DNA from: Candidatus Bathyarchaeota archaeon
Lineage (GTDB): Archaea; Thermoproteota; Bathyarchaeia; Bathyarchaeales; Bathycorpusculaceae
NCBI GenBank assembly: GCA_937873375.1
Contig: CALMWK010000037.1
Coordinates: forward strand, 1-45,177
Direction: 5' to 3'
Length of the DNA: 45,177 bases
Shown: piece by piece, positions 1-45,177 of the stretch
Position numbering within the stretch: position 1 is the stretch's first letter
Layout of the letters: each line of letters begins with the position of its first letter
The notes under the pieces: model-generated
What the model was told of the DNA's origin: nothing
Seen by the model: only the letters and a program-made list of their open reading frames with translations
Databases searched by the model: none
Made by a program: the position numbers and the translations under genes

Positions 1-1
1 A

Positions 2-40
2 GGGTCAAGTGACAATTCGGGCACGGTGAGGCTTGCATGA
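2..40 (+). CDS. C-terminal end of an upstream gene (…GSSDNSGTVRLA*), possibly an ACT-domain protein
   Basis: Open frame from window start ending in TGA that overlaps the hom ATG (ATGA); product guess rests only on the short tail and position before hom. Confidence 0.4.
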   Translation, partial: GSSDNSGTVRLA

Positions 41-1065
41 GGATTATTTTAGTTGGCTATGGCGTAGTCGGGAAGGGTGTAACTACAATTCTTGCTCGCA
101 AAGATGCTGAAAAGGTTAAGGAGTACGGGTTTAACCCAAAAATTGTTGCTATCGCCGATATAGATGGCGCGGTTATAGACCCAAGAGGTCTGAGTCCTGA
201 AAAGCTGGAAGCTATTAAGCAAAAAGGTTTTCCAATATCAAAAGACCCCGACTTTGGGCGTCCAGGGATGCCAGCGTTAGATGTTATTGAGTCGGTTGAA
301 GCAGAAGTGGTTGTTGAAGTCACACCTGTCAACATCAAAAACGGTGAACCAGCTCTATCACATATCATTAAAGCTTTCAAAACAGGGAAACACGTTGTTA
401 CAACCAACAAGGGACCATTAGCCTTAGCCATGCCAGCACTCACAGAACTGGCAGAGTACAACAACGTTTACCTCAGATTCAGCGGCACAGTCGGCGGTGG
501 AACACCCATGCTCGAGTTCGCCAAGAAATGCCTCGCAGGGGACAAAATACTTGCCATACAGGGCATATTAAACGGCACAACTAACTACATACTAACCGAA
601 ATGTCTCAAAACCGCGTAACCTTCCAAGAAGCGCTAACAAATGCACAGAAGCTTGGTTACGCCGAGAGAGAACCGTCCATGGACATTGACGGATTCGATA
701 CTGCCTGCAAAGTGGTCATTCTGGCGAACTGGATAATGAACAAGAAAATAACCTTAAAAGACGTAGACATAAAAGGCATCCGTGACGTATCTTTGGAAGC
801 GCTTGATGAAGCCGCCAAAAGGGGCAATACAATCAAGCTCATAGGTTCAATAGACGGCGACAGACCAACCGTGAAGCCAACGGAGATACCGAAAAACAAC
901 CCCTTATGCGTCAGCGGAGTCCTAAACGCAGTAACCTTCTCTACCGAATTTGCGGGTGAACAAACCCTCGTCGGCAGAGGCGCAGGCGGCATGGAAACTG
1001 CCAGTGCAGTTTTAAGAGACCTCTTAGACATAAGACATAAGTTAGCAACCAAACTACTAACCTAA
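37..1065 (+). CDS. hom: Homoserine dehydrogenase
   Basis: N-terminal Rossmann GYGVVGKGV; TTNKGPLA and GTVGGGTPMLEF, ILNGTTNYILTEM, GYAEREPSMDIDGFD motifs of homoserine dehydrogenase. Confidence 0.95.
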   Translation: MRIILVGYGVVGKGVTTILARKDAEKVKEYGFNPKIVAIADIDGAVIDPRGLSPEKLEAIKQKGFPISKDPDFGRPGMPALDVIESVEAEVVVEVTPVNIKNGEPALSHIIKAFKTGKHVVTTNKGPLALAMPALTELAEYNNVYLRFSGTVGGGTPMLEFAKKCLAGDKILAIQGILNGTTNYILTEMSQNRVTFQEALTNAQKLGYAEREPSMDIDGFDTACKVVILANWIMNKKITLKDVDIKGIRDVSLEALDEAAKRGNTIKLIGSIDGDRPTVKPTEIPKNNPLCVSGVLNAVTFSTEFAGEQTLVGRGAGGMETASAVLRDLLDIRHKLATKLLT

Positions 1066-1083
1066 AGAAAAGGTGGAATAGAC

Positions 1084-2490
1084 ATGAAGATTGTGATGAA
1101 GTTCGGCGGAACCAGCGTTGGCACAGGCAAAAACATTCGCCACGTAGCCAATTTAGTTACACAGCATGCTAAGAACGATTGCAAAGTTGCCGTTGTGGTT
1201 TCGGCGTTGGCAGGCGTCACTAACAGCTTGCTTGAGATTGCTTGCCAAGCCAAGAAAAGCGATGCAAAACACATCGAAACCGTCACAAAAAAACTACTCC
1301 AAAAACATCTAGAAGCAATTTCAACCGCCATCACCAGCAAACAAATCCAAAAAGAAGTCAGCCAAATCACAGAAAACACAATCTCTGAACTAGAAAAAGT
1401 CCTAACAGGCATATGCTATGTCGGCGAACTCACCCCAAAATCTAAAGATTATGTCGTATCATTCGGTGAACGATTGTCTGCACCCATCGTTTGGGGAGCC
1501 ATAAAAGACCACAAAACCGAAACCCAATGTTTCACAGGCAAAGAAGCAGGCATAGTTACCGACTCAAACTTCGGCGACGCCGACCCCCTTATGAACTACA
1601 CAACACACCTCGTCCGCGAACGCCTCGGACCACTACTCGAAAAAGGCGTCATCCCAGTAGTAACAGGATTCATCGCCGCAAACCAAGACGGCATAGTAAC
1701 CACGGTTGGCCGTGGCGGCTCAGACTACACCGCAACCATCCTAGGCGTGGCACTGCAGGTTGACGAAATCTGGATATGGACTGACGTCGACGGCATAATG
1801 ACCACTGACCCCAAAATTGTTCCAGCCGCCCAAATGCTGCCCCAGCTCAGCTATCAGGAAGCGGCAGAAATGGCGATTTTCGGAGCCAAAGCCATGCACC
1901 CACGGGCATTGGGACCAGTAATTAAAGAAAACATACCAGTACGGATACGCAGCACTCTTCATCCAGATAACCAGGGAACGCTCATAACCAAAGAACCCAA
2001 CGCAAAAATCACCGAAGCCGTCAAAGCCGTAGCCCTCATCAAAGACGTCGCCATGGTTAACGTTAACGGCGCAGGCATGGTGGGTGCTCCTGGAAGTTAC
2101 GCCAAAGTCTTTGAGGTTCTGGGCAAAAACAACATCAACATCATGATGATTTCCACAGCCGTCTCCGAAGCAAACATCTCCATGGTAATCCGCAGAAACC
2201 TTGTAGGCAGAGCCCTCAGTACACTGGAGATTGCGCTGATAGGAAGAGGAACAGTCAGCGAAGTAACCACAGAAGATGACGTTGCCGTAGTAGCAGTGAT
2301 GGGAGCCAACATGAAAGGCACACTCGGAGTCGCATCAAAAATCTTCTCAACCGTCGCCAAAGCAGGAATAAACATCCGCATGATTGCACAAGGCAGCTCA
2401 GAGCTGAACATCTCGTTCGTGGTTAAAGAGAAAGACGGCACAGCAGTGGTTCGGGCTATTCACAAAGAGTTTGGACTAGACAAAATATAA
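1084..2490 (+). CDS. lysC: Aspartate kinase with C-terminal ACT domains (copy 1)
   Basis: MKFGGTSVG, GRGGSDYTATILG, WTDVDGIMTTDPKIVP; C-terminal ACT repeats; adjacent to hom. Confidence 0.95.
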   Translation: MKIVMKFGGTSVGTGKNIRHVANLVTQHAKNDCKVAVVVSALAGVTNSLLEIACQAKKSDAKHIETVTKKLLQKHLEAISTAITSKQIQKEVSQITENTISELEKVLTGICYVGELTPKSKDYVVSFGERLSAPIVWGAIKDHKTETQCFTGKEAGIVTDSNFGDADPLMNYTTHLVRERLGPLLEKGVIPVVTGFIAANQDGIVTTVGRGGSDYTATILGVALQVDEIWIWTDVDGIMTTDPKIVPAAQMLPQLSYQEAAEMAIFGAKAMHPRALGPVIKENIPVRIRSTLHPDNQGTLITKEPNAKITEAVKAVALIKDVAMVNVNGAGMVGAPGSYAKVFEVLGKNNINIMMISTAVSEANISMVIRRNLVGRALSTLEIALIGRGTVSEVTTEDDVAVVAVMGANMKGTLGVASKIFSTVAKAGINIRMIAQGSSELNISFVVKEKDGTAVVRAIHKEFGLDKI

Positions 2491-2495
2491 AACAA

Positions 2496-3182
2496 CTACT
2501 TTCCTTTTTTGTCGTTGCTTACTTTTTGGGCTATAAACGCGTTCCACGGCGAACCAGCTTCAGTGACTACTTGAACAGTCGCAAAACCCACAGAAAGCAG
2601 AAGATCGCGGATTTCTTCCAGCGGCAAAAGACACACATGTGTTTTTTCAATCAGTTTTGCGTGTTCAACTTCGTACACGCCGTCCTTCACCATTTCGTTC
2701 ACCATAAGCAACTTGCCATTGGGCTTTAGCACCCGTTTTATTTCCCGCATGGCGTCAGGAATATTGGACCAGAAATAGTAGGTTTCAAAAGCAGTCACCA
2801 AATCAAAAAAGTTATCGGGAAAAACCATTTTTTCAACTGATCCTTCGAGTATTTCCACGCGGTTTTCGGCAATCAGTTGTTTGTTGACTTTTTTGGAGTA
2901 TTTCACCATATCAGGGGAGTAGTCGATGCCGAAAACTTTGCCTTGACTTGCCCGTTGAACCAGTCGGTTGACGGTTTTGCCGCCGCCACAACCCACATCC
3001 AAAATCACGTCGTCAGGGGCAATATCCACATGTGAAAGCCCCCATAGTGTCAGCGGTTTATGGTTGCGATTCATCAGAGCGGCGATTAATCTGCCTCGGA
3101 GACCTGTGGGGCGTTTAAATTGGTCCATTAACCCGAACATTGAAGGTCCTTCCAAAAGCGGGAAACATAGAAGCATATGCAC
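2496..3182 (-). CDS. Class I SAM-dependent methyltransferase
   Basis: VILDVGCGGGKTVNRLV motif I, IDYSPDMV motif II, FDLVTAFETYYFW, Methyltransf_11/25-like. Confidence 0.85.
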   Translation of the reverse strand: MHMLLCFPLLEGPSMFGLMDQFKRPTGLRGRLIAALMNRNHKPLTLWGLSHVDIAPDDVILDVGCGGGKTVNRLVQRASQGKVFGIDYSPDMVKYSKKVNKQLIAENRVEILEGSVEKMVFPDNFFDLVTAFETYYFWSNIPDAMREIKRVLKPNGKLLMVNEMVKDGVYEVEHAKLIEKTHVCLLPLEEIRDLLLSVGFATVQVVTEAGSPWNAFIAQKVSNDKKGK

Positions 3183-3188
3183 ATTGAG

Positions 3189-4340
3189 TTATTGAACTGG
3201 GTTTTCATGCCCGTTTCCGTTGCTGTTGCCGTTTTTCTTGTTGTTGTACAGTTCGCCGAGTTTCAGGATGGTTTCCTTGTAAACCTGAATGCTGTCAAGG
3301 TATTCGCTTATGACTATGTGCTCGTCGGTTGTATGGTCCAGATGACCATCGCCTGGGCCGTAAGTAACTATGGGCAGGTTCATGGCTTTCCCTAGGATGT
3401 TCATGTCGCCGGTACCTGTTTTCCGCAGAAGAGTGGCGGGTTTGTTGAGGACTTTTCGGACAGATGCTGACAGGGCATGCACGAGGGGGGAGCTTTTGGG
3501 TACTTCGAAAGGCTCCACGGAATCTTTCATGGTTGCTTTCACAGTTACTTTTGGGTTGGTGGCTTTGTATTGTTCAATGGCGTCTAGGGTTTGCTCGAAA
3601 ACTTGGGCGGTAGTGAATTGGGGAGGAATTCGAATGTCTAGGTGTATTTCGGTTTCGAAGGGAATCACTGAGTCTGCTCTGCCGCCGCTAATCTTTGTTA
3701 AGCAGGAGGTTATGGCGTAGTAGGGACTTTCCTGTTGTTCTATGGGAGGGTAGCTTTTCTTGATGTGTTCTGAAATCTCAAAGGCTTTGTCGAGGGCGTT
3801 CTCGTAGAGCCACGGCGTTGAAGAGTGCCCCGTTGTAGTTTTAACCACAACTTTGAGTTGGATTTGTCCTTTGTAGCCGATGGTTACGTTTTCGACGCCG
3901 CTGGGCTCACCGAATATGGCGTAGTCCGCTTCAATTCCTTCATGTATGATGTGTCTGACGCCTCGGCTGGTGGCTTCTTCTTCAACTACGCTGGCAACTA
4001 GGACTCTTCCTTTGAAGGCTGGTTCTTTGGCAACTTGCGCTGCCGCCATAACCATAGCTGCCAGTGGTCCTTTGGCGTCCACTGCGCCTCTGGCGTAGAT
4101 TTTGCCTTCTTCAACACGCAACGGAAGGTATCCTGCAACGGTATCCATGTGCCCACATAAGAAGATAGTGGGTTCGCCTTCACCGAAGGTGCCGATGACG
4201 TTTCCTATGGCGTCTACGCCCACTTGGAACCCTAGTTTTTTCATTTCTCCAGCCAGAAAGTTGGCTATGTCTTCTTCTTTGCCTGAGGGGCTGTAGATGC
4301 CCAAAAGGTTAGTTAGAAGGCGTATTGCTTGCTCTTGCAT
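3189..4340 (-). CDS. lysK: [LysW]-lysine/[LysW]-ornithine hydrolase (M20 family)
   Basis: M20 metallopeptidase motifs (LCGHMDTVAG, GRGAVDAKGPLAAMV-like, VEEEATSRG); position in lysWXYZJK cluster. Confidence 0.88.
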   Translation of the reverse strand: MQEQAIRLLTNLLGIYSPSGKEEDIANFLAGEMKKLGFQVGVDAIGNVIGTFGEGEPTIFLCGHMDTVAGYLPLRVEEGKIYARGAVDAKGPLAAMVMAAAQVAKEPAFKGRVLVASVVEEEATSRGVRHIIHEGIEADYAIFGEPSGVENVTIGYKGQIQLKVVVKTTTGHSSTPWLYENALDKAFEISEHIKKSYPPIEQQESPYYAITSCLTKISGGRADSVIPFETEIHLDIRIPPQFTTAQVFEQTLDAIEQYKATNPKVTVKATMKDSVEPFEVPKSSPLVHALSASVRKVLNKPATLLRKTGTGDMNILGKAMNLPIVTYGPGDGHLDHTTDEHIVISEYLDSIQVYKETILKLGELYNNKKNGNSNGNGHENPVQ

Positions 4341-5520
4341 TTTCTTCTTCCTCCAACGCTACGTCGAGAACGGCTATTGCTTTGTCAACTTGCGCTTTTG
4401 TTATGACCATGGGCGGCAGGAAACGCAGCACGTTCCGTCCAGCATCCAAGATTAGAACGCCTTTTTCTGCAGTTTTAAGTACGATGTTGAAAACGTCAAA
4501 GCGGAGTTCCACACCCAGCATCAAGCCCTTTCCGCGAACCTCTTTGATTATCGTGTGTTTGCCTTGGAGCGCTTCCAGTTGTTCCTTGAAGTACTTGCCC
4601 ATCGAGGCTGCTTTTTCAGTCAGGTTTTCTTCTATTAGTGCGTCTATGGCGGCGCATCCGGCAGCGCAAACCAGCGGGCTACCGCTAAACGTGGTGGAGT
4701 GTTCGCCAACTTTGAATGCTGCCATGATGTGTTCTTTGGCGACGGTTATGCCGATGGGTAAGCCACCTGCGAAAGGCTTGGCGAGGCACATTATGTCGGG
4801 TGTGACGCCCCAGTGTTCGCACCCAAAGAGCTTACCTGTTCGCCCGAAACTCGTCTGAACCTCATCGAAGATTAAGAGGACATTTTTCTCGTCGCAAAGT
4901 TGGCGCAAACCTTGAAGGAAGCCGTCTGGGGGCACGCGGATTCCGCCTTCTCCGCGGATGGGTTCGAGGAGGACTGCGGCGGTTTTGTCGGTTATGGCTT
5001 CTTTGACTTTCTCCAAGTTATCTGGAGGGACATGCTTGATTTCAGGAACCAGCGGCAGGAAGGGTTCGCGGTACTTCTTGTCCCACGTCGCGGATAGGGC
5101 GCCCATGGTTTTTCCGTGGTAGCCGCCCATCATGGCAATTATTTCAGGTTTGCCTGTGTATTTGCGTGCGAGTTTGATGGCGCATTCGACGGATTCGGCG
5201 CCGCTGTTGGAAAGAAAAGCCTTGTTCAAGCCTTTCGGGGTTATGCTTGTGAGTTTTTCTAGAAACTCGGTACGTTTGTTGTTGTATAGGCTGGCGTGGC
5301 ACGAAATCAACGTCTCAGCTTGCTTACAAACTGCCGCGACAACTTTGGGGTGACAGTGCCCAAGCAGAGCAACGCCGTAGCCGCCCATGCAGTCCACGTA
5401 TTCTTTGCCGTTTATGTCCCAAAGAGTTGCGCCTTTGCCTTTAGTTATCACTATCTGGCGTTTGCCGAAAACATTCGCCATCAGCTTGTTTTCTTGGTCA
5501 ATTATGTCTTTTTCATACAC
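4309..5520 (-). CDS. lysJ: [LysW]-aminoadipate/glutamate semialdehyde transaminase (class III aminotransferase)
   Basis: Class III aminotransferase features (SNSGAESVECAIKLAR, LIFDEVQTSFGRTGKLF, LAKPFAGGLPIG); cluster context. Confidence 0.9.
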   Translation of the reverse strand: MYEKDIIDQENKLMANVFGKRQIVITKGKGATLWDINGKEYVDCMGGYGVALLGHCHPKVVAAVCKQAETLISCHASLYNNKRTEFLEKLTSITPKGLNKAFLSNSGAESVECAIKLARKYTGKPEIIAMMGGYHGKTMGALSATWDKKYREPFLPLVPEIKHVPPDNLEKVKEAITDKTAAVLLEPIRGEGGIRVPPDGFLQGLRQLCDEKNVLLIFDEVQTSFGRTGKLFGCEHWGVTPDIMCLAKPFAGGLPIGITVAKEHIMAAFKVGEHSTTFSGSPLVCAAGCAAIDALIEENLTEKAASMGKYFKEQLEALQGKHTIIKEVRGKGLMLGVELRFDVFNIVLKTAEKGVLILDAGRNVLRFLPPMVITKAQVDKAIAVLDVALEEEENARASNTPSN

Positions 5521-6322
5521 GGGTAATCACAGTGCCAGTTTCATGCTTCAACGCTGAAGAAATCGGGTTTTTCCCAGCGCCTGAGGTTATTAGGACTTCA
5601 CCTACGCCTTGGTTAAGAGCTTCCAAAGCAGCATGGACTTTGGTGCTCATGCCCGCGCCGATGCTGCCGAGGACTTCTTTGACTTCTGAGGCGCCAATTT
5701 TTGGGATGCGCTCGCCTTTGAGCATCAAGCCTTCCACGTTGGTGAGCAGGATGAGGCGGTCAGCTTTGAGAGCGCCTGCGAGTATGGCTGCGGTTCGGTC
5801 ACCGTCCACGTTAAGAGGTTCATATTCTTCGCTCATGGCTATGGGCGTCACGATGGGCGTGTAACCCTTTTCCAGCATGAAGTTTATCAGGTCTGTGTTG
5901 ACTTGGTTGATTTTTCCTGTGTAGCCGCCGTCGATGACGCGTTTGCGTCCTTTCTCATCAACAACTATGAGTCGAGTTTTGCGTTCCGCTTTTAGAATCG
6001 CTCCGTCCAACCCAGACAAGCCTACAGTTGGGATGCCTTGGCTTTGCATGGCAAGGACGATTTGTTTGTTGATTTTGCCCGCCATAACCATGGAGTAGAT
6101 TTCTATGGTTTCTTTGTCGGTGTAGCGGCTTCTGAAGCCTTCAGGTGACATTATGAATTTTTGTTCTTTACCCAGTTTAGAGGCAATTTCGGTGACTTCG
6201 ACGCCGCCGCCGTGGACCAGAACAGCCTTGTTTTCTGCCAGTAACGCTTTGAGGTCGGTGACGAGGTCGCTTGACGCGCCTTCTTTGAGTATGCTTCCGC
6301 CCATTTTTACTACGAGTAACAT
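5513..6322 (-). CDS. lysZ: [LysW]-aminoadipate/glutamate kinase (ArgB-like)
   Basis: MLLVVKMGGSIL, VHGGGVEVTEIA, N-acetylglutamate kinase-like fold. Start moved to internal Met (MLLVVKMGG); track ORF extends to 6397. Confidence 0.9.
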   Translation of the reverse strand: MLLVVKMGGSILKEGASSDLVTDLKALLAENKAVLVHGGGVEVTEIASKLGKEQKFIMSPEGFRSRYTDKETIEIYSMVMAGKINKQIVLAMQSQGIPTVGLSGLDGAILKAERKTRLIVVDEKGRKRVIDGGYTGKINQVNTDLINFMLEKGYTPIVTPIAMSEEYEPLNVDGDRTAAILAGALKADRLILLTNVEGLMLKGERIPKIGASEVKEVLGSIGAGMSTKVHAALEALNQGVGEVLITSGAGKNPISSALKHETGTVITRV

Positions 6323-6327
6323 AGCTA

Positions 6328-7395
6328 TCACATCGGATGGAAACCAGTGCTTTTTAGGCCAGTTGTTTCGTCGATGCCCATCATAAGGTTGAGGCATTGG
6401 ACACCTTGACCTGAGGCGCCCTTCACCATGTTGTCAATCGCCGAGAACATCAACAGGCGGTTTGTGCGGGTGTCGATTTCAAAGCCTATGTCGCAGAAGT
6501 TTGTGCCCAAGGTAACTTTGGGGTCAGGCAGCTGGTACATGCCTTTCTGGTACTTGACGAACCGTATGAAAGGTTCACCTTCGTAAGTTGAGCGCAAAGC
6601 TTTCCAAACGTCTTTTGCTGCAATTGGCTGCGTGGGAAATGTGTAAGCTGTAGCTAAGATGCCGCGGACCATGTTGACGGCGTGTGGAGTAAATGAAACT
6701 GTAACTGGTTCACTTGACAGTGCGCTGAGTTCTTGTTCAACTTCGCCTATGTGGCGGTGCCCTGTGACTTTGTAGGGACGGACGCCTCCGAAGCGTTCAG
6801 GGTGGTGTGATGCGCTGGTCGGTTTGCTGCCTCCGCCGCTGGAACCCACTTTAAGGTCTACAACAACGCGGTTTGTCTCGACCAGCCCAGCCTTGATTAT
6901 GGGAACTAAAGCGAAAATGGCAGCGCTTGCCATGCACCCCGGGCAGGCTACGAGGCGCGCTTTCTTGATTTCTTCGCGGTGCAGTTCAGGCATACCGTAC
7001 GCTGCTTCTTTGAGCAGGTCAGGATTAGCGTGTTTCCAGCCGTACCAAGTTTCGTAGTCTGCGGGGTTTTTTAGTCGGAAATCTGCGCTCATGTCTATGA
7101 CTTTTAAGCCTGCTTCCAGAAGCGTGGGAACAAGGTTTACGCTACCGCCGTGTGGGGTAGCTGTGAAGATGAGGTCGCAGTTCTTTTGAAGTTCGGCTAT
7201 GTCTTGGGGAACAAATTTTAGTTGGGTTAATCCGCGCAGGTTCGGGTGCGAGTTGAAGACGTATTCGCCTGCGCTTTGGCGACTGGTAACCATGGTTACC
7301 TCTACTTGTGGGTGGAGAAGTATGAGCCGCAGGAGTTCTCCTCCGACGTATCCTGTTCCGCCGATTATTCCTATTCGCATCACTTGTTTTTTCAC
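6328..7395 (-). CDS. lysY: [LysW]-aminoadipyl/glutamyl phosphate reductase (ArgC-like)
   Basis: GIIGGTGYVGGELLRLILLHPQ, VACPGCMASAAIFAL active-site Cys, HRHIGEVEQELS. Confidence 0.92.
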   Translation of the reverse strand: MKKQVMRIGIIGGTGYVGGELLRLILLHPQVEVTMVTSRQSAGEYVFNSHPNLRGLTQLKFVPQDIAELQKNCDLIFTATPHGGSVNLVPTLLEAGLKVIDMSADFRLKNPADYETWYGWKHANPDLLKEAAYGMPELHREEIKKARLVACPGCMASAAIFALVPIIKAGLVETNRVVVDLKVGSSGGGSKPTSASHHPERFGGVRPYKVTGHRHIGEVEQELSALSSEPVTVSFTPHAVNMVRGILATAYTFPTQPIAAKDVWKALRSTYEGEPFIRFVKYQKGMYQLPDPKVTLGTNFCDIGFEIDTRTNRLLMFSAIDNMVKGASGQGVQCLNLMMGIDETTGLKSTGFHPM

Positions 7396-7412
7396 CTTTG
7401 ATTTGGTTATTG

Positions 7413-8585
7413 TTAGAGGATGCTTTGGGCTCCCTTCAGCAGTGGGACGGCCACGTTGATGCCTGCTATGAGGCGGGTTTGCTCCCAGAATTCGGGGCAG
7501 CTGTTAGCCTCGTGGAACACTATTTGGAGTCTATTTGTTTCGACGTTTTCTTCGATGACGCTTTTAACTTTAGCGTACGACTCGGTACTCATGTAACTCT
7601 TAAAAGCAGCTTCTAGTTTGTCGTTCCATGTTTTGAAGTCGCGCAGGCGAGTTTCGTCCTGTTTGACTTTCTTGATAGCTTCGAAGGGGGCGGCTGCTTT
7701 TTGGAGTTCAGTTTTGATTGTTTCGTCGTCTACTGGTTTGTTTTCGCCAACGTTCATCATGGCGTCTAACGCGAATACCCATGCGTCGTGTTCTTTTCCG
7801 AGGGCTTTGCCGCATTTCACGGCTAACTCGCGAATGTGCAGGGGTAGTTTGGCGTCAAAGACGAGGTTGCCGAGGAATGTGTTGGTTCGGAAGTCGTTAA
7901 ATCCTGCCCGTGCCAACGCAACTGGGTGGCAGACGGGGTCTTTTCGTTTTTCTTTGGAGACTATTATTCGGAGGTCGTAGAACCATTTTTGGATGAGCTC
8001 TTGCGCTACTACCCCTACGGGATTTATAATTGAAGAGGTTGTTTGCTGGACGTTTGTGATGAGGTCTTGGCGGTTTTTGGAGAGCACGATGCCTTTGCCG
8101 TGGGTGCCAGCGTCGGGTTTGATGACGACTTCGCTGCCGATTTCCTGTTGAAGCAGGTCAGCTATGTCGGGTTCGTTGTGGATTACTCTGCCGTCTTTGG
8201 TTGTGTCAAACGGGTCGCAGGGTACGTAAGTTGTTTTAGGAATCGGTAGCCCTAGTGCCCAGAACTGCAGGAGGGTGCGGAATTTGCTGTAGCAGGCGAA
8301 TTCTATGGATGAGGGGTTGATGACTTTTTTGCCGAAAACTTCCATGGTGTGGGCGGCGTAGACGCGGCGGTTTTTGCTTTGGGCGCGGTTCAGGACTACG
8401 GCGATGTCTTTGATTGTGTCTGTGAAGTTTTTGCCTTTGCTGGCAACGTTATAGTTTCCTTTGCCTATGGAGATTGCGATTTTGCGGAACGGAATAAAAG
8501 TCAAATCTATGCCCAGTTCTTGCGCGGTTAGTTTTATGCCGTTTTCGTCGTTTTCTGAGCGTTCATAAAGCAGTCCGATGCTCAT
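7413..8585 (-). CDS. lysX: LysW–aminoadipate (or glutamate) ligase, ATP-grasp, with a long insertion
   Basis: RimK/LysX-type ATP-grasp (VVIKPDAGTHGKGIVL, FRTNTFLGN, EANSCPEF); directly downstream of lysW. Unusually long (390 aa). Confidence 0.82.
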   Translation of the reverse strand: MSIGLLYERSENDENGIKLTAQELGIDLTFIPFRKIAISIGKGNYNVASKGKNFTDTIKDIAVVLNRAQSKNRRVYAAHTMEVFGKKVINPSSIEFACYSKFRTLLQFWALGLPIPKTTYVPCDPFDTTKDGRVIHNEPDIADLLQQEIGSEVVIKPDAGTHGKGIVLSKNRQDLITNVQQTTSSIINPVGVVAQELIQKWFYDLRIIVSKEKRKDPVCHPVALARAGFNDFRTNTFLGNLVFDAKLPLHIRELAVKCGKALGKEHDAWVFALDAMMNVGENKPVDDETIKTELQKAAAPFEAIKKVKQDETRLRDFKTWNDKLEAAFKSYMSTESYAKVKSVIEENVETNRLQIVFHEANSCPEFWEQTRLIAGINVAVPLLKGAQSIL

Positions 8586-8689
8586 CGTTGGAGGGCTCCT
8601 TTGTAAAATTTTTAAATAAAGAATAAGTGGGAGATGAGTTTAGGTGAAGTATCCATCATTGAGGTTTTGTTGGTTTTGGTGGATACTGT

Positions 8690-8863
8690 CTATTCGCCCC
8701 AGTCTTCTCCTTCCAGAGTTAACTCTTGAAGGTCAACGCATCCGTCGTTTACTTGTTTCACTTCAAGTTCTAGTCCGCATCCTGGGCAGCTGAGGATTTC
8801 TCCTTTTGCTGTGTCGGTTGGAACGTCAAGGTCTGCGTCACAGTCGGGACATTTAGCTTTCAT
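8690..8863 (-). CDS. lysW: Amino-group carrier protein LysW (57 aa)
   Basis: CPDCDADLDV…CPGCGLELEV zinc ribbon and C-terminal EDWGE. Start at MKAKCPDC supported by GAGGTG SD in the minus strand; track ORF extends to 8908. Confidence 0.93.
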   Translation of the reverse strand: MKAKCPDCDADLDVPTDTAKGEILSCPGCGLELEVKQVNDGCVDLQELTLEGEDWGE

Positions 8864-9163
8864 TGCCTTCACCTCTTGGGTATTCAGGGTTGGTGTTTGT
8901 TTACTCATCTTGTTCTCACGTTTATTTTATATGAAATATCTTTGTGAGGTACGTGCGTTTCTTTTAAACATTGCGACTTATTTGTAACATCTTGGACTGC
9001 TAATGTTCCAAATGGGACAGAGGTTCAATGCGCTACGCGTAAAAGCAAGTTCGAAAAACCCAAGACCACATCATGGAAAAAACGGAATCCGCACCTTTCA
9101 GGGGCAAAAACTACAGAAAACGTTAAATCTAAACAACCGTAAAACTATGTTGGGCACAAGCGG

Positions 9164-9574
9164 ATGGATAATAAAGATAAAGAAATTCTTAAAATCCTCA
9201 AAGACGATGGTCGAGCAGGCTATATCGACATCGGAAAAAAGATTGGCTTATCTGAAGGCGCTGTTAGGAAAAGAATCAAAACCCTAACGGACATGGAAGT
9301 TATTAGAAAGTTCACGGTTAAAATCGGCGTTGCTGAGGGCGCTGAAGCCATAGTGTTGCTTTCAACAAATCCTGCCTTGCCCACACTAGAAGTTTCCAAA
9401 AGAATACAGCAGATTTCAAACGTGGAAACCATCTACGAAGTTACGGGCGAATACGATATAGTCGCGGTCATTGGCGGCATGAATGTGGTGGAAGTTAACG
9501 AGTGTATAGAGAAAATCCGCCGCGTCGAAGGCATACAGAAAACCAACACCATGATTGTCCTACGCAGCTGGTAG
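9164..9574 (+). CDS. Lrp/AsnC family transcriptional regulator (LysM-like by position)
   Basis: MDNKDKEILKILKDDGRAGYIDIGKKIGLSEGAVRKRIKTL HTH plus RAM/ACT-like C-terminal domain; divergent from lysW. Confidence 0.92.
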   Translation: MDNKDKEILKILKDDGRAGYIDIGKKIGLSEGAVRKRIKTLTDMEVIRKFTVKIGVAEGAEAIVLLSTNPALPTLEVSKRIQQISNVETIYEVTGEYDIVAVIGGMNVVEVNECIEKIRRVEGIQKTNTMIVLRSW

Positions 9575-9585
9575 AAAAAAGCACG

Positions 9586-9897
9586 TTACTTTTGTTTGTT
9601 TTCCAAGTAGTAAGCAGTGAAGATGCCGCCGTCAGAGCCGTAAAGCCCACGCAAGTAACCAAGCGCAGCGTCAAGGGTTGCAGCTGAAGGAATAACCAGC
9701 TTGAAATTGTCTGCTCGGATAACTTCGGCGAGCGTTCCAGTTTCTTTCTTTACTATAGGCAAGCGAAGGTAGTTGTTGCCGCACTGGATAACCGCGACTT
9801 CACCTTTTGCAGGGTTGCCTTTTCGAACGTCAATGGTTTTCTTGCCGTCTTTAATCCATGTGAATACTTCTTTTTTGGCGGGAAACAGAGGCATCAA
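9586..9897 (-). CDS. ASCH/PUA-like domain protein
   Basis: KKEVFTWIKDGKKTIDVRKGNPAKGEVAVIQCGNNYLRLPIVKKETGTLAEVI resembles ASCH domains. Confidence 0.6.
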   Translation of the reverse strand: MMPLFPAKKEVFTWIKDGKKTIDVRKGNPAKGEVAVIQCGNNYLRLPIVKKETGTLAEVIRADNFKLVIPSAATLDAALGYLRGLYGSDGGIFTAYYLENKQK

Positions 9898-10131
9898 CGC
9901 TCACCACAATTCAATTTAGAAGAGGAAGTTGCTAAATAAATCAACACTCAACATTCGAATCAGAATGAAAAAAGACTGCCAGTTTATCTGTATTAAAAGT
10001 GTTTTTTACGGGTTTGCTGGGGCACTGGCGGACGGAAAGATTTTCGGAGCTAATGAAAAACTGCTCTATCATACAGAACTAAAGCTTTTCCAACACATGT
10101 ATACAACATTAAATTAAACTTTAAGTAGAAT

Positions 10132-10141
10132 CTATATATAA
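10132..10141 (+). promoter_or_regulatory. Putative archaeal TATA box of the ilvB leader transcript
   Basis: CTATATATAAGG, about 500 bp upstream of ilvB; no other + strand gene lies between. Confidence 0.5.
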
Positions 10142-10488
10142 GGGGACTATAGTCTGCTCCGAGCAACAGACCACAACCGTATCTGCTTGTTATAACTTGC
10201 ACAACCAAAACAAAACCTAACCCAAACCCAGACAACAAAACACAACCCACCACACAATCTCTAAGAAGTAGATGTGTATAGCAACCAAACAACAACTACA
10301 AACAAAAAACAAAACAACACACAACAAAAAGTAGCAGAAACACACAAACCACACTTTCCAGCAACAAAAAACTACAAAATATAGCGGAAAAGTCCCAATT
10401 TACAAAACAGTAGCATCTTAAGACACCACAAACTTTTTATTTCAACATTGAGGTAACAAATAGGAAAGCTCTACTCGGAGGAAAGAAC

Positions 10489-10548
10489 GTGAGGGATCGT
10501 CACCTCAATACAGTATATGTTCGCCGTTTTGTTCAGGCGACCCTCTAA
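10489..10548 (+). CDS. Putative leader peptide/uORF, MRDRHLNTVYVRRFVQATL*
   Basis: GTG start preceded by GGAGG (7-nt spacer), TAA stop, 98 nt before ilvB; below the ORF-track size cutoff. Confidence 0.35.
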   Translation: MRDRHLNTVYVRRFVQATL

Positions 10549-10646
10549 AAACACTCCAAAAACATTCCAAACTTCCCAAAAAACAATTTTCTATAGAGCA
10601 AATAACAATAACATAAAACACAGAAGGTGCTAAAAAAACGACCAAA

Positions 10647-12344
10647 ATGAACGGAGCAAAAGCCCTAATAGAATCCCTTGAACGCCAAAAAGTAGATGTA
10701 ATTTTCGGCATACTCGGAGGAGCCCTACTCCCAATCTACGACGCCCTCTGCGACAACACAAAAATCCGCCACATACTCAGCAGACACGAACAAGGCGCAG
10801 CCCACGCAGCCGAAGGATACGCACGAGCAAGCGGCAGAGCAGGCGTATGCATGGCAACCTCAGGACCAGGCGCCACCAACCTAGTCACAGGCATAGCCAA
10901 CGCCTACATGGACTCCTCACCCATAATCGCCCTAACAGGACAAGTCCCCTCAAAAGGCGTCAACACCTCCTACATGATCGGCAGAGACGCCTTCCAAGAA
11001 GCCGACATAATCGGCATCACCACACCCATAACCAAACAAAACTACCAAGTACGAAACGCATCAGAGATACCAAAAATCGTCAACACAGCATTCTACATAG
11101 CCACAACAGGCAGACCAGGACCAGTCCTAATTGACTTGCCAAAAAACGTCCAAGCAGAAACAGCCGATATGGAATTCACAAACAAAATCGACGCCCGAGG
11201 ATACAACGTAATAACCGACCCCGACTTAGCGCAGATCAGCAGAGCAGTTGAACTGCTAACCAAAGCAGAAGAACCAATCATACTGGCAGGAGGAGGAGTT
11301 ATAACCTCCAACGCTTCCGACGAACTCATGCAAATATCAGACCTGCTGATGGCGCCAGTAGCAACAACGTTCATGGGTAAAGGCGCATTCCCAGAAGTTC
11401 ACCCCATGTCAATTGGAAGCATCGGCATGCATGGCAACCCCGCTGCCAACAGACTAATCTCAGAAGCAGATGTGCTACTTGCCGTAGGAACACGATTCTC
11501 CGACAGAGCAACCGCGAACACAGACACCTTCTGCCCAAACGCTAAGAAAATCCACATTGACGTGGACGCAGCAGAAATCGGAAAAAACATCGACGTGGAC
11601 GTACCAATAGTAGGTGACGCAAAAAAATCCCTGCGCATCCTACATGCTACACTATTGAAAAATCTGCAAAAGAAAAAAGGCACAGCGTGGACAAAACGGG
11701 TAAAGGAAACAAAAGAGAAACTTAGCCCGCTAATAAAGGACATGCCCAAAGATCTGGTGCCAAAAACACTGCTGTCAGAACTCAGAAAGCTGCTGCCCGA
11801 AGACGCCATAGTCACAACTGAAGTAGGCCAGAACCAGATGTGGGCTGCACTTTACTTCCAAGCACTCAAACCAAGAACCTTCATCAGCTCAGGCGGATTG
11901 GGAACCATGGGTTTCGGTTTTCCAGCAGCGTTAGGAGCCAAAGTCGCCTGTCCAAACAGAGCAGTGGTGGACATAGCAGGAGACGGCAGCTTCAGAATGA
12001 CCGAGCAGGAACTGGCAAGTTCAGTAGAAGAGAAAATCCCAGTCACCGTCATCGTGCTGAACAACTCCGTGCTGGGCATGGTAGCGCAATGGCAAAGAGC
12101 CCTATACAACAAACGGTACATGGCAGTAAACTTAGGGAAGTCACCTGACTTTGTCAAACTAGCCGAAGCATACGGAGCACGAGGCTTCCGCGTAGGTTCC
12201 GTAGCGGAATTCCAAAAAGCAGTAAAAGCAGCACTTAAAAGTGAAGTCACAACAGTAATTGATGTGCCCATAGGCTCTGAAGAAGACGTGGTGCCCTTTG
12301 TGCCTCCAGGCTGCGGCTTACCACAACAAAGAGGGGATTACTAA
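10647..12344 (+). CDS. ilvB: Acetolactate synthase large subunit
   Basis: ThDP enzyme motifs: ILSRHEQGAAHAAEGYARASGRAGVCMATSGPGATNLVTGIANAYMDSSP; GDGSFRMTEQELAS. Confidence 0.95.
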   Translation: MNGAKALIESLERQKVDVIFGILGGALLPIYDALCDNTKIRHILSRHEQGAAHAAEGYARASGRAGVCMATSGPGATNLVTGIANAYMDSSPIIALTGQVPSKGVNTSYMIGRDAFQEADIIGITTPITKQNYQVRNASEIPKIVNTAFYIATTGRPGPVLIDLPKNVQAETADMEFTNKIDARGYNVITDPDLAQISRAVELLTKAEEPIILAGGGVITSNASDELMQISDLLMAPVATTFMGKGAFPEVHPMSIGSIGMHGNPAANRLISEADVLLAVGTRFSDRATANTDTFCPNAKKIHIDVDAAEIGKNIDVDVPIVGDAKKSLRILHATLLKNLQKKKGTAWTKRVKETKEKLSPLIKDMPKDLVPKTLLSELRKLLPEDAIVTTEVGQNQMWAALYFQALKPRTFISSGGLGTMGFGFPAALGAKVACPNRAVVDIAGDGSFRMTEQELASSVEEKIPVTVIVLNNSVLGMVAQWQRALYNKRYMAVNLGKSPDFVKLAEAYGARGFRVGSVAEFQKAVKAALKSEVTTVIDVPIGSEEDVVPFVPPGCGLPQQRGDY

Positions 12345-12857
12345 ATGGAAAACGGAAAAGCCAGAGTAGTTTCAGCAATCGTAGAGAACAAACCCGGTGT
12401 ACTCCACAGCGTGTCCAATCTATTTCGAAGACGAAATTTTAACATTGAAAGCATCACGGTTGGAGCCACAGAAGACCGAGAGTTATCGCGAATCACCATA
12501 ACCGTTACAGCAGACGAAAAAACCCTTGACCAAGTAGTCAAACAACTAGACAAGCTTGTGGATGTGGTTGGAGTTGCTGAGTTAGACCCTAACAGTATCG
12601 TTACCCGGGAATTAGCACTAGTAAAAATTAATGTGCCAAGTGCAAAAGAAAGATCCGACGCCATCAACTGCGTTCAGGTGTTCAGGGGACGCGTGGTCGA
12701 CGTTTCCCCCGACAGTCTAATGGTGGAAATCACAGGCACTTCAGACAAAATAGATGCGTTCGTAAATCTCATGAGAACCTTCGGCATAATAGAACTCGCT
12801 CGAACAGGCATAACTGCGCTTTCCCGAGGAGCAAGAGCCGTCAACATAGACGAGTAA
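12345..12857 (+). CDS. ilvN: Acetolactate synthase small (regulatory) subunit
   Basis: ACT domain VENKPGVLHSVSNLFRRRNFNIESITVG; adjacent to ilvB. Confidence 0.95.
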   Translation: MENGKARVVSAIVENKPGVLHSVSNLFRRRNFNIESITVGATEDRELSRITITVTADEKTLDQVVKQLDKLVDVVGVAELDPNSIVTRELALVKINVPSAKERSDAINCVQVFRGRVVDVSPDSLMVEITGTSDKIDAFVNLMRTFGIIELARTGITALSRGARAVNIDE

Positions 12858-13047
12858 ACTGAACTGCTCTTCCGCCTCTTTACCCGCCAGTTGAATCGTG
12901 AGCACCAGCGAAGCTCCTTTCCTCATTATTTACAAGTATAACATAAGAAATAGTTACTTGTCTATAGAAACGCTTAACTTCGCGACATAAGAAAAAGGGG
13001 AAACATCCAGTAAAGAGTATAAAATCACAATCAGTAAACTTGAGGCA

Positions 13048-14316
13048 ATGAAAATGAACATCACAGAAAAAATCTTGGCAAAAGCCTCAGGGAAATCCCG
13101 TGTCCAGCCAGGCGACATCGTGGATGCAAACGTGGACGTCATAATGGTTCACGACCTGACAGGCCCTTTAGCCATAGAAGCCTTCAAGAAAATAGGCGTA
13201 AAAAAAGTTTGGGATAACAAAAAAGTAGTGACGATTCTAGACCACCAGATTCCCGCCGAGTCAGTGAAAATGGCTGAACTGCACAAAATGCTCCGCAAAT
13301 TCGCAAAAGAACAAAACATACGCCTCTACGACGTAGGCGAAGGGGGCATATGCCATCAAGTTATGCCTGAGAAAGGCTACGTTTCCCCAGGCGCTTTGAT
13401 CGTGGGCGCTGACTCACACACATGCACATACGGTGCGTTTGGCGCGTTCGCAACAGGCATAGGCTCAACCGAAGCCGCCGCAGTGTTCGCCACGGGCAAG
13501 ATTTGGCTGAAAGTTCCTGAAACAATCAGGTTTAACGTTGAAGGGCAATTCCAGAAGTACGTTACACCCAAAGACTTAATCCTGCATATAATCGGCAAGG
13601 TTGGTGTGGACGGCGCGATATACAAGAGTGCTGAGTTTACAGGTTCAACCATACGAAACATGAGCATAGCAGGCAGGATGACTGTGTGTAACATGGCTGT
13701 GGAGATGGGAGCAAAAAACGGCATAGTGGAACCAGATGACACAACAGCGTCGTTCCTTAAAGGCAGAACCACGAAAGCTGCAGATTACAAGTGGTTGAAG
13801 AGCGATGTAGACGCCAAGTATGAAAAAACCGTAGACATCGACATAGAAGACCTAGAGCCCCAAGTGGCTTGCCCCAGTTCAGTGGACAACGTGAAACCCA
13901 TATCTAAAGTAGGCAACGTCGAAGTTAACCAAGCATTCATAGGTTCATGCACCAACGGACGCATAGAAGACTTGCGCATAGCCGCCCAAATCATGAAGGG
14001 CAAAAAAGTCAAACAAGGCGTCCGTGCACTGGTAATTCCTGCATCCCAAGAAGTCTACGCACAAGCGCTAAAGGAAGGCTTAGTGGAAGTCTTCACTGAA
14101 GCAGGCGCGTTAGTTTGCGGTGCAACCTGCGGTCCATGCTTAGGCGGACACATTGGACTCTTAGCATCAGGCGAAGTATGCATCAGCACATCGAACAGGA
14201 ACTTCATCGGAAGAATGGGCAGCCCCGAAGCCAGCGTCTACTTAGCTTCACCAGCAACCGTTGCCGCTTCAGCGTTGACAGGTAAATTAACTGACCCTCA
14301 AGAAGTGGAGGCTTAA
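13048..14316 (+). CDS. leuC: 3-isopropylmalate (or homolog) dehydratase large subunit
   Basis: Aconitase-family motifs: GADSHTCTYGAFGAFATGIGSTE, IGSCTNGRIEDLR, CGATCGPCLGGHIG. Confidence 0.93.
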   Translation: MKMNITEKILAKASGKSRVQPGDIVDANVDVIMVHDLTGPLAIEAFKKIGVKKVWDNKKVVTILDHQIPAESVKMAELHKMLRKFAKEQNIRLYDVGEGGICHQVMPEKGYVSPGALIVGADSHTCTYGAFGAFATGIGSTEAAAVFATGKIWLKVPETIRFNVEGQFQKYVTPKDLILHIIGKVGVDGAIYKSAEFTGSTIRNMSIAGRMTVCNMAVEMGAKNGIVEPDDTTASFLKGRTTKAADYKWLKSDVDAKYEKTVDIDIEDLEPQVACPSSVDNVKPISKVGNVEVNQAFIGSCTNGRIEDLRIAAQIMKGKKVKQGVRALVIPASQEVYAQALKEGLVEVFTEAGALVCGATCGPCLGGHIGLLASGEVCISTSNRNFIGRMGSPEASVYLASPATVAASALTGKLTDPQEVEA

Positions 14317-14320
14317 AGAA

Positions 14321-14818
14321 GTGCAAGTCAAAGGAAAAGTCATAAAATTCGGAAACAACATTGATACAGACGTTATTCTGCCCGGCAAATGGTTGTCACT
14401 GATTGACCCGAAAGACTTAGCGAAGCACGCCCTGGAAGGGTTGGACGCGAGTTTCCCTGAGAAAGCCCAGAAAGGCGTCATAGTGGTCGGAGGCAAAAAC
14501 TTCGGCTGTGGCTCCAGCAGAGAACAAGCACCGTTAGCCCTGAAGTACGCAGGCGTCGAGTGCGTGTTGGCGGAGTCGTTTGCGCGCATATTCTTCCGAA
14601 ACAGCATAAACATCGGCTTGCCCGTCATCGAATGCAAAGGCATCTCAGCCGCCGTAAACGATGGCGACGAAGTGATAGTGGACTTTGAAGCGGGCAAAAT
14701 AACGAATCTAACCACAAATCAGAGTCTCCAAGGAACCAAGTTGCCTCCATTCATCATGGAGATACTTACGGATGGAGGATTAATAGAAAATTTACGAAAG
14801 AGGCTGAACAAAAAATGA
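14321..14818 (+). CDS. leuD: 3-isopropylmalate (or homolog) dehydratase small subunit
   Basis: GTG start; GNNIDTDVILPGKWL, GGKNFGCGSSREQAPLALKYAG. Confidence 0.93.
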   Translation: MQVKGKVIKFGNNIDTDVILPGKWLSLIDPKDLAKHALEGLDASFPEKAQKGVIVVGGKNFGCGSSREQAPLALKYAGVECVLAESFARIFFRNSINIGLPVIECKGISAAVNDGDEVIVDFEAGKITNLTTNQSLQGTKLPPFIMEILTDGGLIENLRKRLNKK

Positions 14819-15852
14819 ACGAATACAAAATATCTCTAATCCCAGGCGACGGTATTGGTCCAGAATTAACCGAAGCCACCCTAAAAATCCTAGACGCAGT
14901 ACAACAGAAATTTGGCTTAAAATTCAACATACTCTACGCTGAAGCTGGGGATATCTGCCTAGAAAAAAGAGGCGTGCCACTACCAGAAGATAGCTTGCAA
15001 AAAATCAAAGAATCTCACGCCTGCTTGAAAGGTCCAGTAGGAGAAAGCGCAGCCGACGTCATAATCAAACTCAGATTGATGTTTGACCTCTACGCTAACT
15101 TGCGTCCAATAAAGACTTACCCCGCAGCGGTAGCAGCAAGACCTGACATAGACATGTTCTTCGTTAGAGAAAACACTGAAGACGTCTACAAAGGCTTAGA
15201 GTACTCCATAGACGGAAACACAACCCTCTGCCTAAGAGTCATAACCCGAAAAGCCTGTGAACGCATCGCCAAAAAAGCCTTTGAAATTGCAAGGCTGCGC
15301 AACGGCAAAAAGAAAGTCACCGCTATCCACAAAGCCAACGTTATGCGTGTAACCGACGGTTTATTCGCAAGCGTTTGCCGAGAAGTCTCCAAACAATACC
15401 CCGACATAGCATTCAACGAGTTATACGTGGACGCGGCATCCATGCGTCTCATCAAAGAACCACAAGTATTCGATGTGCTGTGCACCTGCAACATGTTCGG
15501 CGACATACTCAGCGACGAAGCCGCCCAACTTGTCGGCGGATTAGGCATGGCACCAGGCGCAAACATAGGCGACACATTTGCACTCTTTGAACCCATTCAC
15601 GGTTCAGCTCCAAACAGGGCTGGAAAACATACTGCAAACCCGCTGTCAATGATACTTGCAGCTAAAATGATGCTGGATTGGCTAGGCGAAAAATACAGTG
15701 ACGGGAAGTGCATAAAAGCAGCTTCAGCCATAGAGGATGCAGTAGTCCAAACGCTGCGTAGCGGCAACTCCGTTCCAGATCTGGGCGGAAACAAAACAAC
15801 CGTGGGCATGGCAGAAGCCATCGCCGCCGCTCTGGCGCAAGCTACCGGTTGA
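14815..15852 (+). CDS. leuB: 3-isopropylmalate dehydrogenase / isocitrate dehydrogenase family
   Basis: LIPGDGIGPELTEATLKIL, FFVRENTEDVYKGLEY, IHKANVMRVTDGLF, FGDILSDEAAQLVGGLG, EPIHGSAPNRAGK. Confidence 0.9.
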   Translation: MNEYKISLIPGDGIGPELTEATLKILDAVQQKFGLKFNILYAEAGDICLEKRGVPLPEDSLQKIKESHACLKGPVGESAADVIIKLRLMFDLYANLRPIKTYPAAVAARPDIDMFFVRENTEDVYKGLEYSIDGNTTLCLRVITRKACERIAKKAFEIARLRNGKKKVTAIHKANVMRVTDGLFASVCREVSKQYPDIAFNELYVDAASMRLIKEPQVFDVLCTCNMFGDILSDEAAQLVGGLGMAPGANIGDTFALFEPIHGSAPNRAGKHTANPLSMILAAKMMLDWLGEKYSDGKCIKAASAIEDAVVQTLRSGNSVPDLGGNKTTVGMAEAIAAALAQATG

Positions 15853-17393
15853 ATGAAACAATGAAAAACAAAAACGCCAACTCCCCCAACTATATCCGCA
15901 TTTTTGACACCACCCTAAGAGACGGCGAGCAAACACCCGGTGTTTCGCTCACCACCGAAGACAAAATTGAGATCGCACACCAGCTTAGTCGTTTAGGCGT
16001 AGACACCATCGAAGCTGGTTTCCCAAGTTCTTCTGAAGGCGAAAAGAAAGTCATCAAGGAAATTGTTAAGGCAGGCTTAGATTCGGAAATTTGTGGTCTT
16101 TGCCGTGCCAACCGAAAAGACATAGACGCAGCCATCGAATGTGATGTTGACGCAGTTCACGTGTTTATTCCCACGTCGCCTGTGCAGATGAAGTACGCCG
16201 TCAACATGACGCAGGAGCAGGTGTTGTCCGCCACGGTGGACTCGATAGAATACGTCAAACAGCACGGCGTGATATGCGAGTTTTCTCCTATGGACGCAAC
16301 AAGGTCGGAGTTGCCCTTCCTGAAAAAAGTGTGCCAAGCCGCACAGAAAGCAGGCATGGACCGCCTAAACGTGCCCGACACCGTAGGCATAATGATTCCT
16401 AAAACCATGAGCAAACTCATCGAAGAACTCAAAACCGTCGTCACCGTGCCCATTAGCATTCACTGTCACGACGACTTCGGCATGGCTGTTGCCAATTCCT
16501 TAGCTGCGGTTGAAGCAGGTGCAACCCAAGTTCACAGCACCATTAACGGGTTAGGCGAACGGGCGGGAAACGCCTCGTTAGAAGAGGTTGTCATGGCGCT
16601 GCACCTGATCTACAAGCTTAAAACTGGCGTTAACTCACGTTTGCTGTACAGCACTTCCCGAATGGTCGCCACGTTAACAGGCATACCTGTGCAGGCTAAC
16701 AAGGCTATTGTGGGTGAGAATGCTTTTGCTCATGAGTCAGGCGTCCACACTCGCGGGGTCACAGTTAAGCCGTTGACGTTTGAGCCTATAAAGCCCGAGT
16801 TGGTGGGTCGCATAAGAAAGCTTGTTGCTGGGAAACTGGCGGGAACAAGCGGAATAAAAGCAGAACTAGAAGAAATAGGCATACACCCAAATGAAGAGCA
16901 ACTGAAAGAAATCGTGCAGAGAATCAAAGACTTAGGCGACAAAGGCAAAATGGTCACCGACGCGGATTTAATCGCGTTGACTTCAGCGGTTATGGGTGAA
17001 GTAATCAAAGAAGAGAAAATTGTGGAGCTCTGCGACTTAGCCGTCATGACCGGCGTCAAGGTTATCCCCACAGCCTCAGTCCGACTGGTCTTAGACGGAA
17101 AAGAGTACGTGGCAGCTGAAACAGGCGTTGGCCCCGTGGACGCCGTGCTCAAAGCCATAACCAAACTTACCCATAGTCTGGAGAAGATTCGGCTGAACGA
17201 GTACCGTTTAGAAGCCATAACAGGCGGCTCAAACGCCGTAGCTGAAGTGGTCATTAAAGTGGAAGACGAAAAAGGCCACATAGTGTCAGCGCGGGCAGCC
17301 CGAGAAGACATCGTTATGGCAAGCGTCGAAGCCATGATAAACGGTATAAACAAGTGCTTGCTTAAGAATCGGAAGCAGGGAAACAAAAAGTGA
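15849..17393 (+). CDS. leuA: 2-isopropylmalate synthase / citramalate synthase family
   Basis: FDTTLRDGEQTPGVSLTTEDKIEIA, HCHDDFGMAVANSLAAVEAGA, NGLGERAGNASLEEV; C-terminal LeuA allosteric domain. Confidence 0.9.
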   Translation: MNETMKNKNANSPNYIRIFDTTLRDGEQTPGVSLTTEDKIEIAHQLSRLGVDTIEAGFPSSSEGEKKVIKEIVKAGLDSEICGLCRANRKDIDAAIECDVDAVHVFIPTSPVQMKYAVNMTQEQVLSATVDSIEYVKQHGVICEFSPMDATRSELPFLKKVCQAAQKAGMDRLNVPDTVGIMIPKTMSKLIEELKTVVTVPISIHCHDDFGMAVANSLAAVEAGATQVHSTINGLGERAGNASLEEVVMALHLIYKLKTGVNSRLLYSTSRMVATLTGIPVQANKAIVGENAFAHESGVHTRGVTVKPLTFEPIKPELVGRIRKLVAGKLAGTSGIKAELEEIGIHPNEEQLKEIVQRIKDLGDKGKMVTDADLIALTSAVMGEVIKEEKIVELCDLAVMTGVKVIPTASVRLVLDGKEYVAAETGVGPVDAVLKAITKLTHSLEKIRLNEYRLEAITGGSNAVAEVVIKVEDEKGHIVSARAAREDIVMASVEAMINGINKCLLKNRKQGNKK

Positions 17394-18205
17394 AATCAGT
17401 AGCCTTCCAAGGAGAACGCGGTGCGTACAGCGAAAGCGCAGTCTTCAAGTTCTTCGGCGCAGACACCCAAGTTAAGCCGTGTAAAGACTTCAGGAGCGTC
17501 TTTGAAAGCGTCGCCAAACAAGAAACTCCTTACGGAGTGGTGCCTGTTGAGAATTCTTTGGAGGGCAGCGTCAACCAGAACTATGATCTGTTTCTGGAGT
17601 ATGACCTGAAGGTTTGCGGCGAAGTTATAGTGAAGATCGAGCATTGTCTCATAGCTAACCCCAGCACTAAACTGGAGGAGGTTAAGGCGGTTTATTCGCA
17701 TCCGCAGGCGTTGGCGCAGTGCCGAAGCTTTCTGGAGCGGTTAGGACGTGAGATGATTCCAGCTTATGACACGGCGGGTAGCGTGAAGATGCTCAAAGAA
17801 AGCGGCTTGAAGGATGCTGCTGCGGTTGCCAGTGAGAGGGCTGCGGAGATTTACGGCATGAAGATTCTTGTCCGTGACATAGCAGACAACAAAGAGAACT
17901 ACACGCGGTTCTTTGTGCTATCCAAAAAGGATGCGCCAGTGAGTGGTAAAGATAAGACTTCTATTATTTTTGCTGCGGTTCACGAGCCAGGTTCGCTTTA
18001 CCATGCGCTGGGAGAATTCGCTAAAAGAAACATTAACCTCACGAAAATTGAGTCCAGACCCACAAAACAGACGCCTTGGGAATACAATTTTTACTTGGAT
18101 TTTGAGGGTCACCAGAGCGAAGAACGCTGCGCTGAAGCCCTAAAAGCGCTGGAGAAATATGCGGCGTTCATTAAAATTTTAGGTTCGTACCCCAAAGCCG
18201 TTTAG
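17390..18205 (+). CDS. pheA: Prephenate dehydratase with ACT domain
   Basis: FQGERGAYSESA, GVVPVENSLEGSVNQNYDLF, ENYTRFFVL, ESRPTKQTPWEYNFYLDFEGH. Confidence 0.95.
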   Translation: MKSVAFQGERGAYSESAVFKFFGADTQVKPCKDFRSVFESVAKQETPYGVVPVENSLEGSVNQNYDLFLEYDLKVCGEVIVKIEHCLIANPSTKLEEVKAVYSHPQALAQCRSFLERLGREMIPAYDTAGSVKMLKESGLKDAAAVASERAAEIYGMKILVRDIADNKENYTRFFVLSKKDAPVSGKDKTSIIFAAVHEPGSLYHALGEFAKRNINLTKIESRPTKQTPWEYNFYLDFEGHQSEERCAEALKALEKYAAFIKILGSYPKAV

Positions 18206-19074
18206 CTTTCAGTTGATTCCAGCATTTTATACATCACGTCGTATGAGTGAGTGTAGTCTTTGCTGGTTTTCATGAGTTTCTCTTTTAGCTGCTCCATCTT
18301 TTTGGTTAGAGCGGCTTGGTCTTTCTGTTTGATGAGTTTTAGCCATTCCTGCGCTTTTTCCATGAACAACTTTTCGATGCTGCCGATTTCGGGTAGGCTC
18401 AGTTGTAGGGTGGCGAAGAGTTCAGGGTTTTCTAGTGCTGCGGCTTCGGCGAGCGTGAACAGCATGCGGTAGGTTGTGCCTGCAACGTTTTTGGTTTCAG
18501 AGTAATCTGCCTGTTCAAGCAATGTGTCGCAGACAACGGCACCCAGAAAATGCGGGAACCCGAGGACAATGGACATGAGTTCGTCGTGGTGCTTAGGCGA
18601 CATGATGAAGACGCGGGCTTCTTCCTGTTCCAGCCATTTTTTGAATTCTTCCGCGAACTTTTGCTCTTCAGTGTTTGTCGGCGTTAGAATGAAGGCTTTG
18701 TGTTTTAAGCCGCTACTGCCTGGACCAAAAGCTGGGTGTGTACCCAAAACTAAGCCGTTTTTCAGGTGCTTGTGCATGATGTTGACTGGTGCCTCTTTGA
18801 TTGAACAGATATCCATGATTACTTGTCCCTTGCGTATGGCAGGGGCTATTTTTTTGACGATTACCTCAAAAGAGGAGATGGATGTGCAGATGAGAACGCG
18901 GTCTGCGCCTTTCACTGCATTTGGGAAGTCTGCGGTTTCAACGTTTAACTCTTTTTTCAGTTTAGCCAGTTTCTCAGCGTTTCTGTCAGCGATTACTATG
19001 GTGTCGCCTTTTTCTTTACAGAATTTTGCGAACCACACGCCCATTTTTCCTGCGCCGAGAATGGCTGTCTTCAT
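18202..19074 (-). CDS. tyrA: Prephenate dehydrogenase
   Basis: ILGAGKMGVWFAKFC Rossmann; ICSIKEAP; LGTHPAFGPGSSGLKHKAFILTPT. Confidence 0.9.
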   Translation of the reverse strand: MKTAILGAGKMGVWFAKFCKEKGDTIVIADRNAEKLAKLKKELNVETADFPNAVKGADRVLICTSISSFEVIVKKIAPAIRKGQVIMDICSIKEAPVNIMHKHLKNGLVLGTHPAFGPGSSGLKHKAFILTPTNTEEQKFAEEFKKWLEQEEARVFIMSPKHHDELMSIVLGFPHFLGAVVCDTLLEQADYSETKNVAGTTYRMLFTLAEAAALENPELFATLQLSLPEIGSIEKLFMEKAQEWLKLIKQKDQAALTKKMEQLKEKLMKTSKDYTHSYDVMYKMLESTES

Positions 19075-20154
19075 TTATTTTGCTGCCTCAACGATTTTGT
19101 CTAACGCTGTTTCTATTTGGTCATCAGGTGCAGTTAAGCTTATGCGGAAGTGTTCGCGGTAGTCGCCAAAGGATGTGCCTGGAGCAACTGCAACGCCCTT
19201 GTCAAGCAACTCTAAGGTGAATTTTTCGGAGTCTAAGCCGTCAAGTTTGGGGAACACATAGAAGGGTGCGTCTGGCTTTGTGAATTTGAAGCCTGCCGCA
19301 GAAAGCTTTGCGCTTGCCAAGTCGGCGCGTTGTTTGTATTTAGCTTTGATTGCCGAGGCAATTTTCTGGTGCAACTCTAAGCCTTTTAGCGCTGCGTCTT
19401 GGATGAAAACGGGCACGTTGTTAAACGTTATCTGGTTAAGCTTTGTTATGTTGTCGATGAGCATTTTGTTGGCTATAAGGTAGCCTATACGCCAACCCGT
19501 CATTGTAAAGGTCTTGGAGAACCCGTTTGAAAGAATATGCTTACAGCCGCCGTCATAATCTAGAATGCTTTTTGTTTTCGCAAAGCTGATTGCACCATAA
19601 ACCTCATCGGAAAGGATGGTGACGCCTTTCTTGTTGGCTATTTCCACTACCCCGTCAAGGGTTTCAGTATCCATAACTTTGCTTGTAGGGTTGTTGGGAT
19701 TATTAAGAATAATCATTTTGGTGTCTTTGTCAGTTAAGCTGTCAAGCTTATCTAAATCAATTTTCCACTCGTCTTTAAGCTCGGTTTTTAACAGCTTGGT
19801 TTGGGCACCAAAACTTTTAGCGATTAAATCATACGCTGTCCAGTACGGCGTAGGAATAATAACGTTGCCACCATTCTTAAGCGTCAAAAACATGGTGCTG
19901 AATATGGCCCATTTTGAACCAGGAGTAATAACAACGTTTTCTGCTTTAACGCCGTGAACCTCAGCAATTTTCTCCCTAAGCCTCTTCTCGCCATAAGAGG
20001 ATGAATACTTTGTGTTACCTGCCTTCATTGAAGCGTATGCTGCTTCCACGATTTCAGGTGGCGTAGCCATGTCTGGGTCGCCGAGGTTTAGGCGGATTAT
20101 TTTTTTTCCTTCGCTTTCAAGTTTTAGTGCTTTCTCGTTTATCTCGTACAACAT
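19075..20154 (-). CDS. Class I/II pyridoxal-phosphate aminotransferase (aspartate/aromatic)
   Basis: LNLGDPDMATPPEIVEA, ILNNPNNPTSKVMD, LSDEVYGAI, SNGFSKTFTMTGWRIGYLIAN. Confidence 0.92.
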   Translation of the reverse strand: MLYEINEKALKLESEGKKIIRLNLGDPDMATPPEIVEAAYASMKAGNTKYSSSYGEKRLREKIAEVHGVKAENVVITPGSKWAIFSTMFLTLKNGGNVIIPTPYWTAYDLIAKSFGAQTKLLKTELKDEWKIDLDKLDSLTDKDTKMIILNNPNNPTSKVMDTETLDGVVEIANKKGVTILSDEVYGAISFAKTKSILDYDGGCKHILSNGFSKTFTMTGWRIGYLIANKMLIDNITKLNQITFNNVPVFIQDAALKGLELHQKIASAIKAKYKQRADLASAKLSAAGFKFTKPDAPFYVFPKLDGLDSEKFTLELLDKGVAVAPGTSFGDYREHFRISLTAPDDQIETALDKIVEAAK

Positions 20155-20188
20155 ATCTTGCCAACTCTCCGTAAAGAGTTACCATTTT

Positions 20189-20464
20189 TCACTTTTCTTT
20201 TACTTTTTGAACGGCACTGCACATATTAACTATTTCGCGGTACACAGCCTCAACTTGGTCAGGGTCAATAGCCAACTCTGCAGCTCTCTTCTTGACGCGA
20301 TTGTAAACTTCGTTCTCGCGGTCAGCATCTTTTATGGGGATTTTCTGCTCGTTTTTTGCTGCGCCGATGGCTTTGCAGATTTTTGCTCTTTCGCTTAGAG
20401 CCTGCAGAATTTGCTCGTCCACTTCGTCTATTCTTTTTCGTAGCTGCTTGAGGTCAACCATCAT
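20189..20464 (-). CDS. Chorismate mutase (AroQ type)
   Basis: LKQLRKRIDEVDEQILQALSERAKICKAIGAAK…IPIKDADRENEVYNRVKKRA. Confidence 0.93.
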   Translation of the reverse strand: MMVDLKQLRKRIDEVDEQILQALSERAKICKAIGAAKNEQKIPIKDADRENEVYNRVKKRAAELAIDPDQVEAVYREIVNMCSAVQKVKEK

Positions 20465-21570
20465 TTCTGCCCCTTCAAGACTTTCGGTATGAACCCACCA
20501 CGTAACATGTGGTCCGTTAACGTTATCGCCATAGCCGCTTCCACCACTGGAACGGCTTTGGGAACCACGCAGGGGTCGTGTCTGCCGCCAACTTTTATGG
20601 TTGCGTCTTCCATCTTTGACAAGTTCACGGTTTTCTGCTCTTTTGCAATGGACGGAGTTGGCTTCACAGCAACCCTTGCGATAATTGGCATACCTGAGGA
20701 TGTTCCACCCAAGATGCCCCCTGCTTGGTTTGTTGCAGTAACAACTTTCCCCTTCTGAATTTGGTAAGCATCATTACTCTCTGAACCTTTTAACTCGGCT
20801 ACTGCAAAACCCGCGCCAAACTCAACACCCTTCACCGCGGGAACATTGAACAAAGCCTTAGCTATGTCAGCGTCCAACGCATCATACAATGGCTCGCCGA
20901 CACCCGCTGGCACATTCAAAGCAACACATTCTATTATTCCGCCTAAGCTTTCCCCTTCTTTCTTAGCGTCAACAATAGCATCTTCCATTTTTTCTGCGCA
21001 AGCTAAGTCGGGGCATCTGACTGCGGAGTCGTATTTACTTTTACGGATTTCCGCGAAGCTGGGGGCTTTTCCCATTTTCACTTTACCTATGGCTTTGGTG
21101 TAAGCTACAATCGCAACATCTGCACTGCTAAGCAGTTTTTTGGCTACAACACCCGCCATTATCAAAGCCACGGTGACTCTTCCAGAAAATCGCCCTCCAC
21201 CACGGTAATCATTAAAGCCTCCATACTTGACGCGTCCAGTGTAGTCTGCGTGGGCTGGTCGGGGCAAGTCTTGGATTGCGTCGTAATCGCTAGACCTTGT
21301 TTCTTTGTTTTTTACGGTCATGCAGATGGGCGCGCCCGTGGTGAACCCGTTGAAAACTCCCGAAGAAATCTCCACAACATCCTTCTCGATTCTCCCCGAA
21401 ACAATCTCAGGCTTCTGCAACGGAATTCTCCTGTCCAGTTCAACCTGAACATCGGCTTCCGAAAGTGGCAGCCCTGCTGGGCAACCATCAACGATAACGC
21501 CTACGAGTTTGCCGTGGCTTTCCCCAAAAGAGGTGACCACGAATTCTTTACCTATCGAATTCCCCGCCAA
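20461..21570 (-). CDS. aroC: Chorismate synthase
   Basis: GESHGKLVGVIVDGCPAGLPL, RPAHADYTGRVKYGGFNDYRGGGRFSGRVT, GGILGGTSSGMPI. Confidence 0.96.
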   Translation of the reverse strand: MAGNSIGKEFVVTSFGESHGKLVGVIVDGCPAGLPLSEADVQVELDRRIPLQKPEIVSGRIEKDVVEISSGVFNGFTTGAPICMTVKNKETRSSDYDAIQDLPRPAHADYTGRVKYGGFNDYRGGGRFSGRVTVALIMAGVVAKKLLSSADVAIVAYTKAIGKVKMGKAPSFAEIRKSKYDSAVRCPDLACAEKMEDAIVDAKKEGESLGGIIECVALNVPAGVGEPLYDALDADIAKALFNVPAVKGVEFGAGFAVAELKGSESNDAYQIQKGKVVTATNQAGGILGGTSSGMPIIARVAVKPTPSIAKEQKTVNLSKMEDATIKVGGRHDPCVVPKAVPVVEAAMAITLTDHMLRGGFIPKVLKGQK

Positions 21571-22852
21571 CTACATCAGCTCCTAACTTACGTAAATCAG
21601 TAAAGAAGTGCGGATAAGACTTTCGAACGCACTCAGCATCCTGAATGACCGTTTTGCCCTCAGCCCCTAACGCTGCAACCGCGCAGGACATGGCAATGCG
21701 GTGGTCATTGAAAGGGTCGATTTCTACGCCATGCAACTGGCTGGGACCTTTAATGGTCAAGCTGTCCTGCTCGATATCTATTTTTGCGCCCATATTTCGT
21801 AACTCAACGTAAATTGACTCTAAACGGTCTGACTCTTTGAGCCTGAGACGCTTAGCATCATGAATTTTCGAAGCACCTTTGGCATAACACGCAAGAACAG
21901 AACAAATCGGCACCAAATCAGGAATATCCCGTGAATCTATGTCCACAGGGTTAAGCACGCTGCCGCTTCCAGCAATCTCCACGCTGTCACTGCAAACCTT
22001 TCCCTGCACACCCATCCGCTTAAGAACATCCAATATGGCTTTGTCACCTTGGACAGCCTTGTAATCAAGATTTTTCACTGTAACTTTGGATTTGGTTATG
22101 GCGGCAGCTGCCAGAAGGAAAGCGGCAGACGAGAAATCGCCAGGCACCTTGTCGTCGTGGGGGACATATTTTTGGTTTGATTGTATGTGCAGTTGGGTGA
22201 AGTCTTTGGAAATTTCAACTTTTATGCCGTGGTGGGTGAGAACGTCTTGGGTCATGTGAACGTAACTTGTAGATTCAAGAGGCGTGGTAAGAGTTAACTC
22301 TGTATTCGTCTTTGCCATTGGGCAAGCGAACATGAGTCCTGAAACGAATTGGCTGCTAACGTCGCCTGGCATGTCGGTTTTGCCTCCACGTATACCGCCA
22401 CCTTCGACGCGAACTGACGCTTTCCCGTCGACTCTTTGGAAATTTGCCTCAACGCCCAGTTGCCTTAAACTTTCAAGCAACGGTTCGATGGGTCTTTTCG
22501 CCAAAGACTCGCGCATCACAAAAACCGTGGGCTCAGCTGCCAACGCCGCTATAGGTATCATGAAGCGCAAGGTGGCACCTGACTCACCACAGTCTACAGG
22601 CTTAATGGCGCCTTTAATTGGGTTAGCACCTTCAACTGTCCAGCAGTCGCCTGCCGCGGTTACCTTTGCGCCTAACGCTTTAACCGCGCGCAACGCAGCC
22701 TCTGTGTCCTCTGAGAGCAACGAATTTGAAACTTTGGAAGTTCCCTGTGAAAGCGCAGCGGCGATTAGCATACGCTGGGTGTAAGCTTTAGAAGGCGGGG
22801 CACAGACTTCGCCTTTCAATTCCGCTGTTCTTTTTACGGTGACATTGGTCAT
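21548..22852 (-). CDS. aroA: 3-phosphoshikimate 1-carboxyvinyltransferase (EPSP synthase)
   Basis: PPSKAYTQRMLIAAALSQG, DCGESGATLRFMIPIAAL, GDVSSQFVSGLMFA, RLRLKESDRL, FNDHRIAMSCAVAAL. Confidence 0.95.
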   Translation of the reverse strand: MTNVTVKRTAELKGEVCAPPSKAYTQRMLIAAALSQGTSKVSNSLLSEDTEAALRAVKALGAKVTAAGDCWTVEGANPIKGAIKPVDCGESGATLRFMIPIAALAAEPTVFVMRESLAKRPIEPLLESLRQLGVEANFQRVDGKASVRVEGGGIRGGKTDMPGDVSSQFVSGLMFACPMAKTNTELTLTTPLESTSYVHMTQDVLTHHGIKVEISKDFTQLHIQSNQKYVPHDDKVPGDFSSAAFLLAAAAITKSKVTVKNLDYKAVQGDKAILDVLKRMGVQGKVCSDSVEIAGSGSVLNPVDIDSRDIPDLVPICSVLACYAKGASKIHDAKRLRLKESDRLESIYVELRNMGAKIDIEQDSLTIKGPSQLHGVEIDPFNDHRIAMSCAVAALGAEGKTVIQDAECVRKSYPHFFTDLRKLGADVVGGEFDR

Positions 22853-22854
22853 TG

Positions 22855-23727
22855 TTACGGAGTAGCCTTGGCTTTCTGGTGATTCAAACGTGCTTGAAGG
22901 ATTTCACCTTCGTGCCTTTGCAATGCTGCTTTTACGTGGTCGATTTTTTCTTTGGGAACCACTGCTGTTACGGCTGGACCTTTGCCGCATAAACCAGCGG
23001 CTACTGCCCCAGCGTTTATGGCGTCTAAGGCAACTGAAGCATCAAACCCTAATGCAGAGGCGTAAATTATGCCGTTGAGTGACAGCGCAGTCCAGAAGTT
23101 TTCTTTTAAGGCTTCTTCGTAGGCTACTTTGACAAGCGGCGCAACAGTTTTGAGCCGTTTAACGTCGGAGTCTACTGTGTAAGCTTTCTGTGAGGGAACG
23201 TGAAACAGAACAGCCAAGTCCTCAGGTAAAGTGGAGCGCTTAACCAGTTTCCGCTCCAAGTTATCAGTAACCACGACTCCGCCGAAGTAAGAGGCACATG
23301 CATCATCAAAAGCGCCAGTCACCGTAACTTTCGCATCAAAAGCCGCATCCACAGCAAGGTTAACCAAGGTCAAGTCATCAAGCTTCTGGCCCAGCGCGGC
23401 TGCGGTTGCCAGCGCCACAGCGTTTGCGGCTACGCTGCTGCTTTTTAGTCCTCTGGCTATGGGGATGTTGGAGTTTGTTTTGATTTTGGCGCCGAATTGT
23501 TTCTCGACTTTGAAGTGGTTGAAGACCCGCGCAACAGTCTTTTCTATCAGAACTTTGTTTTCGGTTGGGTCAGAACCTATTTCGCCTATAATCACCGTGG
23601 GCTCGTTGGTTAGTTTGACTTCAGCTTTGGTCCATAAATCCACGCCGAAAGCGGCGCCTTTCCCAAACGCGATGGCGTTCACGATTGTGGCTGCACCGTG
23701 AGCTACCGCAGAAGCTTGCCCCTTCAA
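22855..23727 (-). CDS. aroK: Shikimate kinase, archaeal GHMP type
   Basis: IPIARGLKSSSVAANAVALATAAALG GHMP motif 2; LCGKGPAVTAVV motif 3; between aroE and aroA. Confidence 0.92.
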   Translation of the reverse strand: MKGQASAVAHGAATIVNAIAFGKGAAFGVDLWTKAEVKLTNEPTVIIGEIGSDPTENKVLIEKTVARVFNHFKVEKQFGAKIKTNSNIPIARGLKSSSVAANAVALATAAALGQKLDDLTLVNLAVDAAFDAKVTVTGAFDDACASYFGGVVVTDNLERKLVKRSTLPEDLAVLFHVPSQKAYTVDSDVKRLKTVAPLVKVAYEEALKENFWTALSLNGIIYASALGFDASVALDAINAGAVAAGLCGKGPAVTAVVPKEKIDHVKAALQRHEGEILQARLNHQKAKATP

Positions 23728-24587
23728 TTTTTTGCACCTGCAAGCTTGTTTAGAGCTGCCTTTCTCATAACTTCTATGGGTGCCGCTCTGCCTGTCCAGA
23801 TTTCGAAGGAGGCTGCGCCTTGGTGGATGAGCATTTCGACGCCGCTGACAACTTTCGCACCTGCCTTTTCCGCGTCTTTTGCCAGTTTTGTCTTTACTGG
23901 GTTGTAGACTATGTCCATTACGGTTAAGTCGCGTCTTAACAACTGAGACTCCACTAAGCTGTGCTTATCGTCAGGGTGCATGCCCACCGAAGTCGCATTT
24001 ATCAGAACATCCGCGTTTTGAAGGTTTTCCTGAATGGCACTTGGCTCAAGTAAGCCATTAGAAACTTTCTTGTTGAAGTCGCGTGCTATAGTTTCGGTTA
24101 AGGCTTTGATTTTCTCAGGAGACCGGTTAAGAATGGTTAATTCGTCTACTTCTTTGGCGAGGGCGTAGGCTATGGCTTTGGCTGCGCCGCCGCCTCCCAG
24201 CAGGAGCACTTTTTTCCCCTTGAGGTTTACGCCGTTCTTTTTGAGGGCGTTTAATGCGCCGATGCCGTCGGTGCTGAAGCCTGACAGTTTGCCGTTGTTG
24301 TTAATGATAGTATTGACGGAATCTAGAAACTTTGCAGGCGCATCAACTTTGTCGAGAAAAGGAATTACTGCGTTTTTGTGGGGCATGGTCACGTTTAACC
24401 CACAAATACCCAAACCGCGCATGCCACAAAGGGCGTTTTCCACTTCGCCAGTTTTAACTTGAAAAGCTAAGAACACAGAGTCCATTGTTAGGGCTTCAAA
24501 AGCTGCGTTTTGCAGGGTAGGGCTTAGACTGTGCTCTATGGGGTCGCCTATGACACCGTACACACGCGTTTTTCCTGTCAGGTTCAT
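23724..24587 (-). CDS. aroE: Shikimate dehydrogenase
   Basis: GVIGDPIEHSLSPTLQNAAFEA, NVTMPHKNAVIPF, LLLGGGGAAKAIAYAL, INATSVGMHP. Start set at MNLTGKTRV after the aroD stop. Confidence 0.95.
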   Translation of the reverse strand: MNLTGKTRVYGVIGDPIEHSLSPTLQNAAFEALTMDSVFLAFQVKTGEVENALCGMRGLGICGLNVTMPHKNAVIPFLDKVDAPAKFLDSVNTIINNNGKLSGFSTDGIGALNALKKNGVNLKGKKVLLLGGGGAAKAIAYALAKEVDELTILNRSPEKIKALTETIARDFNKKVSNGLLEPSAIQENLQNADVLINATSVGMHPDDKHSLVESQLLRRDLTVMDIVYNPVKTKLAKDAEKAGAKVVSGVEMLIHQGAASFEIWTGRAAPIEVMRKAALNKLAGAKN

Positions 24588-24588
24588 T

Positions 24589-25251
24589 TTATTTGAGCCC
24601 CAAGAGGTCGTAAGCATCCTTAATTTCAACTACAGTCATCTGTCCAGGAGCTGTTTCGCTTCCCTGCTCCAGAGCTGCAAAGGTGAAGAAGCCCCCGAAC
24701 ACGGGGGAGAGGAGTCTGCTGGTTTTTCCCAGTTCGCCCATGCCGAAGCACACGATTTTTGCTTTGGCAGATGCTGTGGCGGTGAAGTTTAGTAGTGTGA
24801 GGTTGTCTTCGGTTTTGGTTGCGGTGGTTACGATTTTGCACACATCCGCACCGATAGCCAGTTCGTCGGCAAGTATGCGGTTTAGTTCTTGAATGCTTGG
24901 AGTGCCTTTGTTGTCGTGAAAGGAGATTATGCAGTTTGCGCCTGAAGCATGCACTTGTTTGGCTAACGTCTTTGCAGCTGGATTAGAAAGGTCCACATCA
25001 ATGTATTTGAAACCTCTTCGTGCCGCATTAAGCAGGGTTGCTTGCCGTTCGGTTTCCGTTCTGGAGGATTTGTTTGTGGCGATTAAAGGCGTTTTCGCTT
25101 TAGCCACCAACCCCGCTAAATCCACGCCTGCTTCAAGGTTATCTATTCTGACTTCAATAAAATCTGCGTGAGACTCTTCTGCCTTTTCGATAAGCGGCAA
25201 CGCTTCCGCTACGGTTTGGGGGAGAATCGATACGCAGATTCTATGGGTCAT
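24589..25251 (-). CDS. aroD: 3-dehydroquinate dehydratase type I
   Basis: HADFIEVRIDNLE, NCIISFHDNKGTPS, ADVCKIVTTATKTEDNLTLL. Confidence 0.93.
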   Translation of the reverse strand: MTHRICVSILPQTVAEALPLIEKAEESHADFIEVRIDNLEAGVDLAGLVAKAKTPLIATNKSSRTETERQATLLNAARRGFKYIDVDLSNPAAKTLAKQVHASGANCIISFHDNKGTPSIQELNRILADELAIGADVCKIVTTATKTEDNLTLLNFTATASAKAKIVCFGMGELGKTSRLLSPVFGGFFTFAALEQGSETAPGQMTVVEIKDAYDLLGLK

Positions 25252-26282
25252 CGTTCAATCACTGTTTCGTCAGGCACTGATATTCCGAAGTGTCTGCCGC
25301 CTTTTGCGGCTACGTGAACCAAGACTTCGTCACCTACTTTCAACTCGGTTACTGGGGTTGAGCCTTTTGGGGTTACGACGCGGATGGTTTCAGCGTTTTG
25401 AAGGATAGTCTTGATGTGTTTGCCTTCCACTTCGGCTTCTATGAGGATGAGGGGTCGGAACTCTATTTTTATTCTGCCCACGTTTGCTTTTCTAACTTTC
25501 CCTTCGCGGCTAACTATGACGACTTCTTCGCCTGCTTTGAGCTCTGAGAGGTACCGCGTGTTCTGCAGGGAACCTAAGGTGTACATGGAGATGGAGCCTG
25601 CGTTTACCCTGAAGGGGCGCGATGCGACGTAGGGGTTTTCGTGAACTTCAGCTTCGACGAGGAATAGCCCTGCGGATTGGGAACCTACTAGGATGCCTTC
25701 GCCTTGGGTCATGAGGTCGCATGTGTCCACGCAGACCCGCGCGCCCGTGCCGATTTGCTTCACGGTAACAATTTTTGCAGCTGCCAACTCCAGTTTTAGA
25801 GCTTGTTGTTTGACTATGGCGACGGTTTTCATGAGTTCATCTGAACTGGAAGTTTTTAGGAGAACGCCGTCGGTTCCAAGTTCCAATGTTCCCAGAACCA
25901 AGCTGGCGTCTTCGGCGTTTGAGACTTCTGCGAGCAGTTTGCTTTTGCCGCTGGTTCGGGCTATGATGTTTTCTAGGGGGATAACGCGCCAGTCAAGGCA
26001 GTTAATTATGATGTAGTCGGTGGAGAGTTCAGCGGCTTTGACCGCGGTGTTTTCGTCTTCTTTGCCTTTGAGGGTGATTTTTAGGGCGACTTTTTTGCCT
26101 TCCCGCTTCAACTTCGCGATGGATTCTGGGTCAAAATTTGTTAGGACAAATAGGTCGTTTTTGCTGGAGTTAATTCCAGTTTTTGTTTCTTCCAGTACAA
26201 CATCACAGACTTCCGCGGCTTGTTTTTGAAGTTTGGTTTTTTCCGAAGTTTTTGCGTCGGTTTCAAGCCAGAGTTCTTTCAA
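25248..26282 (-). CDS. 3-dehydroquinate synthase II (archaeal AroB')
   Basis: ADH-dependent DHQ synthase II features (DTCDLMTQGEGILVGSQSAGLFLVEAEVHENPYVASRPFRVNAG). Confidence 0.93.
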   Translation of the reverse strand: MKELWLETDAKTSEKTKLQKQAAEVCDVVLEETKTGINSSKNDLFVLTNFDPESIAKLKREGKKVALKITLKGKEDENTAVKAAELSTDYIIINCLDWRVIPLENIIARTSGKSKLLAEVSNAEDASLVLGTLELGTDGVLLKTSSSDELMKTVAIVKQQALKLELAAAKIVTVKQIGTGARVCVDTCDLMTQGEGILVGSQSAGLFLVEAEVHENPYVASRPFRVNAGSISMYTLGSLQNTRYLSELKAGEEVVIVSREGKVRKANVGRIKIEFRPLILIEAEVEGKHIKTILQNAETIRVVTPKGSTPVTELKVGDEVLVHVAAKGGRHFGISVPDETVIER

Positions 26283-27079
26283 CTGGAACCACCCAGAATT
26301 TTTACTGCCTCATCCACAGAGGCGCCGCTGTGAACTATCGCTGCAAGCGCCTTAACCATCAAGGTTGGGTCTTCATGCTGGAACACGTTGCGCCCAATCG
26401 AGAGCCCTGCGCCGCCTGCTTTCATGGATTCGCTGGTTATCCGTAATATGTCTGCTGCGGTTTTGGCTTTGGCGCCGCCTGCGATGAGCACTGGCGCGGG
26501 GCAGCTTTCCACGACTGCTTTGAATGAGTCTATGGTGCCTGTGTAGTTAGTTTTGATTATGTCTGCGCCAAGTTCAGCGCCCAGTCGAGCTGCATGTGCC
26601 ACAACGTCAAGGGCGTGTTCGTTTTGGATTTTTGGTCCACGAGGGTACATCATAGCCAAAAGGGGCATACCGTATATGTCGCATTCGTCAACCACCCGTC
26701 CAAGTTTGGTTAGCATTTTGTCTTCGTCTTGTGCGCCTACGTTGATGTGCACGGAGACGCCGTCTGCTCCTAATCGTACAGCTTCTTGTACGGTGCAGAC
26801 TTGAACTTTGTTGTTTAGGTTTGGACAGAGGTTTGAGGCAGCGGAGAGTTGCACGATGAGTCCAGCGTTTTCAACGGTGACTTTTTTGGCGATACCTTTG
26901 TGCACGACTATGGCGTCGGCTCCGCCTTTCAGTAGGCGGTTAATTATTTCTTGCATGTTTCCTATGCCTTGTATGGGTCCTATGGTGACGCCGTGGTCCA
27001 TGGGAATCATGACTGTGTGGTTGTCTTTTTGGATGATTCGTTCTAATCTACGTTTTTTTCCTTGATCCATCTGTTTCAT
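26279..27079 (-). CDS. 2-amino-3,7-dideoxy-D-threo-hept-6-ulosonate synthase (archaeal AroA')
   Basis: FBA class I-like: TVMIPMDHGVTIGPIQGI, ADIIKTNYTG, GAGLSIGRNVFQHEDP; next to DHQ synthase II. Confidence 0.93.
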   Translation of the reverse strand: MKQMDQGKKRRLERIIQKDNHTVMIPMDHGVTIGPIQGIGNMQEIINRLLKGGADAIVVHKGIAKKVTVENAGLIVQLSAASNLCPNLNNKVQVCTVQEAVRLGADGVSVHINVGAQDEDKMLTKLGRVVDECDIYGMPLLAMMYPRGPKIQNEHALDVVAHAARLGAELGADIIKTNYTGTIDSFKAVVESCPAPVLIAGGAKAKTAADILRITSESMKAGGAGLSIGRNVFQHEDPTLMVKALAAIVHSGASVDEAVKILGGSS

Positions 27080-27121
27080 TTCTCCCTGCGGGTTATTTTC
27101 TGGGTTTTTGTGTGGGTCATT

Positions 27122-28366
27122 TTAGTGGCTCCTTAATGATTTTCTGATTAATTCTAGCGCTTTTTCACGTTCACTCCAATCTACAAACAGGAGTATACTT
27201 GACGTGATTGTTAAGATGCCCGCGATGTTTATGCCGTTGACGCGCAGAACCTCCGAGACTTTGCCGATTATGCCTTGGGTTTCTTCCAAGCCAACGCCGC
27301 GGATTTTCAGGAAGACAAGGTCTTTTTTGACTGCCATGGCTTTGGTTTCAGGGTTTTGCACTACTGTTTGGTGGATGTCGTTGAAGAGTTGTTCGGGGCT
27401 TTTTTCTGCTGAAACATAGAGTATGCCTGAGTTTGTGTTCATGGACATACCCAGTAACTCGGTGTGTGTCCTCGCTTTTGTTACAATATCCTCTATAAGT
27501 TTTGGGTTTTCGGAGACTTTGTGTCCAACTATGGTTATCTCTGCGACGGGCGAAGGATGCGCTACTTCCACGTCTAACTCGGTTGCTAAGGCTCCAGTGA
27601 TGACTGTGCCTTCTTTGGTTAAGTCACCGTGGGCGCTGTTAATAACGCGGACATCCACGGACTTTGGCTTGTACTTTAGGGCTTTGCTGTGGATGAATTT
27701 CGCGCCTGAATCAGCCAACCCCACAAGTATGTTAACATCAATTTCTGACAGCCTCTGGGGGTTAGTGACCACTTTGGGGTCGCCTGACATGATGCCGTCG
27801 GCATCGGTGACCAAAACTACCTCGTCAGCCTTCAGAGCCTCAGCTAGAATAAATGCGGTGGTGTCGCTTCCGCCGCGTCCCAGCGTAGTTATTTTGCCAC
27901 TCAGGGTTTTACCTACGAACCCCGCGATAACAGGCACTACGCCCGTCTCAACTATCGGCAAAACATTTTCTCTAATCCGCTTTTCACACTCTTCTCGCAG
28001 GGGGTTTGCATTAGAGAATGAAGCATCCGTGATTATGGGCCAGTCGTTGTCTATGGGGTCGAAGTATCGGGATTCTACTCCGTTGTTTCTTAATGCAGCG
28101 GAGAATATTCTTACGCTTGTTCTCTCGCCCATTGAAAGTATGTCGTCTAAGTCGTGTTTTTCTAGTTTACCGTTTGAGGTTCCCTTTGCAGCGTTCATGA
28201 GAGCATCGGTTGTTTTGCCCATGGCTGACACAACCACGGTTATGCGGGTGCCCTTTTTTGCCTCATTGACCACAGCAGAGACAGCTCTAGACAACCGCTC
28301 AGGGTCGGCTAGGCTAGAACCGCCATATTTGACCACGATTTTTTTGCAAGGTTTTTTACTTGTCAT
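27122..28366 (-). CDS. Aspartate kinase (copy 2, at head of aromatic cluster)
   Basis: KIVVKYGGSSLADPERL, LGRGGSDTTAFILAEAL, LVTDADGIMSGDPKVV; two C-terminal ACT regions. Confidence 0.92.
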   Translation of the reverse strand: MTSKKPCKKIVVKYGGSSLADPERLSRAVSAVVNEAKKGTRITVVVSAMGKTTDALMNAAKGTSNGKLEKHDLDDILSMGERTSVRIFSAALRNNGVESRYFDPIDNDWPIITDASFSNANPLREECEKRIRENVLPIVETGVVPVIAGFVGKTLSGKITTLGRGGSDTTAFILAEALKADEVVLVTDADGIMSGDPKVVTNPQRLSEIDVNILVGLADSGAKFIHSKALKYKPKSVDVRVINSAHGDLTKEGTVITGALATELDVEVAHPSPVAEITIVGHKVSENPKLIEDIVTKARTHTELLGMSMNTNSGILYVSAEKSPEQLFNDIHQTVVQNPETKAMAVKKDLVFLKIRGVGLEETQGIIGKVSEVLRVNGINIAGILTITSSILLFVDWSEREKALELIRKSLRSH

Positions 28367-28524
28367 TACACAACCATCCTGCGCCCAGAACTTCCCAAAA
28401 ATTTTGCTGTTCTGGGCTTAGTTAAAGTAATAATAAAAGCTGTACTCGAAGCTATAGAAGCGTGTAAAAGCATTTGTTGTCTGAAGCGTTGCATTCATTG
28501 TTATAGCCTCGAATCTGTCAAAAG

Positions 28525-28574
28525 AGACGTCTTTTCCCAAATAAAAGCGTTTCGGCGAAATCTGTGAGACGTCT
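28525..28574. promoter_or_regulatory. Pair of identical palindromes AGACGTCT (28525-28532 and 28567-28574), candidate operator
   Basis: Two copies of GAGACGTCTTT within the AK2/aromatic promoter region, start-to-start 42 bp, each preceded by AATCTGT. Confidence 0.45.
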
Positions 28575-28621
28575 TTAGATAATGTTGCTCCGTAAAGTGT
28601 TTTTTTATGGATAATTTGAGG

Positions 28622-29473
28622 TTAAAAGGAAGGTGGTGGGGGCGGTGGTGGAGGAGGCAGATAGGTGTTCTTTGGTTTTGACCGCGATTTTGTAATCACC
28701 AGTAAAACAGCCATAATCACAACAATGACCAGACCTATGATAATCAAGTCCGTCGGCAGAGGCTGTGGTGGTTCAGGGATAGGTTCTATTGTGTCCAGTG
28801 GGTATGCGGTCCAGTCGCCGTTGTCATAGTCTGGGGGTGTCCAGCCAAGCGGATTAGTGCTGCCAGTGGATTCAACCCAAATCCAGCCTGAGCCCCGATT
28901 ATCGTTGGGCAGGTTCCAGTAGTTGTCTGCGTTGGGGTACTCAGGAAGCCAAATGAGCAACGCAACGTGCCCTGGAGCATCAACAATTGCCGCGTCGAAG
29001 CCTGCGCCTTTGTAGATGGTTGCGCAGAAGAACGCTAAGTCTTCGCAGTCTCCGATGGCTTTGACGCCTGTGGTTTCGTTGAAAGCATGCGCCATCTCAT
29101 CTGCATTCCATGCCCATTCATCTTGGGCAACGCCGTCTCTGAAAACGTTTTCCTCGTCATAGCCGTAATCAGTCCATTTCTGAACGTACCTCAAAATTGC
29201 CACTGCCCGCTCGGTTTTGACTGGGTAGTTGGTTTGGAATGATTCGCCGATGCTGAAGGCCAATTCTCGGTTTGCGTCAAGTGTTTCGTAAGCCATGTCG
29301 GGGAGGTACCCGTGGCGACCAGCGTAGTAGTTCCTGTCAATGTTCCAGTCGTCAAACCAGTCGTCGTTTGTTTTGGTGAAGTCTGAGCTGGGAACCGCGT
29401 AGACTCGGCTAAGCGGAAGAGCCACTGTGCAGAGTATTAAAAAAATTAGGAGCAGGTACCGCAGCCGAGTCAT
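28622..29473 (-). CDS. Secreted/anchored transglutaminase-like cysteine peptidase-fold protein with polyproline tail
   Basis: Signal peptide; GDCEDLAFFCATIYKGAGFDAAIV…PGHVALLIW…GWIWVEST (Cys-His-acid); C-terminal TM; tail LPPPPPPPPPSF. Confidence 0.75.
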   Translation of the reverse strand: MTRLRYLLLIFLILCTVALPLSRVYAVPSSDFTKTNDDWFDDWNIDRNYYAGRHGYLPDMAYETLDANRELAFSIGESFQTNYPVKTERAVAILRYVQKWTDYGYDEENVFRDGVAQDEWAWNADEMAHAFNETTGVKAIGDCEDLAFFCATIYKGAGFDAAIVDAPGHVALLIWLPEYPNADNYWNLPNDNRGSGWIWVESTGSTNPLGWTPPDYDNGDWTAYPLDTIEPIPEPPQPLPTDLIIIGLVIVVIMAVLLVITKSRSKPKNTYLPPPPPPPPPSF

Positions 29474-29486
29474 CTGTTTTCCTCTG

Positions 29487-29969
29487 TTAACCTATTGGCA
29501 GAGTTAAGCTGGCGAAGACTATGAGTCCCAAGAACACTTCGTAGCAAAACAGGAAAACGCCTACAGCAGTTGGGTTCTTGTTTATGTCGTCTAAGTCTAC
29601 GCCGAAAGGTGTGAGCTTGGCGAAAATCAAGTAGAACAGCCATCCGAAGAGTAAGCTGACAAAGAAGCTTAAAACTACGGCTAGTAGCCTTTGCAGGTTG
29701 AAGTAGGCACCAATCATAACTGACTGGGACAAGAAGAAGGGGTTCACCATCGAACCGTAAACAACCAAACCCGCATAAACCAGAAAGCCGCCGACAAAAA
29801 GGCTAGTTGCCAACGGGTGACCTTTGATTGTTTCGAATTCGTTAATTTCAGTTGTCACATGAGATATTATTCTTATTCCAATGTAGCCTATGAACAGGCA
29901 AATCAAACTTGAAACAAACGCACGCACAAACCAAAGACCTAAAGAGGTTATGAATTCTTCTCCAGCCAT
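29487..29969 (-). CDS. Four-TM membrane protein, DUF350-like
   Basis: Hydrophobic segments; repeated 'HPLATSLFVGGFLVYAG' / 'NPTAVGVFLFCYEVFLG' units resembling DUF350. Confidence 0.5.
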   Translation of the reverse strand: MAGEEFITSLGLWFVRAFVSSLICLFIGYIGIRIISHVTTEINEFETIKGHPLATSLFVGGFLVYAGLVVYGSMVNPFFLSQSVMIGAYFNLQRLLAVVLSFFVSLLFGWLFYLIFAKLTPFGVDLDDINKNPTAVGVFLFCYEVFLGLIVFASLTLPIG

Positions 29970-30251
29970 CCTTCATCTCCCCCGATGGAAGCTAAATAAT
30001 TGTAGGAGATATAATTCGTTTGTGGTTACTGCTTCAGCCCACTTTTTGATTTCTTGCTTTTTGCAAATCTTCAGTTGACAGAACATTCTCTCTGCGTTTT
30101 AGGCGTTTTACAAGGGAGGGACCTGTGGAGAGCAAGAGGGGCTAAAACCCTTGAATAGTCAATCAGTAATTCAAGCGCCAGTAGATTCTATAAATAGAGG
30201 GGGGATAGACGCAGTAGAGCAATAGGGTGTATGCGGTCTGTTTTAGGTGGT

Positions 30252-30953
30252 TTATGTGTTAATTTTGATTATTTGCGGTATTTTGCCCCATGTCCCAACA
30301 CAGCCCTTGTAGAGGATAAGTACACCTTCGACTCCTTGAATTGCCTGGGCTACTTCTATGCCCTTCTTTATAGCCACATTGATGTCTTTCCCCTTCACCA
30401 CGTTACCCGCCGCTGTCGCAGCCGCATCCGCCAACCCCGCATTTCGGCAGAAAACCGTAGCTGCTTCCGCATCACCAAAGCTCAAAGCGTGACTAAAACA
30501 GCCCGAACTCGTCCCGATGCCGACAGGAAAATCGGTTAGCCTAAAGCAGAATCGCTTGGACAGCGGCTCATCCCCCGCAGCAAACGCCACATCCACAGGC
30601 TCATCCGAAACCGCCGAAACTTCTCCGCCATCCTCCACAACCGCCACCGTGCAGCCATCCGCAACCATGTCTTGCACTGCTAAATCTGCCAGAACACCCG
30701 CAACCGCAGCCAAAGGACCAACATTCGCTTTCGCAGATGCTTCTGCCATCAGCTTAGCCACCAGAGGTTCCGGCGGAACTGAAACAGGTTTAAGAGACCA
30801 AAAAAATTTCGGGTTTGCTTTGCCGTATGCTTCAAGTTGCGCTCGGTTGCGTTTTATGGATTCTATGGCGGTTTCTATGGCGGTTTCTTTATCGGAGATT
30901 ATGGTGCATTGGGTTTCCTTAAAAGTGAAAGCTTGCCTGAACAGGGTGCTCAT
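30252..30953 (-). CDS. UPF0280 (COG2122, ApbE-like) protein, homocysteine-biosynthesis associated
   Basis: GPLAAVAGVLADLAVQDMV, GIGTSSGCFSHALSFGDAEAATVFC, ADAAATAAGN. Confidence 0.88.
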   Translation of the reverse strand: MSTLFRQAFTFKETQCTIISDKETAIETAIESIKRNRAQLEAYGKANPKFFWSLKPVSVPPEPLVAKLMAEASAKANVGPLAAVAGVLADLAVQDMVADGCTVAVVEDGGEVSAVSDEPVDVAFAAGDEPLSKRFCFRLTDFPVGIGTSSGCFSHALSFGDAEAATVFCRNAGLADAAATAAGNVVKGKDINVAIKKGIEVAQAIQGVEGVLILYKGCVGTWGKIPQIIKINT

Positions 30954-31399
30954 CGTTTCTTGCCTGTTACCCCTTTCAACCGCGAATTGATAAGCTCATG
31001 ATTGTTCTGCTTAACCGACTTTATTGCCTTCACAGGACACGCATCCACACAGGCGCTGCAGGTGCTGCCGACACACTTTTCCTTGCTGAAAACCACTGAA
31101 AGCTCATTATCCAGCGTGATCGCTTCCACAGGACACAGCGACACACAGGAGCCGCAACTTATGCACTTCTCAGTTTCCACTTCGATGAGTTTTGGCAAGC
31201 TAACAGTTGCGCCTCTCTTGCGAAGCGCAGCAACCACCTTATCCATTGCTTCTTGGGGAACTTCAGCCAAAACTTCTCCGCCTTTGCTGTTCACAAGCGC
31301 CGTTATGATGTTTATGGGCACTTTAAGTTCCAGAATTATCTCTGAAACGATTGGCTGATCAACGATTTCTTCGCCGAATCTAAGCAGAAGCCTCACCAT
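30950..31399 (-). CDS. NIL domain–2×[4Fe-4S] ferredoxin
   Basis: N-terminal NIL domain; CISCGSCVSLCPVEAI and CVGSTCSACVDACPVKAI. Confidence 0.9.
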   Translation of the reverse strand: MVRLLLRFGEEIVDQPIVSEIILELKVPINIITALVNSKGGEVLAEVPQEAMDKVVAALRKRGATVSLPKLIEVETEKCISCGSCVSLCPVEAITLDNELSVVFSKEKCVGSTCSACVDACPVKAIKSVKQNNHELINSRLKGVTGKKR

Positions 31400-31406
31400 C
31401 TTAGTT

Positions 31407-32924
31407 TCACATTCCTAACAGTTTGGAGACATCTTCAGACGTAACTATCCCCAACACTTTTCCCTCATCATTTATCACGGGCAAAGCAGAAATGCTGTGC
31501 TGTGCCATCTTCTTTGAAGCCGTCTCTAGCGGCTCATTAGGCTTGGTTGTCACCACACGACGAGTCATGATGTCGGCTAACTTTGTTTTTCCTTCCGCCA
31601 TAGCCCGCGTCACGTCCCACGAAGTAACAATCCCAGTGAGCTTCCCCAAGCTGTCAACAACCACAATATGGTTAACCGACTTCGTCACTATGCGCTCGGC
31701 TATAGCGCGGACTTCCTCAGTTTCCCTGCAAGTGACCGCGGTCTGCATAACGTTAACCACAAACGGTGTAGATTCCGTCTGCTTCATAGGTTTGAAAACG
31801 TTGTCAAGCGGCAATCGCTCCACAGGTGCAGTCAAGTAAAACTCGCCATTTTCAACCCAAGATTTGAGGGTTCCAGCAACCTTTCGTGCAGTTTTCAAAC
31901 TTGAAAGCGAGCTAACCTTGATTTTCTTATCGCCAACAGTTATAGCTCCTGATTTTAGCTCTTTATAGCTGACCTTGGCAAGTTTCGGGCGGTCTCTGCG
32001 CGGCACACCATAATCCACCACATTCGTGAAAATTTCTTCATCTCGGATGGCAGCTTTCTTCGCCAACCCCAAGTTCAGGATGGGAATAGGTATGCCTAAA
32101 CCGACATACAGCGTGGTACCATATCGAGTAAAAGATGCGCCCCGCAGAAACTCAGAACTCATCTTCTTTGCGTTTCCGCGGACCATCAAAGTGCCATTCT
32201 GGCTTTTGGCTTCATGCTGCGTGCCCTCCCCGATAACGTAGCCCTGAGCGCCGCCAAGGAAAATGCGGGTGCCAATGCCGATGGTTTCGTAGTCAGGGTC
32301 ATTCATCAACGGATTCAACTCGCCAGCACCTGAATACGTTGCGTTGCGCATCTTCGGCAAAAGCTTACCCATGTAAGTGTAAATGGTCTCATCCCGACTG
32401 TTCACAGCACAGTTATAGTGCTGGTAGCAGTTGCGGAAGTTAAGCAGGTAAAACTGGTTCAAATCATCCTTCGTCAAATTCGTCTTCAGACTGTTCCGAG
32501 GATAACAATCCGTACCATACGCCGCAGCCCTAAGCTCAACCTCTTTCCCATTCACCAAATCCTCAATCAGGTGACCGCCACCGTACTCGTAAGGCTGCGT
32601 CTCCGACATAGCAGTAGCCCCAATATACAAATCAACAGCAGCACCCGGATGACAAATCGGAACATCATTCATGAAAGCGCGGTCAATCTTAATCGGCGGG
32701 TCAGAATGCCCAATGTTTATGATGGCGCCTGAACTGCACATAGCTCCAAAAGTGCCAGTTGTGACAACATCCACTTCTTTGAAGGCAACTTCAACACCGC
32801 TACTCTCCACTAGCTTCTTCATTTCTTCAGCGGTTAAAACTTGGGCATCGCCCTTTCTGATTTTCGCGTTAATTTCTTCGATTGTGCGGGCGTTCTTTTG
32901 AGGTTTGAGTTTTAATTCCCCCAA
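31407..32924 (-). CDS. HcyBio (DUF39) + CBS-pair protein, L-aspartate semialdehyde sulfurtransferase-like
   Basis: DUF39/HcyBio motifs (GTFGAMCSSGAIINIGHSDPPIKI; GGGHLIEDLVNGKEVELRAAAYGTDCYPR) and two C-terminal CBS domains. Confidence 0.9.
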   Translation of the reverse strand: MGELKLKPQKNARTIEEINAKIRKGDAQVLTAEEMKKLVESSGVEVAFKEVDVVTTGTFGAMCSSGAIINIGHSDPPIKIDRAFMNDVPICHPGAAVDLYIGATAMSETQPYEYGGGHLIEDLVNGKEVELRAAAYGTDCYPRNSLKTNLTKDDLNQFYLLNFRNCYQHYNCAVNSRDETIYTYMGKLLPKMRNATYSGAGELNPLMNDPDYETIGIGTRIFLGGAQGYVIGEGTQHEAKSQNGTLMVRGNAKKMSSEFLRGASFTRYGTTLYVGLGIPIPILNLGLAKKAAIRDEEIFTNVVDYGVPRRDRPKLAKVSYKELKSGAITVGDKKIKVSSLSSLKTARKVAGTLKSWVENGEFYLTAPVERLPLDNVFKPMKQTESTPFVVNVMQTAVTCRETEEVRAIAERIVTKSVNHIVVVDSLGKLTGIVTSWDVTRAMAEGKTKLADIMTRRVVTTKPNEPLETASKKMAQHSISALPVINDEGKVLGIVTSEDVSKLLGM

Positions 32925-33314
32925 CCAATGCCAAACTGAAAGCGTTGTTGATTATTAATGCTTTTTGGAAAAGTCGCCAATCCTTCAGAGGGCCAAACTG
33001 AGTTTTGAATCTGGTTTACTGGTGATAACTATAAGATTTGACCCTTAGTAGGGTGCCCTATGTTTTTGCTACCCCCTCCCCCTCTATCGTTTCTACAATG
33101 ATTGGATATCAGGCTCCAAATATGACGGCGACAAAACAAACAGCTCACACAACAAATCTAGCAGAACCATATAGTACATTCGTAGTAACTTTTGGTCTAC
33201 TTGCAATTAGAATCTCTAAATAAAGAAAGGGTATAGGCAAAAAATTGCAACAAATTATTCGACGAGAAATAAAGAAAGAGAAAAAAGGTTGCCCTTGAAG
33301 GAAGATAACGGTTT

Positions 33315-34295
33315 TTACCGCACGAAGTCGTCGAAGCTCCAGTAGTGCTCTTCTTCCTGCATAACAATGTCTTCGAACATACGCCTTGTTTGGGTGTCGC
33401 CGCGTTTCAGGGCTTCCTCGATGATTTTTCGGTACAGGACTATAGCGGTGTTTTCGGCTTCGTGGTCAAGTTTCAAGAAGTCATCCGCGGTGTTGCCGAC
33501 TTGCGGAATTGGGTCAGGAGTGAAGACGGCTTCGCCTTCCAGCAGGTAAATGCGTTCGCTGATTTTTTCAAGGTGCTCCATCTCCACTAAGAAAGTTTTC
33601 TTGAGCAAGTCGCTGACGACTTTGGCTTTGTTGCTTTCAGTGATTACTTCAAGCGCCGTGTTCTTTCCGCGCAAAGCTAGTAGACTAGCTTTTTCATGCT
33701 GGTTCGTGTACTGGATGATGGCGGAGATTTCTGCGGCAACCGCTTTGTTCAGCAGGGCAAAGTAGTCGGATGTGAAGATTTTGCGCCACTCCGACAACGG
33801 AACGGTTTCAGGTCCTTCTGGCTCGTCTTTCATGGCCGCGTATTCTTGGAATTTGAACAGGTGCTGCTCTTCTTCGCCGTAGATTTTCTCGAAAACTTCG
33901 CGGGTTTCCCAATCGTCAATTTTTCCGGCAGCATCGATGATTTTGCGGTACAACACTAGTGCTTCTTCTTCCGCCTTAACACCGTTTTTAGCGAATTCGC
34001 TTAGCGAGTTACCGATTTTTGGTTTGTCTGCTTTGGTTGTTGCAGAGCCGCCAAGGTAGTAGATGCGCTCCATAATTGTGGCAGCATGCTTCATTTCTTG
34101 TATGGCGAATTCCTTGAGGAACTTGCCCACTGCGTCATAGGTTGTTTTTTCTAGGAGAATGTTTTCGGGGATGACTTTGCGTATGAGTTTTTCCATTTTG
34201 GCGTGCTGGAGCATGTATTGAATTGATACTTGAATTTCTCGTGAAACTGCTTGATTTAAAAGGTTGATGTACTCAGGGGTCACTTTAACTGACAT
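33315..34295 (-). CDS. Tandem ferritin-like/bacterioferritin didomain protein
   Basis: Two diiron ferritin-like repeats (REIQVSIQYMLQH…QEMKHAATIMERIYYLGG…GEEEQHLF; AEISAIIQYTNQH…VEMEHLEKISERIYLLEG…QEEEHYW). Start chosen at MSVKVTPEY; track ORF extends to 34358. Confidence 0.85.
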   Translation of the reverse strand: MSVKVTPEYINLLNQAVSREIQVSIQYMLQHAKMEKLIRKVIPENILLEKTTYDAVGKFLKEFAIQEMKHAATIMERIYYLGGSATTKADKPKIGNSLSEFAKNGVKAEEEALVLYRKIIDAAGKIDDWETREVFEKIYGEEEQHLFKFQEYAAMKDEPEGPETVPLSEWRKIFTSDYFALLNKAVAAEISAIIQYTNQHEKASLLALRGKNTALEVITESNKAKVVSDLLKKTFLVEMEHLEKISERIYLLEGEAVFTPDPIPQVGNTADDFLKLDHEAENTAIVLYRKIIEEALKRGDTQTRRMFEDIVMQEEEHYWSFDDFVR

Positions 34296-34481
34296 AATAA
34301 ACCACAACTCTTGATAGAGAAAGAGAGTATGAATATAAAAGACTTTTTGTAAACTCAATCAATAGCTACTTTCGCGGCTCTTTTGTTGAATATGAAAAAC
34401 CATTTCTTCAAGAGAGATAAAGATAACTATTTAATATAAAAAGAGAAAAGTGAAGAAGTTAAGTATACCTTATTGCAGGCT

Positions 34482-34541
34482 TTACTTCTTCTTTGCTGGA
34501 GCTTTCTTTTTTACTGGTTTCTTTGCTGCTTTCTTAGCCAC
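34482..34541 (-). CDS. 19-aa Lys/Ala/Pro-rich basic peptide MAKKAAKKPVKKKAPAKKK
   Basis: GTG start, SD GAGGT with 7-nt spacer, TAA stop, in-frame TAG upstream closing the ORF; below track cutoff. Confidence 0.55.
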   Translation of the reverse strand: MAKKAAKKPVKKKAPAKKK

Positions 34542-34865
34542 GATGTTAACCTCAGGGTTCTACATATGTCCCCAATTCGTATTTAACATTTACTAAAACC
34601 TCGCTTTGTGACGGTCGCGGTTAACCCCGTTTGAAACAAGCCTGAACGCACAAAATAAAGATATTTCCCACTCGGATTAGGCTATGAGGCAAAGAAACGG
34701 CTAATTTACCTGTTTTTTACCCCTGTAGCCACCTCAAACAGCTATCTTTCAACGAGACGGGAATCTGTCGCGCGAAAAATAGTTATCCATAAAAAAGCAT
34801 CAAATTTTTGGGTTATAATTGTGGCAAAGATGCGAAGAAAATAAAAGAAGGATTATCAGATTAAT

Positions 34866-35858
34866 GTGAAAACGGTTGAGGTAAAAATGACTAGCAGCAA
34901 CCCCGACAACAAAAATGGGTTCGTAGTTCTTAATAACGTGTCAAAAAGCTACGGCAACTTCCGCGCCTTAGACAATATTTCTTTTGAAATCAAAGAAGGC
35001 GAAATCTTTGGTTACATAGGTCCAAACGGCGCTGGAAAAACAACCACCATGAAGATTTTAACGGGCTTACTTAGCGATTTCCAAGGTGAAGTCCGCATAG
35101 GCAATTACCAAGTGCCGAAACAAAAGAGCGAAGTGCATAAACTGCTGGGTTATCTTCCCCAAAACGTTGCGTTCCAAGACTGGCGCACCGTAAACCACGC
35201 ATTGAAAACTTTTGGAAAACTCTCAGGTTTAAGCGATGCTGAAGTTGAGAGTCGTATCCCTGAAATCTTGGGTCTGGTTGGGCTGTCCGATGTGCGACAC
35301 AAAAAAATTTCCCAACTGTCAGGCGGGATGATACAAAAAGTAGGTTTAGCCCAAGCGCTTCTTCATGACCCGAAACTGCTGGTTTTAGATGAGCCACTAG
35401 GTGGACTTGACCCTCTGAGTCGAAACCAATTCAAGGACATCGTATTGAAGCTTGGAAAAAAAGGCACAACCATCCTGTTTTCCTCCCACATACTAAGCGA
35501 CGTCCAAGATGTCGCTGACCGCATAGGCATCATAAACCACGGGCAAATCAAACAAATCGGCACCTTAAATGAGCTAAAATCCCGTTTGTCTGGGCAAAAA
35601 GTTGTCGAGGTACTCTTGGCGTATGCCAGCGACAAATGGCAAGAATTCAAAACCATCAAAAACGTGCAAAACGTGGAGCAGCCTTCAGTAGGCAGAATTC
35701 TATTAAACCTTGAAGATGGCGCTGACGCAGACCAAGTTGTCAACGACATTGTTCATAGTGTAGTGAAATTGAAGGTTCGAGTACGCGGCATCACATTACT
35801 GTCGCCCAGACTGGACGAAATATACCTAAACTATGTTCGGGAAGGTGAAAACGCATGA
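34866..35858 (+). CDS. ABC transporter ATP-binding protein
   Basis: Walker A GPNGAGKTTTMK, signature LSGGMIQKVGLAQAL, Walker B LLVLDEPLGGLDP. Confidence 0.95.
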   Translation: MKTVEVKMTSSNPDNKNGFVVLNNVSKSYGNFRALDNISFEIKEGEIFGYIGPNGAGKTTTMKILTGLLSDFQGEVRIGNYQVPKQKSEVHKLLGYLPQNVAFQDWRTVNHALKTFGKLSGLSDAEVESRIPEILGLVGLSDVRHKKISQLSGGMIQKVGLAQALLHDPKLLVLDEPLGGLDPLSRNQFKDIVLKLGKKGTTILFSSHILSDVQDVADRIGIINHGQIKQIGTLNELKSRLSGQKVVEVLLAYASDKWQEFKTIKNVQNVEQPSVGRILLNLEDGADADQVVNDIVHSVVKLKVRVRGITLLSPRLDEIYLNYVREGENA

Positions 35859-36520
35859 AGCTCCCATTGCTTTTTGTTGACGAGTTGAGAGGATTCTACA
35901 AGTCCAAAGTCATGCTGTTCCTTTGGATAGGCTTACCCGTAATCGCCATCCTGTTCCGTTTTGTGCAGTCCAGCACCACAGGCCAAGACATACCCTTCAC
36001 AGTAATCTCCACACTTGTAGTCTCCAGTTTAGCTGGAACTTTAGCTTCAGTTATGCTTGCAGTCTCCATAATTAACGAGAAAAACAAGAACGTCTACGAG
36101 TTATTCCTAATTAGACCACTCAAAAGACGGGACTTAATGCTTGCAAAGTTCCTTTCCGTGTACCTTTGCGTTGTAGTGGCAAGCATGATTTCGGTTTTTG
36201 TGGGAGTAACCACCGACTACTTAACAACGGGCATACTTTCAGCCACAATCTTGGACAGCACAGTTCGATCTTTAGCCACAAGTTTGTCCATGTTAGCAGT
36301 GGCTTGCTCTGCAGGTGTGCTCATCGGAGTTGCTTCGCCAAGCGTTATGGTAGGAGCAATACTGGTCATATACGGAGGAAACCAGATTTCGGTAATTCCG
36401 CTGGTGCCCACCTTGTTGAACTTACCCGAAGCCACCCTGTTCACTGTGGGCTTAGCCGCGGCTGTAACCGCTGTGCTCGTCGGCACAGCTATTGGGTTGT
36501 TTGAAAGAAAACAATTCTAA
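35855..36520 (+). CDS. ABC-2 type permease
   Basis: Six hydrophobic segments; overlaps the ATPase stop (ATGA); ABC-2-like EKNKNVYELFLIRPLKRRDLMLAKF. Confidence 0.85.
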   Translation: MKLPLLFVDELRGFYKSKVMLFLWIGLPVIAILFRFVQSSTTGQDIPFTVISTLVVSSLAGTLASVMLAVSIINEKNKNVYELFLIRPLKRRDLMLAKFLSVYLCVVVASMISVFVGVTTDYLTTGILSATILDSTVRSLATSLSMLAVACSAGVLIGVASPSVMVGAILVIYGGNQISVIPLVPTLLNLPEATLFTVGLAAAVTAVLVGTAIGLFERKQF

Positions 36521-36567
36521 AAAAGGTGCTAAAATAAGAAGAGGGAAAGGTTGAGGTTACGCTGGCA

Positions 36568-39030
36568 CTACTTCTTCCAGCGTTTGAGCATGTTGTCTAG
36601 CACTGGCTTTAGCTTGGCGGTTTCTGCCTGTATCTTCTCTTTGCCCAGCGCCTTCATGTCAGCGTCGATTTCTTTGATGACTTCGGCGTAGTGGATGCCT
36701 TCCGCGGCTGAAACGTACTCGACACGGAACCGCTCGGGGCTCATGCCAAGTTTGGTTAGCATGCCTTTGAGGGCGTCGGTGCGTGCTTTCATCTTGTAGT
36801 TGCCGTTGATGTAGTGGCAGTCGTAGGGCAAGTGGCAAGCGCCAATCAGCACCATACCTGCGCCTAAGCGGAGTGCTTCAAGGATGAATTCGCGGTCGAC
36901 TCTACCTGAGCACATGACGCGTATGGCGCGTACGCTGGGTGGGTATTCGAATCGGCTTGTGCCCGCTAAGTCTGCGCCTGCGTAGCTGCACCAGTTACAC
37001 AGGATAGCCAAAATTTTTTCTTCAGGTTTATCTTCAAGAGCTGAACGGATCTGCGCCATGATTTGGGCATCGGTGAAGTGCATCTGAGTAATCGCATGCT
37101 GGGGGCATTCGGCAACGCATGTGCCGCAGCCGTGGCAGCTGGCGGTGATGATTTGTGCGGCTTTGTTGGGTTCAATTCTGATGGCGCCGTAGGGACATTT
37201 GTCTTGGCAGACTCCGCATTTGGCGGTTTTGTTTCTGCATTTGGTTTCGTCGACGATTGAAATGATGGGTTCGATTTTCCATTTTGGTTTGGAAATTACT
37301 GTTGCCGCACGTGAAGCTGCGCCGCTGCCTTGGGAAACGCTGAATGGGATGTCTTTGAGACCTTGGCAGGCGCCGGCGTAGAACACACCGTCAGTTGGTG
37401 CATCCATTGGTTCGAGTTTCGGGTGGCTCTCCATGAAGAAGCCGTCTGCGCCGCGGGACAGGTTGAGTATGCGAGCGATTTCGTCGGAGCCCTTCTTGGG
37501 TATCGAAGCGGTTGCCAAAACAACCATTTCAGCTTCGACTTCTATGGGTTGACCAAGGTTAGCGTCTTCGCTGTGCAGGATAAGGTTGTGAGTTTTTGGG
37601 TCTTCGTCTATGCGGCTTACGCGTCCGCGGATGAAGTTTGCGCCTCGTTCGCGTGCGCGGTCATAGAATTCCTCGTAGCCTTTGCCGGGGGTTCTCATGT
37701 CCATGTAGAACACGTAAACTTCAACGTCTTCTTTGTACTTCTCTTTGAGTTGGACAACGTGTTTGAGGGTGTACATGCAGCAGTAGTTGGAGCAGTAGGG
37801 GTACTTGTTTTTGTCACGGGAACCAACGCACTGGATGAACGCGACTGAGTGGGGTTTTTTGCCGTCTGATTGTCTGATGACTTTGCCGCCTGTTGGACCC
37901 GCAGCGAGAATTAGGCGTTCGAACTCCATGGATGTGATGACGTTCGGGTACTTCCCGTATCCTAAGAGAGGCATGTCGTAGGGCAGATAAACGTCGAAGC
38001 CTGTAGAAACTATTATTGCGCCTACTTCTATATCGACTTCTTCAGCTTTCTGCTCAAAATCTATAGCTTGCCTTGCACCACAGACATCAGTACACTTGAA
38101 GCATTCAATACAGTAATTTTTGTCAATGGCGTAAATCAGCGGCACCGCTTGGTCAAACGGAACCGAGATCGCCTTGCGAGTGCCCAGGTTCATGTCCCAA
38201 TCGTTCGGATACTCGATAGGGCAAACATCTCTGCATTCTCCGCAGCCCGTGCACCGCTCAGGAATAACGTAACGGGGGTTCTTGCGGATTTTCACTTTAA
38301 AGTTGCCAATGTAACCATCAACTTTAACGAGGTCAGAGTAGGCAAAGATTTGGATGTTCGGGTGGCGACCGCAGTCCACCATTTTTGGGCCTTCAATGCA
38401 GATGCTACAGTCCAGCGTGGGAAAAGTTTTGTCTAACGCTGCCATGTGACCGCCGATGCTCTGCGTGTTTTCCAGCAAGTAAACTTTGAAGCCCATCTCG
38501 GCAAGGTCTAACGCGGCATTCATGCCTGCGATACCTCCGCCAATGACTAAGGCTTTGTTGGTAACTGGGACTTCTATTGTTTGAAGCGGCATCATTAACC
38601 GTGCTTTAGCCACTGCCATGCGCACTGCGTCTTTGGCGCGTTCCGTAGCCTCTTGGGGAGTGTTCGGGTGGCACCATGAAGCGAATTCGCGAATGTTAGC
38701 CATCTCGTAGAGGAACGGGTTCAGTCCAGCTTCGGAAACTGTGCGTCTGAATGTTGGTTCGTGCATTCTGGGGGAGCACGCTGCGATGACGACGCGGTTT
38801 AGTTTTTGTTCTTTTATGGCTTTGCGGATTTCTTCTTGACCAGGGTCAGCGCAGGTGTAGCGGTTCTCTTTCACGAACACGACATCAGGTATGGTTTTCG
38901 CGTACTCGGTGACTTGTTTGATGTCGACGGTGCCTGCGATGTTCAAGCCGCAGTGGCACACGAAAACGCCTACGCGCAGGTCTTCTTTGGGGGGTTGTGC
39001 ATTTGGAGTTGGAGTTTGTGGTTGGCTCAT
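36568..39030 (-). CDS. hdrA: HdrA-like heterodisulfide reductase subunit fused to MvhD-like iron-sulfur domain
   Basis: FAD-binding GGGIAGMNAALDLAEMGFKVYLLE; multiple 4Fe-4S motifs; C-terminal MvhD (ILCNWCSYAGADLAGTSRFEYPPSVRAIRVMCSGRVD…GACHLPYDCHYINGN). Confidence 0.9.
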   Translation of the reverse strand: MSQPQTPTPNAQPPKEDLRVGVFVCHCGLNIAGTVDIKQVTEYAKTIPDVVFVKENRYTCADPGQEEIRKAIKEQKLNRVVIAACSPRMHEPTFRRTVSEAGLNPFLYEMANIREFASWCHPNTPQEATERAKDAVRMAVAKARLMMPLQTIEVPVTNKALVIGGGIAGMNAALDLAEMGFKVYLLENTQSIGGHMAALDKTFPTLDCSICIEGPKMVDCGRHPNIQIFAYSDLVKVDGYIGNFKVKIRKNPRYVIPERCTGCGECRDVCPIEYPNDWDMNLGTRKAISVPFDQAVPLIYAIDKNYCIECFKCTDVCGARQAIDFEQKAEEVDIEVGAIIVSTGFDVYLPYDMPLLGYGKYPNVITSMEFERLILAAGPTGGKVIRQSDGKKPHSVAFIQCVGSRDKNKYPYCSNYCCMYTLKHVVQLKEKYKEDVEVYVFYMDMRTPGKGYEEFYDRARERGANFIRGRVSRIDEDPKTHNLILHSEDANLGQPIEVEAEMVVLATASIPKKGSDEIARILNLSRGADGFFMESHPKLEPMDAPTDGVFYAGACQGLKDIPFSVSQGSGAASRAATVISKPKWKIEPIISIVDETKCRNKTAKCGVCQDKCPYGAIRIEPNKAAQIITASCHGCGTCVAECPQHAITQMHFTDAQIMAQIRSALEDKPEEKILAILCNWCSYAGADLAGTSRFEYPPSVRAIRVMCSGRVDREFILEALRLGAGMVLIGACHLPYDCHYINGNYKMKARTDALKGMLTKLGMSPERFRVEYVSAAEGIHYAEVIKEIDADMKALGKEKIQAETAKLKPVLDNMLKRWKK

Positions 39031-39959
39031 TTTATAACCTCTTCACTAACGAATCGTTTACTTACCATGTCTCTGGCTTTTTTGCCGCTTATAGCCTTCA
39101 ATTCTTTCACTGTGTCTACAGGCGACGTTATCCGTTCTAGCGTTTTGTTCCAAGTTCCCGAGTGAACAGGCGTGTGAAGCACCTTTGTTCGTTTTACCAT
39201 TAAAGCTTCATCAACGGGGCAAACGACTTTGCAGGCACCACAGTAAACACAGGTTGATTCGTTAACCTGAACTTTCCCGTCAGCAACCGTCAAAGTGCCA
39301 GTTATTGGACAAACATCCACGCAATCCTGACAGCCTTCAGGACACTTGGCTTGGTCGATGGCGATTTTTCCCTCGAAGGTCTTGCGCATTTTGATTACGC
39401 CAGGAGGGCACTTGTACTCGCAAGCCCTGCAGGTGGGGCACTTATCTTTGGGAATGTCAACGTTCACCACTACATGCCTTCTTTGGCTGGGAGACAAAGC
39501 GTCCAAGTTCTCCACGGGTTTCCCGTCGTAGGTTACTTTAGATATTGTGAGTTGTTCAAGCGGGCAAGCTTCGACGCATGCTACACAGTCTTTGGGGCAG
39601 TTGCGGGTATCGATTTTTATGTCGCGGATAAGTTCTGGGAAGCTTTCTTTCTCCACCACGATAAGGTTGTGGTCACCGTTCAACGTGACTTTCACTGCGC
39701 CGTATGGGCAGGTGATGTCGCAGATTCCGCAGAAAATGCATTTCGCCAAGTCAACGTCAACTTTAGCCTTCTTCGCTTTTTCACCTTGGACCTTCGGCTG
39801 CTTCTCCAGCTTAATTGCCTCTTTGGGGCAGGCTAAACTGCAAATTTGGCAACCTACGCAAAGGTTTTTGTCGAGAGCTAACTTGTAGTGTTTAGTTTGT
39901 AAAATCCACTCTAACGTGAGGGCTTCTGCCGTGTCGCGTTTTTGGGTTTTTAACGGCAT
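39027..39959 (-). CDS. Polyferredoxin with six [4Fe-4S] motifs
   Basis: CVGCQICSLACP, CIFCGICDITCP, CPKDCVACVEACP, CPTCRACEYKCP, CPEGCQDCVDVCP, CVYCGACKVVCP; 4-bp overlap with hdrA. Confidence 0.88.
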   Translation of the reverse strand: MPLKTQKRDTAEALTLEWILQTKHYKLALDKNLCVGCQICSLACPKEAIKLEKQPKVQGEKAKKAKVDVDLAKCIFCGICDITCPYGAVKVTLNGDHNLIVVEKESFPELIRDIKIDTRNCPKDCVACVEACPLEQLTISKVTYDGKPVENLDALSPSQRRHVVVNVDIPKDKCPTCRACEYKCPPGVIKMRKTFEGKIAIDQAKCPEGCQDCVDVCPITGTLTVADGKVQVNESTCVYCGACKVVCPVDEALMVKRTKVLHTPVHSGTWNKTLERITSPVDTVKELKAISGKKARDMVSKRFVSEEVIK

Positions 39960-40142
39960 GGTTCATGTTCCACCATATAGACTTCGATGCGTCGAAACAG
40001 ACTGTTCAACGTCCTATAACTGTCTATTGCAAATTTGAGTGCAGTTTTATTGATATAAATATTGCTTGAAAAGAACGTCTAATCATACGGTTAACACTGG
40101 AGAAGCAGAAAGCTACATAAAAACCATAAAAACCGCGTTTTT

Positions 40143-40718
40143 TTACGCTTGAACAGCCACCACTACATGGCACTGAAGGGCATCATCATCCCGAAGGGAA
40201 ACCGCCAGCAGCCCTGCATGCTCCAACCATTCCCCGAGAACCGCCAAATCGACAGCACGCTTCAAACCCGTAACCACAACAGAAGCCTCACGACTTGCAA
40301 CCTGCTTAATCTCCTTGAGTGTCTCCACGGGTTTAGGCATGTTCTGAAGCACTGTGAAAGCGAAAACAAAACTGAAAAAACCCTGCTTGAAAGGCAAATG
40401 GTCAGCATCCGCTTGCACCACAAAAACATTGCCGTAACCTCTGACGCGTTGTTTTGCCTGAAGCAGCAGCCCACGAGAAACGTCTACACCCACAACCGCC
40501 TCAGCTTTGTCGGCTACGTGGCTGAAAAACAGGCCGGTGCCACACCCAACATCCAACAATACACTGCTTTGGGTTATGGTTAAGCCTTCTAGGGCGGCTT
40601 TGTACTTGGCTTCCTGCTCCTCACAGTACCGCTGGTCATACATCTGAGCTGTCAAATCGTAACGCCGCATAACTGAACGTTTCTGCTTCCACCTACTCAT
40701 ACTGTGGGCCTTCAACAA
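40143..40718 (-). CDS. Class I SAM-dependent methyltransferase
   Basis: VLLDVGCGTGLFFSHV motif I; VVGVDVSRGLLLQAKQR motif II. Confidence 0.85.
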   Translation of the reverse strand: MLKAHSMSRWKQKRSVMRRYDLTAQMYDQRYCEEQEAKYKAALEGLTITQSSVLLDVGCGTGLFFSHVADKAEAVVGVDVSRGLLLQAKQRVRGYGNVFVVQADADHLPFKQGFFSFVFAFTVLQNMPKPVETLKEIKQVASREASVVVTGLKRAVDLAVLGEWLEHAGLLAVSLRDDDALQCHVVVAVQA

Positions 40719-40760
40719 TTTTTATGTACAGGGCACATCTAAAACTATTGCTGACCAACC

Positions 40761-41552
40761 TTGCAGGAACCCGACAAACTAACAGTTCTTACGAACCCAA
40801 AACTCACCGAAGCAAAAACAGCCATAGAGAAGGCTCTCCTGCAAAAAAGAACCATCATCGTAGCTGGCAACTGCCATGTACACTACAGTGGGCGGGCGAG
40901 GTCCACGCTTGAACTTGGTGAGCGCCTCCTAATCATCAAAGAAGACGGCGCACTTCTGGTTCATCGTCCAGTCGGATATGAACCTGTTAACTGGCAACCT
41001 GCAGGCAGCGTCTTCCACGTCCAAACCAAAGAAAACAAACTTGAAGTCCACGGCGTAAGACAGAAACCCCGCGAAAGCGTCCTCGTCACCTTCAACCAAA
41101 TCTACATGGTCTCCGCATTAAGCCTCAACGATTCAGGAGATTTTTTGCTTCACGCCACTGAAGACGACATGCACAGAGCAATTCTAATGAAACCTGAACT
41201 TTTTGAGGAAGGTTTCAAACCGATTAGCTGGGAAAAGAAGGTCGAGCCTGGTTTCGTGGATATCTACGGTGAAGACAAAGACGGAAAACTCGTCATAATT
41301 GAAGTGAAGAGGAAAACTGCCACGAAAGAGGCTGCCCTGCAACTTGCCAAATACATCGAACCCATCAAAGCCAAGATAAACCGTGAACTCCGAGGAGTGC
41401 TCGTTGCTCCAAGCCTAGGCAAAGACGTACAAAGAATCCTTGCAACTATGGGTTTGGAGTTTAAAGAATTAGACCCAAAGAAATGCGCAGAAGTTCTGAA
41501 GAAGACAAAAAACGCCAAGTTAGAAACGTTTTTCGGGGAAGACAGCCAGTAA
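40761..41552 (+). CDS. nucS: Endonuclease NucS (EndoMS)
   Basis: NucS N-terminal domain (GNCHVHYSGRARSTLELGERLLIIKEDGALLVHRP); RecB-like nuclease GFVDIYGEDKDGKLVIIEVKRK; TTG start. Confidence 0.95.
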   Translation: MQEPDKLTVLTNPKLTEAKTAIEKALLQKRTIIVAGNCHVHYSGRARSTLELGERLLIIKEDGALLVHRPVGYEPVNWQPAGSVFHVQTKENKLEVHGVRQKPRESVLVTFNQIYMVSALSLNDSGDFLLHATEDDMHRAILMKPELFEEGFKPISWEKKVEPGFVDIYGEDKDGKLVIIEVKRKTATKEAALQLAKYIEPIKAKINRELRGVLVAPSLGKDVQRILATMGLEFKELDPKKCAEVLKKTKNAKLETFFGEDSQ

Positions 41553-41627
41553 CCATTCGCCTTTGGTTTTTGTGGTGAAGAATGCTTAAATTTACCAGAG
41601 CAGCTTTTGCTTCTGAAGGTGTAGTAA

Positions 41628-42173
41628 GTGGTGAACTTTTGGAAGGACCTTCCAGCGGGAGATAAACCGCCAGAACTGTTAAACATGGTTATCGAAGTTA
41701 CAAGCGGCGCCCGAGACAAGTACGAATACAACAAAGACTGGGAAGCCTTCGTTCTAGACAGAATCATACCCTCATCAGTAGTTTTCCCTGTGGAGTACGG
41801 ATTTGTTCCACAGACATGGTTTGACGACGGCGACCCCTTAGACATCATGGTGCTAAGCTACGAGTCTTTGGAAGTGGGCTGCGTAGTCAAAGTACGCGCC
41901 ATAGGCGCCCTGATAATTGAAGACGAAGCAGGATTAGACGCAAAAATTCTCTCAGTACTTGTAAGTGACGCACGATTTGAAGGCTACCATGACATCAGCG
42001 ACATACACAAACACCAACTTAAGGAAATTCAGGAGTTCTTCGAAACCTACAAGCGACTGGAACCGCACAAATGGGCGAAAGTAAGGGAGTGGAAAAACGC
42101 GAAGGAAGCCATGGAAGTAGTGAAATACGCCATGGACAAGTACAACAAATTAGAAAAGAAACAACCCAAGTAA
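41628..42173 (+). CDS. ppa: Inorganic pyrophosphatase (family I)
   Basis: MVIEVTSGARDKYEYNKD, VEYGFVPQTWFDDGDPLDIMVLS; GTG start. Confidence 0.95.
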   Translation: MVNFWKDLPAGDKPPELLNMVIEVTSGARDKYEYNKDWEAFVLDRIIPSSVVFPVEYGFVPQTWFDDGDPLDIMVLSYESLEVGCVVKVRAIGALIIEDEAGLDAKILSVLVSDARFEGYHDISDIHKHQLKEIQEFFETYKRLEPHKWAKVREWKNAKEAMEVVKYAMDKYNKLEKKQPK

Positions 42174-42185
42174 CCCTTTTTGTCT

Positions 42186-43541
42186 TTATGCCGCCGTGCT
42201 GACTGAAAAAAAGTCACTAATTCGCTTCTGGAAAAGTGCATTCCGCAGCAATTTGCCCTGAATTATCCACTGAGACAGCGGAATTTCAAACCTGCCGCTG
42301 ATGAACTTGAGCGACTCAGTCAAATTCTTGAATTGATAGGGTTTTTGGCGCATGGCGTTGCGCACGTTTTCGCGCACTTGCCAGACGCCGATGGGCATGA
42401 TGTAGCCTGGTCGGGCTTCCCGCAGAACAATCACAGTTGCTTGGCGACGCTCTTTAACCAGTTGCTCGCAAACTGCTAAGCGTGCGGAGTAGTAGCAGCC
42501 GCCTATCTGCGCGTATGTGGTTCTGCCGTTGTGTCCTTCCCAGTCAGAGTAAATTGCAACGCTGTTTCCGTTAGGATTCCACACTGTACCAGGATACCAA
42601 GCTTCCATTGACTCGTAACTCCACTGTGCGGGAATCATCAAAATTTCGAAAACGTTATCCAAATAAATGGATTCGTAAACGCGGTACTCGTTTACCTCTG
42701 GAAAAGTCTTAACCTGCTCCACGAGACTTTTGCTTATCATGTCGTCAACAGCGGTGATGCTCCACCGTGTGGGAACAAGCCGACGCTTTTTCTCTATGCC
42801 GAAGGCGCCGACGCTGAAGGCTTTCTGAATTTTAGTAACCATGACGCCACGGTTGTAGAGGTCGACAACGGCTTGGGCAGATTTTAAGTCTGTATCATAA
42901 TACGCCTTTTCTACGCGGTGGTCAAACCGGGCGTTACCAACATGCAAATCACGTATGGGCGCACTTGGACCAAACGGCTGAACATCATCACTCAAAAATA
43001 TGGACCCGCGGGGCTTCTTGGTGAGGTTTAACTCCATGTCCACGCTGGTGTCAGCTAGGGCTAACTCGCGGGTTTGGTCCATTATTTTTCCAGCCTGCGC
43101 AAACTCCTGTACATGAACGCGGTGCTTGCCGCGGACAAGTAAACTGCGGAAGCCAACAATTTCATCTATTGACTTGCCGAACCATTGCTCAGGCAGGTCG
43201 TAGAGGCTGGTGTCCTCGTGAACAGGAGGCACAAGGGGTCCAACGTAAACATGTGGGTAACCAATTCTGCCTATGAACACGCTTGGCGGCGAGACACCGG
43301 CGATGTCTTCGCTGGACATTAAAGGCACACTTTTGAGAAAGGAGTTAACTTTGACCATGATTGGGCAACGAGTTTTGCCACAGAGGTTTCTGGAGCCCTT
43401 GCACAAAACACAGAGACTGTTTTGGCTGGTTCGGGTGGCTATCTGGTTTTCAGATATTGCAGAGTGATTAACCTGCTTTATGACATCCACTAACCAATTG
43501 TCTGAAGAAGCAACCTGCGGAACTTTCAACGCTATGGTCAT
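42186..43541 (-). CDS. nreA: NreA/NreB-type archaeal DNA repair protein with C-terminal PIP motif
   Basis: CVLCKGSRNLCGKTRCPIM Zn motif, SPPSVFIGRIGYPHVYVGPLVPP, C-terminal QKRISDFF. Confidence 0.88.
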   Translation of the reverse strand: MTIALKVPQVASSDNWLVDVIKQVNHSAISENQIATRTSQNSLCVLCKGSRNLCGKTRCPIMVKVNSFLKSVPLMSSEDIAGVSPPSVFIGRIGYPHVYVGPLVPPVHEDTSLYDLPEQWFGKSIDEIVGFRSLLVRGKHRVHVQEFAQAGKIMDQTRELALADTSVDMELNLTKKPRGSIFLSDDVQPFGPSAPIRDLHVGNARFDHRVEKAYYDTDLKSAQAVVDLYNRGVMVTKIQKAFSVGAFGIEKKRRLVPTRWSITAVDDMISKSLVEQVKTFPEVNEYRVYESIYLDNVFEILMIPAQWSYESMEAWYPGTVWNPNGNSVAIYSDWEGHNGRTTYAQIGGCYYSARLAVCEQLVKERRQATVIVLREARPGYIMPIGVWQVRENVRNAMRQKPYQFKNLTESLKFISGRFEIPLSQWIIQGKLLRNALFQKRISDFFSVSTAA

Positions 43542-43752
43542 GCTACTTGGGAATAGTGTTTACTGTTCTCATATGTTTTCCGTATTAAAAGAACTCAAAA
43601 AACAGGATAACCTAACCGGATTTTGATGGAAGACTACACCCAAAAGTGTAGAGAACAAAACGTTCCCCAAAACTGCTCGGCACATATATCGAAAATCGAC
43701 TCATTGCAACCTCAGAAATCTCGCATATATTGGTTTCTCCACAGCCCTTATT

Positions 43753-44799
43753 GTGAATATTGAGACTGGAGACACACGTAACATGAGAAAAGAGGCAGTG
43801 TTTGCGGTGGCGCTTTTAGCGCTAGTACTTGCAGCAACAGTTTCAACTGTCTTCGCGCAAACAGCGGTTGACGTTTACATAATGGATCCCTACAGTGGTA
43901 GCACAGGGGCTAGGGGCACCCTGTCAAATGGTTATTGGGTGGGAGAAATCCCGGTTAAAATTAGCAGCTCAACCATATCTGAATATCAGACGGTTGCATA
44001 CTGCATCAACTACGATAAACTGCTGTATGTAAACCAGAAATACTCCGCCACCTTGAATCCTGTTCCGGATAGTGTAGAGTGGAGAGCTGTAAGTTATTTG
44101 CTAACGTGGAATTATCCGGCAGACAATTATGGCGCAGCCACTGCCCAAGTAGCCATCTGGAGGCTTTTGAACGGTAATTACCACGCTGAATCTTGGCTTG
44201 ACACAAACCTTGATAACGCAGGCAAAAACCTTGCAGATTCAGCCTACGGCAAAGATGTCGCCAGGAATACAGATCAGTTCACTTGGATTTGGCCTGTAAC
44301 GGGCAACATGGCATCTGTGAAAGCCAACCCAAATGAAGTTGTCACGTTCAGAGCGCAGCTTACAAGCGCCAGCGGAGTTCCTCGACCAAACGTTAGGGTA
44401 CTCTTCAGTGCTATGCTCAACGCGCCAGGCTCAATTCAACAGTTAAATTCGACATACGTGAACCCGATGGTAACATACACGGATATTCGCGGAGTAGCCT
44501 CAGTCGACATCAGAGTGCCTCCAGATGCCCCAATTGGTTCAACCATTGAAGTTAAAGCCTCAACCAGAGGCATGTGGCCCCAACAATATGTGGACATCAC
44601 CAACACATCAGCCCAAGATCTGCTGGGAATTGGAGAAACCTTTGAGTTGACAACTTCGTGCAACCTTGTGATTCTAGCTTACATAATGGTGGTTCCAGAA
44701 TCCCCACTGGGAGCATTAACTGCCATAGGCGCCTTTGGAGCAGCTTTCGCAGTCTTTAAAGTGAAATTTAAACCATCAAAAAAGAAGAAGAAACAATAA
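43753..44799 (+). CDS. Secreted, membrane-anchored surface protein with putative internal-thioester (TED-like) domain and Ig-like stalk
   Basis: Signal peptide MRKEAVFAVALLALVLAATVSTVFA; AYCIN…SYLLTWNYP…ATAQVAIW; Big-like domain; VPESPLG + TM + KKKKKQ. True start may be ATG 43783. Confidence 0.7.
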   Translation: MNIETGDTRNMRKEAVFAVALLALVLAATVSTVFAQTAVDVYIMDPYSGSTGARGTLSNGYWVGEIPVKISSSTISEYQTVAYCINYDKLLYVNQKYSATLNPVPDSVEWRAVSYLLTWNYPADNYGAATAQVAIWRLLNGNYHAESWLDTNLDNAGKNLADSAYGKDVARNTDQFTWIWPVTGNMASVKANPNEVVTFRAQLTSASGVPRPNVRVLFSAMLNAPGSIQQLNSTYVNPMVTYTDIRGVASVDIRVPPDAPIGSTIEVKASTRGMWPQQYVDITNTSAQDLLGIGETFELTTSCNLVILAYIMVVPESPLGALTAIGAFGAAFAVFKVKFKPSKKKKKQ

Positions 44800-44900
44800 C
44801 TTTCTTTTACCCGTTTTCAATTTCGGCAAACTTTAGTTTTAACTGTCGGGCATCTGCTTACAAAAAAATTCAGCCGAGGTTTTTCTCGTTAAAATTGAAG

Positions 44901-44978
44901 TGGCGCCCAGGCCGGGATTCGGACCCGGGTCCTGCGGGCGACAGCCGCATATACTGGACCGAACTATACTACCTGGGC
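44901..44978 (-). tRNA. tRNA-Asp (anticodon GTC), CCA encoded
   Basis: Cloverleaf: acceptor GCCCAGG/CCTGGGC, anticodon stem TGCGG/CCGCA with loop CTGTCGC, T-stem CCGGG/CCCGG, discriminator G + CCA. Confidence 0.95.
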
Positions 44979-45014
44979 TTTAGACGCCTCTTGAATACTC
45001 GCTATTTTAGCTAA

Positions 45015-45177
45015 TTAACCTTTCTCGGGAAAAACGTCAGGTTTTGGATATTGGTGCTGTTTTCCCGTCATGTAGGTTATGTCGATTCTGCCCATGGTGG
45101 TTTTTGCTAGTTTTTCGGGTTTTATTTTTGCGAGTTTTGCTTCTGGGTTCTCGGAGAGCTGCTGCACCATCACTTTC
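45015..45177 (-). CDS. 3' end of an unidentified gene (…KVMVQQLSENPEAKLAKIKPEKLAKTTMGRIDITYMTGKQHQYPKPDVFPEKG*)
   Basis: Open frame from window end to TAA with protein-like composition; truncated. Confidence 0.55.
   Translation of the reverse strand, partial: KVMVQQLSENPEAKLAKIKPEKLAKTTMGRIDITYMTGKQHQYPKPDVFPEKG

Follow-up and report, generated by a model that had tools for sequence, protein, structure and literature searches.

Does a surface protein of an uncultured archaeon carry an internal-thioester domain (TED) of the kind that a 2015 survey placed exclusively in Gram-positive bacteria (PMC4450167), and, if so, which glutamine would be joined to its cysteine? The question arises from the window, the whole stretch of 45,177 nucleotides that was analysed, which is one entire contig of a 2.0-Mb Candidatus Bathyarchaeota genome in 164 contigs. 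A first-pass annotation had proposed that a gene near the end of the window encodes a secreted, membrane-anchored archaeal protein with a TED of the internal-thioester type, a family call that profile, fold and conservation all support.

The open reading frame described there is present at 43753-44799 (+) and is 348 amino acids long, with a GTG start in the frame of that annotation; residue numbering throughout is based on this GTG, as before. Translation more likely begins at the ATG at 43783 (residue 11), since GGAG lies upstream of it and the MRK/MKR N-termini of the homologues align there. The neighbours are ordinary archaeal genes, namely Nre (42186-43541, −), inorganic pyrophosphatase, NucS and tRNA-Asp, and no functional clue was found from either the conserved neighbour Nre or tRNA-Asp. 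Positions 37-33000 of the window are taken up by a long run of amino-acid biosynthesis genes of an ordinary archaeal chromosome (homoserine dehydrogenase, aspartokinase, aminotransferases, acetolactate synthase type, LeuA type, EPSP synthase and DHQ synthase II). The protein is divided as follows.

43783..43857 (+): putative signal peptide MRKEAVFAVALLALVLAATVSTVFA, residues 11-35, based on the hydrophobic stretch, the homologue starts and GGAG
43864..44061 (+): N-terminal β subdomain of the TED, strands A-D, residues 38-103, from the AlphaFold (AF2) model, with strands assigned by comparison with PMC6194298
within 43864..44061 (+): loop joining strands A and B (residues ~44-65), where TEDs have their 'specificity loop'
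44002..44004 (+): Cys84, predicted thioester cysteine, closing strand C within the motif YCIN, invariant in 10/10 homologues
44074..44244 (+): three-helix bundle α1-α3, residues 108-119, 125-139 and 151-164, from AF2 and the PF08341 match at 81-150
44146..44148 (+): Gln132, in QxxΦW of α2, judged structural, present in 9/10 homologues with Ala in relative L006
44275..44514 (+): Ig-like (Big_1) β-sandwich, about residues 175-254, from Big_1 in homologues and AF2 strands
44446..44454 (+): N-glycosylation sequon NST (Asn232), from the sequence, with LNSTY in most homologues
44542..44592 (+): candidate strand P, first arm of the Gln hairpin, residues 264-280, AF2 model positions 229-238 and 242-245
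44614..44616 (+): Gln288, predicted thioester glutamine, in AQDLL, invariant in 10/10 homologues, 204 residues from Cys84
44614..44667 (+): candidate strand Q, residues 288-305, AF2 model positions 255-257 and 262-270
44689..44796 (+): candidate C-terminal sorting or anchor signal, residues 313-348 (VVPESPLGAL, a hydrophobic helix and a Lys-rich end), a tail common to unrelated open reading frames

PF08341, the Pfam TED family, matches residues 81-150 (E 6e-4) at a score of 20.6 bits, just under the curated cut-off of 22 bits. Close relatives score 22.0-28.2 bits, above this cut-off, and the model matches nine of the ten homologues used here (40-54% identical to the window protein), with a best value of 1.8e-5. 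The window protein is the only PF08341 match in its 2-Mb genome, and no match was found in 14 control genomes. Because PF08341 recognises this protein, alone in its genome, together with 9/10 of the homologues, the cysteine and glutamine motifs go beyond chance. Both motifs are present as first described, [YFL]C-hydrophobic as YCIN and QxxΦW as QVAIW; the cysteine is carried on a β strand that runs to residue 84, with YC[IM] in all ten homologues, and Q132-W136 is located in the central helix of the model (residues 125-139), with the motif retained in nine of ten. The CxEQ motif of α2-macroglobulin/complement TEP proteins is absent, the surroundings of Cys84 reading YCINYDK, and a complement-type thioester was set aside. 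Archaeal α2-macroglobulin/TEP homologues with CxEQ are known internal thioester proteins (PMC8416519), but their fold and motif are unrelated.

Searches of PDB sequences with the window protein and with the family profile returned no TED relatives, so the sequence evidence alone is moderate, and profile-profile comparison (hhalign) of the family with pLS20-type TEDs gave a weak match (E 0.068). The empty PDB sequence searches, along with the sub-threshold Pfam score, would fit motifs that arose by chance in some unrelated surface protein of Ig-like type; such a coincidence is barely credible, as several relatives exceed the Pfam cut-off and a fold search of 350,542 PDB chains independently ranks TEDs first. 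The window protein is most likely a TED.

Profiles and models together show homology and topology. The AF2 model of residues 36-306, based on an alignment of only seven bathyarchaeal sequences, has a mean pLDDT of 89.1 and a pTM of 0.85, and an earlier model that included the C-terminus has a pLDDT of 80.6 and a pTM of 0.76. Both begin with four to six β strands, of which the Cys84 strand and strand D come last, and continue with three helices, a β-sandwich and a final hairpin; both place Gln132 and Trp136 in the second helix; the class I helix α0 is missing from the model of residues 36-306. The best fold matches of this second model are the class II TEDs 6fwy (1.0e-9) and 6fwv (9.3e-9), which also head the matches of the first model, followed there by the class I TEDs 4c0z, 5a0g and 5a0l at about 2e-3. 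The TM-score to class II TEDs is only 0.30-0.36, with an rmsd of 11-13 Å, which means that the separate parts agree whereas head, sandwich and hairpin do not superpose as one. The slipknot, a P-Q hairpin that passes through the head, is not reproduced in the models, or at least not confirmed by them, and either the model or the protein may depart from it; the alignment comprises seven sequences, and model confidence is lowest in the Gln288 region, with block means of 69-77.

In class II TEDs a β-sandwich is inserted between α3 and strand P and the thioester glutamine lies on strand Q (PMC6194298). The Ig/Big-like stalk that had been described for the window protein is real as an Ig-like region, with Big_1 sub-threshold in the protein itself and matching 9/10 homologues (best 2.6e-10), but it does not stand behind the domain as a stalk: Big_1 and AF2 place it between helix 3 and strand P, ahead of Gln288, and with α0 lacking this is the class II order. 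The stalk reading was consequently replaced, as the region lies where class II TEDs carry their inserted β-sandwich.

The family shares with Gram-positive class II TEDs (EfmTIE86, BaTIE, SaTIE; 6fwy, 6fwv) the YC-hydrophobic-hydrophilic cysteine motif, QxxΦW in α2, the absence of α0, the Ig-like sandwich between α3 and the Gln hairpin, the Cys-Gln spacing and the top fold matches. It differs from them in being archaeal, in its approximately 15% identity, in having an archaeal-type C-terminal signal and neither CnaB-type stalk repeats nor LPXTG, and in a slipknot that the models do not confirm. Class I TEDs (SfbI, CpTIE, Cpa; 5a0l, 5a0g, 4c0z) share the head fold and the motifs, but possess the extra helix α0 and lack the inserted sandwich.

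The first-pass annotation had located the codons of Cys84 (44002-44004) and Gln132 (44146-44148) correctly and had joined these two residues in the thioester, with the Ig domain as a stalk, taking the QxxΦW glutamine to be the thioester glutamine of TEDs in general. Cys84 and Gln132 are indeed both strongly conserved and fall one in each half of the Pfam TED model, but this pairing is very improbable. In the solved TEDs the partner is a glutamine on a strand far downstream (PMC4450167, PMC6194298); the TQxxΦW glutamine hydrogen-bonds the cysteine backbone and is not essential (PMC4450167), and in Cpa the thioester still formed when it was mutated (cited in PMC4450167). Gln132 sits in this α2 motif in the model, and the intact gene of relative L006 encodes Ala at position 132 whilst retaining Cys84 and Gln288. 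Neither the Cys84-Gln132 bond nor the general role assigned to the QxxΦW glutamine is therefore upheld.

Gln288 is the likelier partner. Across the ten homologues, no Cys or Gln column is invariant apart from Cys84 and Gln288; Asp289 and Leu290 are likewise invariant, giving a family motif, QDL[LI], that follows immediately on the Ig-like region. In the window protein it reads AQDLL, of the hydrophobic-Q-hydrophilic-hydrophobic-hydrophobic type. The spacing from Cys84 to Gln288 is 204 residues, and 175-208 across the family, whilst the class II pairs are Cys88-Gln292 in EfmTIE86 (204), Cys71-Gln266 in BaTIE (195) and Cys296-Gln467 in SaTIE (171) (PMC6194298). Among Bacillus and Listeria pLS20-type TEDs the distance from Cys to Q-x-L is 185-189 residues, and one of them has the same KQDL. 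Owing to this invariance, the class II-like spacing, the loss of Gln132 in L006 and the published role of the downstream glutamine, Cys84-Gln288 is the predicted thioester pair, and the revision changes which glutamine to mutate.

A TED fold could also persist without a thioester, in which case Cys84 would be buried or disulfide-bonded in an ordinary Ig-type envelope protein. The slipknot not seen in the models would fit such a protein, as would a further cysteine at 303 or 306, a possible partner for Cys84 that nine of the ten members have, the window protein included, but the reading is decidedly unlikely. A paralogue in the same genome (L014) keeps Cys84 and Gln288 with no other ectodomain cysteine, for which reason a Cys84-Cys303/306 disulfide was set aside, and the invariance of Gln288-Asp289-Leu290 amid variable surroundings is predicted less well by a simple structural role.

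The preferred reading, an archaeal class II-type TED with a predicted Cys84-Gln288 thioester that captures an amine of its target, is considered probable. By analogy with known TEDs, Cys84 on strand C and Gln288 on strand Q, after the Ig-like insert, would condense spontaneously into an internal thioester with loss of ammonia, and this bond would lie beside the Gln132/Trp136 motif of α2. The thioester would then be open to attack by a lysine amine on a specific target, and an isopeptide bond would come to join the archaeal protein to that target.

Secretion and anchor signals are evident in the protein. The signal peptide, two N-glycosylation sequons and the order VVPE-x-x-x-G, hydrophobic helix and Lys-rich end, of which the helix and the Lys-rich end had been correctly noted before, indicate a surface protein. 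Neither an LPXTG sortase signal nor isopeptide or ester stalk domains were found (Pfam, window protein and homologues), and, with neither repeat stalk nor LPXTG, the protein would be held close to the membrane.

The same VVPE-G/TM/basic tail is found on at least 15 unrelated bathyarchaeal open reading frames, with four strong copies in the window genome. The tail has the same order of short motif, hydrophobic helix and basic end as archaeosortase/exosortase substrates (PGF-, PEF- and VPXXXP-CTERM), but, unlike these, it matches no NCBIfam CTERM model and may therefore be an undescribed sorting signal. The window genome contains two exosortase-family genes, one of which (126.8 bits) is directly beside a tail-bearing gene, whilst the second is thaumarchaeosortase-like. 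The adjacent genes lie on contig C158 of this genome (G000; L060:316-2454 (−) and L060:2735-3568 (−)); the tail-bearing gene encodes a secreted protein that ends in VVPEYTFGGL-TM-KKRK, and the two are a possible undescribed archaeosortase-substrate pair.

Full-length homologues occupy 11 loci in 10 of the 257 genomes of the class, all from one Bathyarchaeota family, and the named relatives are all Candidatus Bathyarchaeota. Nine of these loci are beside Nre, which points to a resident orthologous gene; the exceptions are the second copy in the window genome (L014, G000:C22), which lies beside MetW-like and glycosyltransferase 2 genes, and the G038 copy. The G074 orthologue (L017:7992-8999, equivalent to L008) is interrupted in frame by a TGA, where QxxΦW has its conserved Trp, and by a TAG, and is either decayed or affected by sequencing errors. 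Plasmids, phages and viral contigs yielded no relatives; a single-sequence scan of genome contigs returned nothing, and a profile scan of them returned six Bathyarchaeota loci.

PF08341 matches above the cut-off are present in other archaeal genomes too, so archaea are perhaps already included in automatic annotation. Elsewhere in the phylum, archaeal genomes contain a second type of TED-like protein that lacks the Ig insert (L054:775-1848, L058:889-3243 and L059:886-2319), with the motifs GWC[IA]D ... Q-AIW ... Q[IT]-[IV]II and, in L058, SdrD_B domains. Two bathyarchaeal bins contain Gram-positive-like TED proteins with YQPL-type glutamine motifs (L052:820-2007 (−) and L013:1462-3414), which could be due to transfer or to bin contamination.

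By analogy, we infer a role as a covalent adhesin, and the putative target lies on another cell, in a matrix or in the envelope of the archaeon itself. TIE_pLS20, the conjugation adhesin of the Bacillus subtilis plasmid pLS20, is a class II TED in which YCID is followed, 188 residues on, by a Q-x-L strand, and is likewise secreted and, as reported, not sortase-anchored; it differs in being plasmid-borne and longer and in its Cna-like repeats, and its profile-profile match to the archaeal family is weak.

An active thioester might serve construction rather than adhesion, tethering S-layer or glycoproteins covalently within the cell's own envelope. A stalkless, membrane-anchored protein of about 300 residues may not reach past the S-layer, and one locus kept across nine genomes, with no variable or mobile context, would suit such a function. 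This is possible but on the unlikely side, since TEDs of known role are adhesins for a host or mating partner (PMC4450167, PMC8092201) and presence in 10/257 genomes of the class would be expected of an accessory role more than of an envelope function that the cell cannot do without. The fullest form of the preferred reading combines an archaeal class II TED that has no stalk, a working Cys84-Gln288 thioester and an undescribed VVPE-G archaeosortase signal in a protein that bonds covalently to partner cells or to the archaeon's own envelope; it is tentative and, taken as a whole, somewhat more likely to fail than to hold.

Literature searches for papers on archaeal TED/TQXA proteins found none. 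What appears to be new here, as read from sequence and model, is a class II TED architecture that is archaeal, stalkless and equipped with an archaeal C-terminal signal, which suggests, by analogy, that archaea may use covalent grabbing in the Gram-positive style. Should the thioester prove real, the range of covalent surface capture would come to include archaea, through a sediment lineage that is abundant and uncultured, and covalent thioester capture would be a mechanism common to Gram-positive bacteria and archaea.
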